A stretch of 50,995 nt of DNA from Muribaculaceae bacterium (GTDB lineage: Bacteria > Bacteroidota > Bacteroidia > Bacteroidales > Muribaculaceae): contig JAMPBB010000002.1 in NCBI GenBank assembly GCA_023666885.1, forward strand, positions 110,959 through 161,953. The letters run 5' to 3'. Below the pieces are notes generated by a model. The model saw only the letters and a program-made list of their open reading frames with translations, did no database searches and was not told where the DNA came from. The first letter of the stretch is position 1. Each line of letters opens with the position of its first letter. Both the position numbers and the translations under genes were made by a program. This document shows, piece after piece, positions 1-50,995 of the stretch.

Positions 1-2
1 TG

Positions 3-55
3 ACCCGGGTAAGGGCATTATACGGTTATTTAATTTCTAAATGAAAGAGCCGTGG
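3..55. repeat. Left copy of 53-bp terminal inverted repeat
   Basis: These 53 bases are the exact reverse complement of 50943-50995, the last bases of the window. The outermost 8 bases (ACCCGGGT) are themselves a palindrome. I saw no third copy inside the window. It lies just downstream of the ompA-type gene and its terminator. It may be a real chromosomal inverted repeat that ended the contig, or an assembly effect. Confidence 0.9.
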
Positions 56-82
56 CGCGCCCTCCGAAGTGGAGGACGCGCC
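54..82 (-). terminator. Hairpin terminator of the OmpA-family gene
   Basis: A 12-bp GC-rich stem (54-65 with 71-82, one G-U pair in the transcript) closes a 5-nt loop, 22 bases past the stop of the minus-strand OmpA gene. The transcript then runs into a pyrimidine-rich stretch inside the terminal repeat. It fits an intrinsic terminator with a weak U-tract. Confidence 0.65.
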
Positions 83-104
83 GAGGTGAGAATTATCGCT
101 GTTT

Positions 105-1307
105 TCAGTTTGGCTGTGCAAATATTACTATGCGGTTCCAGTCATTTTCAGGATAAGGCTGAGTCTGGCTACCGTTGGCATCGATGGTGAGGCGTGATGC
201 GCTGATGCCGTACTGATTGACGAGCATGTCGGCCACGGCCTGAGCACGACGCTTGGAGAGTTCCATATTGTATTCGGCGGTACCGGTGTCCTTGTCAGCA
301 TAACCAGCTACCACTACGCTGGCCTGCGGGTTGGCTTTGAGCCACTGTGCGAGGTTGTAGACATTGACCTGCTCGCGGTCAGTGATCTCAGCAGAGTTGA
401 TGCTGAAGCGTACGGTAGAGAGGAGCGGAGCCTCCACAACGGTGGTTTCGGATACTTCGGGGCACGGGAGCTGAGCCTGTGCAGCAGCAAGAGCGGCGGC
501 TGTGGCAGCGAGTTCGCCACGGAGTCCGTTGACCTGATTGTTCAGCTGGTTAACATAGCCGAGGTAATCGCAAGGATTGTAGCCCTGGTACTTGCGGCCT
601 CCAATGGTAAATGAGAGTCCGCCTATAGCGGTGATGTTACATTCGATGGGGTCGCCGCCTACGATATTGTTGAAGTTGTCACCGTAGAACGATGCGCGTG
701 CTTCAGCAAAGAAGTCAACATACTTGCAAAGACGGAAACGGAACTGGAAGCCGGCTGATACGGGGAGAGTCCATTCGCGAGTCTTCAGATAGTTATGATG
801 AGCAGGGATGCGAGGCTGTACGCCCTTGAAGTCCCATGTATATGTGCCGCCCACGCCGAAGAACGGGATGAAGCTGAACACACGGTCAGGATTGACGCCG
901 CAAACTGATGATGTCATATCCCACATGATATCGAAGTTGAGATTTGCCATCTGGGCTGAGTTCATGGTGACATAATCATAATGAATCTTGCCGTAGTATC
1001 CGCTGAAACGGAATCCGAGGTACGGGCTGAACCAGTGGCCCACGCCCAGGTTATAAACTGCCGTCATGTGGCGTTTGGAGTCCTTCATGCCATTGTCATA
1101 ATCAACGATGGGCACTGATACACCTGCGCCGAGCTGGATGAACCAGTTGTCACGCCATGAGGAGGAATAATGGGTCTTGCACTCCACCACGTCAGTGGTG
1201 ACTACCGTGGCTTCTTCCACCACCACAGCGTCCTGTGCATTGGCATTCACGGCCGGAAAAAGGATGCTCCCGCAGCCTAAAATCGCAAAAATCAAATTAG
1301 TTTTCAT
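105..1307 (-). CDS. OmpA-family outer membrane protein
   Basis: A 400-residue outer membrane protein that likely links the outer membrane to peptidoglycan. Residues 1-24 are a signal peptide ending in NANA-QD. Residues about 50-240 are rich in alternating aromatic segments, as in an eight-strand beta-barrel (DNWFIQLGAGVSVP near the start). A short Ala/Gln-rich coiled linker follows (about 255-285), then a C-terminal OmpA peptidoglycan-binding domain (about 295-400) with the family signature VVVAGYADKDTG, an NxxLSxxRA-type helix and a final NRIVIF strand. It is monocistronic, with a hairpin terminator after it and a leader of about 100 nt before it. This architecture is common among abundant Bacteroidales porin-like proteins; the exact ligand or pore function is not visible. 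Confidence 0.9.
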   Translation of the reverse strand: MKTNLIFAILGCGSILFPAVNANAQDAVVVEEATVVTTDVVECKTHYSSSWRDNWFIQLGAGVSVPIVDYDNGMKDSKRHMTAVYNLGVGHWFSPYLGFRFSGYYGKIHYDYVTMNSAQMANLNFDIMWDMTSSVCGVNPDRVFSFIPFFGVGGTYTWDFKGVQPRIPAHHNYLKTREWTLPVSAGFQFRFRLCKYVDFFAEARASFYGDNFNNIVGGDPIECNITAIGGLSFTIGGRKYQGYNPCDYLGYVNQLNNQVNGLRGELAATAAALAAAQAQLPCPEVSETTVVEAPLLSTVRFSINSAEITDREQVNVYNLAQWLKANPQASVVVAGYADKDTGTAEYNMELSKRRAQAVADMLVNQYGISASRLTIDANGSQTQPYPENDWNRIVIFAQPN

Positions 1308-1416
1308 CTCTCGTAGTTATTTATGAAACATTTTAGATAATAGTATCTTATTAGCATTCACAAGGCCGAAACGGCGTAGGGTACTTGTGATTTTACGAAT
1401 TTTAAACATCGGCAAG

Positions 1417-1425
1417 CAAAAGTTA
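1417..1425 (-). promoter_or_regulatory. Candidate -7 element for the OmpA-family gene
   Basis: Reading the minus strand, TAACTTTTG resembles the Bacteroidota -7 box TAnnTTTG with one extra base. No convincing -33 TTTG lies at the usual distance. It would give a leader of about 100 nt, plausible for an abundant porin. Weak call. Confidence 0.35.
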
Positions 1426-1490
1426 GTTCGGTAAAAGCAGTAAAATCCTGATATTTTTTATGCATAGCGGCGCGGAGGGCGGTAGGCGGC

Positions 1491-1521
1491 TTTGCCAAGT
1501 GGCGGAAAAAAGCTACCTTTG
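1491..1521 (+). promoter_or_regulatory. Promoter of the dxr operon (TTTG-N19-TACCTTTG)
   Basis: TTTG at 1491-1494 and TACCTTTG at 1514-1521 are separated by exactly 19 bp, a full match to the Bacteroidota housekeeping promoter. The predicted start is near 1525, leaving a leader of about 23 nt before the dxr ATG at 1549. Confidence 0.85.
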
Positions 1522-1548
1522 CGGTTTAGAGTATCGAACTGACAATTC

Positions 1549-2751
1549 ATGCTGAATACTGACAATAATAAACCAAAAAATATAGCTGTGCTGGGCAGCA
1601 CGGGGTCGATAGGCACCCAGACGCTTGACATCATAGCAGAATATCCGGACCGGTTCAAGGCTCACGTACTTGTGGCCGGGCACAATGTGGACAGGCTGAT
1701 AGCCCAAAGCCTGATACACCGTCCGGCACTGGCCGTGATAGCCGATGAGGCGCTGTATCCGCAGCTGCGCGAGGCGCTGGCTCCGGCCGGGATAGCCACC
1801 GCAGCCGGCCCTGAGGCCATATGCTCAGCCACAGAGCTGCCGGAGGTGGACACCGTGCTGACGGCCACCGTGGGCTACAGCGGACTGGCTCCCACAATAC
1901 ACGCCATAAAGAGCGGCAAGGAGATAGCCTTGGCCAACAAGGAAACGCTGGTAGTGGCCGGTGAGCTGATAACGGGCATGCTCCGGGACTCGGCTTCGCA
2001 TATACTGCCGGTGGATTCCGAACATTCGGCCATATACCAGTGCTTGGTGGGCGAGGACATGAGCACCGTGGCCCGGCTTATAATCACAGCCTCAGGCGGC
2101 CCGTTCCGCACCATGACCAAGGAGAGCCTGAAAGCCGTGACGGTAGAGGATGCCTTGCGCCACCCTAACTGGAGAATGGGCGCCAAGATAACCATAGACT
2201 CGGCCACTATGCTCAACAAGGCATTCGAGATAATAGAAGCCCACTGGCTGTTTGGCATATCGGCTGACAGGATAGAGGCGGTAGTGCACCCGCAGTCGAT
2301 AGTACACTCCATGGTGCAGTTTACCGACGGAGCCGTAAAAGCTCAGCTCGGGCTTCCGGATATGCATCTGCCCATACGGTACGCGCTGGGCGATGCCACG
2401 CGCCTCAAGGCTACTGAACCGCCTATGCGCATTTCGGACTACACCACCCTTACATTCGAGCGTCCGGACACCGACCGCTTCCCTTGCCTGAATCTGGCCT
2501 ACCGCGCCCTGAGCGAGGGCGGCACCACGGCCTGCGCCATAAATGCGGCCAACGAAGTGGCTGTGGACGCGTTCCTGAAGGGAAGGATAAGCTTCCTTGA
2601 CATATACTCCACAATAGAACACACGATAGAGCGCACCGAATACATAGGGCGCCCACAGTACGAGGACTATGTGGCGATAAACAACGAGGCGCGCCGATAC
2701 GCACGGGAGCGTGTGGCCGCATCAAAACGAACAGTTACACCCGTATTCTGA
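1549..2751 (+). CDS. dxr: 1-deoxy-D-xylulose 5-phosphate reductoisomerase
   Basis: Cytosolic enzyme of the MEP isoprenoid pathway: rearranges and reduces DXP to 2-C-methyl-D-erythritol 4-phosphate with NADPH and a divalent metal. The 400-residue length is normal. The N-terminal NADPH fold shows AVLGSTGSIGTQTL (about residues 14-27). The central catalytic domain shows ALANKETLVVAG and LPVDSEHSAIYQ, which carries the metal-binding Asp/Glu, and IDSATMLNKAFEIIEAHWLF. The conserved HPQSIVHSMVQF segment follows. It heads a four-gene operon with rseP only 2 bases downstream and has a strong consensus promoter 28 bases upstream. dxr followed by rseP is a common bacterial order. Confidence 0.97.
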   Translation: MLNTDNNKPKNIAVLGSTGSIGTQTLDIIAEYPDRFKAHVLVAGHNVDRLIAQSLIHRPALAVIADEALYPQLREALAPAGIATAAGPEAICSATELPEVDTVLTATVGYSGLAPTIHAIKSGKEIALANKETLVVAGELITGMLRDSASHILPVDSEHSAIYQCLVGEDMSTVARLIITASGGPFRTMTKESLKAVTVEDALRHPNWRMGAKITIDSATMLNKAFEIIEAHWLFGISADRIEAVVHPQSIVHSMVQFTDGAVKAQLGLPDMHLPIRYALGDATRLKATEPPMRISDYTTLTFERPDTDRFPCLNLAYRALSEGGTTACAINAANEVAVDAFLKGRISFLDIYSTIEHTIERTEYIGRPQYEDYVAINNEARRYARERVAASKRTVTPVF

Positions 2752-2753
2752 TT

Positions 2754-4118
2754 ATGGAACCATTTCTTATGAAGGCCGCCCAGCTTGTGGCCGCCCTGGC
2801 TCTGCTGGTGATGATACACGAGTTCGGCCATTATATAATAGCCCGAGCATTCGGCATAAAGGTAGAGAAGTTCTACCTGTTCTTCAATCCGTGGTTTTCA
2901 TTGGCCAAGTGGAAGCCGAAAAAGAAAAATACCGTACTGGACAAGGACGGCAACGAGAAAGCCACATGGCGCGATACGGAGTACGGCATAGGATGGCTGC
3001 CATTGGGAGGCTACGTGAAGATAGCCGGCATGATAGACGAGTCAATGGACAAGGAGCAGATGGCCAAGCCCCCACAGCCGTGGGAATTCCGCACCAAGCC
3101 GGCATATCAGCGACTGCTCGTAATGCTCGGAGGCGTGATATTCAACTTTGTGCTCGCGCTGATAATATATGCCGGAATAGCATTCTACTGGGGCGCCAAA
3201 TATATAGAATTCGAGAAGGCCACCGAGGGCATGGACTTCACCCCTACTGCCATAGAGGCAGGATTCCGCAACGGCGACATACCGCTGAGCGCCGACGACA
3301 AGCCGATAGACGCCTCACAGGATGACTACATGCTGCGCATGGTGGAGGCCCGGACCGTAAAGGTGCTGCGCAACAAGAAGGACACGGTAGAAATATCCAT
3401 ACCTGAGAACTTCATACTCAAGCTCAAGGATGAGCGCTTCATGGCATACCGCGTGCCTGTGGTGATAGACAAGATACAGGGCGCTTCGGCAGCATCGGCC
3501 GCCGGACTGAAAGAAGGTGACCGCATAACGGCTGTGGACACCACGCTGACGCCATCGTTTACCGAACTGACACCCGCACTCATGGCCCGGGCCGGAAAGA
3601 AGGTGAATCTGACCGTAATCCGTGACGGCAAGACTATAAACCTCACAGCCGAACTGCCGGAGAGCGGCAAGCTCGGGTTTCAGCTACGGCGCATAACGGA
3701 CATATACCCGACAGTGACCGAAAAATACGGGCTGCTGCAGTCCATACCCAAGGGCTGGGAGCTTGGCACTTCTACGCTTACAAACTATGTGGGCTCCATG
3801 AAGTATGTGTTTACCAAGGAGGGCGCCAAGAGCTTGGGCGGATTCGGGGCCATAGGCAATATGTTTCCGGAGCAATGGAGCTGGCTGTCATTCTGGGAAA
3901 TCACGGCATTCCTGTCAGTGGCCTTGGCGTTCATGAACATACTGCCCATACCGGCATTGGACGGCGGACACGTGATGTTCCTGATATGGGAGATAGTGAC
4001 ACGCCGCAAACCGAGCGAGAAGGTACTGGAATATGCACAGATAGCCGGAATGGTACTGCTGCTGACACTGCTGCTGTACGCCAACGGCAATGACATAATA
4101 CGCGCTATACTGAAATAG
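2754..4118 (+). CDS. rseP: Site-2 membrane metalloprotease RseP
   Basis: Inner-membrane zinc protease of 454 residues that cuts transmembrane segments, in many bacteria of anti-sigma factors or leftover signal peptides. The zinc motif HEFGH is at residues 22-26 in the first membrane helix. The second active-site motif, NILPIPALDGGH (an NxxPxxxxDGG pattern), is in a C-terminal membrane segment about 60 residues from the end. Between them are a periplasmic region and one clear PDZ domain (VPVVIDKIQGASAASAAGLKEGDRITAV split across about 225-255). The final 25 residues form another membrane helix. It starts 2 bases after the dxr stop and is surely cotranscribed. No anti-sigma factor is encoded nearby, so the substrate is unknown. 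Confidence 0.95.
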   Translation: MEPFLMKAAQLVAALALLVMIHEFGHYIIARAFGIKVEKFYLFFNPWFSLAKWKPKKKNTVLDKDGNEKATWRDTEYGIGWLPLGGYVKIAGMIDESMDKEQMAKPPQPWEFRTKPAYQRLLVMLGGVIFNFVLALIIYAGIAFYWGAKYIEFEKATEGMDFTPTAIEAGFRNGDIPLSADDKPIDASQDDYMLRMVEARTVKVLRNKKDTVEISIPENFILKLKDERFMAYRVPVVIDKIQGASAASAAGLKEGDRITAVDTTLTPSFTELTPALMARAGKKVNLTVIRDGKTINLTAELPESGKLGFQLRRITDIYPTVTEKYGLLQSIPKGWELGTSTLTNYVGSMKYVFTKEGAKSLGGFGAIGNMFPEQWSWLSFWEITAFLSVALAFMNILPIPALDGGHVMFLIWEIVTRRKPSEKVLEYAQIAGMVLLLTLLLYANGNDIIRAILK

Positions 4119-4123
4119 AAAAT

Positions 4124-5308
4124 ATGGGATATAAGGAGATAATACTGCACCGAGGCAAGGAGGAATCGCTCAAGCGGTTCCATCCATGGATTTTTTCGGG
4201 AGCCATACGCAGCATGGCCGATGGTATAGAGGAAGGCGATGTAGTGCGTGTGCTTGCCGCTGACGGCACTCCGCTCGGAGTGGGCCATTATCAGATAGGA
4301 AGCATAGCGGTAAGAATGCTATCGGCTACGGATACGGACATCAATGCCGAATTCTATGCCGCGCGGCTCGAACAGGCTTATAAGCTCAGACGTACGTTGG
4401 GGCTGGCCCGCGGTGACAACAATGCCTACCGTTTAGTACACGGCGAGGGCGACTTCCTGCCCGGACTGATAGTGGACGTGTACGGCCATACCGCAGTTAT
4501 GCAGGCTCACTCACCGGGTATGCACTATGCGCGTGACATAGTGGCTCGGGCGCTTGTAGATCTGCCTGATGCCGGGATAGATGCGGTATACTACAAATCA
4601 GAAACCACACTGCCGTACAAAGCCAGCCTTGACCCGCAGAACGATTATATAATAGGCTCCTACTCTACTGATATAGCCGTAGAAAACGGGCTGAAATTCC
4701 ATGTGGACTGGCTCAAGGGTCAGAAAACGGGATTTTTCGTGGATCAGCGCGACAACCGTGCGCTGCTGCGCCGCTATGCCGCCGGAAGGCGCGTACTCAA
4801 CATGTTCTGCTACACGGGCGGCTTCTCGGTGTATGCCCTTGACGGGGGAGCCGATGAAGTACACTCAGTAGATTCATCGGCCAAGGCCGTAAAGCTTACG
4901 GAGGAAAACGTGGCGCTCAATTTTCCCAACGATACGCGCCACAAAGCCATAGCCATAGATGCATTCAAGTATCTGGCGGACATGGAGCAGAACCGTTATG
5001 ATCTGGTAATTCTGGACCCGCCGGCATTTGCCAAGCACCGCAGCGCCATAAAGAACGCACTGCGCGGCTATCAGCGGCTCAATGCCCGAGCCATGGAAAA
5101 GATGCCGCAGGGCAGCATACTCTTCACATTTTCCTGCTCACAGGCCATAAGCCGCGAACAGTTCCGGTTGGCAGTATTCTCAGCGGCAGCACAGACAGAG
5201 CGCCGAGTACGCATACTGCATCAGCTCACACAGCCGGCCGATCATCCGGTAAACATATATCACCCCGAAGGCGAATACCTCAAGGGGCTTGTACTGTATA
5301 TAGAATAA
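4124..5308 (+). CDS. Class I SAM-dependent rRNA methyltransferase (RlmI-like)
   Basis: A 394-residue cytosolic enzyme of the RlmI/RlmK family, which methylates a cytosine in 23S rRNA in relatives. The first 80 residues resemble a PUA RNA-binding domain (HPWIFSGAIRSM near residue 20). The Rossmann methyltransferase domain follows with VLNMFCYTGGFSVYAL (SAM-binding motif I region), the acidic VHSVDSSAKAV, and the DLVILDPPAFAK motif typical of this family. TFSCSQAISREQF near the C-terminus is also characteristic. It lies 5 bases after rseP and 13 bases before the DPP III gene in one operon. The modified base cannot be deduced from sequence alone. Confidence 0.9.
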   Translation: MGYKEIILHRGKEESLKRFHPWIFSGAIRSMADGIEEGDVVRVLAADGTPLGVGHYQIGSIAVRMLSATDTDINAEFYAARLEQAYKLRRTLGLARGDNNAYRLVHGEGDFLPGLIVDVYGHTAVMQAHSPGMHYARDIVARALVDLPDAGIDAVYYKSETTLPYKASLDPQNDYIIGSYSTDIAVENGLKFHVDWLKGQKTGFFVDQRDNRALLRRYAAGRRVLNMFCYTGGFSVYALDGGADEVHSVDSSAKAVKLTEENVALNFPNDTRHKAIAIDAFKYLADMEQNRYDLVILDPPAFAKHRSAIKNALRGYQRLNARAMEKMPQGSILFTFSCSQAISREQFRLAVFSAAAQTERRVRILHQLTQPADHPVNIYHPEGEYLKGLVLYIE

Positions 5309-5321
5309 GAGCTCATATAAT

Positions 5322-7337
5322 ATGAACAAAACACTCTGCGCGGCCATAGGGCTGACGCTCACAGCATCAATCGCGGCACAGACCGCCATGTCAAACGATA
5401 AATCAGATTTCAATTACGTGAACGACCGTTTTGCCGACATCGAGGTGCTCCGTTACAAAGTACCCGGATTCGAGCAGCTATCGCTGCAACAGAAAAAACT
5501 CATATACTACCTGACCGAGGCTGCAATAACCGGCCGCGACATCCTATGGGATCAGAACGGCAAGTATAATCTGGCCATACGTCAGCTCATAGAGGATGTG
5601 TACACCGCTTACAAGGGTGACCGCAACGACAAGGAGTTCAAGGCTCTGGAACTGTATCTGAAGCAGATATGGTTTGGCAACGGTATACACCATCACTATT
5701 CGATGGACAAATTTGTACCCGGATTCTCTGAGGACTTCCTAAGTGCACAGATAGCCAAGCTCCCGGCAGCCGAGCGTCCGAAGGATGAGGCTACCCTCCT
5801 GAAGGTGATATTCGACCCCAAATTCATGGCCAAGCGAGTTAATCAGGCCGAAGGTGAGGATCTGATACTTACATCGGCCAACAATCTGTATGAAGGGGTG
5901 ACACAGCCGGAAGTAGAAGCCTACTACAATGCACTGAAGGACTCTACGGACACCACACCCATATCGTACGGGCTCAACAGCCGTGTGGTGAAGAAGGACG
6001 GCAAGATAACCGAACAGGTGTATAAAGCCGACGGCCTCTACGGCCCTGCAATAACCCGGATTGTAGAACTGCTGACCAAAGCTCGTGACTGCGCCGAAAA
6101 CCAGGCTCAGGCTGCTACCATAGACAAGCTGATAGAATTCTACAACACCGGTTCGCTTAAAGCATTTGATGAATATTCCATACTTTGGGTAGAGGACACT
6201 GACTCGCAGGTGGACTTCATAAACGGCTTCATAGAAAGCTACGGTGACCCGTTAGGGATGACCGGCTCATGGGAGTCGATAGTGAACTTCAAGAACATAC
6301 CTGCATCACACCGCACAGAGGTGATAAGCGACAATGCACAGTGGTTCGAAAGCCACTCGCCCGTTGATCCACGCTTTCGCAAGGATGAGGTGAAAGGCGT
6401 AACCGCCAAGGTGATCACCGCTGCCATACTGGCAGGCGATTCATATCCGGCCACTCCTATAGGCATAAACCTGCCCAACTCCAACTGGATACGCGCCGCC
6501 CACGGTTCAAAATCAGTGACCATAGAAAACATTACACAGGCTTATGACGAGGCATCGCACGGCAATGGGTTCAATGAAGAGTTTGTACCTGATGCCGACA
6601 TGCGCCTGATGATGGACAAGTACCTTTTTGTGACGGACAATTTGCACACTGACCTCCATGAATGTCTGGGACATGCTTCAGGACGTCTGCTTCCAGGAGT
6701 GGATCCGGATGCACTGCGTGCCCACGGCTCGACACTTGAAGAAGCCCGTGCCGACCTGTTTGCACTCTACTATCTGGCTGACCCGAAGCTGATAGAGCTT
6801 GGACTGTTAGATAACCCGGATGCCTACAAGCCTCAGTACTATAAGTACATACTCAATGGCCTCATGACTCAGCTTATGCGCATAGAGCCGGGCAAGGATG
6901 TGGAAGAAGCCCACATGCGTAACCGCAAGCTGATATCGGAATGGGTGTTGGAGAAAGGACGTGAAGATAAGGTGATAGAGCTGTATAAGGAAGGAGGCAA
7001 GACCTACCTGCGTATAAACGACTATCCGCGTGTGCGCGAACTGTTCGGTGAACTACTCGGCGAGATTCAGCGCATAAAGAGCGAAGGCGACTATGAGGCC
7101 GGACGTGATCTGGTGGAGAACTATGCCGTAAAGGTGGATCAGAATCTGCACAAGGAAGTTCTGGACCGTTATGCCCACCTCAACATAGCTCCCTACAAGG
7201 GATTTGTTAATCCGGTGTATACCCCCGTACTTGACCCGGAGTCAGGAAAGATTACTGACGTGACCGTAAGCTACACTGAGGATTATATCCCGCAGATGCT
7301 CCGCTACTCACGTGACTACTCACCCCTTACCAAATAA
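5322..7337 (+). CDS. Dipeptidyl peptidase III (M49 zinc peptidase)
   Basis: Zinc exopeptidase of 671 residues that releases dipeptides from the N-terminus of oligopeptides. The M49 signature HExxGH is present as HECLGH (residues 446-451), and the third zinc ligand lies in LEEARADLF (about 472-480). The length is close to that known for Bacteroides DPP III. An N-terminal signal peptide (about residues 1-20, ending near IAAQ-TA) suggests periplasmic export, unlike eukaryotic cytosolic DPP III. It is last in the dxr operon. Its final 18 bases overlap the end of the convergent glycosyltransferase gene, and its terminator lies within that gene. Annotation pipelines sometimes mislabel this family as dihydrofolate reductase. 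Confidence 0.92.
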   Translation: MNKTLCAAIGLTLTASIAAQTAMSNDKSDFNYVNDRFADIEVLRYKVPGFEQLSLQQKKLIYYLTEAAITGRDILWDQNGKYNLAIRQLIEDVYTAYKGDRNDKEFKALELYLKQIWFGNGIHHHYSMDKFVPGFSEDFLSAQIAKLPAAERPKDEATLLKVIFDPKFMAKRVNQAEGEDLILTSANNLYEGVTQPEVEAYYNALKDSTDTTPISYGLNSRVVKKDGKITEQVYKADGLYGPAITRIVELLTKARDCAENQAQAATIDKLIEFYNTGSLKAFDEYSILWVEDTDSQVDFINGFIESYGDPLGMTGSWESIVNFKNIPASHRTEVISDNAQWFESHSPVDPRFRKDEVKGVTAKVITAAILAGDSYPATPIGINLPNSNWIRAAHGSKSVTIENITQAYDEASHGNGFNEEFVPDADMRLMMDKYLFVTDNLHTDLHECLGHASGRLLPGVDPDALRAHGSTLEEARADLFALYYLADPKLIELGLLDNPDAYKPQYYKYILNGLMTQLMRIEPGKDVEEAHMRNRKLISEWVLEKGREDKVIELYKEGGKTYLRINDYPRVRELFGELLGEIQRIKSEGDYEAGRDLVENYAVKVDQNLHKEVLDRYAHLNIAPYKGFVNPVYTPVLDPESGKITDVTVSYTEDYIPQMLRYSRDYSPLTK

Positions 7338-8345
7338 CAGATTACAGATTTTTCTACCGATATTGCTCCCCAAGAGAGTTTCTCTTCGGGGAGTAATTTT
7401 TTTCAGGATATGCCATAAAAGGATGTGGCGCATGGCAAAAGCCTTCATCCGAGGGATGCCACGCAGTTTTATGCCATAACGCTCTGATGCCTCACGGGCT
7501 ATGCGGGCATATTCAGCGCTACCTGAGCGGAAGGCTAAGAGCGTCATATATTCAAGCATAGGACGCATGGGCCGCTCATAATCCACAGGCGAAATATTAT
7601 AGCCCAAAGCCATCTGCCACGTACACTCGGCATTATGTACCATGAAATGGAATGTGTCAGATACCGAGGAGGGATTGGATACCGAGCCTTCATAAATAGA
7701 ATACCGGTAAACGGGATAAGGCAAATGCACGAATCCGCCTAATCGGGTCAGGGCTACAAACATTGGCAAATCCTCGCAGCGGAATCCACCACCCTGAAGC
7801 AGATGAGGATGTGACGCCATCATGTCCTTTATAGGAGCTGCACGATAAAGCATAGCCGACAGCATGATGCCCAAATATTTACAGCTAAGCAGAGCCTCAC
7901 CGACAGTACGGGGCGGATGCACCTTTATGAGCTCCTGCATACCTGTATGAGGATAGTATTTAACCCAGTCAGCTGCCACGGCGGCCGCCCCGGGATTGGC
8001 ACGAAGCAATTCCAGCATACGGTGTATGGAGTCAGTGCCCATATACTCATCATCGCCGGCACAATCCGTTATGAACCGGCCCTTACATGCGGTAACGCAG
8101 TCAAAATAGTTTCTTACGAGCCCCTTGTTAGGAGCCTCGGGCATAAGGCGCACTATGGCAGGATAACGCTGCGCATAATCCATACATACAGTCCGGGTAG
8201 AATCAGTGGACGCATCCTCCCCTATCACTATCTCATACGGTACGGGTATATGCTGACGCAGAATGCTGTCAATGGTACGCCCCACGGTATTCTCCTGATT
8301 ATAGGTGAGGATTATTATGGATACTACAGGATCGGGAGTAATCAT
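7320..8345 (-). CDS. Family 2 glycosyltransferase
   Basis: A 341-residue GT-A fold glycosyltransferase, likely adding a sugar in surface polysaccharide or glycoprotein glycan synthesis. The N-terminus VSIIILTYNQENTVGRTIDS and the IGEDASTDST motif bind the nucleotide sugar; the metal-binding acidic cluster is AGDDEY (about residue 92). The C-terminal 120 residues are variable, with a basic tail. Its ATG overlaps the stop of the upstream glycosyltransferase by 4 bases, so the two are translationally coupled. It converges on DPP III with 18 bases of overlap. Donor and acceptor are unknown. Confidence 0.88.
   Translation of the reverse strand: MITPDPVVSIIILTYNQENTVGRTIDSILRQHIPVPYEIVIGEDASTDSTRTVCMDYAQRYPAIVRLMPEAPNKGLVRNYFDCVTACKGRFITDCAGDDEYMGTDSIHRMLELLRANPGAAAVAADWVKYYPHTGMQELIKVHPPRTVGEALLSCKYLGIMLSAMLYRAAPIKDMMASHPHLLQGGGFRCEDLPMFVALTRLGGFVHLPYPVYRYSIYEGSVSNPSSVSDTFHFMVHNAECTWQMALGYNISPVDYERPMRPMLEYMTLLAFRSGSAEYARIAREASERYGIKLRGIPRMKAFAMRHILLWHILKKITPRRETLLGSNIGRKICNLLFGKG
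7362..7403 (+). terminator. Terminator of the dxr-DPP III operon, inside the opposing gene
   Basis: A stem of about 16 bp (7362-7377 with 7381-7397, one mismatch and one bulge) closes a 3-nt loop, followed by a run of Ts on the plus strand. It lies wholly inside the last codons of the convergent glycosyltransferase, so the same bases encode protein on the other strand. Confidence 0.88.
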
Positions 8346-9451
8346 ATGCGGGTCAGTTCTTCAATAAGAGCACTAATCAGAATGGAGGCGTCATATTTGG
8401 TGCGCCATGCTTTAAGAGCACCCTGCTTCAACCGCTCCATACGGAAATCGCTGTCAAGATACGGAGCTGTCCCGCGCACAAATTCCTCGACAGTGGTATC
8501 GGGCGGAAGCAGCAGGCCGTTATTATCATTCACCATGTCATTTATACCGTCGATATCAGCGGCTATGACAGGCACACCATAAGCAAACGAGCGGCATATG
8601 GCCTGCGGATGCGCCCCCACATCAGCGGTTCCGGCAGTGGCTGTGGCGATAGTCCAGTCTATGACACGGTCACGGTACAAGGCATGAAGTACCGACGGAT
8701 CTGACATGTCAATGCTCTTGAAAGTGAAATTAGCCGGGAACTCCGAGGCGGACACGGAACCGGCATGAATCAAATGTATCTCCGTATCAGTCCGGGCTAT
8801 GGCCAATGCTTTGAGCAGCGACCGAGCCATAGGCAGGTCAGAGGGGTTCTCAGCCAAAAAAGTGAATTGCCGCTGCGAGCGGGTATGACAGGCGGTAATA
8901 ACATCATCATATAGCTTGATGCAACCGCGCTCCGCATATGCTATACGCCGAGCGGCATGAGGGTAAATCCGGGCAAGGCAGGATGCCAGAAAGTCACTCT
9001 CCGTAAAAATCCGAGCAGCCCTCCACCCTACCGCTACACCGAGAGGCACGGACCACAAGCCCATGACCGAATCATGAGTAAGACGGACTGCACACTTCCA
9101 CGCGGATGAACAATCAAGCATGGCCAAAGCCCCGGCGGCTTCATCGGAGCCATCGGAAAACAGAAGCGTATTCTCAGCCGTCAAGCCCTCACGGTCAAGC
9201 AGATGTTCAAGCCGGTCTTTAAGAATCCATGCACGGTTCAGCACAGTGCGTTCCCTCCCGGTAATACCGTAATGGTAATACTTCAGCACCTGTAACGGGG
9301 GGATCATAAATCCCTTGTCAGAAACAGGCCAGTCAGAGGCCGGTAAGACAACCACACGCTTGTAATGCTTGGCATACTCCCCTATTTCCTTAGCGGATAG
9401 GGCAGAGGCCAACGAAAGAGGGCGGTTCAGAATAACGATATTATCCGTCAT
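8342..9451 (-). CDS. GT-B fold glycosyltransferase (family 4-like)
   Basis: A 369-residue protein whose C-terminal half matches GT-B retaining glycosyltransferases: a strand-turn ATATAGTADVGAHPQAICRS, then GVPVIAADIDGINDMV and NNGLLLPPD, the usual EX7E-like region of family 4, although the first glutamate is replaced here (AHPQAICRSFAYG). The N-terminal half is divergent, with no clear acceptor-binding motif. It is the middle gene of a three-gene minus-strand set, 2 bases after the previous gene and overlapping the next by 4. Its likely role is surface glycan synthesis; the substrate cannot be told. Confidence 0.78.
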   Translation of the reverse strand: MTDNIVILNRPLSLASALSAKEIGEYAKHYKRVVVLPASDWPVSDKGFMIPPLQVLKYYHYGITGRERTVLNRAWILKDRLEHLLDREGLTAENTLLFSDGSDEAAGALAMLDCSSAWKCAVRLTHDSVMGLWSVPLGVAVGWRAARIFTESDFLASCLARIYPHAARRIAYAERGCIKLYDDVITACHTRSQRQFTFLAENPSDLPMARSLLKALAIARTDTEIHLIHAGSVSASEFPANFTFKSIDMSDPSVLHALYRDRVIDWTIATATAGTADVGAHPQAICRSFAYGVPVIAADIDGINDMVNDNNGLLLPPDTTVEEFVRGTAPYLDSDFRMERLKQGALKAWRTKYDASILISALIEELTRI

Positions 9452-9453
9452 AA

Positions 9454-10278
9454 TTACATTTTCTTAAAGTCACGGACTCCTTGGAGCCACCAACGGATAT
9501 AGTCAAAGCCGGAACGGATGCCACCATGCGCACGCATATGCCTGAACGCATGAGTAAGCATCCTGAGCGGCCAAAATGACTGCCCGGTGCGCAGGAATAC
9601 GGCTCCCTTGACTCGGGTAAGCCGGGTGGTGCCGGCAAGGCGTTCGCCGGTAGACAGCTCCGGGTGCGAAAGTATAGTGACAGGGATAAACATTCCGCGG
9701 ATCCCACTCCGAAGACAATCAGAGAAAAACACATCATCCTCCCCGGCAGGGAATTCGGCACCAAGACCAAAGCGTTCATCAAAAGATATGCGACCACGTA
9801 CGTAATCAGCTCTTACAGCAATCTCTACCGCACTGATATAATAGCCCTTAAACTTATACGTAAGGGGCATTTTATGCGTAGGATATTTTTTACCGGCGCT
9901 GCCATCATGACGGAAAGTGAGCAATCCGCAATCAGGATGTTCACGGAAAGCCCTTATCACGCTTTCAAGTCCGGTGCGGTAATAGCTGACATCATCATCG
10001 CCCATGAGCAGGTACGGTGCCGAGCTGTTAGCTAAAGCATTGTTTCGATTCTTTGAAAGCCCCACAGACGGAGCTCTTACCACCTTAACATCATCGCGAA
10101 TAAGTTCCGGTGGAATCCGGCCTTCCCCGTCAGGGATCTGCCAACTTACAAGATAAGCCACTCCCGGCACCCGGGGATGTGCTCCATGAGCAACACGCTC
10201 AATACCGTCCTGCCCCAGAGTGCATATGAGCACCTGAAGCTCCACATGGGGGGGCGGTGTAGACATGTCGTGAGCCAT
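9454..10278 (-). CDS. Family 2 glycosyltransferase, first gene of the GT set
   Basis: A 274-residue GT2-type protein. YLLMGDDDVSYYRTG carries the DxD-type metal site, and GAEFPAGEDDVFFSDCL looks like the ED catalytic-base motif. The start is taken at the ATG at 10278 (MAHDMSTPPP); an ATG at 10266 is also possible, while the TTG at 10299 reads through a probable leader. It opens a minus-strand operon with the two glycosyltransferases downstream and is divergent from a fourth GT2 gene starting at 10330. No hydrophobic segment is obvious, so it is probably a peripheral cytosolic enzyme. Substrates are unknown. Confidence 0.8.
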   Translation of the reverse strand: MAHDMSTPPPHVELQVLICTLGQDGIERVAHGAHPRVPGVAYLVSWQIPDGEGRIPPELIRDDVKVVRAPSVGLSKNRNNALANSSAPYLLMGDDDVSYYRTGLESVIRAFREHPDCGLLTFRHDGSAGKKYPTHKMPLTYKFKGYYISAVEIAVRADYVRGRISFDERFGLGAEFPAGEDDVFFSDCLRSGIRGMFIPVTILSHPELSTGERLAGTTRLTRVKGAVFLRTGQSFWPLRMLTHAFRHMRAHGGIRSGFDYIRWWLQGVRDFKKM

Positions 10279-10329
10279 ATATGTATAACGCTGATACAAT
10301 ATCCGATATTTTACATACGTTAAAAAAAC

Positions 10330-11283
10330 ATGAATGCAAAGCCCCTAATAACAGTGGTAGTCCCGGTAAGGAACCGTGCCGGATTAGTTACACGCACACT
10401 TGACTCCATATTTTCACAAACACTGCGTCCGTTCAACCTGATAATAGTGGACAACGATTCCACCGACTCAACCCTACGCACAGTCACCGAATGGGCTAAA
10501 GTACATACTGACCCCGAATTAAATATAACCATACTCTCCGAATCAACTCCGGGAGCTGCGGCAGCCCGCAACAGGGGGCTAAGGGACGTGGGGACGGAGT
10601 ATGTGATGTTTTTCGACTCCGATGATGAGATGCGCCCTGACCATATGAGCCGCATCCATGATGAGCTGGCAATGCATCCTGATACGGATATGCTGTACTT
10701 TGATGTAGCATACATGGATCCTGACGGCTGGACAGAAACAAAGGGCACAAACGACAAGAATCTGCTCCGAGCACACATATTCCACTCAACGATAGCAACT
10801 CAAAGGTATACCGTGCGAACCACGACCACCAGACAAGCCGGTGGATGGAATGAACGGTGCCGACTATGGGATGACTTGGAGATGGGCACACGACTGATAC
10901 TTAATGCCGGAAACATACGCAAACTACACGGCGAGCCGCGTGTAATGGTACATCCACAAGATGATTCCATAACCGGAACAAGCCTTACGGAAAATGCCGG
11001 ACAGGGGGAAATGGCTCTTGACGCCATGGAGCAGGCCCTGACTGCTGCGGGAAAAACAATACCGTCCTTGTGGATAGAATGCCGCCGTGTAATATTGGCG
11101 GCCGGATACCGGCGTGAGGGAAGCATCGGGCCGGCTCACAACCTGCTTGACTTGACGCTAAAAAAACATACAGCGCGGAACCAGTTAAAGCTCCACGCCG
11201 TATATGCAGTACAGCGACTGATGGGCCACGGAGGCTCCGCGCTGTCAACGATGCTCTTCAGCGAGCCACGGGTCAGGGAATAG
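10330..11283 (+). CDS. Family 2 glycosyltransferase
   Basis: A 317-residue GT-A glycosyltransferase. PLITVVVPVRNRAGLVTRTL and IIVDNDSTDST form the nucleotide-sugar site, AAARNRGL is the usual central motif, and MFFDSDDEMRPDH holds the metal-binding DxDD. A later NERCRLWDDLEMG segment resembles the catalytic-base ED motif. It is divergent from the other three glycosyltransferases (51-bp gap) and its last 11 bases overlap the convergent sulfatase. The divergent set likely acts in one surface glycan pathway, but this is inference from position. Confidence 0.88.
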   Translation: MNAKPLITVVVPVRNRAGLVTRTLDSIFSQTLRPFNLIIVDNDSTDSTLRTVTEWAKVHTDPELNITILSESTPGAAAARNRGLRDVGTEYVMFFDSDDEMRPDHMSRIHDELAMHPDTDMLYFDVAYMDPDGWTETKGTNDKNLLRAHIFHSTIATQRYTVRTTTTRQAGGWNERCRLWDDLEMGTRLILNAGNIRKLHGEPRVMVHPQDDSITGTSLTENAGQGEMALDAMEQALTAAGKTIPSLWIECRRVILAAGYRREGSIGPAHNLLDLTLKKHTARNQLKLHAVYAVQRLMGHGGSALSTMLFSEPRVRE

Positions 11284-12790
11284 TTACAGCAAAGTGAGGG
11301 TTGGGGGTATGCTCACGGCGTACTATGTCCACCATCATGTTAACCATCTCAGGATAGTTAGCGGCCACATTGTTATCTTCATGTATGTCAGTAGCCAGAT
11401 TATACAGTTCAGGCTTTCCGCGCTTGACCACCAACTTCCAGTTGCCCATACGCAGACCTATCTGATCAGTTTCATTGAACTCCCAGTACAGGTAGTCATG
11501 CTGCTTCTGTCCGTCCTTGCCAAGAAGAGTGGGCGCAAATGATATGCCGTCAAAATAATCTATCTCCTTTTCAGGATTAGTGTAGCGTGTACGGAAGTCC
11601 TCTACGCCAACGATGTCACAGAATGTGGGCATGACATCGTAAAATGCCAGCTGATGGTCATTGACAGAGCCGGCTTCCACCTTACCGGGCCAGCGTACTA
11701 TGAAGGGCACTCGGATGCCGCCTTCATGACATGAGCGCTTGAGTCCTTTCAGCTTACCGTCACGGCCAAAGAATGTGGGGTCAGCTCCGCCTTCTTCGTG
11801 AGGGCCATTGTCGGAGGTGAAGATCACTATGGTGTTTTCATCAAGGCCTTTTTCCTTGAGCTTGTCAAGAACCTCGCCCACGTATGTGTCCAGACGTGTA
11901 ATCATGCCTGCGAAGTTAGCATGGGTATGTGTTACGGGATTATAGCGTGAGCCTTCGCTGCCACGGTATATCAGAGTGTCAACGGGGAACTGCTTGTAGT
12001 AATAGTCCATAATGGAGTCCTCCGGCTGAACGAGCTCGGCATGAGGCAGGGTGTAAGTGAGCACGCCGAAGAACGGAGTCTTGCCGTCCTGACTGTCAAG
12101 CCACTTCATAGCTTCCTGATGAATCATATCGGCTGAATACTGGGTACGCTTCCTATAGTCAGGTCCGTACATGGGGTACTTGATATTTTCCTCCATAACC
12201 ACGCGCACCACTCCGGTATCGCCCAGCTGCTTGCTGTAACGGTTAAGGAAGTTGGGGTAATACAGATGGGCCTGGAACTGACATATGTAACCGTAGAACT
12301 CATCGATACCGCGCTTGTCAGGGGTAGAAACCGAATTCTCATAACCCCCGGCCCATTTGCCGAACATGCCGGTAGTGTAGCCGTTGTCCTTCATTATTTC
12401 AGGGAGGATAATATGTCCGGGATCATAGGGATGCTGCCCTACTACACCGAAGTCCTCATTCCGGCCGTACATGACACGTGGAGAGTTGCCCCAATACTCC
12501 TTGTTGCCGCGCACCTCACAGTGGCCTGAATGCTGTCCGGTCATGAGTGATGCACGTGAGGGAGCGCTCACAGGGCTTCCGGCATAAGCCTGAGTAAACC
12601 TCATGCCTTCACGCGCCATAGAGTCGATACGCGGAGTGGAGATATACTTCTGCCCGTAACAGCCGAGGTCGCCATACCCCATGTCATCACACATAATGTA
12701 AAGAATGTTAGGGCGGTCAGCCGTGGCACCGAATGCCGTAAGGGCAGCCGCCGAGAGTGTTCCGCCCAGTAAGAGCCGGTTCTTCTTCAT
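11273..12790 (-). CDS. Serine-type sulfatase
   Basis: A 505-residue exported sulfatase that hydrolyses sulfate esters, probably on host glycans. Residues 1-24 are a signal peptide (cut near AFGATA). The alkaline-phosphatase-like fold begins RPNILYIMCDDMGYGDLG, with metal-binding Asp35 and Asp36. The modification motif is SAPSR at residues 75-79, so Ser75 must be oxidised to formylglycine by an anaerobic maturase; such an enzyme is encoded at 48001-49236. Further family motifs are FTSDNGPHEEGG and HEGGIRVPFIVRWPG. It is divergent from a second sulfatase across 67 bp. The substrate and S1 subfamily are not assignable by eye. Confidence 0.93.
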   Translation of the reverse strand: MKKNRLLLGGTLSAAALTAFGATADRPNILYIMCDDMGYGDLGCYGQKYISTPRIDSMAREGMRFTQAYAGSPVSAPSRASLMTGQHSGHCEVRGNKEYWGNSPRVMYGRNEDFGVVGQHPYDPGHIILPEIMKDNGYTTGMFGKWAGGYENSVSTPDKRGIDEFYGYICQFQAHLYYPNFLNRYSKQLGDTGVVRVVMEENIKYPMYGPDYRKRTQYSADMIHQEAMKWLDSQDGKTPFFGVLTYTLPHAELVQPEDSIMDYYYKQFPVDTLIYRGSEGSRYNPVTHTHANFAGMITRLDTYVGEVLDKLKEKGLDENTIVIFTSDNGPHEEGGADPTFFGRDGKLKGLKRSCHEGGIRVPFIVRWPGKVEAGSVNDHQLAFYDVMPTFCDIVGVEDFRTRYTNPEKEIDYFDGISFAPTLLGKDGQKQHDYLYWEFNETDQIGLRMGNWKLVVKRGKPELYNLATDIHEDNNVAANYPEMVNMMVDIVRREHTPNPHFAVTIP

Positions 12791-12819
12791 GATAGATTTA
12801 TTTTTTGATTAGTATATTG

Positions 12820-12827
12820 CAAATATA
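12820..12827 (-). promoter_or_regulatory. -7 element for the minus-strand sulfatase
   Basis: TATATTTG on the minus strand matches TAnnTTTG and would start transcription near 12815, giving a leader of about 25 nt. No good -33 TTTG is seen. It lies back to back with the -7 box of the divergent sulfatase, 15 bp away. Confidence 0.65.
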
Positions 12828-12842
12828 CTCAATTATATTCAC

Positions 12843-12850
12843 TAAATTTG
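12843..12850 (+). promoter_or_regulatory. -7 element for the plus-strand sulfatase, near-leaderless
   Basis: TAAATTTG matches TAnnTTTG. Its last base is only 8 bases before the A of the sulfatase ATG at 12858, so the predicted mRNA has a leader of at most about 4 nt. A poor -33 (ATTG, 12816-12819) lies 23 bp upstream. Confidence 0.6.
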
Positions 12851-12857
12851 CGTTATC

Positions 12858-14396
12858 ATGAAAAAATATATTCTCACAGCCGGACTTCCCGCCATAATGT
12901 GCGGGGCGGTAGCAGCCGGACAGACGGATTCGGACAAGCAGCCTAACATACTGCTGTTTCTGGTGGACGACATGGGATGGCAGGACACTTCAGTGCCATT
13001 CTGGGACAAGCCTACAGACTATAACCGCATGTACCACACGCCCAATATGGAGCGTCTGGCACGGGAGGGGCGCCTGTTTACACAAGCATATGCCACACCT
13101 ATAAGCTCGCCCTCAAGATGCAGCCTCATGACCGGAGCCAGCAATGCGCGTCACCGCGTGACCAACTGGACACTGCACCGTGACCGTACCACGGACCTGA
13201 CCAACGACACAGTGTCATTGCCGGACTGGAACTACAACGGGATATCGCCCATACCGGGCACAAACAACACATATGTAGCGCCCTCATTCGTACAGAAGCT
13301 GCATGACGGTGGCTATCATACCATACATGTAGGTAAGGCGCATTTCGGAGCCAAGGACACACCCGGTGAATATCCGCAGGCATGGGGATTTGACGTGAAT
13401 ATAGCCGGCCATGCCGCCGGAGGACTGGCCACATATCTGAGTGAGCACAACTACGGCCACGATGCCAACGGGCGCCCCATATCGCCCATGTCAACGCCCG
13501 GACTTGAGAAATACTGGGGCACGGGTACGTTCATAACCGATGCACTTACCACGGAAGCGATAGCCGCATTAGATTCGGCCCGCACCACGGGCAAGCCATG
13601 GTACCTGTACATGTCGCACTACGCCGTGCATATACCCATAGACCGTGACCCGCGCTATTATGACAAGTATATAGCCGAAGGATTGGCTCCGAAGGATGCC
13701 GCATATGCATCGCTCGTAGAGGGTATGGACGCCAGCCTCGGGAGGCTGCTTGAATACGTGGACAGCACCGGACAGGCTGACAATACCATAGTGATATTCA
13801 TGAGCGACAACGGTGGATTTGCCACTGACAGCGGATGGCGCGAAGGTGAGCTGTACACTCAGAATGCGCCACTGTCGTCAGGAAAGGGGTCGATGCATGA
13901 AGGCGGTATACGCGAGCCTCTGATAGTGCGCTGGCCCGGAGTGGCACAGCCCGGATCACGCACGGATGATATGGTGATAATAGAGGATTTCTATCCTACC
14001 ATACTTGAAATGGCCGGAATGAAGGATTCCATACCCGACGATATAGACGGCCGCAGCTTCGTGAAGGTTATAGAAGGGAAGGGGCACTCGGACAAGAACC
14101 GTGAATATATATGGAACTTCCCCAACATATGGGGCAACAACGGCCCGGGTATAAACCTGAACTGTGCCATACGCCGTGGCGACTGGAAGCTCGTGTACTA
14201 TTACACCACCGGCAAGCGTGAACTGTTCAACATAAAAGATGATATAGGCGAAACCACCAATCTGGCCGCAAAGAAGCCGAAAATCACTGCCGATCTTTCG
14301 CGCCGTTTAGGCAAGGCACTCCGTGAAATGGATGCACAGCGCCCCACGTTCAAGGCCACGGGACAGCCCTGTCCATGGCCGGATGAAAATATATGA
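12858..14396 (+). CDS. Serine-type sulfatase
   Basis: A 512-residue exported sulfatase. A signal peptide covers residues 1-21 (AVAAG-Q). The fold begins QPNILLFLVDDMGWQDTS with the metal-binding Asp pair, and the formylglycine motif is SSPSR (residues 83-87), again serine type and dependent on an anSME. Other motifs are VGKAHFG, FMSDNGGFATDSG and HEGGIREPLIVRWPG. It diverges from the other sulfatase, with which it shares only the fold motifs, so they probably act on different sulfate positions. A strong terminator follows at 14421. No SusC/SusD transporter pair is nearby, unlike typical polysaccharide loci. Confidence 0.93.
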   Translation: MKKYILTAGLPAIMCGAVAAGQTDSDKQPNILLFLVDDMGWQDTSVPFWDKPTDYNRMYHTPNMERLAREGRLFTQAYATPISSPSRCSLMTGASNARHRVTNWTLHRDRTTDLTNDTVSLPDWNYNGISPIPGTNNTYVAPSFVQKLHDGGYHTIHVGKAHFGAKDTPGEYPQAWGFDVNIAGHAAGGLATYLSEHNYGHDANGRPISPMSTPGLEKYWGTGTFITDALTTEAIAALDSARTTGKPWYLYMSHYAVHIPIDRDPRYYDKYIAEGLAPKDAAYASLVEGMDASLGRLLEYVDSTGQADNTIVIFMSDNGGFATDSGWREGELYTQNAPLSSGKGSMHEGGIREPLIVRWPGVAQPGSRTDDMVIIEDFYPTILEMAGMKDSIPDDIDGRSFVKVIEGKGHSDKNREYIWNFPNIWGNNGPGINLNCAIRRGDWKLVYYYTTGKRELFNIKDDIGETTNLAAKKPKITADLSRRLGKALREMDAQRPTFKATGQPCPWPDENI

Positions 14397-14420
14397 GCCT
14401 TGTTAAGCTCGGTTAAAACC

Positions 14421-14463
14421 GGATGCCCGATAACAAACATTTGTTAATCGGGCATCCTTTTTA
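14421..14463 (+). terminator. Terminator of the plus-strand sulfatase
   Basis: A long stem, 14421-14437 with 14440-14457 with one bulged base, has GGATGCCCGAT at its base and is followed directly by a T-run. It is a clear intrinsic terminator 24 bases past the stop. Confidence 0.93.
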
Positions 14464-14475
14464 TATCAGTGAGCG

Positions 14476-14506
14476 TTAAAATATGCAGAGAAAGTGGCTA
14501 CCTTTG
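14476..14506 (+). promoter_or_regulatory. Promoter of the acyl-CoA synthetase gene
   Basis: TACCTTTG at 14499-14506 is a full -7 match. A degenerate -33 (TTAA, 14476-14479) lies 19 bp upstream. Predicted start is near 14510 with a leader of about 62 nt. Confidence 0.7.
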
Positions 14507-14572
14507 CCTCACTTATAACCATACACGTAAGCTCCTGAGCAGTATACGTGACAAACCGAGATTGTCAAAATT

Positions 14573-16378
14573 ATGCCAAATATACTGACTGACCTTGTAA
14601 GAGTCCAAGCCGCCGCATACGGCACACGCGAAGCTTTCAGCGCTCCCAATGCCGACGGGACAGAGTGGAAGCCCACATCCTGGACTGCTTTTAAGACCTC
14701 AGTTGATGCCGGAGCGTGTGCACTTGCCGAGCTCGGGCTAAAGGAACAGAACGCCATAGCCATATTTTCAAGCAACAGGCCGGAGATACTTATAACGGAC
14801 TTTGCCGCATATACCAATCGCTCCATACCGATATCCATATATTCCACCAGCTCACTTGAGCAGGTGGTGTACATAGTGAATGATTCAGGAGCGTCAATAC
14901 TCTTTGCCGGGGATGCTTCGCAGTACGAGATAGCACGCAAGGCCATGACTCAATGCCCGTCACTGAGGTATATAGTGACTATGGATGATGTGGCGGAAGA
15001 GGGTCACAGCCGGTCAATGACGTTCAGGGAATTTATAGAGCGTGGCCTATCAGCCTCAAAGGAAACAGCCGAGGCAGTGGAGAGCCGACGCATTGCCGCT
15101 ACCGCCGATGACATAGCCACCATAATATACACCTCGGGTACCACGGGTGAGCCTAAGGGCGCGGTACTGCCCCACTCCTGCTTCAATGAGCAGCTGACCA
15201 TACACAAAGGGCGCCTTGACATGCTGTCGGAAAACGACACATCGCTCTGCTTCCTGCCGCTGAGCCATATATTCGAAAAAGCATGGACTTACTTCTGCCT
15301 GTATATAGGCATAAAGGTGTTCATAAACTATGACCCACGCGCCATACAGCAGTCCATAACCATGTGCCGCCCTACATGCATGTGCTCCGTGCCGCGCTTC
15401 TGGGAGAAAGTATATACCGCCGTACAGGATAAGATAAGCCGTATGAACCCCGTAAGCCGACTGCTGGCCAAGGAGGCTCTGAAAGTGGGGCGCAGACGCA
15501 ATCTGAATTACGCCCGGCTCGGTGAGAAAGCGCCTTGGTGGCTTGAGATGCGCTACAGATTCTTCTTCAAGCATGTGTTCCTGCCTATGCAGAAGGTGAT
15601 AGGAGTGGAAAACGGCAACATTTTCCCTACAGCCGGGGCTCCGCTATCGGCCGGTATTGTAGAGTTTTTCCATTCATGCGGTATAAATATAGTGATAGGC
15701 TACGGGCTTAGCGAAACCACTGCAACAGTGACCTGCTTCCCCGCCATAGGATATGAGATAGGGACTGTGGGCACTACTCTGCCGGGAATAGACGTACGCA
15801 TAGGCGATGACAATGAAATCTTAGTGAAGGGACCTACGGTGATGCGCGAATACTATAACAAACCGGAGGCTACGGCCGAGGCCTTTACTGCCGACGGATG
15901 GTTCCGCACGGGAGATGCCGGATTTTTCAATCATTCAGGCGCATTGATTCTTACCGAACGGATAAAGGATCTGTTCAAAACGTCGAACGGCAAATACATT
16001 GCACCCCAAGCATTGGAAAGCCGCCTTGGTGAGGATCCATACATAGAACAGGTGGCCGTGATAGGCGACCAGCGCAAATACGTAACGGCGCTGATAGTGC
16101 CGGCTTATGAGGCACTGAAGAAATATGCCCGTGAAAAGCATATACAGTACAAAAACATTGATGAGTTAGTGAAGAACAGCGAGATACGCCGCATGATATC
16201 CGAGCGTATAGAGAAGCTGCAACGTAATTTCGCATCGTTTGAACGGATAAAGAAGTTTGTGCTGCTGCCACGTGAGTTCAGCATGGAGGCCGGGGAGCTG
16301 ACCAACACCCTGAAGATAAAGCGCCCGGTGCTGAACAGGCGCTACGCCCACGAAATAGAGGAGATGTACGCTTCTTAA
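14573..16378 (+). CDS. Long-chain fatty acid-CoA ligase (AMP-forming)
   Basis: A 601-residue adenylate-forming enzyme that activates long-chain fatty acids to acyl-CoA via acyl-AMP. The P-loop signature IIYTSGTTGEPKGAV (about residues 184-198) and the GYGLSETTATVTCFP motif near residue 380 bind ATP. GWFRTGDAGFFNHSGALILT and ERIKDLFKTSNGKYIAPQ are the hinge and catalytic-lysine region of the FadD/long-chain class. The length and the LPLSHIFEK motif fit the membrane-associated long-chain subgroup of Bacteroidetes. It stands alone between a terminator and the convergent ribosomal operon. Confidence 0.93.
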   Translation: MPNILTDLVRVQAAAYGTREAFSAPNADGTEWKPTSWTAFKTSVDAGACALAELGLKEQNAIAIFSSNRPEILITDFAAYTNRSIPISIYSTSSLEQVVYIVNDSGASILFAGDASQYEIARKAMTQCPSLRYIVTMDDVAEEGHSRSMTFREFIERGLSASKETAEAVESRRIAATADDIATIIYTSGTTGEPKGAVLPHSCFNEQLTIHKGRLDMLSENDTSLCFLPLSHIFEKAWTYFCLYIGIKVFINYDPRAIQQSITMCRPTCMCSVPRFWEKVYTAVQDKISRMNPVSRLLAKEALKVGRRRNLNYARLGEKAPWWLEMRYRFFFKHVFLPMQKVIGVENGNIFPTAGAPLSAGIVEFFHSCGINIVIGYGLSETTATVTCFPAIGYEIGTVGTTLPGIDVRIGDDNEILVKGPTVMREYYNKPEATAEAFTADGWFRTGDAGFFNHSGALILTERIKDLFKTSNGKYIAPQALESRLGEDPYIEQVAVIGDQRKYVTALIVPAYEALKKYAREKHIQYKNIDELVKNSEIRRMISERIEKLQRNFASFERIKKFVLLPREFSMEAGELTNTLKIKRPVLNRRYAHEIEEMYAS

Positions 16379-16468
16379 AAGGGTGGTTTAAATCTATTCA
16401 ATGAAATTATCGATATAGCAACAATCATCCACAGATAAAGAAATCCACAAATAAGGTAGCAATGTACA

Positions 16469-16488
16469 ATGATTCCTTTCAGAATCAT
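16469..16488 (+). terminator. Small hairpin downstream of the acyl-CoA synthetase gene
   Basis: A perfect 7-bp stem (16469-16475 with 16482-16488) and 6-nt loop lie about 90 bases past the stop. No T-run follows, so termination here is uncertain. Confidence 0.3.
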
Positions 16489-16506
16489 CCTGTCGTAATG
16501 ACAAAA

Positions 16507-16538
16507 CCGTGGGCCGGAGCTAACGCTCCGGCCCACGG
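16507..16538 (-). terminator. Strong GC-rich hairpin between convergent genes
   Basis: A perfect 14-bp stem (16507-16520 with 16525-16538) has a TAAC loop. On the minus strand it is followed by TTTTGTCATT, so it probably ends the rplM-rpsI-rpsB-tsf transcript. It can also stop the opposing synthetase transcript. Confidence 0.82.
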
Positions 16539-16596
16539 CTATAAATCAAAGATTACTTCGTAATCGCTGATGAATAATAATATTATACAATATGAA

Positions 16597-16627
16597 TGGG
16601 CTCGTTCCAAATTTTGAAACGAGCCCA
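16597..16627 (-). terminator. First hairpin after tsf
   Basis: A perfect 10-bp stem (16597-16606 with 16618-16627) with an 11-nt loop lies 26 bases past the tsf stop, with no long U-run. With the hairpin at 16507 it makes a tandem terminator. The 273-bp gap between the synthetase and tsf holds only these hairpins. Confidence 0.65.
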
Positions 16628-16652
16628 CTATTCTATCAATCAGCCGGGAGGG

Positions 16653-17648
16653 TTAGTCCTGGTTGAGGTTTACGCGCTTGAAGGCTACGGCTACGAGGCC
16701 TTTCTGAGTCTTGTCAAGGAACTGTCCGACGGAGATCTTGCCGTCCTGAACATATTCCTGCTCCATGAGGCATGATTCCTTGAAGAACTTGTTGAGGCGA
16801 CCCTGAGCTATGTTGTTGATCATCTGCTCGGGGAGGTTAGCGGCCTTAGCAGCTGAGGTTTCAGCTATGATGGCACGACCCTTTTCAGCTTCTTCGGGGG
16901 TGATCCAGCCCTTGGTGATGTTAGATTCAATGTGATCCTCGGAGTCGAAGTGGTGAGGATTGAGGCCGGCCTTAGAAAGAGCGGCGTCAACAGCCTTGCG
17001 CACCATTTCCTGCTTGGTCTTTTCAACAGCCACGCTGATTTCTGCATCGATAGTGGCCTGAGGAACATCCTCGCGTGATACGGCTACGGGGTTCATAGAA
17101 GCTATCTGCATGCAGATTTCACGGCCTACCTGCGGGTCAACGTTTTCAAGGTTGAAGCCTACGATAGCGCCGAGCTTGTTGTTGAAGTGATTGTAAGCAG
17201 CTGTGGTAGGAGCCTCGACTACTTCATAAGCACCGATTTCATTCTTCTCACCAGTCTTACCGCTCTCTTCTGTGATGAGGTCAGCCACGGTCTGTCCGTC
17301 AACGACGACGAATGCCTTGAGTTCATCAACAGTCTTGATACGGTTAGCCATGGCTATGTCCATGAGCTTATTGGTGAGGGCCACGAATCCGGCGTTCTTA
17401 GCCACGAAGTCAGTTTCGCAGTTGAGGGCGATGACAGCGGCGAAGTTACCTTCGCTGCGAGCCACTACGCATCCTTCAGCTGCCTGACGGTCCTCGCGCT
17501 TGGCGGCTACTGCCTGACCTTTCTTGCGGAGGATTTCTACAGCGGCCTCTATGTCGCCGTTAGTTTCGGCGAGAGCTTTCTTGCAGTCCATCAAGCCGGC
17601 GCTGGTAAGATTACGCAGCTTGGTGATTTCTGCCATTGTTACTGCCAT
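16653..17648 (-). CDS. tsf: Translation elongation factor Ts
   Basis: Guanine nucleotide exchange factor that reloads EF-Tu with GTP; cytosolic. It has 331 residues, longer than the E. coli protein but usual for Bacteroidetes. The N-terminal UBA-like domain reads EITKLRNLTSAGLMDCKKAL, followed by the EF-Tu-contacting NCETDFVAKN motif near residue 77 and a C-terminal module ending CLMEQEYVQDGKISVGQFL. It is last in the ribosomal operon, 40 bases after rpsB, in the order usual for bacteria. Two hairpins follow it. Confidence 0.97.
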   Translation of the reverse strand: MAVTMAEITKLRNLTSAGLMDCKKALAETNGDIEAAVEILRKKGQAVAAKREDRQAAEGCVVARSEGNFAAVIALNCETDFVAKNAGFVALTNKLMDIAMANRIKTVDELKAFVVVDGQTVADLITEESGKTGEKNEIGAYEVVEAPTTAAYNHFNNKLGAIVGFNLENVDPQVGREICMQIASMNPVAVSREDVPQATIDAEISVAVEKTKQEMVRKAVDAALSKAGLNPHHFDSEDHIESNITKGWITPEEAEKGRAIIAETSAAKAANLPEQMINNIAQGRLNKFFKESCLMEQEYVQDGKISVGQFLDKTQKGLVAVAFKRVNLNQD

Positions 17649-17688
17649 AGGAGTATGATGGTTAATTTCGGGTTACTAAATATGGTGA

Positions 17689-18537
17689 TTATTCAGCTGC
17701 GGGAGCTTCCTCGGGTGTTTCAGTTACGGTAACTTCAACTTCAGCTTCGGCTGCGGGAGCTTCCTCAGCGCGTGAGCGGCTTACGCGGCGACGCTCGCGA
17801 CGGGGAGCGCCTTCGCCTTCACCGGCTTCCTTGGTATCTACCTTCTCTACCTTACGCTCCTCAAGGCCTTCAGCTATAGCGCTGCAAACGGTGTCAAGGA
17901 TAAGTTCTATTGACTTTGAGGCGTCATCGTTAGCGGGGATAACGAAGTCAACGGGGTTGGGGTCAGAGTTGGTGTCGACCATAGCGAATACGGGTATACC
18001 AAGACGGTTAGCCTCAGCTACGGCGATGCGTTCCTTCAGCACGTCAACTACGAACAGGGCTGAGGGCAGACGGTTAAGGTCAGCTATAGAACCGAGGGTC
18101 TTTTCCAGCTTGGCACGCTGACGTGTGATCTGGAGCTTTTCACGCTTTGAAAGGTTGTCGAAAGTGCCGTCCTTGGTCATTTTGTCAATGGCGGTCATTT
18201 TCTTAACGGCCTTACGGATGGTGGGGAAGTTGGTGAGCATACCGCCCGGCCAACGTTCAATCACGAAAGGCATGTTGACCGACTGAGCCTTGTCGGCAAC
18301 AACTTGTTTGGCCTGTTTTTTTGTAGCCACGAAGAGGATTTTCTTGCCTGACTTGGCAATGCTCTTCAGGGCGTTGGCGGCCTCTTCGACCTTAGCGGCG
18401 GTCTTGTAGAGGTCTATGATGTGGATACCGTTGCGCTCCATAAAAATGTATGGAGCCATGGCAGGATTCCATTTTCTTTTAAGGTGACCGAAATGGCAAC
18501 CTGCTTCTAAAAGTTGGTCAAATGTGGGAGTTGACAT
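17689..18537 (-). CDS. rpsB: 30S ribosomal protein S2
   Basis: Small-subunit protein of 282 residues. The core is canonical: TFDQLLEAGCHFGHLKRKWNP at the start, IIDLYKT, RWPGGMLTNF and IPVFAMVDTNSDP. After about residue 232 there is a 50-residue extension not found in E. coli: a basic stretch (RRERRRVSRSR) and then a Glu/Ala/Val-rich acidic tail in which EEAPAAE occurs twice. A 129-nt gap to rpsI upstream is long for this operon and may hold a regulatory leader. It is followed by tsf. Confidence 0.96.
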   Translation of the reverse strand: MSTPTFDQLLEAGCHFGHLKRKWNPAMAPYIFMERNGIHIIDLYKTAAKVEEAANALKSIAKSGKKILFVATKKQAKQVVADKAQSVNMPFVIERWPGGMLTNFPTIRKAVKKMTAIDKMTKDGTFDNLSKREKLQITRQRAKLEKTLGSIADLNRLPSALFVVDVLKERIAVAEANRLGIPVFAMVDTNSDPNPVDFVIPANDDASKSIELILDTVCSAIAEGLEERKVEKVDTKEAGEGEGAPRRERRRVSRSRAEEAPAAEAEVEVTVTETPEEAPAAE

Positions 18538-18666
18538 TTTTGTAAAAAAGTTTGTTTACGTTCTTCTGATTTTTTCAACTACGCGGTAGGGAACGTGTCC
18601 ATCTGCGTAATTTAGATACTAAACACTTGTCAAGCCGCTATGCCCTCAGGGCAGCAGGCGCTGACA
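18538..18666 (-). promoter_or_regulatory. Possible regulatory leader of rpsB-tsf
   Basis: A 129-nt gap separates rpsI from rpsB while other gaps in the operon are 12 and 40 nt. No TAnnTTTG box is seen on the minus strand. Short complementary stretches occur, for example GCCCT/AGGGC near 18646-18656, but I cannot define a full structure. S2 autoregulation of rpsB-tsf is known in other bacteria; applying it here is inference. Confidence 0.3.
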
Positions 18667-19053
18667 TTAACGTTTCGAGAACTGGAAGCGCTTGCGGGCC
18701 TTGGGCTGACCGGGTTTCTTACGCTCGACAGAGCGGGGATCGCGGGTCATGAAGCCTTCAGCACGGAGAGCGGGCTTGTCCTCAGGATTGATTTTAACAA
18801 GGGCGCGAGCAATAGCCAGACGCAGAGCCTCGGCCTGTCCCTTGTAGCCGCCGCCGTCGAGGTTAACCTTGATGTCATACTTTTCAGCGCAGTCAAGGGT
18901 AAGAAGAGGCTGCTTAACTATATACTGAAGTATCGATGAGGGGAAGTATACTTCGATAGGGCGTTTGTTGATGGTGATGTTACCGGCGCCTTCCCGTACT
19001 ATCACGCGTGCCACGGCGGCCTTACGGCGGCCAACTGCATTAACTGTTTCCAT
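18667..19053 (-). CDS. rpsI: 30S ribosomal protein S9
   Basis: Small-subunit protein of 128 residues whose basic C-terminal tail reaches the P-site tRNA. The N-terminus VNAVGRRKAAVARVIV and the C-terminus ending KKPGQPKARKRFQFSKR, with the universally conserved final KR, are diagnostic. DGGGYKGQAEALRLAIARAL is the central motif. It starts 12 bases after rplM, the standard L13-S9 pair. Confidence 0.97.
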   Translation of the reverse strand: METVNAVGRRKAAVARVIVREGAGNITINKRPIEVYFPSSILQYIVKQPLLTLDCAEKYDIKVNLDGGGYKGQAEALRLAIARALVKINPEDKPALRAEGFMTRDPRSVERKKPGQPKARKRFQFSKR

Positions 19054-19065
19054 ACTTCAGTGTGA

Positions 19066-19545
19066 TTATTTGATTTTGTTGAGATCCAATACTTTCGGAT
19101 TCTGACCTTCGTGAGGATGGTTAGGTCCGTTGTAAACATGCATATTGCCTATGAGCTTGCGGCCAAGACGGTTCTTGGGGAGCATGCCTTTCATCACCTT
19201 GATGTAGAGGGGATGATAGCCGGGCTTGAGATGCTTGTTGAATGACTTCTTCATGAGAATCTCAGGAGTGCTTACGCGCTGTCCGCCGGGATAGCCGGTG
19301 TATGAGAGATATTCACGATCGGTCATCTTCTTGCCGGTGAGGATCACCTTGTCGGCATTGATGATAATCACATTGTCGCCGCATTCTACGTTGGGAGAAT
19401 AGCTGGGCTTGTTCTTACCGCGAAGAATCATGGCAACTGTGGCGCAGAGGCGACCGAGCACCTGATCGGTAGCATCGATTACCACCCATTCGCGGTCAAC
19501 GCTCTGAGCGTTGGGGGATAAGGTTTTGTAGCTTAAAGTATCCAC
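19066..19545 (-). CDS. rplM: 50S ribosomal protein L13
   Basis: Early-assembling large-subunit protein, 159 residues. WVVIDATDQVLGRLCATVA, LRGKNKPSYSPNVECGD and VILTGKKMTDREYLSYTGYP are the conserved L13 motifs, and LPKNRLGRKLIGNMHVYNG is the C-terminal one. It opens the rplM-rpsI-rpsB-tsf operon from a consensus promoter at 19657-19687, after a leader of about 110 nt that can fold. Confidence 0.97.
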   Translation of the reverse strand: MDTLSYKTLSPNAQSVDREWVVIDATDQVLGRLCATVAMILRGKNKPSYSPNVECGDNVIIINADKVILTGKKMTDREYLSYTGYPGGQRVSTPEILMKKSFNKHLKPGYHPLYIKVMKGMLPKNRLGRKLIGNMHVYNGPNHPHEGQNPKVLDLNKIK

Positions 19546-19587
19546 TTTTAAGTGTTTGAAATAAAGTTAATTAATATGACACTGTAT

Positions 19588-19621
19588 GCGGTGCGCCCGG
19601 CCAAAGGCGTGGCCGCACGGG
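19588..19621 (-). promoter_or_regulatory. Structured 5' leader of the rplM operon
   Basis: Between the rplM promoter and its ATG, the transcript has a GC-rich block with complementary arms (GTGCG with CGCAC and GCCA with TGGC). It is the only GC-rich stretch of an otherwise AT-rich leader of about 110 nt. It may be an autoregulatory ribosomal leader; the exact fold and ligand are not established. Confidence 0.45.
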
Positions 19622-19656
19622 TGTCATCGGTCACTGATTTGGATATAATCGGACTG

Positions 19657-19687
19657 CAAAGGTAGTGATTTTTATTGGATAAAGCAA
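19657..19687 (-). promoter_or_regulatory. Promoter of the rplM operon
   Basis: On the minus strand TACCTTTG (19664-19657) is preceded by TTGC (19687-19684) at exactly 19 bp. The -7 is a full match and the -33 a near match. The -33 overlaps the foot of the terminator hairpin of the preceding operon. Confidence 0.8.
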
Positions 19688-19740
19688 TAGCTGTGTTTTT
19701 TGTGTGTCAAATAATTGACTAAAAAACACAGCTATTTTTT
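19686..19740 (-). terminator. Bidirectional terminator after the nucleoside phosphorylase gene
   Basis: A perfect 16-bp stem (19686-19701 with 19721-19736) with an inner GTCAA/TTGAC stem. Its A/T tracts lie in the stem, so it looks like a terminator from either side. It ends the serC-to-phosphorylase operon 26 bases after the last stop. Confidence 0.85.
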
Positions 19741-19761
19741 GAGGTCAGGGAGCCGCAGAGG

Positions 19762-20634
19762 TCAGATACGATCCAGAACGGTGCCTATGAGGTCATGTAT
19801 GGCCGTCTTGTAGTTAGGCGTCACGTCATGGCACATGCGGTTAGCTATTATGGAGCATACGGTCATGGCTTTATGCCCCATGAGGCGGGCAAGTCCCTGC
19901 AGCGGGGCGCTCTCCATTTCATAATTGGTGATACGCCGTCCGGCATGACGGAACTCCTCTATGCGGCGATTGAGGTCAGGATTGGCAAGCGGCAGACGCA
20001 GCTCACGCCCCTGCGGGCCATAAAAGCCCACTGCCGATATGGTATTGCCGCGCACCATGTCATCGCGCCCTATCACGTCAACGAGATGCTCATCGGCATT
20101 GACCACATACGGTTTGGCCCATAGAGGGTTCCAATCGGTGTGGCGACACAGGGCATGTTCGAATTCAAGGTCGGCCACGTCATTGCGCCCGGCATAGTAG
20201 TTGAGCACGCCGTCGAATCCTATGGCCTTTTCGGCTATCACCGGAGTGCCAAGTTTGAGCTCGGGCTGCAAAGCGCCGGATGTGCCTATGCGCACCATGT
20301 GAAGCGTGCGGTGCTCTGGACGCACCTCGCGTGTGGCGAAGTCAATGTTGGCCAGCGCGTCAAGTTCGTTAATGACTATGTCAATGTTGTCAGGGCCTAT
20401 GCCATGGCTCAGACACATTATAGGCTTGCCGCGATATGTGCCGCCTATGGTGTGGAACTCGCGGCTTGACACCTCAAATGTACGGCTATCGAAAAAAGAT
20501 GCCACCATATCCACTCGGCCGGGATCGCCTACAAGTATTATACGGTCAGTAAGCTGCTCGGGGAGCAGATGCAGATGAAACACAGAGCCGTCAGAATTGA
20601 TAATCAGCTCGGAGGGTGCTATGATTTTTGCCAT
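19762..20634 (-). CDS. Nucleoside phosphorylase (uridine phosphorylase family)
   Basis: A 290-residue cytosolic enzyme that splits nucleosides with phosphate to free base and ribose 1-phosphate. The phosphate-binding VGDPGRVDMVASFFD segment (about residues 36-50), the SHGIGPDNIDIVINEL motif and the VRIGTSGAL motif are typical. The sugar-binding methionine-glutamate pair is in NYEMESAPLQGLARLMGHKA. Base specificity (uridine or other) cannot be fixed by eye. It is last in a five-gene minus operon, 23 bases after dprA, and followed by a strong hairpin. Confidence 0.88.
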   Translation of the reverse strand: MAKIIAPSELIINSDGSVFHLHLLPEQLTDRIILVGDPGRVDMVASFFDSRTFEVSSREFHTIGGTYRGKPIMCLSHGIGPDNIDIVINELDALANIDFATREVRPEHRTLHMVRIGTSGALQPELKLGTPVIAEKAIGFDGVLNYYAGRNDVADLEFEHALCRHTDWNPLWAKPYVVNADEHLVDVIGRDDMVRGNTISAVGFYGPQGRELRLPLANPDLNRRIEEFRHAGRRITNYEMESAPLQGLARLMGHKAMTVCSIIANRMCHDVTPNYKTAIHDLIGTVLDRI

Positions 20635-20657
20635 ATGTAAATCTGATTTTATTTTTG

Positions 20658-21812
20658 TTAACGTTTGCCGCCCGGAGTATGTTCGGATGTGCCGGGCACT
20701 GCAAGCCTGTATTTTCCGCCCGGATAGCTGAGCAGCATACCGTGCAGCTCCATGTCGATAAGCACTGACATAAGCCGGCCGACCGGAATGTTAAGCCGCA
20801 CGGACATACCGTTGACCGAGCCTTCACCGTGACGCTCAATGAAGTCAACCACTGACTGCTGTTCAGGCGAAAGCTCCACCAACAGCTGTTCCTGACGCGA
20901 CTCCGCAGCTTTAACGGGCCAATCCATAGCCTCGATAAGCTCCTCGGGAGTCTGCACAAGGGCAGCCACGTTACGGGCTATGAGCTGATTGCACCCGGCA
21001 CTGTAACGGTCAGAAGTACGTCCTGGCAGCGCAAACACATCACGATGATAGTCAGCTGCAAGATGTGCGGTAATGAGCGCTCCGCCCTTTACGGCCGACT
21101 CCACTACTACCAACGCGTGACACATGCCCGCCACTATGCGGTTACGAGCCACGAAATTGCCTTTATGCACAGGAGCCGATGAAGGATATTCGGTGACAAG
21201 CGCACCGCCTCCGCGCACCATATCGGCAGCCGCCTGCCTGTGAGCCGCCGGGTAAATCATGTCAAGCCCGTGAGCCAACACGGCTACGGTGGGCAGTCCG
21301 TGGCGCATAGCCGCACGGTGACCGGCTATGTCAATGCCGAAGGCGAGCCCGCTCACTATGGTGACGGGCACGGCCACTTTCTCGGCTATAGCGGACACAA
21401 GGCGCTCCACAAAGTCAAGGCCGTAAGGCGTGGCATGGCGCGTACCCACCACTGACAGCATGGGGCCGGTACTGAGCGGGGCACTTCCAAGGGTGTACAG
21501 CAGCAGAGGAGCATCGTCACACTCAAGCAGCGATGCCGGATAGGCTTCATCGGTGAAATAGAGCGGACGGATGCCGGAGCGCGCAACAAAGGCGCTCTCG
21601 CTACGGGCACGTTCAAGCGCCGCCTCCCTGCATGCCTTATCAAACATACGGTTACGCAACCCCGTCATGGCTCCAAGCGCTTGCTCCGTGGCGCAGAAAA
21701 AAGCCTCCTCGGAGCCTACACGCGCCAACAGCTCACGCGCCATGAGCGGAGTCATGCCACGCAGCAAGGCGAAAGCCATGCGGTAGACAAGCGGAGTATC
21801 ACAGGCACCCAT
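20658..21812 (-). CDS. dprA: DNA-processing protein DprA
   Basis: Cytosolic protein of 384 residues that loads RecA on incoming single-stranded DNA during natural transformation. A helix-hairpin-helix region lies at about residues 10-65, then the extended Rossmann domain with LSVVGTRHATPYG, VSGLAFGIDIAGHRAAM, VAVLAHGLDMIYPA and the NRIVAGMC motif. A C-terminal winged-helix domain (about 310-370, ELSPEQQSVVDFIERHGEGS) matches the DML1-like domain. Its start shares one base with the thioesterase stop, so expression is coupled. No other competence gene is in the window. Confidence 0.94.
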   Translation of the reverse strand: MGACDTPLVYRMAFALLRGMTPLMARELLARVGSEEAFFCATEQALGAMTGLRNRMFDKACREAALERARSESAFVARSGIRPLYFTDEAYPASLLECDDAPLLLYTLGSAPLSTGPMLSVVGTRHATPYGLDFVERLVSAIAEKVAVPVTIVSGLAFGIDIAGHRAAMRHGLPTVAVLAHGLDMIYPAAHRQAAADMVRGGGALVTEYPSSAPVHKGNFVARNRIVAGMCHALVVVESAVKGGALITAHLAADYHRDVFALPGRTSDRYSAGCNQLIARNVAALVQTPEELIEAMDWPVKAAESRQEQLLVELSPEQQSVVDFIERHGEGSVNGMSVRLNIPVGRLMSVLIDMELHGMLLSYPGGKYRLAVPGTSEHTPGGKR

Positions 21813-22222
21813 CAGAGATATGCGCTGAATGGTCCGGCCAGTTCATCGCCCTTAGTGAGGCGGCCGGCCTTAAGGCATACCACCGTAACAAGGGCACGCA
21901 CCACCGGCGCACCGTCAGGCTGCCGGAATATGTCCTGCCGGAATATGAAACGCGCACCTTTACGGTACAGGCTCAGACAGCTGAGCATATCCTGCCCGAG
22001 GCCGAGCGGCGTGAGGTACTCTATCTCCACCTTACGCACCACAGGGTCAATGCCAGAGTCCTGCATGGCACGGAACGAAGTGCCCACATGGCGGCAAAAC
22101 TCATGGCGCGTGTGCTCGAGGTAGTGCAGGTACACGGCATTGTTCACTATGCCCTGCGAGTCTACCTCGTAGTCACGCACCCTTATAGGGAGGGTGAATT
22201 GATATTCAGCCTCGGAGTTCAT
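21812..22222 (-). CDS. Acyl-CoA thioesterase, YbgC/4HBT hotdog family
   Basis: A 136-residue single hotdog domain that hydrolyses acyl-CoA thioesters. The catalytic Asp lies in RVRDYEVDSQGIVNNAVYL, the 4-hydroxybenzoyl-CoA thioesterase pattern, and the following HYLEHTRHEF helix fits. It overlaps serA by 4 bases upstream and dprA by 1 base downstream, inside a tight operon of otherwise unrelated functions. The physiological acyl group is unknown. Confidence 0.88.
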   Translation of the reverse strand: MNSEAEYQFTLPIRVRDYEVDSQGIVNNAVYLHYLEHTRHEFCRHVGTSFRAMQDSGIDPVVRKVEIEYLTPLGLGQDMLSCLSLYRKGARFIFRQDIFRQPDGAPVVRALVTVVCLKAGRLTKGDELAGPFSAYL

Positions 22223-23139
22223 TTGTTGACACGGAAACGGTCAACACCGTCCCTGAGGAACGCTACGGCCTGACGTGCGGCAGCTATACCGGCATTGATA
22301 TTAGCCTCGGCTGTCTGAGCGCCCATCTTCTTAGGCGTGAAGAATACGCGCTTACCGAACAGGCTTATCAGCTCATCGGCGTTGTCAGGGCGTATGTCGG
22401 CCACATATTTAAGGTCAGGACGGGCCTCAAGAGCTTTCTTGAGCCCCTCCTCATCTATCACCTCCTTGCGGGCGGTGTTGATAAGCACGCCTCCCTTAGG
22501 CATGAGGGTTATGAGGTCATAACCCACAGAGCGACGGGTTTCATCGGTGGCCGGAATGTGGAGCGACACAAACTTATGATCCTTATACAGATCCCATACC
22601 GAATGGACGGGGCGCACATTCGACTCCTCCATCACGGCATCAGGACAATATGGGTCAAGAGCCGAAACTTCCATGCCGAAACCACGGGCTATACGAGCCA
22701 CGTTGCGGCCCACCTGACCGAAGGCGTGTATACCCAACTTATTGCCTTTCAGCTCAGAGCCGGAAGTGCCGTCATACATATTGCGAGCTGCCATGACTGC
22801 CATGCCGAACACCAGCTCGGCAACGGCATTGGAGTTCTGACCAGGGGTATTTTCCACGCATACGCCATGTTCAGTGGCAGCGGCCAGATCGATATTGTCA
22901 TATCCGGCACCGGCGCGTATAACCACCTTCAGATTAGGAGCGGCACTGAACACTTCGGCATCGACCTTGTCACTGCGCACTATCAAGGCATCGGCCGTGG
23001 CCACCGCCTGTAGCAGTTCGGCACGCGATGTGTACTTTTCCAGAAGCTCAAGCTCATAACCGGCCTCTTCTATCACCTCACGAATACCGTCGACGGCCAC
23101 TGCCGCAAACGGTTTCTCGGTAGCTACAAGTACTTTCAT
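22219..23139 (-). CDS. serA: D-3-phosphoglycerate dehydrogenase, short form
   Basis: First step of serine synthesis: oxidises 3-phosphoglycerate with NAD. With 306 residues it lacks the ACT and ASB regulatory domains, so serine feedback through those domains is not expected. The NAD fold shows GIHAFGQVGRNVARIARGFG with a distal Asp (ALDPYC). The catalytic Arg/Glu regions are NTARKEVIDEEGL and VADIRPDN. At the position of the usual catalytic His (TPHIGA), the protein has TPKKMGAQT (residues 268-276), a lysine-type active site known from Bacteroidetes and Entamoeba enzymes. It is 12 bases after serC, which supplies the next step. Confidence 0.94.
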   Translation of the reverse strand: MKVLVATEKPFAAVAVDGIREVIEEAGYELELLEKYTSRAELLQAVATADALIVRSDKVDAEVFSAAPNLKVVIRAGAGYDNIDLAAATEHGVCVENTPGQNSNAVAELVFGMAVMAARNMYDGTSGSELKGNKLGIHAFGQVGRNVARIARGFGMEVSALDPYCPDAVMEESNVRPVHSVWDLYKDHKFVSLHIPATDETRRSVGYDLITLMPKGGVLINTARKEVIDEEGLKKALEARPDLKYVADIRPDNADELISLFGKRVFFTPKKMGAQTAEANINAGIAAARQAVAFLRDGVDRFRVNK

Positions 23140-23151
23140 GGGAAACGGGGA

Positions 23152-24222
23152 TCAATGTTTGCGTTCAAAATCGTTCATAGCCTCAATGAGCACATTCACG
23201 CTCTCCATGGGCAGGGCATTGTAAAGCGATGCACGGAAGCCGCCCACTGAGCGGTGACCCTTTATGCCTACTATGCCACGCTCTCCGGCAAAGTCGATAA
23301 AGTCCTTTTCAAGCTCTTTATACTCGGGCTTCATAACGAAGCATACATTCATTATGGAGCGGTCAGCGGGGTCGGTGACGGTGCCGGTAAACATGCGGCT
23401 GGAGTCAATGGCCTCATACAGCTTGCCGGCCTTGGCAAGATCCAGTTTTTCAAGCTCACGCACACCGCCGAGCTGCTTGTAATAACGCAGAGTCTGGAGC
23501 GCCGAGAAAATGGGGAGCACCGGAGGGGTGTTGAACATGGAGCCTTTCTTTATATGTGTGCGATAGTCAAGCATGGTGGGTATGGGGCGGTCCACATGTC
23601 CCAGAGCATCATCACGCACTATCACTATGGTTACACCGGCGGGAGCCAGATTCTTCTGAGCACCGGCATATATGAGGTCATACTTGCTTACATCTATCGG
23701 ACGTGAGAAAATGTCGCTCGACATGTCAGCCACCAAGCGTACAGGGCAGTCAGGGTCGTAGCGCATCTCGGTGCCGTAGATAGTGTTGTTGGATGTAAAG
23801 TGGAAGTAATCAGCATCGGCCGGTACGGTGTAGCCTTTGGGTATGTATGTGAAGTTGGCATCCTTGGAAGAGCCCACTACGTCGACCTCGCCAAAGAGGC
23901 GCGCTTCCTTAATGGCATTCACTGCCCATGTACCGGTCTCGAGATATGCGGCCTTGGAGGCAAGCAGATTGAAGGGCACCATGCAGAACTGAAGGCTGGC
24001 ACCTCCGCCCAAGAACAGCACCGAGTAGCCCTCGGGCACTTCAAGGAGCTCCTTGACAAGAGCCATGGCCTCATCTATTACAGCCTGGAATTCCTTGCTG
24101 CGGTGTGACACTTCGAGCACCGACAGACCGGTTCCGGCAAAATTAAGTATGGCATCAGCCGTGTTTTTGATGGTATACTCACTCAGAATAGAGGGACCTG
24201 CGTAAAAATTATGTTTTTTCAT
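23152..24222 (-). CDS. serC: Phosphoserine aminotransferase
   Basis: PLP enzyme of serine (and pyridoxal) synthesis that transaminates 3-phosphohydroxypyruvate with glutamate. The 356-residue protein starts at the ATG at 24222 ([13 protein letters not shown]); an in-frame upstream extension to 24372 runs through the terminator and promoter and is not coding. [12 protein letters not shown] binds the cofactor phosphate, and the PLP lysine lies in [31 protein letters not shown] is the conserved C-terminal motif. It opens a five-gene operon from a full consensus promoter. Confidence 0.95.
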
Positions 24223-24256
24223 ACTGACTATGAATTTGGTTAGGTTTGTATAGGGG

Positions 24257-24289
24257 CAAAGATAGCATAATAAAAGGAACCGGGGCAAA
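24257..24289 (-). promoter_or_regulatory. Promoter of the serC operon (TTTG-N21-TATCTTTG)
   Basis: On the minus strand, TATCTTTG (24264-24257) follows TTTG (24289-24286) at 21 bp. The -33 lies inside the arm of the terminator hairpin of the serpin operon, so terminator and promoter share bases. Confidence 0.82.
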
Positions 24290-24312
24290 AAAAACTCGTT
24301 TTTTTTGCCCCG
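24281..24312 (-). terminator. Palindromic terminator of the serpin operon
   Basis: A perfect 15-bp palindromic stem (24281-24295 with 24298-24312) combines a 6-bp GC foot with eight A facing eight T and a 2-base (effectively 4-base) loop. It lies 47 bases after the last serpin stop and is symmetrical, so it can work from both sides. Confidence 0.85.
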
Positions 24313-24358
24313 ATTCAACAAATTTAAGCTATCGCCGCCTATCAGAAGCGGCAAAATG

Positions 24359-25579
24359 TCAAAGGTTCTCAATCTTGCCCATGAACAGGATGGCTCCGGT
24401 GCTCTCCTCGCGTATCATGAACAGAAATGGATGATCCAACACAAACGCCAGTTTCCCGTCAAGCAAAGCACCATCCATAGGCTCGCCGGTTACGGCAGCT
24501 GCCTCAGCACCGGATTCATTTATTTCAAACGACACTTCCTGTTCAACGCTACGTACATAGGGCACAGGTGTTGCAAGCCGGGACAAAGCACCGGATTTGA
24601 ACATATCGTTTATACCCAGACTCCGTAATGCGTAGCCCAGATCATTACGCTGTGTTATCTTGAACTTAGGCACACGAATATATCCCACCTCCGGCATAAG
24701 ATGCTTCATGGCATAATCAATAGCTGTAGGTGTTAACGCCTCAAGAGCGTCATTCACGGATTTGTCCGGACAGATAAACACCATACTGTAAGCCTTATTG
24801 CCAAAGCTCTTTTTCACCAATGAATAATCTGCACATTCAAAGTAAGCGAATGCTCCGGTTTCTTCCATCATATCCACCCTGTTAAGGTTATAGTCCGCGC
24901 TGTAAAACTTCATCTTTTTTGTGTTATATTCTTTGAATGGAACCGTCCACTCACCTTTAAAATATGTGGCGTTAAGAAGCGCTCCCTTAATACCTGGATC
25001 GGGAGAATCATAAAACTTTGGAATCAAGCCGGCTGTCTTTTCACTTACCCAGTCATTGATACGCTTTATTCCGGCATCGCTCCCGAAATCAATATTGATT
25101 ATTGGCGCTTCATATATCCGTCCTACGAGTTCGGCATATTCTGAATTGGCCGTGTATCCGTTGGCCAACCATACGCTGTTGGCCAGCACCACCTTTGAGC
25201 GATAATCCGTCTTAGGCAGAACATCCATAAGCTGGGCATTAAGGGTATTGAGCGCATCAAGAGAGGTGGCATTACCCTCAAGTCCCATAGCCGTAAGGAT
25301 TTCATCCATCACTGATTCCGATGCTCCGTTGACCGCCAATGAGACACATAGCGACACACTAAGCGGTGACAAAACTATGTTTTCTTTATCATGGGCTGCA
25401 CATAATTCCTTGAATACCTCCAAGCCGAAATCATTAGCTCCATTCATGGCCCTGCTCTCATCCGATGAAAGAGTCATCACTATCGGCTCGCTATATTCTT
25501 CTTGAACGGGGTCATCATCATTGCTACAACCCGACGCCAATAGCAGCCAGGGAGCTAACAAAAAGATTACTTTCTTCAT
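24359..25579 (-). CDS. Serpin lipoprotein (probably inhibitory)
   Basis: A 406-residue serpin, a suicide inhibitor that traps serine or cysteine proteases. A lipoprotein signal ends LLLASGC (Cys18), followed by SNDDD, an acidic stretch like the Bacteroidetes surface-export signal. Serpin landmarks are complete: [46 protein letters not shown], and [21 protein letters not shown]. The reactive loop hinge is [10 protein letters not shown] (355-364), with small residues at P12-P9 as in true inhibitors. Counting 17 residues from Glu355 puts P1 at Ala371 or Leu372-Leu373, suggesting elastase-like targets. It is last in the four-gene operon, 21 bases after the second serpin. Its signal peptide is near-identical to that of the C10 protease. 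Confidence 0.93.
24368..24401. repeat. 34-bp core of the serpin 3'-end repeat, third copy
   Basis: A stretch of 34 bases encoding the serpin C-terminal strand (GAILFMGKI) is identical to the matching part of the two 274-bp repeats at 25513 and 28118. Outside it, this copy diverges quickly, so it is an older or converted copy. Confidence 0.8.
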
Positions 25580-25786
25580 GATATGGTTGGTATAATTTTA
25601 TTAGTCAAGGTGTTCAATCTTGCCCATGAACAGGATGGCTCCGGTGCATTCCTGACGCACTACGAATATGAACGGGCGGTCAATGGCAATCACTCCCTCC
25701 GGCAGCGGCTCGGTGGCCTTGGCGGACACCGATACACGAGGAGCGCACGCCTCCCCCTCCATGCCAATGCCCGACAGCATCTGCGA
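25513..25786. repeat. 274-bp direct repeat, copy A
   Basis: It matches 28118-28391 without gaps, with 8 mismatches by my count (about 97%). It spans the last about 62 codons of one serpin-like gene (its reactive loop and C-terminus), the 21-bp gap, and the signal-peptide start of the next gene. Flanking gene bodies are unrelated or far more diverged. Confidence 0.93.
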
Positions 25787-26851
25787 GCTTACATCCATTT
25801 TACCTGAAGCAAGGGAGATACTGTTTAGTTGAGTGTTAATTGTGACTGCTGCATCTGTACGGGATGATGCAACGTTAAGATTGTCCAATCCTATTTTAGA
25901 CATAACTTCAGACAAGTTCTGCTCAGCAACAAAACTAAAATCAGGGAATGCCATAGTGACAAGGTCAAAATAGAAGGAGCCTCTCATAGGTGTACCCTTT
26001 TCATCATATCTGACATACATTGACGACGGTATACGGAAATCATTAATAATATCATCTACCGACCCATTCCCTTTAGGCATATAATAGAATATATCGCTTC
26101 TTAGATGACTGCCATAATTAGGATTCCGTCCGCCACAACAAAGTATATAATAAGACTGACCCGCCTGATACAGATTTATCGTCCATTCTGTCACGTTCAT
26201 GTCTACCATTTTGCCATTACCCGTTGCGGATGTGAATGAAGTTGAGCCCACAGACTGTACACCATTGTAAGCATCCATAACATCTCTATAAACGGACAGG
26301 AAGAGGATATCCGTTTCCGGCACGGCCTTCACCGATGGAATGACCTCAAGGTCAACAATTTTTGATATCCACCAACGTACCCGACTGCGATCTGTGTCCC
26401 GTGACATATCTACATTGAAAATTTCTACGCTAGCTGAACCTAAATAGTCATTACCCGTATTTGCGTTAGCAAAATCTTCATCAAGCCACACGGAAGCAGC
26501 ATCATTCGTTTCAGAGCATCTTTGAATTCGACATAAATTATCCCATTTATCATCATCAAAATCCGATCCAAATGATTGCATAATGCTGCGACGAGTTTTC
26601 TCATCGGAGATTTCACTCAACACCTTCAAATTTGAGAAAAATGTATACGGAGAGAACATAACATTTTCTCCTTTCGCATCTGCACAAAGAGCCTTGAATG
26701 CTGATATACACCAGTCGTTATACTCATTGATAATCGGGTTTATTTCATATTCAGTATCAAAAACAGTTTGATGTTTCTCCGGCTCCCGATCAGAGCACGA
26801 ATATATAAATAGGGATAATGTCAAGATTATAAATGATTTAATATGTTTCAT
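25601..26851 (-). CDS. Divergent serpin-like lipoprotein
   Basis: A 416-residue lipoprotein. The ATG at 26851 gives MKHIKSFIILTLSLFIYSC with lipobox Cys19; a longer in-frame reading overlaps the C10 gene and is rejected. NDWCISAFKALCADAKGENVMFSPYTFFSNL matches the serpin N-terminus, but the middle (for example LFLSVYRDVMDAYNG in place of [11 protein letters not shown]) is strongly divergent. The last 62 residues are near-identical to the serpin-like protein at 28206, including the loop GMEGEACAPRVSVSAKATEP and RPFIFVVRQECTGAILF. The hinge carries Cys, Pro and Arg where inhibitory serpins have small residues, so inhibition is doubtful. It lies 10 bases after the C10 gene. The body is AT-rich, unlike its 3' end. 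Confidence 0.85.
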   Translation of the reverse strand: MKHIKSFIILTLSLFIYSCSDREPEKHQTVFDTEYEINPIINEYNDWCISAFKALCADAKGENVMFSPYTFFSNLKVLSEISDEKTRRSIMQSFGSDFDDDKWDNLCRIQRCSETNDAASVWLDEDFANANTGNDYLGSASVEIFNVDMSRDTDRSRVRWWISKIVDLEVIPSVKAVPETDILFLSVYRDVMDAYNGVQSVGSTSFTSATGNGKMVDMNVTEWTINLYQAGQSYYILCCGGRNPNYGSHLRSDIFYYMPKGNGSVDDIINDFRIPSSMYVRYDEKGTPMRGSFYFDLVTMAFPDFSFVAEQNLSEVMSKIGLDNLNVASSRTDAAVTINTQLNSISLASGKMDVSSQMLSGIGMEGEACAPRVSVSAKATEPLPEGVIAIDRPFIFVVRQECTGAILFMGKIEHLD

Positions 26852-26861
26852 ATCATTTTTT

Positions 26862-28184
26862 TTAATATATATTATATAATAATACAAAGTCAGCATTATA
26901 CCTATAATTCGTTTTTTTACCAGGATTATATGTCCTGTTTGATTCAAAGACTCCGGACAAATAGTAGCCTCCGGCATCAGATATTTCATTTGTCCCGATA
27001 GAGGTTAACTTATCACTAAATCCATCGCCCCAATTACAATGGAAGTACAATTTGCTATCATAGTCAGTATAGCAATGCATTCCTGTATCTAAATTCTTGT
27101 AGGCGATTGAGCTCCAGTTGCTGAATGCGCCATCAATGAGCCACATATGACATGTTGATTCTGTAGTCTTCATACCGGTACTATCTGTCACTGTTTTTAC
27201 ACCATTAGCAGTCACAGCTACAGGATACCCCAACTCAACATTCTCTCTAATCACAACGGCATCATAACCATTATATCGTACGACGTCGCTATAGCCTTTT
27301 TCTTTTAAAAAAGTCACGACATTACCCAATACTGTAGATGAACCCTCAAGAGAATATTCCGTATTCATACTGATCCCAAATTCTTTACATATTCTGCCTA
27401 TAGCATCACCATATGTTGTGCCATAGTCAAAAACATCCATATAATCGTGAAACTGACTCCAATTATACGGCTCGCCGGATTCACGATATTCAGGTTTCTT
27501 ATAATAATTCATGATTTGAGCTACCGCTATTACAGCACATCCCGCAGGAGCGTTTTTTGTCCCAAACATAGGTGTAAAGGTATTAAACGGCGCATTCTGG
27601 TGCCAACGCGTTGTAATAAAGGGCTGTATATTCAGGGATATACCAGACTCTCTTAATCCAACTCCACAACGATGCCCATTATGCCACACGTAAGCTGGTT
27701 CAATTACTGATATTGAGTCAAAAGGAATCAGGCCGGGCAGTCCTCCATTCTGTGACAATGAACGCGAAGGGAGATATTCGAAGGCAAGTTCCATAAAGAA
27801 TTCCTGACCAGCATTATCTTCAGGTGAGAAGCGACCTTCGGTATCCATGGCAAGGACTTCGGGCATGCGGGCATCAGCCGAAACAACTGCATAGCCGCCT
27901 TCGGCAAAATTAATGATGTAACATGCGTCATCACCCATAGATGCACGTGATGCAGATGGATATGTACGGACCTCAATAGGGGTAAGCATTAACGATGCAC
28001 GCGATTCAGACCCAGCCAATTCACGCACCGCACCTTTGGCTATGTTTAGTGCCGTAACTTCATTTATAAACTGCGCCGGTACAATGTCAGCACCATCAGG
28101 CATAACAGGTTCAGTCACATCATCATTGCTACAACCTGACGCCAATAGCAGCCAGGGAGCTAACAAAAAGATTACTTTTTTCAT
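26862..28184 (-). CDS. C10 family cysteine protease lipoprotein (streptopain-like)
   Basis: A 440-residue secreted lipoprotein protease of the SpeB/interpain type. The lipoprotein signal LLLASGC (Cys18) with SNDD following suggests surface display. The region to about residue 190 is a Spi-type propeptide (YIINFAEGGYAVVSADARMP, VLAMDTEGRF). The catalytic Cys216 is in NAPAGCAVIAVAQIMNYY, the His346 in CHMWLIDGAF, and Asn384-Trp385 in FHCNWGDGFSD; the last differs from the usual NWGWGG but keeps Asn-Trp-Gly. It should mature by cutting off the propeptide. It is enclosed by serpin-like genes on both sides, with gaps of 21 and 10 bases. The 5' end is shared by sequence with the serpin at 25579. 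Confidence 0.93.
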   Translation of the reverse strand: MKKVIFLLAPWLLLASGCSNDDVTEPVMPDGADIVPAQFINEVTALNIAKGAVRELAGSESRASLMLTPIEVRTYPSASRASMGDDACYIINFAEGGYAVVSADARMPEVLAMDTEGRFSPEDNAGQEFFMELAFEYLPSRSLSQNGGLPGLIPFDSISVIEPAYVWHNGHRCGVGLRESGISLNIQPFITTRWHQNAPFNTFTPMFGTKNAPAGCAVIAVAQIMNYYKKPEYRESGEPYNWSQFHDYMDVFDYGTTYGDAIGRICKEFGISMNTEYSLEGSSTVLGNVVTFLKEKGYSDVVRYNGYDAVVIRENVELGYPVAVTANGVKTVTDSTGMKTTESTCHMWLIDGAFSNWSSIAYKNLDTGMHCYTDYDSKLYFHCNWGDGFSDKLTSIGTNEISDAGGYYLSGVFESNRTYNPGKKTNYRYNADFVLLYNIY

Positions 28185-28391
28185 GATATGGTTGGTATAA
28201 TTTTATTAGTCAAGGTGTTCAATCTTGCCCATGAACAGGATGGCTCCGGTGCATTCCTGACGCACTACGAATATGAACGGGCGGTCAATGGCAATCACTC
28301 CCTCAGGCAGCGGCTCAGTGGCCTTGGCGGACACCGATACACGAGGAGCACACGCCTCGCCCTCCATACCTATGCCCGACAGCATCTGCGA
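28118..28391. repeat. 274-bp direct repeat, copy B
   Basis: The second copy of the repeat at 25513-25786, offset 2605 bp, gap-free and with about 8 mismatches. It covers the 3' end of the first serpin-like gene, the gap, and the first about 22 codons of the C10 protease gene. It is richer in GC than the flanking coding sequence. Confidence 0.93.
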
Positions 28392-29477
28392 AGAGGCAAT
28401 CCATCCATTGCGGTCAGATGGCGCAAATATATTAGACTGCTTGTTCCCATCCAATGACACACCTGAACCAAGTGCTGCCAAATGGAGATTATCGAGTCCT
28501 AAAGATTTATATATCACCCCAAGATCTATTTGATTCTCAACCCTGACCGCAGGTATTGCCACAGGACTGTGCTCAACTCTATATGTCCCAAGCCCTGTCC
28601 CTTTACTATCCTTAAGCTCCGACAGAATTTTTGTATCAGAAACAATGGGAATATATACGAAATTATCAATTACATGCTCTAAGTCCGATGACTCCACAGG
28701 AAGATAAATATGTATATAATTCAAGGTACGATTAGAAATATTACTACTCAATATGGAATAGTGCTGAATTATCTTATAATCCATCCCTGAACCGGTAAAT
28801 ATATCAGCCTCATGAGGAAATACGCTCATATCCATGCTAACACTCTCCCCCGAAGACCTATTATACGCACCTCTTACACGCAATGCTACATCCATATATG
28901 TGTTATTCAGGAAAGTCGATGCATAGATAAGATCGGGCGCACTATATGAGTCAAGGACTGACTCTACTGCCATGTCACCAAGGGCATCTTTAATCCATCG
29001 GTCAACATTCCACTTGCCTGAACGCGAAGCCAAATCCTCGGAAAAGACATCGGTGTTAAGCAGTTCCGTACATCGCTTGAATAATCCTTTATCAAAATTT
29101 GAGGAACGGCTATCAATCCATATAGAGCTTTCAATGTTTGAATCATTATTCCTATAACAAGTGCTTATATAATCCATACCTGACTGCCCGGTAAGGGGAA
29201 ACAATCGTTTAATTATACCCTGCTTTGTTGCGGCATCAGTACCGTCAGCTATCATCATCAAGTTTGATATGGCCGAACATGGTGAAAACAGCACATTTTC
29301 ACCTTTTGCATCCGCGCAAAGGGACTTGAACGCTGCCACGCTCCAATCATTGTACTCGCTGATAACCTTAGCTTGATCAACATAAGCCGGCTCATTACTT
29401 CCTTCAGAGCACGAGGTTAGCATGGCCGCTATCAGCAGCCATGGGGCAAGAAGCAGATATGTCCTTTTTTCAATCAT
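28206..29477 (-). CDS. Divergent serpin-like lipoprotein, first gene of the operon
   Basis: A 423-residue lipoprotein with signal peptide and lipobox LTSC (Cys23). The N-terminal NDWSVAAFKSLCADAKGENVLFSP segment matches the serpin at 25601 and ordinary serpins; IYASTFLNNTYMDVALRV corresponds to the family's conserved central strand but is degenerate. The final about 62 residues, starting SSQMLSGIGMEGEACAP, equal those of the protein at 25601, so the two share one reactive loop on different bodies. The hinge contains Cys, Pro and Arg, unlike inhibitory serpins. It opens the operon; a candidate promoter lies 147-179 bases upstream. It may inhibit, cap or carry the C10 protease, which is speculation. 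Confidence 0.85.
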   Translation of the reverse strand: MIEKRTYLLLAPWLLIAAMLTSCSEGSNEPAYVDQAKVISEYNDWSVAAFKSLCADAKGENVLFSPCSAISNLMMIADGTDAATKQGIIKRLFPLTGQSGMDYISTCYRNNDSNIESSIWIDSRSSNFDKGLFKRCTELLNTDVFSEDLASRSGKWNVDRWIKDALGDMAVESVLDSYSAPDLIYASTFLNNTYMDVALRVRGAYNRSSGESVSMDMSVFPHEADIFTGSGMDYKIIQHYSILSSNISNRTLNYIHIYLPVESSDLEHVIDNFVYIPIVSDTKILSELKDSKGTGLGTYRVEHSPVAIPAVRVENQIDLGVIYKSLGLDNLHLAALGSGVSLDGNKQSNIFAPSDRNGWIASSQMLSGIGMEGEACAPRVSVSAKATEPLPEGVIAIDRPFIFVVRQECTGAILFMGKIEHLD

Positions 29478-29782
29478 AGGTAATGCATTTTTATCTGGTT
29501 TATTATTATATCAATCACAGCGGCAGCACCTCTGTGCCGGCTAAATCACATCGTAAAAGATACGTTTTTTCAATCGGATGCAATATAGACATTTTTTCTG
29601 ATAATGTTTACTTTATTTTGCCGAAAAGATAAGATTTTAACATTTGAGGACTCAAATTTCTAAAAAACAATAATACGGGGACGATGGATTAAACGTTTGC
29701 CCAAAAGGATTGTCTTATTCATACAAACTTCAGTACTGATACGGAATAAAAAACACAGAAACAAACTAAATACAGAAACATC
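29478..29782. other. 305-bp intergenic region between divergent genes
   Basis: AT-rich region between the serpin operon and a small exported protein. It holds a candidate minus-strand promoter (29624-29656) and, nearer the serpin start, a GC-rich stretch (29519-29542) that could form a hairpin in the serpin leader. I see no clear promoter for the plus-strand gene and no RNA gene. Confidence 0.5.
29624..29656 (-). promoter_or_regulatory. Candidate promoter of the serpin/C10 operon
   Basis: On the minus strand, TTTG (29656-29653) and TATCTTTT (29631-29624) are 21 bp apart, one base off the -7 consensus. A second TATCTTTT at 29562-29555 lacks a good -33. The first gives a leader of about 145 nt. 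Confidence 0.45.
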
Positions 29783-30346
29783 ATGAACAAGAAAATTATA
29801 GCTCTGGCTTCGGCCGCATTGGTATTCTGCGCTTCAAGCGTATTTGCCGCAAATGACAATAAGAACAGTGACAACAAGAACTGCACCGGCACCGAAAAGT
29901 GCGATGCACAGAAGTGTGACAAGAACAAGAAGAACAGCAAGGACAGGAAGGATCGCAAAGGCGGAAAGAGCCGTAAGGATGGCAACAACAAGGGTGCCCG
30001 TCAGGCAATGAATCCGTTTGAAGGTCTGAACCTTACCGAGCAGCAGGCCATCGCCATAAAGGCCATACCTAACCCTCGTGAGGTAATGAAAGAAGCCGTA
30101 AAAAACGACACTCAGAAAAAGACTGACATCCGGACTCTGGCCCGCACCGTACGCGCCGACTATCTGAACAGCGTAAAGGGTGTGCTCACTCCCCAGCAGT
30201 ATCTACAGTTTCTTGAAAACTCATACATGAACAACATACAGGGCGGCCCACAGCGTCCCGGCCAAAAGGGTATGAAGCCCAGCAAGGACGGACGTAAAGC
30301 TGACAAGCCTCAGGGACAGCGCAGCCAGGATCAGGCCCGCCGATAA
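29783..30346 (+). CDS. Small basic exported protein, Spy/DUF4890-like
   Basis: A 187-residue protein with a clear signal peptide (cut near VFAA-ND). The mature N-terminus is very rich in Lys, Asn and Asp and carries three cysteines (34, 40, 45) in a C-x5-C-x4-C spacing. The central NLTEQQAIAIKAI and LTPQQYLQFLENSYMN motifs resemble the LTxxQ helices of periplasmic Spy/CpxP-like and DUF4890 proteins of Bacteroidetes. The C-terminus is again basic and low in complexity. In relatives such proteins are envelope-stress or metal-linked chaperones; here the role is unknown. It stands alone and is followed by a perfect palindromic terminator. Confidence 0.75.
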   Translation: MNKKIIALASAALVFCASSVFAANDNKNSDNKNCTGTEKCDAQKCDKNKKNSKDRKDRKGGKSRKDGNNKGARQAMNPFEGLNLTEQQAIAIKAIPNPREVMKEAVKNDTQKKTDIRTLARTVRADYLNSVKGVLTPQQYLQFLENSYMNNIQGGPQRPGQKGMKPSKDGRKADKPQGQRSQDQARR

Positions 30347-30372
30347 GCACACATAACAGCATACTAATAGCT

Positions 30373-30416
30373 TCTGAAGCCACGATATACGCATGTGCGT
30401 ATATCGTGGCTTCAGA
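30373..30416. terminator. Perfect 21-bp bidirectional hairpin
   Basis: Two perfect 21-bp arms (30373-30393 and 30396-30416) flank a 2-base TG loop between two convergent genes. The symmetry suits a terminator for both, though neither side has a long U-run. Confidence 0.8.
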
Positions 30417-30425
30417 TTTATATCA

Positions 30426-32228
30426 TCAGTCCTCGGAGTAATGCCGGAGCACGCGTCGGTAGGAATTGAATATCTTGGACTTGGACACGAATCCCATGTA
30501 ACGGCCCTCGGCATCGACCACGGGCAAATTCCATGCGCCCGTATCATCAAACCGCTTCATCACCTGCTCCATGCTCTCATCCACCTTGATTTTGGCAGGA
30601 GGCATGCTCATGAATTTTTCCACATGCATACGCCGGTACAGATCAGGGCGGAACATTATGTTACGTATGTCATCAAGGAGCACTATACCGAGTAGGTGGC
30701 CTTGGGCATCAGTGACCGGAAACAGATTACGGTTCGACTGGGAAATTACGGCCACCATCTGGCGCAGATCCATTTCAGGGCGCACGGTCTTGAAGTCGGT
30801 TTCTATGACGTTGGATACTTTCAGCAGCGTGAGCACGGCCTTGTCCTTGTGGTGGGTGAGCAGTTCGCCACGCTGTGCCAAACGCATGGCATAGATGCTA
30901 TAAGGCTCGAATACCTTGATGGTGCAGTAGGACAGAGCCGACACTATGAGCAGCGGCAGGAACAGCTCGTAGCCTCCCGTAAGCTCAGCGGTAAGGAAGA
31001 TGCCCATGAGCGGAGCGTGCATTACGCCGCTCATAACCCCGGCCATGCCCATGAGGGCAAAGTTCTTCACCGACAGATCCAGACCGAAAAGATTATTGGT
31101 AAGATAAGCAAAAAAGAATCCGGCCATACAACCCACATAGAGCGACGGGGCAAACGTGCCGCCCACACCTCCGGCACCGTTGGTGGCCGATGTGGCAAAA
31201 ACCTTGGTAAGGATAATCATGGCTATAAACAGGGCTATGAAGCATACGGAGGTACGGTCAGAGTAGAAAATAGAGCCGTCAAGTATGGCCGAAGTATCGC
31301 CGCCGAGCAAGTCAATTATGGCCGTATACCCTTCGCCATAAAGCGGTGGAAAGAGGAATATAAGCGTACTGAGTATAAGAGCTCCCACCACGTATTTCAA
31401 GGCCGGGCGGCGGAGTGACTTGAACATGTTTTCCATCATGTTCATCACCTTGGTAAAATATAGCGACACTAAGCCGCAGAATACACCCAAGAGCACCACG
31501 AATGGGATGCGCGAGGTGACAAACGGCTCACTCTGAACGAAGAAAAACTCTACATCGTAACCGGTGAATATGTATGCCACCGTGGCGCCGGTGATAGATG
31601 ACACAAGCAGCGGCATAACCGAAACGGTGGTAAGGTCAATCATGAGCACCTCAAGTGTGAACAGCATACCTGCTATAGGCGCCTTGAATATACCGGCTAT
31701 ACCGGCCGCCGCACCGCATCCCACCATAATCATAAGCACACGCGGCGACATGCGGAACGCCTGTCCTATCTGCGAACCGATGGCAGCCCCGGTGTACACT
31801 ATGGGACCCTCGGCGCCGACGGACCCACCGAAACCTATGGTGATAGAGCTGGCTATGAGCGATGTATATGTGTTGTGCCGCTTCAGCCGGCTTTTATTCT
31901 GCGATATGGCGTAAAGCACACGCGTAACACCGTGTGAAATATTGTCGCGCACCACCAAGCGCACAAAAAGCAGGGTGATAAGCACGCCTATGGCCGGCCA
32001 AAGGAAGAAAAGCCAGTTGCCATGCGTGGCAGTGATGTGCGATGTAAGCAGGGTGGAAATGGAGTGTATGAGCCATTTGAGCACAAGAGCCGCCAAGCCG
32101 CCAAGCATTCCCACGAGCAGAGCCAGAAACACTACGAAGGGCTTCTCGCCTATATGTTTTTCACGCCACAGCACCAGTTTCATAAACGGGCTGTGAGCGG
32201 TATGCTGTGCAGTATCATCCTTTATCAT
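30426..32228 (-). CDS. CLC-family chloride channel/transporter with CBS domains
   Basis: A 600-residue inner-membrane protein. About ten hydrophobic segments cover residues 30-440, with the anion-path motifs GFGGSVGAEGPIV (gating Glu140) and GGVGGTFAPSLYVG. Two CBS domains fill the C-terminus (about 475-600) and may sense nucleotides. In the motif FKAPIAGMLFTLEVLM, the residue at the internal proton-glutamate site of E. coli ClC (Glu203) is Val194, as in animal CLC channels; this suggests channel-type rather than H+/Cl- exchange behaviour, but needs testing. It is third in the tsaC-like/sugar transferase operon, 12 bases after the latter. Confidence 0.92.
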   Translation of the reverse strand: MIKDDTAQHTAHSPFMKLVLWREKHIGEKPFVVFLALLVGMLGGLAALVLKWLIHSISTLLTSHITATHGNWLFFLWPAIGVLITLLFVRLVVRDNISHGVTRVLYAISQNKSRLKRHNTYTSLIASSITIGFGGSVGAEGPIVYTGAAIGSQIGQAFRMSPRVLMIMVGCGAAAGIAGIFKAPIAGMLFTLEVLMIDLTTVSVMPLLVSSITGATVAYIFTGYDVEFFFVQSEPFVTSRIPFVVLLGVFCGLVSLYFTKVMNMMENMFKSLRRPALKYVVGALILSTLIFLFPPLYGEGYTAIIDLLGGDTSAILDGSIFYSDRTSVCFIALFIAMIILTKVFATSATNGAGGVGGTFAPSLYVGCMAGFFFAYLTNNLFGLDLSVKNFALMGMAGVMSGVMHAPLMGIFLTAELTGGYELFLPLLIVSALSYCTIKVFEPYSIYAMRLAQRGELLTHHKDKAVLTLLKVSNVIETDFKTVRPEMDLRQMVAVISQSNRNLFPVTDAQGHLLGIVLLDDIRNIMFRPDLYRRMHVEKFMSMPPAKIKVDESMEQVMKRFDDTGAWNLPVVDAEGRYMGFVSKSKIFNSYRRVLRHYSED

Positions 32229-32240
32229 ATATAATAATAT

Positions 32241-33668
32241 CTACAGGCCTTTGCCTGTGATTACAGTGTGAAAGGTGTAAAACAATATTTTCAGGTCGAG
32301 CAGCATGGACACATTCTCGACATAGAGCAGGTCATAGCGCATGCGCTCTATCATCTGATCTACCGTAGATGCATACCCGTACTTGACCATACCCCACGAT
32401 GTTATGCCCGGACGCACCTGATACAGGAGCGTGTATGCGGGCTCACGATTTATAATCCGGCGTGCGAAGTATTCGCGCTCCGGACGAGGTCCCACCACTG
32501 ACATGTGTCCGCAGAGCACATTCCAGAACTGCGGCAGCTCATCGAGGCGGTATTTGCGCAGGAAGCGCCCTATGGGCGTGACTCTGGGGTCATCCTCCGA
32601 TGTAAGCATGGGCTGTCCGGAAGCCTCGGCGTCAGGACGCATGGTGCGTAATTTTATTATATGAAACGGGCGCCGGTGCAGCCCCAGACGCTTCTGTCGG
32701 TAGAGGGGTGAATGTCCGGTAGTGGCATATATGGCCAAACAAAGCACGGCCAAAGGCACGGCCAATACCGAGAGAGTCACCACTGACACGGCCACATCCG
32801 AGGCCCGCTTAGCTGCGGCCATAGAATGAGTGACATGTCCGCCGGTAAGATTAATCACCGGATCAGAGGCCACATCAAGATGCCGGGAGCGCCATCCCGG
32901 CATATCCACGCCTTTCCAACGGGGCATCATCACCGGTATATTCATAGGCATAAGGTCATGAAGCGTATGCAGAAAAGCAGTCCAGTCAGAGTCGGACCGA
33001 GGCATCAGCACTATCTGACTTACTTTTTCACTACGGCACACCTCCCCTATCCTGTCCATAGGATACATGAGCATACCGTCCGCTTCCGCACCTGTAGAGC
33101 CTGAGGGGGTATCGGCATCGAATATGGCCACCGTATGAAAGCCGGTCCATGGCCGTATGGACTTAATATAGTCAGTTATGGCAGCTCTGTTGGAAGCCTG
33201 GCCTATGATAACCGTATTGAAACGGATGCGCCCCCGGCGCAAAGCCCGCGCTATCACAGCCGTATGCACAGCCCGAGGAATCATGACGCATACGAAGAGT
33301 ATGAGCAGGAGCGCCAAGAAAATGGCATAGTCCTGCCGGCGATCCGATGAAAGGTCATTGATAAGAGCCGTAAACGTTATGAGCACCGTGGCTATAGTGC
33401 AGCTGCCCAACGTAACGAGCACATCCTGAAGGCGCGACTTGCGAAGCACATCGGTATAGTAGCCTGACATATAGAAGAGCAGCATACACATCAGCGGCAT
33501 AATCACCTGCCCTTCGGCCACCATGGGCAACCTATAAAACTCGGCCACGTTCATGCTGCTCCCCATCATGAAGCGAGCCCTGAACACATTGAACAGGAAT
33601 ATGGCCACCGCCGATGCGGCGAGGTCACTTATGAAATATATGTTACGCTGACGTTTCTGACTTATCAC
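32241..33668 (-). CDS. Polyprenyl glycosylphosphotransferase (WbaP/WcaJ type)
   Basis: A 475-residue inner-membrane enzyme that starts surface glycan synthesis by moving a sugar 1-phosphate to undecaprenyl phosphate. The N-terminal 110 residues hold about four membrane segments, followed by a Rossmann-like CoA-binding-type domain (NTVIIGQASNRAAITDYI, VAIFDAD). After a further membrane helix comes the catalytic domain: KRASDVAVS, YRQKRLGLHRRPFHIIKLRTM, RKYRLDELPQFWNVL and MSVVGPRPEREYF, all diagnostic. It overlaps the tsaC-like gene by 4 bases. The glycosyltransferases at 7-11 kb could act later, but they are far away. Confidence 0.94.
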   Translation of the reverse strand: MISQKRQRNIYFISDLAASAVAIFLFNVFRARFMMGSSMNVAEFYRLPMVAEGQVIMPLMCMLLFYMSGYYTDVLRKSRLQDVLVTLGSCTIATVLITFTALINDLSSDRRQDYAIFLALLLILFVCVMIPRAVHTAVIARALRRGRIRFNTVIIGQASNRAAITDYIKSIRPWTGFHTVAIFDADTPSGSTGAEADGMLMYPMDRIGEVCRSEKVSQIVLMPRSDSDWTAFLHTLHDLMPMNIPVMMPRWKGVDMPGWRSRHLDVASDPVINLTGGHVTHSMAAAKRASDVAVSVVTLSVLAVPLAVLCLAIYATTGHSPLYRQKRLGLHRRPFHIIKLRTMRPDAEASGQPMLTSEDDPRVTPIGRFLRKYRLDELPQFWNVLCGHMSVVGPRPEREYFARRIINREPAYTLLYQVRPGITSWGMVKYGYASTVDQMIERMRYDLLYVENVSMLLDLKILFYTFHTVITGKGL

Positions 33669-34234
33669 TTGCGTAGCACTTTTACGGTAAGGTCACTGCC
33701 TATCTTCACCACGGCCGAAGGAAGGCTGCGCGTATAATCATCCCTGCGGTACGTAGCCACGTAATCCACAGCGGAGAGGATAGCAGGGTCTATATCACTG
33801 AACACAGCCGGAGCCGGATGTGTACTGACATTGGCCGACGTGGACACTACCGGACGCCTGAGCGCACGGCACAGCCCTGAAGAATAAGCTTCACGGGTAA
33901 GCCTCATACCTACGGATCCATCGGGGGCTATCATATCGGCGGCAAGACCGCGCGCACCATCAAGCACCACAGTCAGCGGCCTCTCGGAGAGACTCATCAT
34001 GTCCCATGCCACCTCCGGCAGCTCATCGACACAGCGCTCCAGCATGCCACGGCTGCTCACAAGCGCTATAAGCGCCTTGCCGCAGGCCCGCTGCTTGATT
34101 TCGAATATACGCTTCACGGCATCCGGGCGCGTGGCGTCACAGCCAAGCCCCCACACCGTATCGGTAGGATAGAGAATTACACCCCCACGGCGCATGCATT
34201 CCACGGCTGCTGCTATGTCCTCAGTCAAAGTCAT
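33665..34234 (-). CDS. L-threonylcarbamoyladenylate synthase family (TsaC/Sua5/YrdC)
   Basis: A 189-residue YrdC-domain protein. The family makes threonylcarbamoyl-AMP for t6A37 of ANN-decoding tRNAs. VILYPTDTVWGLGCDATR, the KQR lysine-arginine motif (IFEIKQRACGKALIAL), and the SVGMRL and STSANVS motifs line the substrate site. The start is the ATG at 34234; a longer in-frame reading passes through the promoter and is rejected. A TATCTTTG box ends 5 bases before the ATG, so the mRNA is probably leaderless. The gene overlaps the sugar transferase by 4 bases. It has no C-terminal Sua5 domain, so TsaC-like is the closer name. Confidence 0.93.
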   Translation of the reverse strand: MTLTEDIAAAVECMRRGGVILYPTDTVWGLGCDATRPDAVKRIFEIKQRACGKALIALVSSRGMLERCVDELPEVAWDMMSLSERPLTVVLDGARGLAADMIAPDGSVGMRLTREAYSSGLCRALRRPVVSTSANVSTHPAPAVFSDIDPAILSAVDYVATYRRDDYTRSLPSAVVKIGSDLTVKVLRK

Positions 34235-34238
34235 GGCA

Positions 34239-34246
34239 CAAAGATA
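34239..34246 (-). promoter_or_regulatory. -7 element of the tsaC-like operon, leaderless
   Basis: TATCTTTG on the minus strand is a full -7 match; only 4 bases separate its G from the ATG. The expected transcription start falls at or one base before the A of the ATG. A T-rich -33 (TTTC) lies 20 bp upstream. Confidence 0.75.
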
Positions 34247-34311
34247 ACGTTTTTTTGCACCGAGGTGAAAAAAAGTATGGCATAAAGAAGTGCAATCAGA
34301 CAAAAAATGGT

Positions 34312-34319
34312 TAGTTTTG
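34312..34319 (+). promoter_or_regulatory. Candidate -7 element for the DUF4301 gene
   Basis: TAGTTTTG matches TAnnTTTG and predicts a leader of about 33 nt. No good -33 TTTG precedes it. Confidence 0.55.
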
Positions 34320-34355
34320 AGCACTGAAATTATCATAACATAAAATAAAGACTAT

Positions 34356-35879
34356 ATGCTACGTCCCGAAGACCTGAAGGAGCTTGAAGCCAAAGGTATC
34401 GCTCCCGAACAGATTGAGGCTCAGCTTGAGCGCTTCCGTACAGGATTCCCCTATCTGAAAATTCTTGACGCCGCCCGCCCCGGCCAAGGAATAACCGTGC
34501 TCACTCCCGAGGAGGAGGAAAGCGCTCGCCAGCGATGGAACAAGTATCTGGCTGACGGTGGCGAGGTGACCAAATTCGTTCCGGCTTCAGGAGCCGCCTC
34601 ACGTATGTTCAAGGCTCTGTTTGAATTCGTTGACGGCGATGCCACCGTTCCTGCTGAAGGCTCGGACGTAGCCCGCCTTATAGAAGGCACTGCCAGGCTT
34701 CCGTTCATAAAAGAGCTGGAAGATACCACCTCACGCCTGTACGGAGCATCGGTGGAGGAGCTGAAAGCAGCCGGCCGATACAAGGAACTCATAGCCGCCA
34801 TAATCAAGCCTGAAGGCATGAATTACGGCGGCCTGCCTAAAGGGTTGCTGAAATTTCACACATATCCTGAAGGAAGCCGCACCCCGCTTGAAGAGCAGCT
34901 TACCGAAGGTGCCCAGACTGCGGCAAACTCACACGGTGTAGTACGCCTGCATTTCACAGTGAGCGCTAACCATCGCAAGCTTTTTGAGGAAAAGCTGGCC
35001 GAAGCCGTACCTCAGACCGAGGCTCGCACCGGGGTGAAATTCGACATTTCACTGAGCGAGCAGAAACCCTCTACTGACACCGTGGCAGTAAATCCTGACA
35101 ACACTCTGTTCATTGAGGACGGACACATGCTATTCCGCCCGGGCGGACACGGAGCCCTCATAGAGAATCTGAACGACATCGACTCGGCTGTAGTATTCAT
35201 AAAGAACATAGACAATGTAGTGCCCGACTCCAAACGTGAAGCCACCGTGCGCTACAAGCAAGTACTTGGCGGTTACCTCATGCAGCTTCATGACACCATA
35301 GAACACTATCTTACCCTCCTTGCCACCGGCCAATATACCCGAGGCACACTTCAGGAGATGCTCAAGTTCCTGCACTTCACATTCTCTATGACTGACCGCT
35401 CCATTGACGGCATGAATGACACTGAAGTGGCCATATACCTGCACGGCAAGCTCTCACGCCCGCTGCGCGTATGCGGTATGGTGCGCAACGAGGGCGAACC
35501 CGGCGGCGGCCCGTTCATAGCCTATAACCCTGACGGCTCAGCCTCACTTCAGATACTTGAAAGCCATCAGATAGACAAGACCCGCGAGGATTATGCCCGC
35601 ATGCTGGCCACTGCCACACACTTCAACCCGGTAGACTTGGTATGCTACACCAAGCGGCATGACGGCACTCCGTTCAATCTGCTCGAGCATGTGGATCCGG
35701 CCACCGGATTCATATCGGACAAGTCAAGCCACGGCCGTCCGCTACGCGCTCTCGAGCTCCCCGGCCTGTGGAACGGCGCCATGAGCGACTGGAACACGGC
35801 CTTTGTGGAAGTGCCCATAGCCACCTTCAATCCCGTGAAGACAGTAAACGATCTATTACGCCCTGCCCATCAGGGATAA
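34356..35879 (+). CDS. DUF4301 family protein
   Basis: A 507-residue cytosolic protein without signal or membrane segments. It begins MLRPEDLKELEAKGIAPEQI, typical of the DUF4301 family found widely in Bacteroidetes. VPASGAASRMFKALF (about residue 76) resembles a nucleotide-sugar or sugar-phosphate binding loop, and the family has been likened to nucleotidyltransferases, but no function is established. Other conserved-looking stretches are MLFRPGGHGALIENLND and GMVRNEGEPGGGPFIA. It is divergent from tsaC and has its own promoter and a strong terminator, so it is monocistronic. Confidence 0.85.
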   Translation: MLRPEDLKELEAKGIAPEQIEAQLERFRTGFPYLKILDAARPGQGITVLTPEEEESARQRWNKYLADGGEVTKFVPASGAASRMFKALFEFVDGDATVPAEGSDVARLIEGTARLPFIKELEDTTSRLYGASVEELKAAGRYKELIAAIIKPEGMNYGGLPKGLLKFHTYPEGSRTPLEEQLTEGAQTAANSHGVVRLHFTVSANHRKLFEEKLAEAVPQTEARTGVKFDISLSEQKPSTDTVAVNPDNTLFIEDGHMLFRPGGHGALIENLNDIDSAVVFIKNIDNVVPDSKREATVRYKQVLGGYLMQLHDTIEHYLTLLATGQYTRGTLQEMLKFLHFTFSMTDRSIDGMNDTEVAIYLHGKLSRPLRVCGMVRNEGEPGGGPFIAYNPDGSASLQILESHQIDKTREDYARMLATATHFNPVDLVCYTKRHDGTPFNLLEHVDPATGFISDKSSHGRPLRALELPGLWNGAMSDWNTAFVEVPIATFNPVKTVNDLLRPAHQG

Positions 35880-35903
35880 TGCGCTGAGTTACAGCAATAC
35901 CAT

Positions 35904-35934
35904 ATCGGTCCGGCCACGCCGGGCCGATTTTTTT
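35904..35934 (+). terminator. Terminator of the DUF4301 gene
   Basis: A 10-bp GC-rich stem (35904-35913 with 35919-35928, one G-U) and a 5-base loop, followed by a run of seven T. Confidence 0.93.
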
Positions 35935-35972
35935 GAAAACATCATGCGCATGGTGCGTGTTTGATAGTTGTT

Positions 35973-37037
35973 ATGACCCGTAAAGAAGAAATAAAACGCA
36001 TATGGAGCGAGAGCTTCAACGACTCGCCCGAGTACGTAGACATGTACTTTGACCGCGTATATAACGATGCCGACGGCATGGTACTACAGCGCGGAGGGCG
36101 CACCGTGAGCAGCCTGCTGCTTCAGCGGTACAGCCTCATGATAGGCCCGGTAGTGACCCCCATGGGGTATATAGCCGGAGCCGCAACGCGCCGCAACGCA
36201 CGCGGCAACGGCTACATGAGCACGCTAATGAAAGAGGCGCTTGAAGAGTCACGGCGCCGGGGCGACATGCTCTGTGCTCTCATACCTGCCCATGACTGGC
36301 TTTATTTCTTCTATGACAGGTTTGACTTCAGCACGGTATTCTATGTGGATCGGCAGCGCTTTACCTCGCGCCATGTCTTTGCAGGTCCGGAAGGATATGT
36401 AGAGGCGCGTAACCAATTCAGCCCGGAAGTGTATGATGCATACGCTGCCTTTGAACGCGCACGAGGCGGCATGGTGCTGCATTCACACCGCGACTTTCTC
36501 AACATACTGGATGACATGCGCATGGACCCGGATGCACGCTTCGTGGTGATGACCCATGCTGACTCCGGCAAGATAGCATCCATGGCATGGGCCACAGCCA
36601 CACCACATATGGTGACGGTACGCGAGCTCTTAGGGGCTGATGCCGATGCCCGGACAGCCGCCCTGCGTCAGCTCAGAGAGTATTACCCTGACATACCTTT
36701 CACCGTACTGGCCCCGGCCAAAGACAACAGCGGCAGGCACCTGTATGCACGCGGTATGGGACGTATAGTAAATGTGGAGCGCTGCCTCCAGGCCGTGGCC
36801 GAGGGGCATCCCGAATGGCACTCGGTAATCAGAGTAAAGGACCGACTTATTCCGGATAACAGCCATACATACACCATACGCGACGGTAAAGCCGAAATAA
36901 CAGACACCTCCACCAAGAAGCCCGATCTGGACATTCCGGTAGAGGTATTGAACCGTCTGCTATTCAGCGACCCATGGGTGGGGAACATAGTGGAATTTCC
37001 CTCCGCTCGCCCCCATATGAGTCTGATGTTAGACTAA
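35973..37037 (+). CDS. GNAT-family N-acetyltransferase (Eis-like)
   Basis: A 354-residue cytosolic protein. The start is set at the ATG at 35973; a TTG four codons upstream is unlikely. Residues about 1-140 form a GNAT domain: VTPMGYIAGAATRRNARGNG carries the acetyl-CoA pyrophosphate loop (R/Q-x-x-G-x-G/A), followed by MSTLMKEALEESRRRGD and LIPAHDWLYFFYDRFDF, a pattern seen in Eis-like proteins. The C-terminal half would hold a second GNAT and a sterol-carrier-like domain. The substrate is not predictable. Its end overlaps the convergent gdhA by 4 bases. Confidence 0.82.
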   Translation: MTRKEEIKRIWSESFNDSPEYVDMYFDRVYNDADGMVLQRGGRTVSSLLLQRYSLMIGPVVTPMGYIAGAATRRNARGNGYMSTLMKEALEESRRRGDMLCALIPAHDWLYFFYDRFDFSTVFYVDRQRFTSRHVFAGPEGYVEARNQFSPEVYDAYAAFERARGGMVLHSHRDFLNILDDMRMDPDARFVVMTHADSGKIASMAWATATPHMVTVRELLGADADARTAALRQLREYYPDIPFTVLAPAKDNSGRHLYARGMGRIVNVERCLQAVAEGHPEWHSVIRVKDRLIPDNSHTYTIRDGKAEITDTSTKKPDLDIPVEVLNRLLFSDPWVGNIVEFPSARPHMSLMLD

Positions 37038-38371
37038 AGTACGCCCTGCGCCATCATGGCACGGGCCACTTTCATGAATCCCGCCACATTTGCGCCTTTT
37101 ACATAATTGATATAGCCGTCAGATTCCCGTCCGAACAGTTCGCACTGATGGTGTATATCCTTCATTATGGAGTGAAGGCGTTCATCCACCTCTTCAGCCG
37201 TCCAGCTGAGTTTCTGCGAATTCTGAGCCATTTCAAGGCCGGATACGGATACCCCTCCGGCATTGGCAGCCTTGCCGGGAGCGTACAATATACGCGCGGC
37301 CAGGAATTCCTTGATAGCCTCCGGGGTGGACGGCATGTTGGCGCCCTCGCTCACAGCTATGCATCCGGCGGCCAAAAGCGCCCGGGCGTCATCGCCGTCT
37401 ATCTCATTCTGAGTGGCCGAGGGCATGGCTATATCACACTTTACATGCATCCACGGACGCTCGCCCTCCAAGTACTTGAATCCAAACTCCTCAGCGGCCT
37501 CACGAATACGGCCTCGATATATGTTTTTCAGGCGGAATATGTAGTCAAGCTGCTCCTGTGTAAGCCCGTCAGGAATCAATATCGTACCGTCGCTATCGGA
37601 CATCGACACTACCTTTGCACCCAGCTGTAGGAGTTTTTCGGCTGTATATGTAGCCACATTGCCGGAGCCGGATATGGCCACACGCTTGCCTTCAAGGCTT
37701 ATACCTCGTGTGGCGAGCATCTCCTGCAGGAAATACACGTTGCCGTAACCGGTAGCTTCAGGGCGTATAAGCGAGCCTCCAAACTCCCTGCCCTTACCGG
37801 TGAACGTGCCGCTGAACTCACGAGCCATCTTCTTGTACATGCCGAACATGTATCCCACCTCACGGCCACCTACGCCTATGTCGCCGGCGGGCACATCGGT
37901 ATCCGGCCCTATCTGCCGCCAAAGCTCGGCTATGAAGGCCTGACAGAAGCGCATCACTTCCATGTCGCTCTTGCCGCGTGGCGAAAAGTCGCTGCCTCCC
38001 TTGGCACCGCCCATAGCCAATGTGGTGAGTGAATTCTTGAACGTCTGTTCAAACGCGAGGAATTTGAGTATGGACTGATTGACCGATGAGTGGAAACGTA
38101 TGCCTCCTTTGTACGGGCCTATGGCATTGGAGTGCTGTATGCGGTAGCCCATATTGTTGCGCACACGACCCTCATCGTCCACCCACGACACTCTGAACGA
38201 GAATATGCGGTCAGGTATGCACAGGCGCTCTATGAGATTGTACCGCTCAAATTCCGGATGGGCATTATACACATCCTCAATGGATGTAACCACTTCTTCT
38301 ACCGCCTGGAGGTATTCAGGCTCATTGGGGAACCGGCGGCTAAGCTCCGCCATAAAATCAGTTGCTTTCAT
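37034..38371 (-). CDS. gdhA: NADP-type glutamate dehydrogenase
   Basis: Hexameric cytosolic enzyme that reductively aminates 2-oxoglutarate to glutamate, central for ammonia assimilation in Bacteroidales. The 445-residue length fits the 50-kDa class. The start is the ATG at 38371 (MKATDFMAEL); the upstream extension covers the promoter. GPYKGGIRFHSSVNQSILKF has the substrate lysine, and GGAKGGSDFSPRGKSD with VPAGDIGVGGREVGYM are diagnostic. The nucleotide-binding loop is AISGSGNVATYTAEKL; the Ser at the end of the next strand (VVSMSDSDG) suits NADP. A palindrome overlaps its -33 region and could be an operator. It converges on the GNAT gene. Confidence 0.96.
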   Translation of the reverse strand: MKATDFMAELSRRFPNEPEYLQAVEEVVTSIEDVYNAHPEFERYNLIERLCIPDRIFSFRVSWVDDEGRVRNNMGYRIQHSNAIGPYKGGIRFHSSVNQSILKFLAFEQTFKNSLTTLAMGGAKGGSDFSPRGKSDMEVMRFCQAFIAELWRQIGPDTDVPAGDIGVGGREVGYMFGMYKKMAREFSGTFTGKGREFGGSLIRPEATGYGNVYFLQEMLATRGISLEGKRVAISGSGNVATYTAEKLLQLGAKVVSMSDSDGTILIPDGLTQEQLDYIFRLKNIYRGRIREAAEEFGFKYLEGERPWMHVKCDIAMPSATQNEIDGDDARALLAAGCIAVSEGANMPSTPEAIKEFLAARILYAPGKAANAGGVSVSGLEMAQNSQKLSWTAEEVDERLHSIMKDIHHQCELFGRESDGYINYVKGANVAGFMKVARAMMAQGVL

Positions 38372-38416
38372 AATCTTTTTATTACCTTTTGAAATCATAC
38401 CATAGAAATCACAGTG

Positions 38417-38447
38417 CAAAAGTACAACAAATTTCTTACAAAACAAG
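38417..38447 (-). promoter_or_regulatory. Promoter of gdhA
   Basis: On the minus strand TACTTTTG (38424-38417) is a full -7 match. CTTG (38447-38444) lies 19 bp upstream as an imperfect -33. The predicted leader is about 40 nt. Confidence 0.72.
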
Positions 38448-38454
38448 AAATTTG
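38428..38454. promoter_or_regulatory. Inverted repeat at the gdhA promoter (possible operator)
   Basis: A perfect 10-bp inverted repeat, CAAATTTCTT (38428-38437) and AAGAAATTTG (38445-38454), with a 7-bp spacer. It covers the -33 element and most of the spacer of the gdhA promoter, the place where a dimeric regulator would act. It is too far upstream of the transcript to be a leader hairpin. Confidence 0.6.
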
Positions 38455-38601
38455 ACACAAAATCCAAATAATATTAGTCATTTCGACTCAACATGCGATT
38501 ATATCCCGGTATCCTGTCGATATTTTGCCGATATTTTAGATGTTAACATATATTATGGCTCAGGCCATTACTTTAGCTAAGTATATGAAAGAAATAATAC
38601 T

Positions 38602-38609
38602 TATCTTTG
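38602..38609 (+). promoter_or_regulatory. -7 element of the GH92 operon
   Basis: TATCTTTG is a full -7 match, giving a leader of about 45 nt before the first GH92 ATG. The -33 is poor (a TTTA lies 26 bp upstream), which may mean activator dependence. Confidence 0.62.
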
Positions 38610-38657
38610 TACTTTCAAGTATAAAATCATTACTATAACCCATAACTAATACCCTTT

Positions 38658-40931
38658 ATGCTGAAAAACCGTTATATTTTCGGCGCGTTTATGCTTGTAT
38701 CCACAGCTATATCTGCGTCGGCTGCGGAGGACCTAACCCAATGGGTAAACCCCTTTGTAGGCACTACCAACTACGGCACCACCAATCCCGGCGCCATAGT
38801 GCCTAACGGCATGATGTCAGTAGTGCCGTTTAACGTGACTGGCTCCAAGGAAAATCGCTTTGACAAGGACGCACGCTGGTGGTCCACGCCGTATGATCAC
38901 ACTAACACCTACTTCACAGGATACGCACATGTGAACCTGAGCGGAGTGGGATGCCCCGATTTAGGCTCGCTCCTCACCATAGCCACCACCGGCGACCTTG
39001 AACCGGATTACCGCAAATACGGATCATCGTGCACAAAAGAGAGCGCCGTACCAGGCTACTACACAAACCACCTCACCAAGTACGATATACTTACCGAGGT
39101 GACTGCCACGGACCGCACATCGGCCGAGCGCTATACATTTCCCGGCGGCAAAGGCAACATCCTCATAAATCTCGGACAGGGACTTACCAACGAGAGCGGA
39201 GCCACGGTACGCCGTGTAAGCGACACCGAAATAGAAGGTTCAAAACTGTTAGGCACATTCTGCTATAATCCGCAGAAAGTATTCCCCATATATTTCGTGA
39301 TGCGTGTAAGCAAAAAACCATCCTCATCAGGGTACTGGAAAATGCAGCCCGAAATGACCGGCGTAGAGGCCCAGTGGACTCCCGACAATGGCACTTACAA
39401 GCTGTACACACAGTATGGCCGTGACCTGAGCGGCGATGACATAGGCTACTGGTTTACGTATGACAATCTGGCTCCCGGCGAGCAAGTGGAGATACGCATG
39501 GGCGTTTCGTTTGTATCCGTGGCCAACGCCCGACTGAACCTTGACACCGAGCAGCAGGATCTGACATTTGACCAGATACGCACACGTGCACACGACCGCT
39601 GGAACGCTGACTTGAGCCGCATAAGCGTAAGCGGCGGATCGGACCGTGACAAAGAGGTGTTCTACACCGGACTCTACCACGCACTCATCCACCCGAACCT
39701 GCTCAGCGATGTCAACGGACAGTACCCCGTAATGGAGGGATTTGAGGACGCCACCGTCAGCGACGGGCACAACCGCTACACCGTATTCTCACTGTGGGAC
39801 ACCTACCGAAACCTGCACCAGCTCATGACTATGGTGTACCCCGAGCGCCAGACTGATATGGTGCGCTCCATGGTGGACATGAGCAAGGAATGGGGCTGGC
39901 TTCCGAAATGGGAGCTGTATTCACGCGAAACATTCACCATGGAAGGCGACCCCGCCATACCTGTGATAGTAGATTCGTACCGCAAGGGCATAACCGACTT
40001 TGACATGGACGCCGCCTACGAAGCCATGAAGCGCTCCGCCACCACTCCCGGCGCACTCAACCCCATGCGTCCCGACATAGACCCGTACATAGAAAAAGGA
40101 TATATACCTTTAGGCATGTATGCAGGCGATAACTCAGGCGACAATTCCGTATCGCACGCACTTGAGTACTATGTGGCCGATGCCGCTCTGGCATGGCTTG
40201 CCGAAGAGCGTGGCGACAAAGAATTTGCCAAGGAGCTGCGTAACCGTGCTGCCGGCTACAAAAACTATTATTCAAAGGAAAGCGGCACTCTGCGCCCCCT
40301 TAACCCTGACGGAACATTCCTTACTCCCTTTGACCCGCGTCAGGGCGAAAACTTTGAAAATGTACCCGGATTCCATGAGGGCAGCGCATGGAACTATACC
40401 TTCTTCGTACCACATGACGTAGACGGTCTCATCAAACTTATGGGCGGCAAAAAGAAATTCGTTGACAAGCTCCAGAAGGTATTTGATGAAGGGCTGTATG
40501 ACCCCGCAAACGAACCGGACATAGCCTATCCATACCTGTTCAGCCGCATACCCGGAGAGGAATGGCGTACTCAGAAGGAAGTGAACCGATTACTTAACAA
40601 GCACTTCACCACGGAACCTGACGGCATACCGGGCAACGATGATACCGGCACCATGTCAACCTGGGCCGTATTCTCAATGATGGGACTGTACCCGGACTGC
40701 CCCGGCGAGCCACTCTATACTCTCACAGCACCTGCATTTGACTCTATAAGCATAGACAACGGAGCCGGTGGCCGGCTCAACATAGAAGTGGAACGCGAAA
40801 GCCCTGATGCCATATACATATCAGAAATGACCCTTGGCGGCAAACCGCTCAAAGACTATAGAATAACCCATGACCGCCTTATGAAGGGCGGCGACCTCAA
40901 ATTCAAACTCACCAACAAACCCCGGAAATGA
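38658..40931 (+). CDS. GH92 family alpha-mannosidase, secreted
   Basis: A 757-residue exo-alpha-mannosidase of the calcium-dependent inverting GH92 family, which trims mannose from N-glycans. Residues 1-22 are a signal peptide (SASA-AE). An N-terminal beta-sandwich begins WVNPFVGTTNYG. The (alpha/alpha)6 domain follows with FSLWDTYRNLHQLM, HEGSAWNYTFFVPHD (Glu574 at the catalytic-acid position) and GNDDTGTMSTW (Asp661-Asp662 near the catalytic base). The usual GQMSAW is GTMSTW here, a small active-site change. It overlaps the second GH92 by 4 bases. Substrate linkage is not predictable. Confidence 0.92.
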   Translation: MLKNRYIFGAFMLVSTAISASAAEDLTQWVNPFVGTTNYGTTNPGAIVPNGMMSVVPFNVTGSKENRFDKDARWWSTPYDHTNTYFTGYAHVNLSGVGCPDLGSLLTIATTGDLEPDYRKYGSSCTKESAVPGYYTNHLTKYDILTEVTATDRTSAERYTFPGGKGNILINLGQGLTNESGATVRRVSDTEIEGSKLLGTFCYNPQKVFPIYFVMRVSKKPSSSGYWKMQPEMTGVEAQWTPDNGTYKLYTQYGRDLSGDDIGYWFTYDNLAPGEQVEIRMGVSFVSVANARLNLDTEQQDLTFDQIRTRAHDRWNADLSRISVSGGSDRDKEVFYTGLYHALIHPNLLSDVNGQYPVMEGFEDATVSDGHNRYTVFSLWDTYRNLHQLMTMVYPERQTDMVRSMVDMSKEWGWLPKWELYSRETFTMEGDPAIPVIVDSYRKGITDFDMDAAYEAMKRSATTPGALNPMRPDIDPYIEKGYIPLGMYAGDNSGDNSVSHALEYYVADAALAWLAEERGDKEFAKELRNRAAGYKNYYSKESGTLRPLNPDGTFLTPFDPRQGENFENVPGFHEGSAWNYTFFVPHDVDGLIKLMGGKKKFVDKLQKVFDEGLYDPANEPDIAYPYLFSRIPGEEWRTQKEVNRLLNKHFTTEPDGIPGNDDTGTMSTWAVFSMMGLYPDCPGEPLYTLTAPAFDSISIDNGAGGRLNIEVERESPDAIYISEMTLGGKPLKDYRITHDRLMKGGDLKFKLTNKPRK

Positions 40932-43102
40932 AACCAATCAAACTTCTTGCAATCACACCTCTGCTGGTAGCGGCATGTACACATACAGCCAATACAGTGT
41001 CAGAGTGTGACTACACTGACTTTGTGGACATGAAAATAGGTACCGGCGGACACGGCCATGTGTTCATGGGCGCCAGTGTGCCCTTCGGTATGGTACAGCT
41101 CGGCCCCACCAGCATCCCACAGGAATGGGACTGGGTAAGCGGCTACCATGACTCTGACTCCACCATAATAGGATTCTCACATACACACCTGTCAGGCACA
41201 GGCATAGGGGATCTGTTTGACATAACGGTAATGCCCGTGACAGGTGATGTGACTTATGCACGCGGCTCTGAGGACAAACCCGGCAGCGGACTGTGGAGCT
41301 ACGGTGACCGGTCAAAGGAAGTGGCACGTCCGGGTTACTACTCCATCCCGCTCACACGCTATGGCATCAACGCCGAGCTTACCGCCACTAACCGCGTGGG
41401 TATGCACCGCTATACATTCCCCAAATCGGATTCTGCGGCCATAGTATTCGACCTCCAGAACGGCGGCTGCTGGGACCGCGCCATGGACACACGCATAGAA
41501 GCGCTGAATGACTCCACTATAGTAGGCCACCGTTTTTCACGCGGATGGGCTCCCGATCAGAAAGTGTACTTTGCAGCCCGGCTGAGTAAGCCGTTTACCT
41601 CGCTCACCCCTGCCGGACGTGACAGCATGTACGCACGCGCTTCATTTGCCACTGACTCGGCCGAGCAGGTGCTGATGAAAGTGGCCATATCGCCCGTGTC
41701 GGTAGAAGGTGCCATGGCCAACCTTGAGGCAGAGCTCCCGGGCTGGGACTTCGACGCCACTGCACAGGATGCCCGCAAGGCATGGAATACGGAACTTGCC
41801 CGCATAGATGTGAGCACTTCCGACACCACAGAACTGAAGAAATTCTACACCGGCCTGTTCCACACCATGATAGTACCGGCTACGTTCAGTGACGTGGACG
41901 GATCTTATCGCGGAGCCGACGGCGAAGTACGCAAGGACCAGTCACTGACCAACTACACCATATTCTCCCTGTGGGATACATATCGCGCAGCAATGCCCCT
42001 TATGGCCATAATAAATCCGGAACGCTACACTGACATGATAAACACCATGCTCCTGATTTCAGAGCAGCAGGGACGCCTGCCCGTATGGCACCTGTGGGGC
42101 AATGAAACCAACTGTATGGTAGGCAACCCCGGTATAATACCGGTGGCCGAAGCCATAGTGCACGCTCAGCCCGGAGTGGATCGTGACCGCGCGTATGCCG
42201 CCCTGCTGCGCACTGCCAATGACACCATACGCGGCCTCAACCTGCGCCGTGAGTACGGATTTATCCCCTCGGACAAGATGACCGAGTCAATAGCCTACGA
42301 CATGGAGTATGCCATAGCTGATGCCGCAGTGGCCCGTGCCGCAGAAGCAATGGGCGATACGGCCAATGTGCGTGTATTTACCGAACGCAGCCACTCTTAC
42401 CGCAACTACTTTGACCCCACTACCGGATTCATACGCGGACGCTTGGCCGACAAATCATGGCGCACGCCTTTTGATCCCACCTCATCAAATCATCGTGCCG
42501 ATGACTACTGCGAGGGCAACGCATGGCAGTATACATGGCTCGTACCTCACGACATAGAGGGACTCCAAAATTGTTTCGGTTCAAGAGAAGCCGCTCTGGC
42601 TCGCCTTGACTCACTGTTCACCACCAGCTCAGAGCTCACCGGCGAACTCGTATCAAATGACATAACCGGCCTGATAGGTCAGTACGCTCACGGAAACGAG
42701 CCGAGCCACCACGTGATATACTTCTACACAATGATGGGTCAGCCTGACAAGGCCGCCGACCTCGTCCGTCAGGTGCTCGGCACTCTTTATCATGATGCTC
42801 CCGACGGACTGTCAGGCAACGAGGATGCCGGACAGATGTCGGCATGGTACATCCTGTCATCGCTCGGCTTCTATCAGGTAGAGCCTGCATCCGGACGCTT
42901 CTGGTTTGGCTCCCCGATATTTGACAAGGCATCAATACGCGTGCCGGGCGGTACATTTACCGTGACCACGGTAAACAATTCAAAGGACAACAAGTACATC
43001 CGTGGCGTAAAGCTCAACGGCAAGCCATATGACAAACTTTACATCACTTACGAGGACATAATGAAAGGCGGAGAACTCGAGCTGACCATGGCTGCGAAGT
43101 AA
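40928..43102 (+). CDS. GH92 family alpha-mannosidase, lipoprotein
   Basis: A 724-residue GH92 mannosidase. A lipoprotein signal ends LLVAAC (Cys17), so it is membrane anchored while its partner is not. DFVDMKIGTGGHGHVFMGAS and VPFGMVQLGP start the beta-sandwich domain, followed by FSLWDTYRAAMPLM, CEGNAWQYTWLVPHD (Glu529, acid) and GNEDAGQMSAWYILSSLG (Glu632-Asp633 near the base). These active-site motifs are the canonical GH92 forms. Its ATG overlaps the previous stop by 4 bases (ATGA). A hairpin terminator follows. The pair may remove mannose stepwise across the envelope. Confidence 0.94.
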   Translation: MKPIKLLAITPLLVAACTHTANTVSECDYTDFVDMKIGTGGHGHVFMGASVPFGMVQLGPTSIPQEWDWVSGYHDSDSTIIGFSHTHLSGTGIGDLFDITVMPVTGDVTYARGSEDKPGSGLWSYGDRSKEVARPGYYSIPLTRYGINAELTATNRVGMHRYTFPKSDSAAIVFDLQNGGCWDRAMDTRIEALNDSTIVGHRFSRGWAPDQKVYFAARLSKPFTSLTPAGRDSMYARASFATDSAEQVLMKVAISPVSVEGAMANLEAELPGWDFDATAQDARKAWNTELARIDVSTSDTTELKKFYTGLFHTMIVPATFSDVDGSYRGADGEVRKDQSLTNYTIFSLWDTYRAAMPLMAIINPERYTDMINTMLLISEQQGRLPVWHLWGNETNCMVGNPGIIPVAEAIVHAQPGVDRDRAYAALLRTANDTIRGLNLRREYGFIPSDKMTESIAYDMEYAIADAAVARAAEAMGDTANVRVFTERSHSYRNYFDPTTGFIRGRLADKSWRTPFDPTSSNHRADDYCEGNAWQYTWLVPHDIEGLQNCFGSREAALARLDSLFTTSSELTGELVSNDITGLIGQYAHGNEPSHHVIYFYTMMGQPDKAADLVRQVLGTLYHDAPDGLSGNEDAGQMSAWYILSSLGFYQVEPASGRFWFGSPIFDKASIRVPGGTFTVTTVNNSKDNKYIRGVKLNGKPYDKLYITYEDIMKGGELELTMAAK

Positions 43103-43130
43103 ACCAAACCTCCATCACATCAACAATACC

Positions 43131-43173
43131 TTCGGGGCACCGTGGCTTTACAGTCCGGCGCCCCGAACTTTTT
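43131..43173 (+). terminator. Terminator of the GH92 operon
   Basis: TTCGGGGC (43131-43138) pairs with GCCCCGAA (43160-43167), extended by CCG/CGG inside, and is followed by CTTTTTA. Confidence 0.88.
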
Positions 43174-43218
43174 ACATGCACATGGCGTTAGGAATGTAAC
43201 CGTATCAACTATTGCACC

Positions 43219-44565
43219 ATGTTTACAGAAGTAATACCCTCACATCTTGTAGCCTCATGGCTGCTACATAACATTGACAGGCTTCTGGACTTTGTAGGGC
43301 TGTCTCACGAGAAAGAAATTGAAGAGATTTTGTACGTGGCCATAATTGTGGCTGCGGCATTGTTCGTGGGCTGGCTTCTGCGATGCATAATCCTGTTTGC
43401 ATCACGCAAATTTCTGGCTATAAAGGACACTGAGTTAGGCCGTCAGCTATTAGACCACCATATCCTGACACGGTGCTCGCACATAATACCGCCGCTTGTC
43501 ATATTGGGGCTATTACCGTTTGCATTCACATCGGACTCAAAGCTTCTGCACCTGTTTACCAACGCCGTAATAATCTACTTCCTTATAGTGACGGGAATGG
43601 CCATAAACGCCGTGCTGAAATTCATATGGATGCGGTTCGATTCCAAAGCCAACAAGCAGAACCTGCCTCTGAAGGGAATACTTGACGTGGCCATAGGCGT
43701 AGTGTGGATTATAGTAGCTATAATAGGCGGATCGGTATTGCTGGGCAAGTCGCCCGCAAATCTACTGGCCGGACTCGGCGTATTTGCCACGGCACTGATG
43801 CTCGTGTTCAAGGACAGCATACTTGGATTCGTGGCAGGCATACAGCTTTCGCAGAACGACATGCTGCGAGTGGGCGACTGGATAGTGGTACCGTCCACCA
43901 TAGCCAACGGCATATGCATAGATGTGACACTGACCACAGTCAAAGTACAGAACTGGGACAACACCATAGTGACTCTTCCACCTTATTCACTAATATCATC
44001 ATCGTTCCAGAACTGGCGCGGGATGTCGGACAGCGGATACCGACTAATAAGCCGGTCAGTGTACGTAGACACTGATTCGGTTCAGCCTGCCACCCCTGAG
44101 CTCATACAGAGCATTAGCTCGCTCCCGGGCATGGAACAGTTCATTGATAAGGTGAAGAAGGACGGCCCGTTCTACGACCCGGCGTTGGCCTGCGTAAACG
44201 GCTCCACCGCTACCAACCTCGGACTACTGCGTGCATACATGTGCGCCTATCTTTTAGCTCATCCTCTGATAGGGAAAGACCAGCAGATATTAGTACGGAT
44301 CATGACGCCGGAGCCAAGCGGAATGCCGCTTCAGATTTATTGCTACACCACCACGGCATGGACTGCATATGAAGCCGTACAGAGTGAGATATTCGAGCAT
44401 CTTGCCTCAGTGGCTCCGAAATTCGGCATACGCATATTCAATGCTCCTTCAGGGCTTGACCTCAAGGACGGTCTTGACAAAGTGGCCGAAACAGCATCAG
44501 CATCTGCCCCCGTTGCGGTACAAGCCTCCTCCAACCCCTCGGCCGGTACTCCGTCACCGGCTTGA
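43219..44565 (+). CDS. MscS-family mechanosensitive ion channel
   Basis: A 448-residue inner-membrane channel that opens on membrane tension during osmotic downshock. Five hydrophobic segments lie between residues about 30 and 215. The pore-lining helix and the start of the beta domain read LLAGLGVFATALMLVFKDS, VAGIQLSQNDMLRVGDWIVV and LPPYSLISSSFQNWRGMSDS, the MscS signatures in the longer YbdG-like form. The last 30 residues are Ala/Ser/Pro-rich and probably disordered. It is monocistronic, bounded by terminators on both sides. No clear TAnnTTTG box is seen in its short upstream region. Confidence 0.9.
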   Translation: MFTEVIPSHLVASWLLHNIDRLLDFVGLSHEKEIEEILYVAIIVAAALFVGWLLRCIILFASRKFLAIKDTELGRQLLDHHILTRCSHIIPPLVILGLLPFAFTSDSKLLHLFTNAVIIYFLIVTGMAINAVLKFIWMRFDSKANKQNLPLKGILDVAIGVVWIIVAIIGGSVLLGKSPANLLAGLGVFATALMLVFKDSILGFVAGIQLSQNDMLRVGDWIVVPSTIANGICIDVTLTTVKVQNWDNTIVTLPPYSLISSSFQNWRGMSDSGYRLISRSVYVDTDSVQPATPELIQSISSLPGMEQFIDKVKKDGPFYDPALACVNGSTATNLGLLRAYMCAYLLAHPLIGKDQQILVRIMTPEPSGMPLQIYCYTTTAWTAYEAVQSEIFEHLASVAPKFGIRIFNAPSGLDLKDGLDKVAETASASAPVAVQASSNPSAGTPSPA

Positions 44566-44588
44566 GTGGACTAAATACTTTTTCTCCG

Positions 44589-44632
44589 GTCCGGCATGGA
44601 TGCTTCAAGGCATCCCGCCGGACTCTTTTTTT
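44589..44632 (+). terminator. Terminator of the mscS-type gene
   Basis: GTCCGGC (44589-44595) pairs with GCCGGAC (44617-44623) around an inner stem, followed by TCTTTTTTT. The T-run provides part of the next promoter's -33 element. Confidence 0.9.
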
Positions 44633-44661
44633 GCCGGACTGAAAACTAATTGCTATTTTTG
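44630..44661 (+). promoter_or_regulatory. Promoter of the WG-lipoprotein operon, leaderless
   Basis: TTTG (44630-44633), 20 bp, TATTTTTG (44654-44661): a full consensus. Four bases after the -7 G comes the ATG at 44666, so the transcript should start at or next to the start codon. Confidence 0.82.
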
Positions 44662-44665
44662 CCCT

Positions 44666-45913
44666 ATGAGATTATTCTTAACCATAGCTTCCGTAATGCT
44701 TCTCGTGGCATGCAGCCATACGCCCGACGACGCCGAGCAGATAATGACCTCAGTGACATCATATCCGGCCCGCCTTCCGGGGCACAAACTATGGGGCATG
44801 GCCGACGGCTCCGGGAAATTTCTGATAGCCGATGCTTTCGAGTCAATGCCCACGGCGGCTACCGATGGAATATTTGCCGTGTACACCGATACAGGTATCA
44901 GCATATACGCTATTTCCGGCCCCGGGAGCTACAAGGCAATACGCAGCGGAGTGCGCTATGCCGGAGCTTTTGCCGAGGGGGTTGCCCCGATAGCGCCGGC
45001 CGACGGCCCCATTGAAGTAATTGACACCAATGGGGACACGGTATTCACACTTTCGGACATAGACGGGCATAACTTCACCGCATGTTTGGCCTTCTATTCC
45101 TGCGGTGTACTCCCCGTACGTGAAATAGGCACTGAGCTTTGGGGCGCCATAAATACCTCAGGACAGTTAGCAGTGCAGCCTCGTTATGAAACGCTCACAC
45201 AGTTCAGTTCAGGATATGCCATAGGTACCCGTCATGAGCATGACGGCATTCCGGTAACGGTAATCATAGCCGCTGACGGCACCGAACGAGCCAGAATACC
45301 GCAGGATTATACCGTGACAGGCTCCATGTTCAGCCATGGGCTTATAGCGCTGCGCCACAAGGACACTCGCAGATGCGCTGTGGCCGACACTCGCGGGCGC
45401 ATCACGGAGTTGCCTCCTGAAGCCGTTCGCCTTGGAGCCTCTGTAACTGACGGAGTTTCATTCATGGGCTCATCACACAGGTGGGGTATAATGAACACGG
45501 ACGGGGGTGTGATGGTAAAAGCCGAATATTTCGGCATTCATCCGCTTGACTGCAATCCCCGTATATGGTGCGAACGCCCCGGCGGAATAACCGTAATGTA
45601 CACTGACGGCATAGAGCCCAAGGCTCTTGACGGCTATAGCACTATAGCCTACATACCGTCACAGCAGGTATATATAGCCACGAATACCGCCGGGAGTACA
45701 GTACACTTGTTTGACAAAGATTTTAACCGCATCCCTGATGTAGAATATGCCGAAGCGTCGTTACGTCTATCGCTTTCCGACATCATTCTTTCAGACCGCG
45801 CCGAAGATCATCCTGAGTTCAACACCTCACGCCCGGATGAGGACTACCCTTCGTGGATGGAACACGAGGAAGAATCCGAATCGGACTACGAACCTGTAAT
45901 GCCCGCACAATGA
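44666..45913 (+). CDS. WG-repeat lipoprotein
   Basis: A 415-residue lipoprotein with signal peptide and lipobox LLVAC (Cys15), then SHTPDD. WG-repeat-like units recur through the body: KLWGMADGSGKFLIADAFES, ELWGAINTSGQLAVQPRYET and HRWGIMNTDGGVMVKAEYF, with weaker ones between. Such beta-rich repeats are found in many Bacteroidetes cell-surface proteins and probably mediate binding. The C-terminus is acidic. The in-frame extension upstream of the ATG at 44666 overlaps mscS and the terminator and is rejected. Its stop overlaps the kinase ATG by 4 bases, so the two are coupled. Confidence 0.85.
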   Translation: MRLFLTIASVMLLVACSHTPDDAEQIMTSVTSYPARLPGHKLWGMADGSGKFLIADAFESMPTAATDGIFAVYTDTGISIYAISGPGSYKAIRSGVRYAGAFAEGVAPIAPADGPIEVIDTNGDTVFTLSDIDGHNFTACLAFYSCGVLPVREIGTELWGAINTSGQLAVQPRYETLTQFSSGYAIGTRHEHDGIPVTVIIAADGTERARIPQDYTVTGSMFSHGLIALRHKDTRRCAVADTRGRITELPPEAVRLGASVTDGVSFMGSSHRWGIMNTDGGVMVKAEYFGIHPLDCNPRIWCERPGGITVMYTDGIEPKALDGYSTIAYIPSQQVYIATNTAGSTVHLFDKDFNRIPDVEYAEASLRLSLSDIILSDRAEDHPEFNTSRPDEDYPSWMEHEEESESDYEPVMPAQ

Positions 45914-46782
45914 TTCTGATAGCAGACAGTGGGAGCACAAAGATAAGATGGGCAGCTATAAGCCATGAAGCCCTTACACCCATTACGTTTACATCAGCCG
46001 GAATCAATCCGGCAATAATGACAACGGCCGATATTCAGGCCGCACTCAGCTCCGCACTATCATCCAACATACAGGAAGTGCCCGAACACATATATTATTA
46101 TGGTGCCGGATGTGCCACGCCGGAGCTGTGTACGGTTATGGCAAGGCTCCTGTCCGAAGCAAGCGGCACTGACCTATGTAATATAAATGTGTACTCGGAC
46201 ATGACAGGCGCCGCCCGGGCGCTGTGCGCCGATGAAGCGGGAATAGTGTGCATACTCGGCACTGGATCCAACAGCTGCTACTATGACGGTACTACTGTGA
46301 CTGACAACGTATCACCGTTAGGCTACATATTAGGCGATGAAGGCTCCGGAGCCGTGTTAGGACGAACCCTTTTGGGCAACGTATTCAAGCGTCAGCTGCC
46401 TGACGATATAATAGCCGCGTTTCATAGGGCATATCCGGAACTGACTGTGGCATCACTGATTGAGAACGTGTACAGGCGTCCGGCTCCCAACCGGTTTCTG
46501 GCTTCGTTCACGCCCTTTATTGCAGAGCATATGGCTCATCCGGCAATGCACGCTATGCTGCTTGACGCATTCACCGCATTTTTGCGGCGCAATGTGCAGC
46601 TATACCCCCATGCGCATAACGTACCCATACACTTTACGGGATCTGTGGCGGCCGTATTCGCTTCCATACTGCGCGAGGCCATAGACTGTACCGAAGGCTT
46701 GGCCTTAGGCAAAATAGCCGCTGACCCTATGCCCGGACTCATTGAATATCACAAAAATAAAACAAATAATCCTGCCAAATGA
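45910..46782 (+). CDS. N-acetylglucosamine kinase-like protein (BadF/BadG ATPase family)
   Basis: A 290-residue ASKHA-fold ATPase, likely phosphorylating an amino sugar in the cytosol. The phosphate-1 motif is MILIADSGSTKIRWAAI, phosphate-2 is CILGTGSNSCYYDG, and SPLGYILGDEGSGAVLGR plus HFTGSVAAVF complete the family pattern. The closest described members are GlcNAc kinases, but the substrate is not proven. The start at 45910 is set by its ATGA overlap with the WG lipoprotein; a longer reading is rejected. It also overlaps serB by 4 bases. Confidence 0.87.
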   Translation: MILIADSGSTKIRWAAISHEALTPITFTSAGINPAIMTTADIQAALSSALSSNIQEVPEHIYYYGAGCATPELCTVMARLLSEASGTDLCNINVYSDMTGAARALCADEAGIVCILGTGSNSCYYDGTTVTDNVSPLGYILGDEGSGAVLGRTLLGNVFKRQLPDDIIAAFHRAYPELTVASLIENVYRRPAPNRFLASFTPFIAEHMAHPAMHAMLLDAFTAFLRRNVQLYPHAHNVPIHFTGSVAAVFASILREAIDCTEGLALGKIAADPMPGLIEYHKNKTNNPAK

Positions 46783-48011
46783 AAGCCACCAATCCACCCA
46801 CATTAGAGCTTATAATGGTCACAATATCCGGTGAGGACCATCCCGGGGTAACTGCGGCCATATCCGAAATCCTTGCCAACAACGATGCCCAGATCCTGGA
46901 TATAGGCCAAACGGACATCCATCATAATCTGACATTGGGCATACTCATAAAGACTGACAGCTCACGCTCAGGCGAGATAATGAAGGATCTGCTGTTCAAA
47001 GCTTACGAACTGAATGTGCGCGTACGCTTCAACCCCATAGAGGTAGCCGACTACGAACGCTGGGTGGGCCAGCAGGGCAAAAACCGCTGGATTATAACCA
47101 TGCTCGGACGCAAGCTCACCGCCAGCCACATAGCAGGTGTGAGCCGCATAATATCTGACCAGGGCATGAACATTGACAGCACAAACCGCCTTACAGGGCG
47201 CATGCCGCTGCATGAACAGGAAGAGGCACTGAGCAAATCGTGCGTAGAGTTCTCGGTAAGAGGCAATCCGGCCGACTATACCGCCATGCAGCAGGCATTC
47301 ATGCAGCTGACCAAGAAAGAAGAGGTGGACATATCACTTCAGGAAGACACCATGTACCGCCGCAGCCGCCGATTAGTATGTTTCGATATGGACTCCACAC
47401 TCATACAGACCGAGGTCATAGACGAACTGGCTGACCGTGCCGGAGTAGGCCCACAGGTACGTGCCATAACCGAAAGCGCCATGCGTGGCGAGATAGACTT
47501 CAATGAAAGTTTCAAGCGCCGCGTAGCCCTGCTGAAGGGATTAGATGAAAGCGTGATGCGTGAAATAGCCGAGAATCTGCCCATAACCGAAGGCGTAGAG
47601 CGCATGATGACCGTGCTGAAACGCACCGGCTACAAGACAGCCATACTGTCAGGCGGATTCACTTATTTCGGCAACTATCTGAAACAGCGTTATGGATTCG
47701 ACTACGTTTATGCCAACGAACTTGAGATAGAGGACGGCAAGCTCACCGGACGCTATGTAGGCGAAATAGTGGACGGGCGCCGTAAAGCCGAGCTGCTCAA
47801 ACTCATAGCCCAGGTAGAGAATCTGAATATCAAGCAGACCATAGCCGTAGGTGACGGTGCCAATGACCTGCCCATGCTTGCCACCGCCGGCTTAGGGATA
47901 GCATTCCACGCCAAGCCCAAGGTCAAGGCCACGGCTGAGCAGTCGCTCTCCACCATAGGCCTTGACGGCATACTTTATTTCATAGGATTCAAGGACTCGT
48001 TTATTCAGTAA
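46779..48011 (+). CDS. serB: Phosphoserine phosphatase with ACT domains
   Basis: Last step of serine synthesis: hydrolyses phosphoserine. The 410-residue protein has two N-terminal ACT-like modules (about 10-90 and 103-180; MVTISGEDHPGVTAAISEIL is the first), which may sense serine, and a C-terminal HAD phosphatase domain. The nucleophile Asp203 and acid Asp205 are in VCFDMDSTLIQTEVIDELAD, with the third motif ILSGGFTYF and the Mg-binding GDGANDLPM. It ends an operon with a WG lipoprotein and sugar kinase, far from serA and serC. Its final 11 bases overlap the convergent anSME gene. Confidence 0.95.
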   Translation: MKATNPPTLELIMVTISGEDHPGVTAAISEILANNDAQILDIGQTDIHHNLTLGILIKTDSSRSGEIMKDLLFKAYELNVRVRFNPIEVADYERWVGQQGKNRWIITMLGRKLTASHIAGVSRIISDQGMNIDSTNRLTGRMPLHEQEEALSKSCVEFSVRGNPADYTAMQQAFMQLTKKEEVDISLQEDTMYRRSRRLVCFDMDSTLIQTEVIDELADRAGVGPQVRAITESAMRGEIDFNESFKRRVALLKGLDESVMREIAENLPITEGVERMMTVLKRTGYKTAILSGGFTYFGNYLKQRYGFDYVYANELEIEDGKLTGRYVGEIVDGRRKAELLKLIAQVENLNIKQTIAVGDGANDLPMLATAGLGIAFHAKPKVKATAEQSLSTIGLDGILYFIGFKDSFIQ

Positions 48012-49236
48012 CCGCTCCGTCAGGGCGGAAATGCGTCATAACCCGTGCCGGAGCCCTTCCGGCACGGTATTCTGCTGCCATAAAGCCCATATATGGGGCC
48101 ACATGGCGGAAATATGCACGGTAGCCGCCGCACAGGTAATTGAGGCCGCGCTTACCATCAAGAGGATCCACGGCGAAACGGTTTTTAGGACACTCCCCGT
48201 GGCACGCTTTCAGGTAGCTACATTGGCGGCAACTTGCAGTGAGAGCATCGCGCTTAGCCTCGCCAAACAGAAGCTGACGCTCCGACCCCATCATTTCAAG
48301 CAAAGAGGAGGTATGGATATTGCCAAGCTTGTGGTGCGGAAACGCGAAGTGGTCACACTGATACACATCGCCATTATGCTCCATCATGCCGGCATGGCCG
48401 CATGTTTCAGCCATAGTGCACAGCCCGGGCTGCACCCCTACCCATCCGGCAAGAGTGGCATCAAATATCTGCACAAACACCCGGCCCACATCTTCCTTCA
48501 CCCATTCATCAAACACACCGCACAGAAATGCGCCCCATTGGCCGGGAGTGATGGAATGATGCGTCAGCTCTCCCTCCTCCTCTACCGAGGCAAGCGTGCC
48601 GTCAGGCTTACGCCGCTCCACTATGGGGGTAAACTGTATAAATCTACATCCTATTTCCTTGAAAAACCTATAGAACTCCACCGGATAGTCAGCATTGTAA
48701 TCGTTGACCACAGCCAGAGCGTTCCACTCCACACCATGACGCTGAAGCAGCCTTATGCCGCGCATCACATTACGGAACGTGGGCTTGTCACCGCTCGTGC
48801 GTCGGTACTCATCGTGAAACTCCTGCGGGCCATCAATGGACACCCCTACCAGCCAGTCATTCTCCTTAAGGAAAAGGCACCACTCATCAGTAAGCAGCGT
48901 GGCATTGGTCTGTAGGCTGTTCACTACTGTGCGCCCGCGAGCATAGCGTTTCTGAAGCTCCACCACTTTACGGTAAAATGCCAGGGGTCTTATAGTGGCC
49001 TCGCCGCCATGCCATGTGAAGCACACTTCGGGCGTGGTCTGCGCAGCCATATACTGCTTTATATATTCTTCAAGGGTGGCCTCGCTCATAAACTGCTTGG
49101 GTGTCTGCGAGCCAAGCACCTTGCCTTTTTCCAGATAGTAACAATATTCACATGCCAGATTACAGGCCGAGCCTACGGGCTTAGCCATGACATACATCAC
49201 CCTTGAAAAAGGGTTTTCAAGCATATTTTCAGCCAT
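48001..49236 (-). CDS. Anaerobic sulfatase-maturating enzyme (radical SAM/SPASM)
   Basis: A 411-residue cytosolic radical SAM enzyme that oxidises the active-site Ser (or Cys) of sulfatases to formylglycine before export. The 4Fe-4S/SAM motif CNLACEYC is at residues 25-32. The C-terminal SPASM cysteines are in CTMAETCGHAG, DVYQCDHF, CRQCSYLKACHGECPKNRF and LNYLCGGYRAYF, as in anSMEs. The start is the ATG at 49236 (MAENMLENPF); the extension to 49287 covers the promoter. It should mature the two serine-type sulfatases at 11-14 kb and others in the genome. It is divergent from the esterase across a 66-bp region. Confidence 0.94.
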   Translation of the reverse strand: MAENMLENPFSRVMYVMAKPVGSACNLACEYCYYLEKGKVLGSQTPKQFMSEATLEEYIKQYMAAQTTPEVCFTWHGGEATIRPLAFYRKVVELQKRYARGRTVVNSLQTNATLLTDEWCLFLKENDWLVGVSIDGPQEFHDEYRRTSGDKPTFRNVMRGIRLLQRHGVEWNALAVVNDYNADYPVEFYRFFKEIGCRFIQFTPIVERRKPDGTLASVEEEGELTHHSITPGQWGAFLCGVFDEWVKEDVGRVFVQIFDATLAGWVGVQPGLCTMAETCGHAGMMEHNGDVYQCDHFAFPHHKLGNIHTSSLLEMMGSERQLLFGEAKRDALTASCRQCSYLKACHGECPKNRFAVDPLDGKRGLNYLCGGYRAYFRHVAPYMGFMAAEYRAGRAPARVMTHFRPDGAVTE

Positions 49237-49256
49237 AGTTTCACTTTCAGTACATA

Positions 49257-49290
49257 CAAAAGTAATAAAAAACCTGTATATTTGCACAAA
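49257..49290 (-). promoter_or_regulatory. Promoter of the anSME gene
   Basis: On the minus strand TACTTTTG (49264-49257) is a full -7 match; TTTG (49290-49287) lies 22 bp upstream, one base longer than usual. It overlaps the divergent esterase promoter. Confidence 0.7.
49277..49284 (+). promoter_or_regulatory. -7 element of the esterase gene
   Basis: TATATTTG is a full -7 match, giving a leader of about 14 nt. It lies inside the -33/-7 spacer of the divergent anSME promoter, so both cannot be occupied together. No good -33 is seen. Confidence 0.68.
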
Positions 49291-49302
49291 ATCAAAACAG
49301 CA

Positions 49303-50217
49303 ATGAGAAAAACCATAATCACCTTCATCGTGGCTGCCGCAGCTATAGCTTCAGGCACGTCACTCCGGGCATACGCCCCCGCACAGACTCAGCAGCACAC
49401 ATGCTGTGCAAGCAACGGATGTAAAATAAATTTTGACACCGTCTATGCATCATCACGTTACGGCACCATAGGCGAACTGAGCGTACCCTCGCGCTACATA
49501 GCATCGCCAGCCAAAATCACCGTGGCACTTCCCGAAGGATATAATCCGGCCGACACTGCTTACCGCTATCCCGTGGTATACCTGCTCAATGGCCACGGAG
49601 GCAACAACCGCTCCTGGAGCACCGTAACGGCCATTGACAGCCTTGCATCTAAATACAGCATGATAATAGTTTGCCCGGACGGCCGCAACAGCTGGTACTG
49701 GGATTCGCCCATCGACCCGAACATGCAGATGGAAAGCTATATCATAAAGGAGCTGATACCATACGTTGACTCCGTGTTCAACACTCGCGCTGACCGCTCC
49801 GGCCGGGCCATAACCGGATTCAGCATGGGAGGTCACGGCGGTCTGTGGCTTGGATTCCGACACACGGATCTGTTCGGCAGCTGTGGCGCCACAAGCGGCG
49901 GCGTAGACATCCGTCCGTTCCCCAAGCGCTGGAACATGGCTGACCGGCTTGGAGCCAAAGAAGAAAATCCCACGCGCTGGGATGAGTATACCGTAATGAC
50001 CATAGCTCCCAACGTGAAAAACGGCGAACAGAACATAATATTTGACTGTGGCACAGAGGACTTCTTCTTCAAGGTTAACAACGCCCTTGACAGCACGCTA
50101 ACGGCCAACGGTATTGAACACGTGTACCTCACATCGCCCGGCATACACAACGGCGCCTACTGGAAGCGTTCCATTGGCCCACAGCTTGAATTCTTCCACA
50201 AGGCATTCACCCGCTGA
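49303..50217 (+). CDS. Secreted esterase of the esterase D/FrmB type
   Basis: A 304-residue exported alpha/beta hydrolase. A signal peptide covers about residues 1-25. The start at the ATG 49303 is preferred over an in-frame TTG at 49282, which lies in the promoter. The nucleophile is Ser174 in ITGFSMGGHGGLW; Asp253 (DCGTEDFF) and His282 (SPGIHNGAYW) complete a triad. The oxyanion segment is YLLNGHGGNNRSW. Related proteins are acetyl or feruloyl esterases acting on glycans, or S-formylglutathione hydrolases; export makes a glycan or xenobiotic ester more likely. A four-cysteine patch follows the signal (residues 34-40 region). Confidence 0.87.
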   Translation: MRKTIITFIVAAAAIASGTSLRAYAPAQTQQHTCCASNGCKINFDTVYASSRYGTIGELSVPSRYIASPAKITVALPEGYNPADTAYRYPVVYLLNGHGGNNRSWSTVTAIDSLASKYSMIIVCPDGRNSWYWDSPIDPNMQMESYIIKELIPYVDSVFNTRADRSGRAITGFSMGGHGGLWLGFRHTDLFGSCGATSGGVDIRPFPKRWNMADRLGAKEENPTRWDEYTVMTIAPNVKNGEQNIIFDCGTEDFFFKVNNALDSTLTANGIEHVYLTSPGIHNGAYWKRSIGPQLEFFHKAFTR

Positions 50218-50240
50218 CAAACTCCCATACATACATTATA

Positions 50241-50275
50241 AAAGGAGCGGGGTTCTCTGAACGTCCCGCTCCTTT
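50241..50275. terminator. Bidirectional terminator
   Basis: AAAGGAGCGGG (50241-50251) pairs with CCCGCTCCTTT (50265-50275), with an inner GTTC/GAAC stem. It is followed by TATTT on the plus strand and preceded by TTATAA, serving both convergent genes. Confidence 0.9.
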
Positions 50276-50297
50276 TATTTGAAATATGCCGCTATAA

Positions 50298-50909
50298 TTA
50301 CCAGCGCTGGTAGTGGACGTTGTCGGTGTTCCATTTGTCCTTTGGTGTGGGGCTTTCGGCAGGATAGCCCAAAGCCACTATGCACAGAGGCTTGACATAC
50401 GAGGGCAGCTCCAGCACTCGCGACACGTCCGGTATACGGTCAGGCATAGGATATACACCGCACCATACGGCGCCGAGGCCATAGGCGTGAGCGGCAAGCA
50501 GGATATTTTCAGTAGCTGCCGAGCAGTCCTGTACCCAATATTCCTGACCGGGTCCTTCAATGGCGCGCTGCATATCGCCACACACTATTATGGCGGCAGT
50601 GGCCGTAGCCAAATTAGAGTGAGGATGCACAGCCATGAGCGAGTCAAGCACCTCACGCTCCGTAACAGCCACAAAAGCCCACGGCTGCTTGTTCATGGCC
50701 GTAGGAGCCGCCATACCGGCCTTCAAAAGGGCGTCAAGCGTGTCACGGCTCACTTTGCGGTCAGTAAACTTGCGTATGCTGGTGCGCGTCATTATATTCT
50801 CTATTACGGCTTCAGTATTGCCCACCGTTTTCTCCGATGTATCGGCTGCACCCGTACATCCGGTGAGCAAAGCCGCAGAGGCTGCGGCCAAAAGTATGGA
50901 TTTATTCAT
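50298..50909 (-). CDS. Nitroreductase-family lipoprotein
   Basis: A 203-residue FMN-type oxidoreductase. NIMTRTSIRKFTDRKVSRD is the FMN-phosphate motif, PTAMNKQPWAFVAV the next, and ATENILLAAHAYGLGAVWCG the third; PLCIVALGYPAE ends the fold. The N-terminus MNKSILLAAASAALLTGC is a lipoprotein signal (Cys18), so it is predicted to be anchored outside the cytoplasm, unlike most nitroreductases. The start is the ATG at 50909; a reading from 50957 includes the promoter. The natural substrate is unknown. Confidence 0.9.
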   Translation of the reverse strand: MNKSILLAAASAALLTGCTGAADTSEKTVGNTEAVIENIMTRTSIRKFTDRKVSRDTLDALLKAGMAAPTAMNKQPWAFVAVTEREVLDSLMAVHPHSNLATATAAIIVCGDMQRAIEGPGQEYWVQDCSAATENILLAAHAYGLGAVWCGVYPMPDRIPDVSRVLELPSYVKPLCIVALGYPAESPTPKDKWNTDNVHYQRW

Positions 50910-50932
50910 GTATAATGATATATTTTTCAATG

Positions 50933-50964
50933 CAAATATAGCCCACGGCTCTTTCATTTAGAAA
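50933..50964 (-). promoter_or_regulatory. Promoter of the nitroreductase gene
   Basis: On the minus strand TATATTTG (50940-50933) is a full -7 match, with TTTC (50964-50961) 20 bp upstream. The upstream half lies in the 53-bp terminal inverted repeat. Confidence 0.72.
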
Positions 50965-50995
50965 TTAAATAACCGTATAATGCCCTTACCCGGGT
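50943..50995. repeat. Right copy of 53-bp terminal inverted repeat
   Basis: Exact reverse complement of 3-55. It begins 2 bases upstream of the nitroreductase -7 box and runs to the last base of the window. Confidence 0.9.

What the first reader, a model, noticed from the sequence alone, without database searches (positions are those of the whole stretch)
24359..29477. Serpin / C10 cysteine protease lipoprotein operon
Four lipoprotein genes in one operon (gaps 21, 10 and 21 bases): two divergent serpin-like proteins, a C10 (SpeB/interpain-like) protease with intact Cys216/His346/Asn384, and a canonical serpin. Known C10 loci pair the protease with Spi or staphostatin inhibitors; a protease set among serpins of the same operon is unusual. 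The serpins could protect the cell from its own C10 enzyme (cross-class inhibition), defend against host proteases, or carry the enzyme. Acidic residues after the lipidated Cys in two of them suggest surface display.
Basis: partly seen in the sequence, partly recalled or inferred. Interest (0 to 1): 0.78.

Follow-up and report, generated by a model that had tools for sequence, protein, structure and literature searches.

The report
Gut-bacterial protease–serpin lipoprotein operon
A gut bacterium makes a protease and serpin-type protease inhibitors from one operon, and this pairing recurs across its family of gut bacteria, which suggests that serpins, best known from animals, can sit in the slot that other bacteria fill with small dedicated inhibitors; no interaction has been tested.

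Summary
In detail: four lipoprotein genes on the minus strand (serpin-like A, C10 protease, serpin-like B, canonical serpin; gaps 21, 10, 21 bases). The C10 keeps Cys216, His346 and Asn384 and carries an I69 (Spi-type) prodomain. The canonical serpin has an intact inhibitory hinge; A and B do not. The pairing is not private to this genome. In its family (probably Muribaculaceae), short C10 lipoproteins have a serpin as next gene in 8 of 18 cases in the genus and in 46 of 101 read outside it (the latter sample leans towards serpin-linked C10s). In 60 of the other 65 cases the next gene encodes another exported protein, mostly of unknown family. None of 48 high-scoring, mostly large C10s of the genus lies within 10 kb of a serpin. 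A close relative lacks the C10 at two such loci but keeps both serpins. Best reading: a protease-inhibitor operon with a serpin in the inhibitor slot. That the serpin inhibits this C10 is inferred. New variant of a known kind.

The parts
28206..29477 (-). Gene A: divergent serpin-like lipoprotein, 423 aa
   Evidence: PF00079 62.6 bits; phmmer to solved serpins, best E 1e-8; outside the own genome one match at E 1e-8 or better among 297 family genomes, 23% identity, E 4.8e-9
26862..28184 (-). C10 cysteine protease lipoprotein, 440 aa
   Evidence: PF01640 88.2 bits; interpain A is the best PDB match, E 3e-7
27804..28076 (-). I69 (Spi-type) inhibitory prodomain of the C10, residues 37-127
   Evidence: PF13734 48.4 bits; residues 85-138 match solved SpeB zymogen chains
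27537..27539 (-). Catalytic Cys216 codon
   Evidence: invariant in 22 of 22 rows; 115 of 121 in the wider set
27147..27149 (-). Catalytic His346 codon
   Evidence: invariant in 22 of 22 rows; 113 of 121 in the wider set
27033..27035 (-). Asn384 codon
   Evidence: 90% or more of 22 rows; 84 of 121 in the wider set
25601..26851 (-). Gene B: divergent serpin-like lipoprotein, 416 aa
   Evidence: PF00079 60.6 bits; 27% identical to A before the last 61 residues
24359..25579 (-). Canonical serpin lipoprotein, 406 aa
   Evidence: PF00079 270.8 bits; nearest solved serpins: conserpin E 3e-47, 5ncs E 1.3e-46, entries named miropin (5nct, 5ncw) about 9e-39
24431..24517 (-). Hinge and reactive-centre loop of the canonical serpin ([10 protein letters not shown]...)
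   Evidence: read from the alignments
28118..28391 (.). Repeat copy 1: last 61 codons and stop of A + 21-nt gap + first 22 codons of the C10
   Evidence: 274 nt, 8 mismatches to copy 2, all silent
25513..25786 (.). Repeat copy 2: last 61 codons and stop of B + 21-nt gap + first 22 codons of the canonical serpin
24277..24316 (-). Terminator-like hairpin after the operon
   Evidence: 18 pairs then a T-rich tail; 4 such sites found in the region against 4.5 in shuffles

Best explanation
A cell-envelope protease-inhibitor operon in which a serpin fills the inhibitor slot of a C10 protease. Shown by sequence: the C10 is a lipoprotein zymogen with its own I69 prodomain and catalytic residues; the canonical serpin is a lipoprotein with an inhibitory hinge; C10-then-serpin order recurs in the family. 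Inferred: both are anchored at the outer membrane. The prodomain holds the zymogen silent. If the C10 is activated too early or turns on its own cell, the co-exported serpin offers its loop, is cleaved and traps the enzyme (cross-class inhibition, known for some serpins against papain-like enzymes). Genes A and B are lineage-specific, hinge-less serpin copies whose loop-bearing C-terminus has been homogenised by recombination. They are more likely loop-presenting substrates or decoys, or decayed copies, than suicide inhibitors.
For: (1) All 3 serpin loci of the own genome hold a short C10 upstream on the same strand (at contig 13 a third gene lies between). (2) In the genus, 8 of 18 short C10s read have a serpin as next gene and 10 of 18 another exported protein, whereas none of the 48 C10 rows above 171 bits (47 of them in frames of 551 aa or more) lies within 10 kb of a listed serpin (coordinates). 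(3) From the serpin side, 80 loci (one per genome outside the genus): 19 have a C10 of 300 aa or more within 300 bp upstream on the same strand, 4 more a C10 fragment, 0 a C10 within 300 bp downstream; L139 is one more by eye, its serpin being split. (4) From the C10 side, 101 short C10 ORFs outside the genus: next gene serpin in 44, plus L142 and L174 where a small opposite ORF hid it (gaps 197 and 93 bp); median gap of the 44 is 21 bp. (5) 42 of 57 linked serpins of 340 aa or more keep small residues in the hinge. (6) G029 retains two intact serpins at loci where its close relative G025 has a C10 in between, and shows no C10 match. (7) Passages read in PMC2873492 and PMC3462683: Bacteroides C10 genes are co-transcribed with small exported, often lipoprotein, staphostatin-like inhibitors. 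PMC7296668: KLIKK proteases are preceded by lipoprotein inhibitors (potempins). PMC8201313: bacterial serpins inhibit papain (C. thermocellum) and gingipain K (miropin).
Against: No binding or inhibition data and no structure model. The C10 already has an I69 prodomain. Serpins occur without C10: 57 of 80 family loci have neither a C10 nor a C10 fragment directly upstream (some of these end at a contig edge, and L139 is among them only through the script's filter). In this window gene A stands upstream, not downstream, of the C10. A and B have no hinge. About half of short C10s have a quite different partner; among 50 such partners scanned are one Mfa2-like and two BACON-domain proteins, so the slot is not only for inhibitors. 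Catalytically substituted C10s are not significantly rarer beside serpins (1 of 55 loci against 6 of 60, p 0.12). Mirror-tree signal is weak (Pearson 0.58 but Spearman 0.09, 30 pairs).
Confidence: 0.45

Rival explanations
1. Weapon and shield: the C10 attacks host or competitor proteins and the co-expressed serpins protect the cell from foreign, mainly serine, proteases; the two do not act on each other.
For: 57 of 80 family serpin loci show no C10 directly upstream. Miropin of Tannerella acts on host proteases and on proteases of other bacteria (passages in PMC8201313, and PMC7296668). Loop sequences differ widely among linked serpins, as expected for many targets. Three genus genomes with serpins (G003, G022, G029) have no C10 match.
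Against: Does not by itself explain the strict order (C10 or C10 fragment within 300 bp upstream in 23 of 80 loci, downstream in 0) or why the same slot behind short C10s is filled by other exported proteins.
Confidence: 0.33
2. The gene behind a short C10 encodes a client of the protease: the C10 cuts or releases its neighbour at the cell surface, and serpins are one client whose loop cleavage switches their conformation.
For: Partners are very diverse, exported by a simple signal pattern (50 of 101 next genes outside the genus, 10 of 18 in it) and tightly spaced; few match Pfam. A and B keep an identical loop region while their bodies differ (27% identity).
Against: Canonical hinge kept in 42 of 57 linked serpins, which a mere substrate would not need.
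Confidence: 0.12
3. No functional link: exported-lipoprotein genes are shuffled into shared operons and serpins are common there by chance or hitch-hiking.
For: The operon is AT-rich against its surroundings (41-46% against mostly 50-56% G+C). The 274-nt repeat shows recombination between lipoprotein genes. In the own genome related serpins (42% identity) stand with very different C10s (22%).
Against: 46 of 101 next genes are serpins in genomes with few serpins each (for an assumed chance of 6 in 1900, p about 1e-86; the sample leans to serpin-linked C10s, but the genus sample, 8 of 18, does not). High-scoring C10s of the same genus show none within 10 kb.
Confidence: 0.1

Closest known systems
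Bacteroides C10 protease operons (bfp-bfi of B. fragilis, btp-bti of B. thetaiotaomicron)
   Same: C10 lipoprotein zymogen; small gap to an adjacent exported, often lipoprotein, putative inhibitor; co-transcription shown there for several pairs (passages of PMC2873492 and PMC3462683)
   Different: The inhibitors there are 116-138 aa staphostatin-like proteins on either side of the protease gene; here serpins of about 400-440 aa downstream. The word serpin occurs 0 times in the main text of either paper
SpeB-Spi of Streptococcus pyogenes
   Same: C10 protease with a linked inhibitor; the Spi/I69 domain is present here, but as the C10's own prodomain
   Different: Spi is a separate propeptide analogue thought to act in the cytoplasm (passages of PMC2873492, PMC3462683); no separate Spi gene was seen in this operon (Pfam of its four genes)
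KLIKK protease-potempin pairs of Tannerella forsythia
   Same: Lipoprotein inhibitors encoded next to their protease (passages of PMC7296668)
   Different: Potempins are small lipoproteins encoded upstream of the protease; they are not serpins in the passages read. Whether any partner found here is a potempin was not tested
Miropin and other bacterial serpins (group T)
   Same: Bacteroidales serpin with broad, partly cross-class inhibition (passages of PMC8201313, PMC6718151, PMC8233489); miropin entries are among the PDB matches
   Different: No linked C10 protease is mentioned in the passages read; miropin is described as protection against host and other proteases

Membership tests
Serpin superfamily (canonical gene 24359-25579) | Full-length PF00079 match above cut-off | tested here: met
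   270.8 bits, profile 2-369 of 370
Serpin superfamily (canonical gene 24359-25579) | Inhibitory hinge with small residues P14-P8 | tested here: met
   [10 protein letters not shown]; the hinge rule itself is recalled
Serpin superfamily (A and B) | PF00079 match above cut-off | tested here: met
   62.6 and 60.6 bits
Serpin superfamily (A and B) | Inhibitory hinge | tested here: not met
   GIGMEGEACAPRVSVS in place of the hinge; so serpin-like, not filed as inhibitory serpins
Peptidase family C10 | PF01640 match and Cys/His dyad | tested here: met
   88.2 bits; Cys216, His346 invariant in 22 of 22
Peptidase family C10 | Proteolytic activity | not testable with these tools
   no assay
SpeB/Spi-type prodomain (I69) | PF13734 domain before the catalytic domain | tested here: met
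   48.4 bits, residues 37-127
Co-encoded protease-inhibitor pair (Bfp-Bfi / KLIKK-potempin type) | Adjacent genes, same strand, short gap, recurring in relatives | tested here: met
Co-encoded protease-inhibitor pair (Bfp-Bfi / KLIKK-potempin type) | Inhibitor acts on the linked protease | not testable with these tools
   needs proteins
Co-encoded protease-inhibitor pair (Bfp-Bfi / KLIKK-potempin type) | Co-transcription | not testable with these tools
   only short gaps and a terminator-like hairpin after the last gene
Co-encoded protease-inhibitor pair (Bfp-Bfi / KLIKK-potempin type) | Co-evolution of the two partners | tested here: inconclusive
   30 pairs: Pearson 0.58 (0 of 5000 permutations as high), Spearman 0.09; same nearest neighbour in 12 of 30

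The most novel reading that the evidence does not exclude
Short C10 lipoproteins of this family are a polymorphic protease system with an exchangeable partner slot directly downstream. Serpins are the most common recognisable occupant (46 of 101 next genes read outside the genus), and the unknown exported proteins in the same slot (50 of 101) include new classes of cysteine-protease inhibitors or immunity proteins. In this window two serpin-like proteins have become loop-presenting decoys kept in step by gene conversion.
Probability: 0.3. Interest if true: 0.8.

Novelty: new variant of a known kind. Interest (0 to 1): 0.6.

Why it matters
The physiological role of bacterial serpins is mostly open (so stated in a passage of PMC8201313). 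A recurrent operon with a C10 protease names a candidate target that can be tested with two proteins from one locus, and would make serpins a further class of inhibitor paired with C10 enzymes beside Spi and the staphostatin-like proteins. The same slot holds dozens of exported proteins without a known family, a ready list of possible new cysteine-protease inhibitors from gut commensals.

Tried and rejected
Structure prediction of A (alignment A5) and of the C10 (A6) was not possible, so no fold comparison was made. The search for related loci failed with the broad alignments A1 and A2 and worked with the narrower A4. Rejected: that linkage selects for an intact hinge (42 of 57 linked against 51 of 84 unlinked; the pattern fails on serpins with C-terminal extensions, so the two numbers are not comparable). 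Rejected as unproven: that catalytically dead C10s avoid serpins (p 0.12; an earlier count had left out L141 and gave 0.028). Rejected: an 11-member family among the non-serpin partners; the alignment of ten of them shows no shared core beyond the signal peptide. The first C10 profile was contaminated by the shared signal peptide and hit the canonical serpin; it was rebuilt without such rows. Loss asymmetry: several loci have a broken or missing C10 beside an intact serpin (L132, L149, L157 and L158, L167, L126, and G029 twice) and one has an intact C10 beside a split serpin (L139); most of these loci were found through serpins, so this count is biased and I draw only a weak hint from it. The C10 tree (53 rows) needs 8 label changes for serpin linkage (shuffled mean 16.1; at least 3 forced by starred branches), so the association was gained or lost several times, but its sampling also leans to serpin loci. 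A promoter for gene A was not found. Papers: 0 held both serpin and peptidase C10; serpin with 'C10 protease' and bacteroid gave 2, seen only in the listing; serpin with interpain gave 4, serpin with Muribaculaceae and protease 16, 'bacterial serpin' with operon terms 741 of which 20 were listed; no title or abstract start in these listings reports such an operon. Subscription papers and preprints are not held. PMC4404884, PMC7296668, PMC8201313, PMC6718151, PMC8233489, PMC2873492 and PMC3462683 were seen as passages, not read whole.

Full report
WHAT IS THERE. Four genes lie head to tail on the minus strand: A (28206-29477), C10 (26862-28184), B (25601-26851) and a canonical serpin (24359-25579), with gaps of 21, 10 and 21 bases. 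Pfam confirms serpin for A, B and the canonical gene (62.6, 60.6 and 270.8 bits, cut-off 27) and Peptidase_C10 (88.2 bits) plus Inhibitor_I69 (48.4 bits) for the protease. All four begin with a lipoprotein-type signal (N-termini); acidic residues follow the lipidated Cys in the C10 (CSNDD) and in the canonical serpin (CSNDDD). That such residues mean surface display in Bacteroidetes is recalled, not tested. A terminator-like hairpin follows the canonical serpin. A Bacteroidetes-type promoter pattern just beyond it precedes the next gene, an aminotransferase. The operon has 41-46% G+C against mostly 50-56% around it.

Positions 25513-25786 and 28118-28391 match over 274 nt with 8 differences. 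Each copy covers the last 61 codons and stop of a divergent serpin (loop region to C-terminus), the 21-base gap, and the first 22 codons of the next gene. So A and B, only 27% identical elsewhere (91 of 335 aligned residues), end identically, and the C10 and the canonical serpin share one signal peptide. All 8 differences are silent, which suggests selection on the shared part since it was copied (0.25 to the eighth power is about 1.5e-5, a rough neutral guess). The usual serpin pattern, a conserved body with a variable loop, is reversed here. Outside the own genome A has one match at E 1e-8 or better among the 297 family genomes searched, a 23%-identical ordinary serpin of G146 at E 4.8e-9.

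THE PAIRING IS NOT PRIVATE. In the own genome all three serpin loci have a short C10 upstream on the same strand: the window, contig 36, and contig 13, where a 198-aa gene lies between and the serpin is frameshifted. In the genus (34 genomes), serpins occur in 11 and C10 in 27. Of 18 short C10s read in sequence, 8 are followed by a serpin and 10 by another exported protein (contig 13 counts among the 10). These 18 came from a PF01640 scan that knows nothing of serpins; pieces at contig ends (G010 contigs 9 and 15) and a fragment in G012 are not counted. The 48 C10 rows above 171 bits (47 in frames of 551 aa or more, one of 409 aa) include none within 10 kb of a serpin listed.

FAMILY LEVEL, SERPIN SIDE. 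Of 297 family genomes, 123 hold a serpin and 273 a C10. From the 112 genomes outside the genus with serpins I fetched one locus in each of 80; the listing was cut, so weaker serpins are missing, and two listed genomes (G186, G216) were left out. A C10 of at least 300 aa lies within 300 bp upstream on the same strand in 19 of 80, a C10 fragment in 4 more, and none within 300 bp downstream. L139, whose serpin is split, is one more by eye. Some of the other 56 end at a contig edge.

FAMILY LEVEL, C10 SIDE. A profile of 22 serpin-linked C10s (A1; one, L075, through a gene between) was run on the 297 genomes. It favours serpin-linked C10s, scored at most five candidates per genome, and its listing was cut, so the shares below overstate serpins and are not a census. 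I fetched the listed frames under 560 aa outside the genus. In these 101 stretches lie 101 C10 ORFs of 300-599 aa (some stretches hold two, some none). The next gene is a serpin in 44, or 46 with L142 and L174, where a small opposite ORF hid it. It is another exported protein in 50, a C10 piece in 2 and something else in 3. Median gaps are 21 bp for serpins, 8 and 14.5 bp for the others. Export signals were called by a simple pattern. Of 50 non-serpin partners scanned (9 of them from the genus) few match Pfam at E 0.01: OMP_b-brl 3, BACON 2, OMP_b-brl_2 2, Mfa2 1 and some weak ones. Directly upstream of the same C10s (within 150 bp, same strand) there is a serpin in 1 of 101, and in the genus in 1 of 18, gene A of this window.

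OUTSIDE THE FAMILY. In an order-wide search (295 genomes) I checked for serpins the 15 genomes with near-full-length short C10 frames, one of them (G054) of the own family: by coordinates one (G400) has the pair. So the pairing is common in this family and rare outside it.

IS THE PROTEASE ACTIVE, THE SERPIN INHIBITORY? Of 121 short C10 ORFs aligned, 110 have both Cys and His at the catalytic columns; 7 have a substitution and 4 are truncated; the Asn column holds Asn in 84 (eight of the eleven odd ones were looked at). The substituted ones are 1 of 55 loci beside serpins and 6 of 60 beside other partners (p 0.12). A hinge with small residues is seen in 42 of 57 linked serpins of 340 aa or more. 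The window's canonical serpin has it; A and B do not. Several genus serpins have bulky hinge residues whether linked or not.

A NATURAL EXPERIMENT. G025 carries two loci with the order small exported gene, C10, serpin (L087, L088). Its relative G029 has both loci at 85-92% DNA identity without the C10 and with intact serpins (L072, L071), and no C10 match in its 65%-complete genome. Because the two C10 copies are about as diverged (57%) as the two serpins (62%), loss in G029 is likelier than two gains. This fits an inhibitor outliving its enzyme, but equally a serpin with targets of its own.

HOW IT PROBABLY WORKS. Published C10 and KLIKK systems place an exported inhibitor beside its protease (passages of PMC2873492, PMC3462683, PMC7296668). 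I read the serpin as such an inhibitor: the I69 prodomain keeps the zymogen silent and the serpin catches enzyme that is activated at the wrong place. Shown: gene order, recurrence, intact residues. Inferred: location, mutual action, protection of self. Confidence 0.45; the main rival, independent weapon and shield, 0.33.

NOVELTY. I found no report of serpin-C10 operons in the listings, which cover open-licence papers only. It is a new variant of a known kind (protease with co-encoded inhibitor). The exchangeable partner slot behind short C10s is the bolder claim.

Noticed in passing
L259-L318 and L077, L084-L086, L089-L092, L094 (next gene downstream of short C10s): Dozens of exported, mostly lipoprotein-type genes with no Pfam match sit in the slot that serpins fill elsewhere; candidates for new protease inhibitors or clients.
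   Followed up: partly
L073:5075-7150 (-): A 691-aa protein with a C-terminal serpin domain directly beside a type II cytosine DNA methyltransferase (PADLOC MTase_II/DruM matches): a serpin in a restriction-modification or defence setting.
   Followed up: partly
L172:3898-5865 (+): Serpin domain followed by a HIRAN domain in one 655-aa ORF.
   Followed up: no
L097:4050-5729 (-); similar ORF lengths in L095, L096, L099-L102, L104, L105: Long serpin ORFs of genus g17; the one scanned (L097) ends in a TonB_C domain. The others were not scanned.
   Followed up: no
L068, L070, L071, L072, L087, L088, L110: A small exported-looking protein of about 110-145 aa lies upstream of the C10 or serpin; no Pfam match in the five scanned.
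   Followed up: partly
G000 contig 13 (L075:4993-8291): In the own genome a second C10-serpin locus looks decayed: serpin split by a frameshift, C10 with an in-frame stop in the profile match and without the Asn at its C-terminus.
   Followed up: partly
window 24000-30000: The operon is about 10 points lower in G+C than the flanks, as for acquired or fast-evolving surface genes.
   Followed up: no
window 1491, 20627, 24257, 44630, 49257: Five matches to the Bacteroidetes-type promoter pattern TTTG-N(17-24)-TANNTTTG against 0.73 expected in shuffles; the pattern itself is recalled.
   Followed up: no
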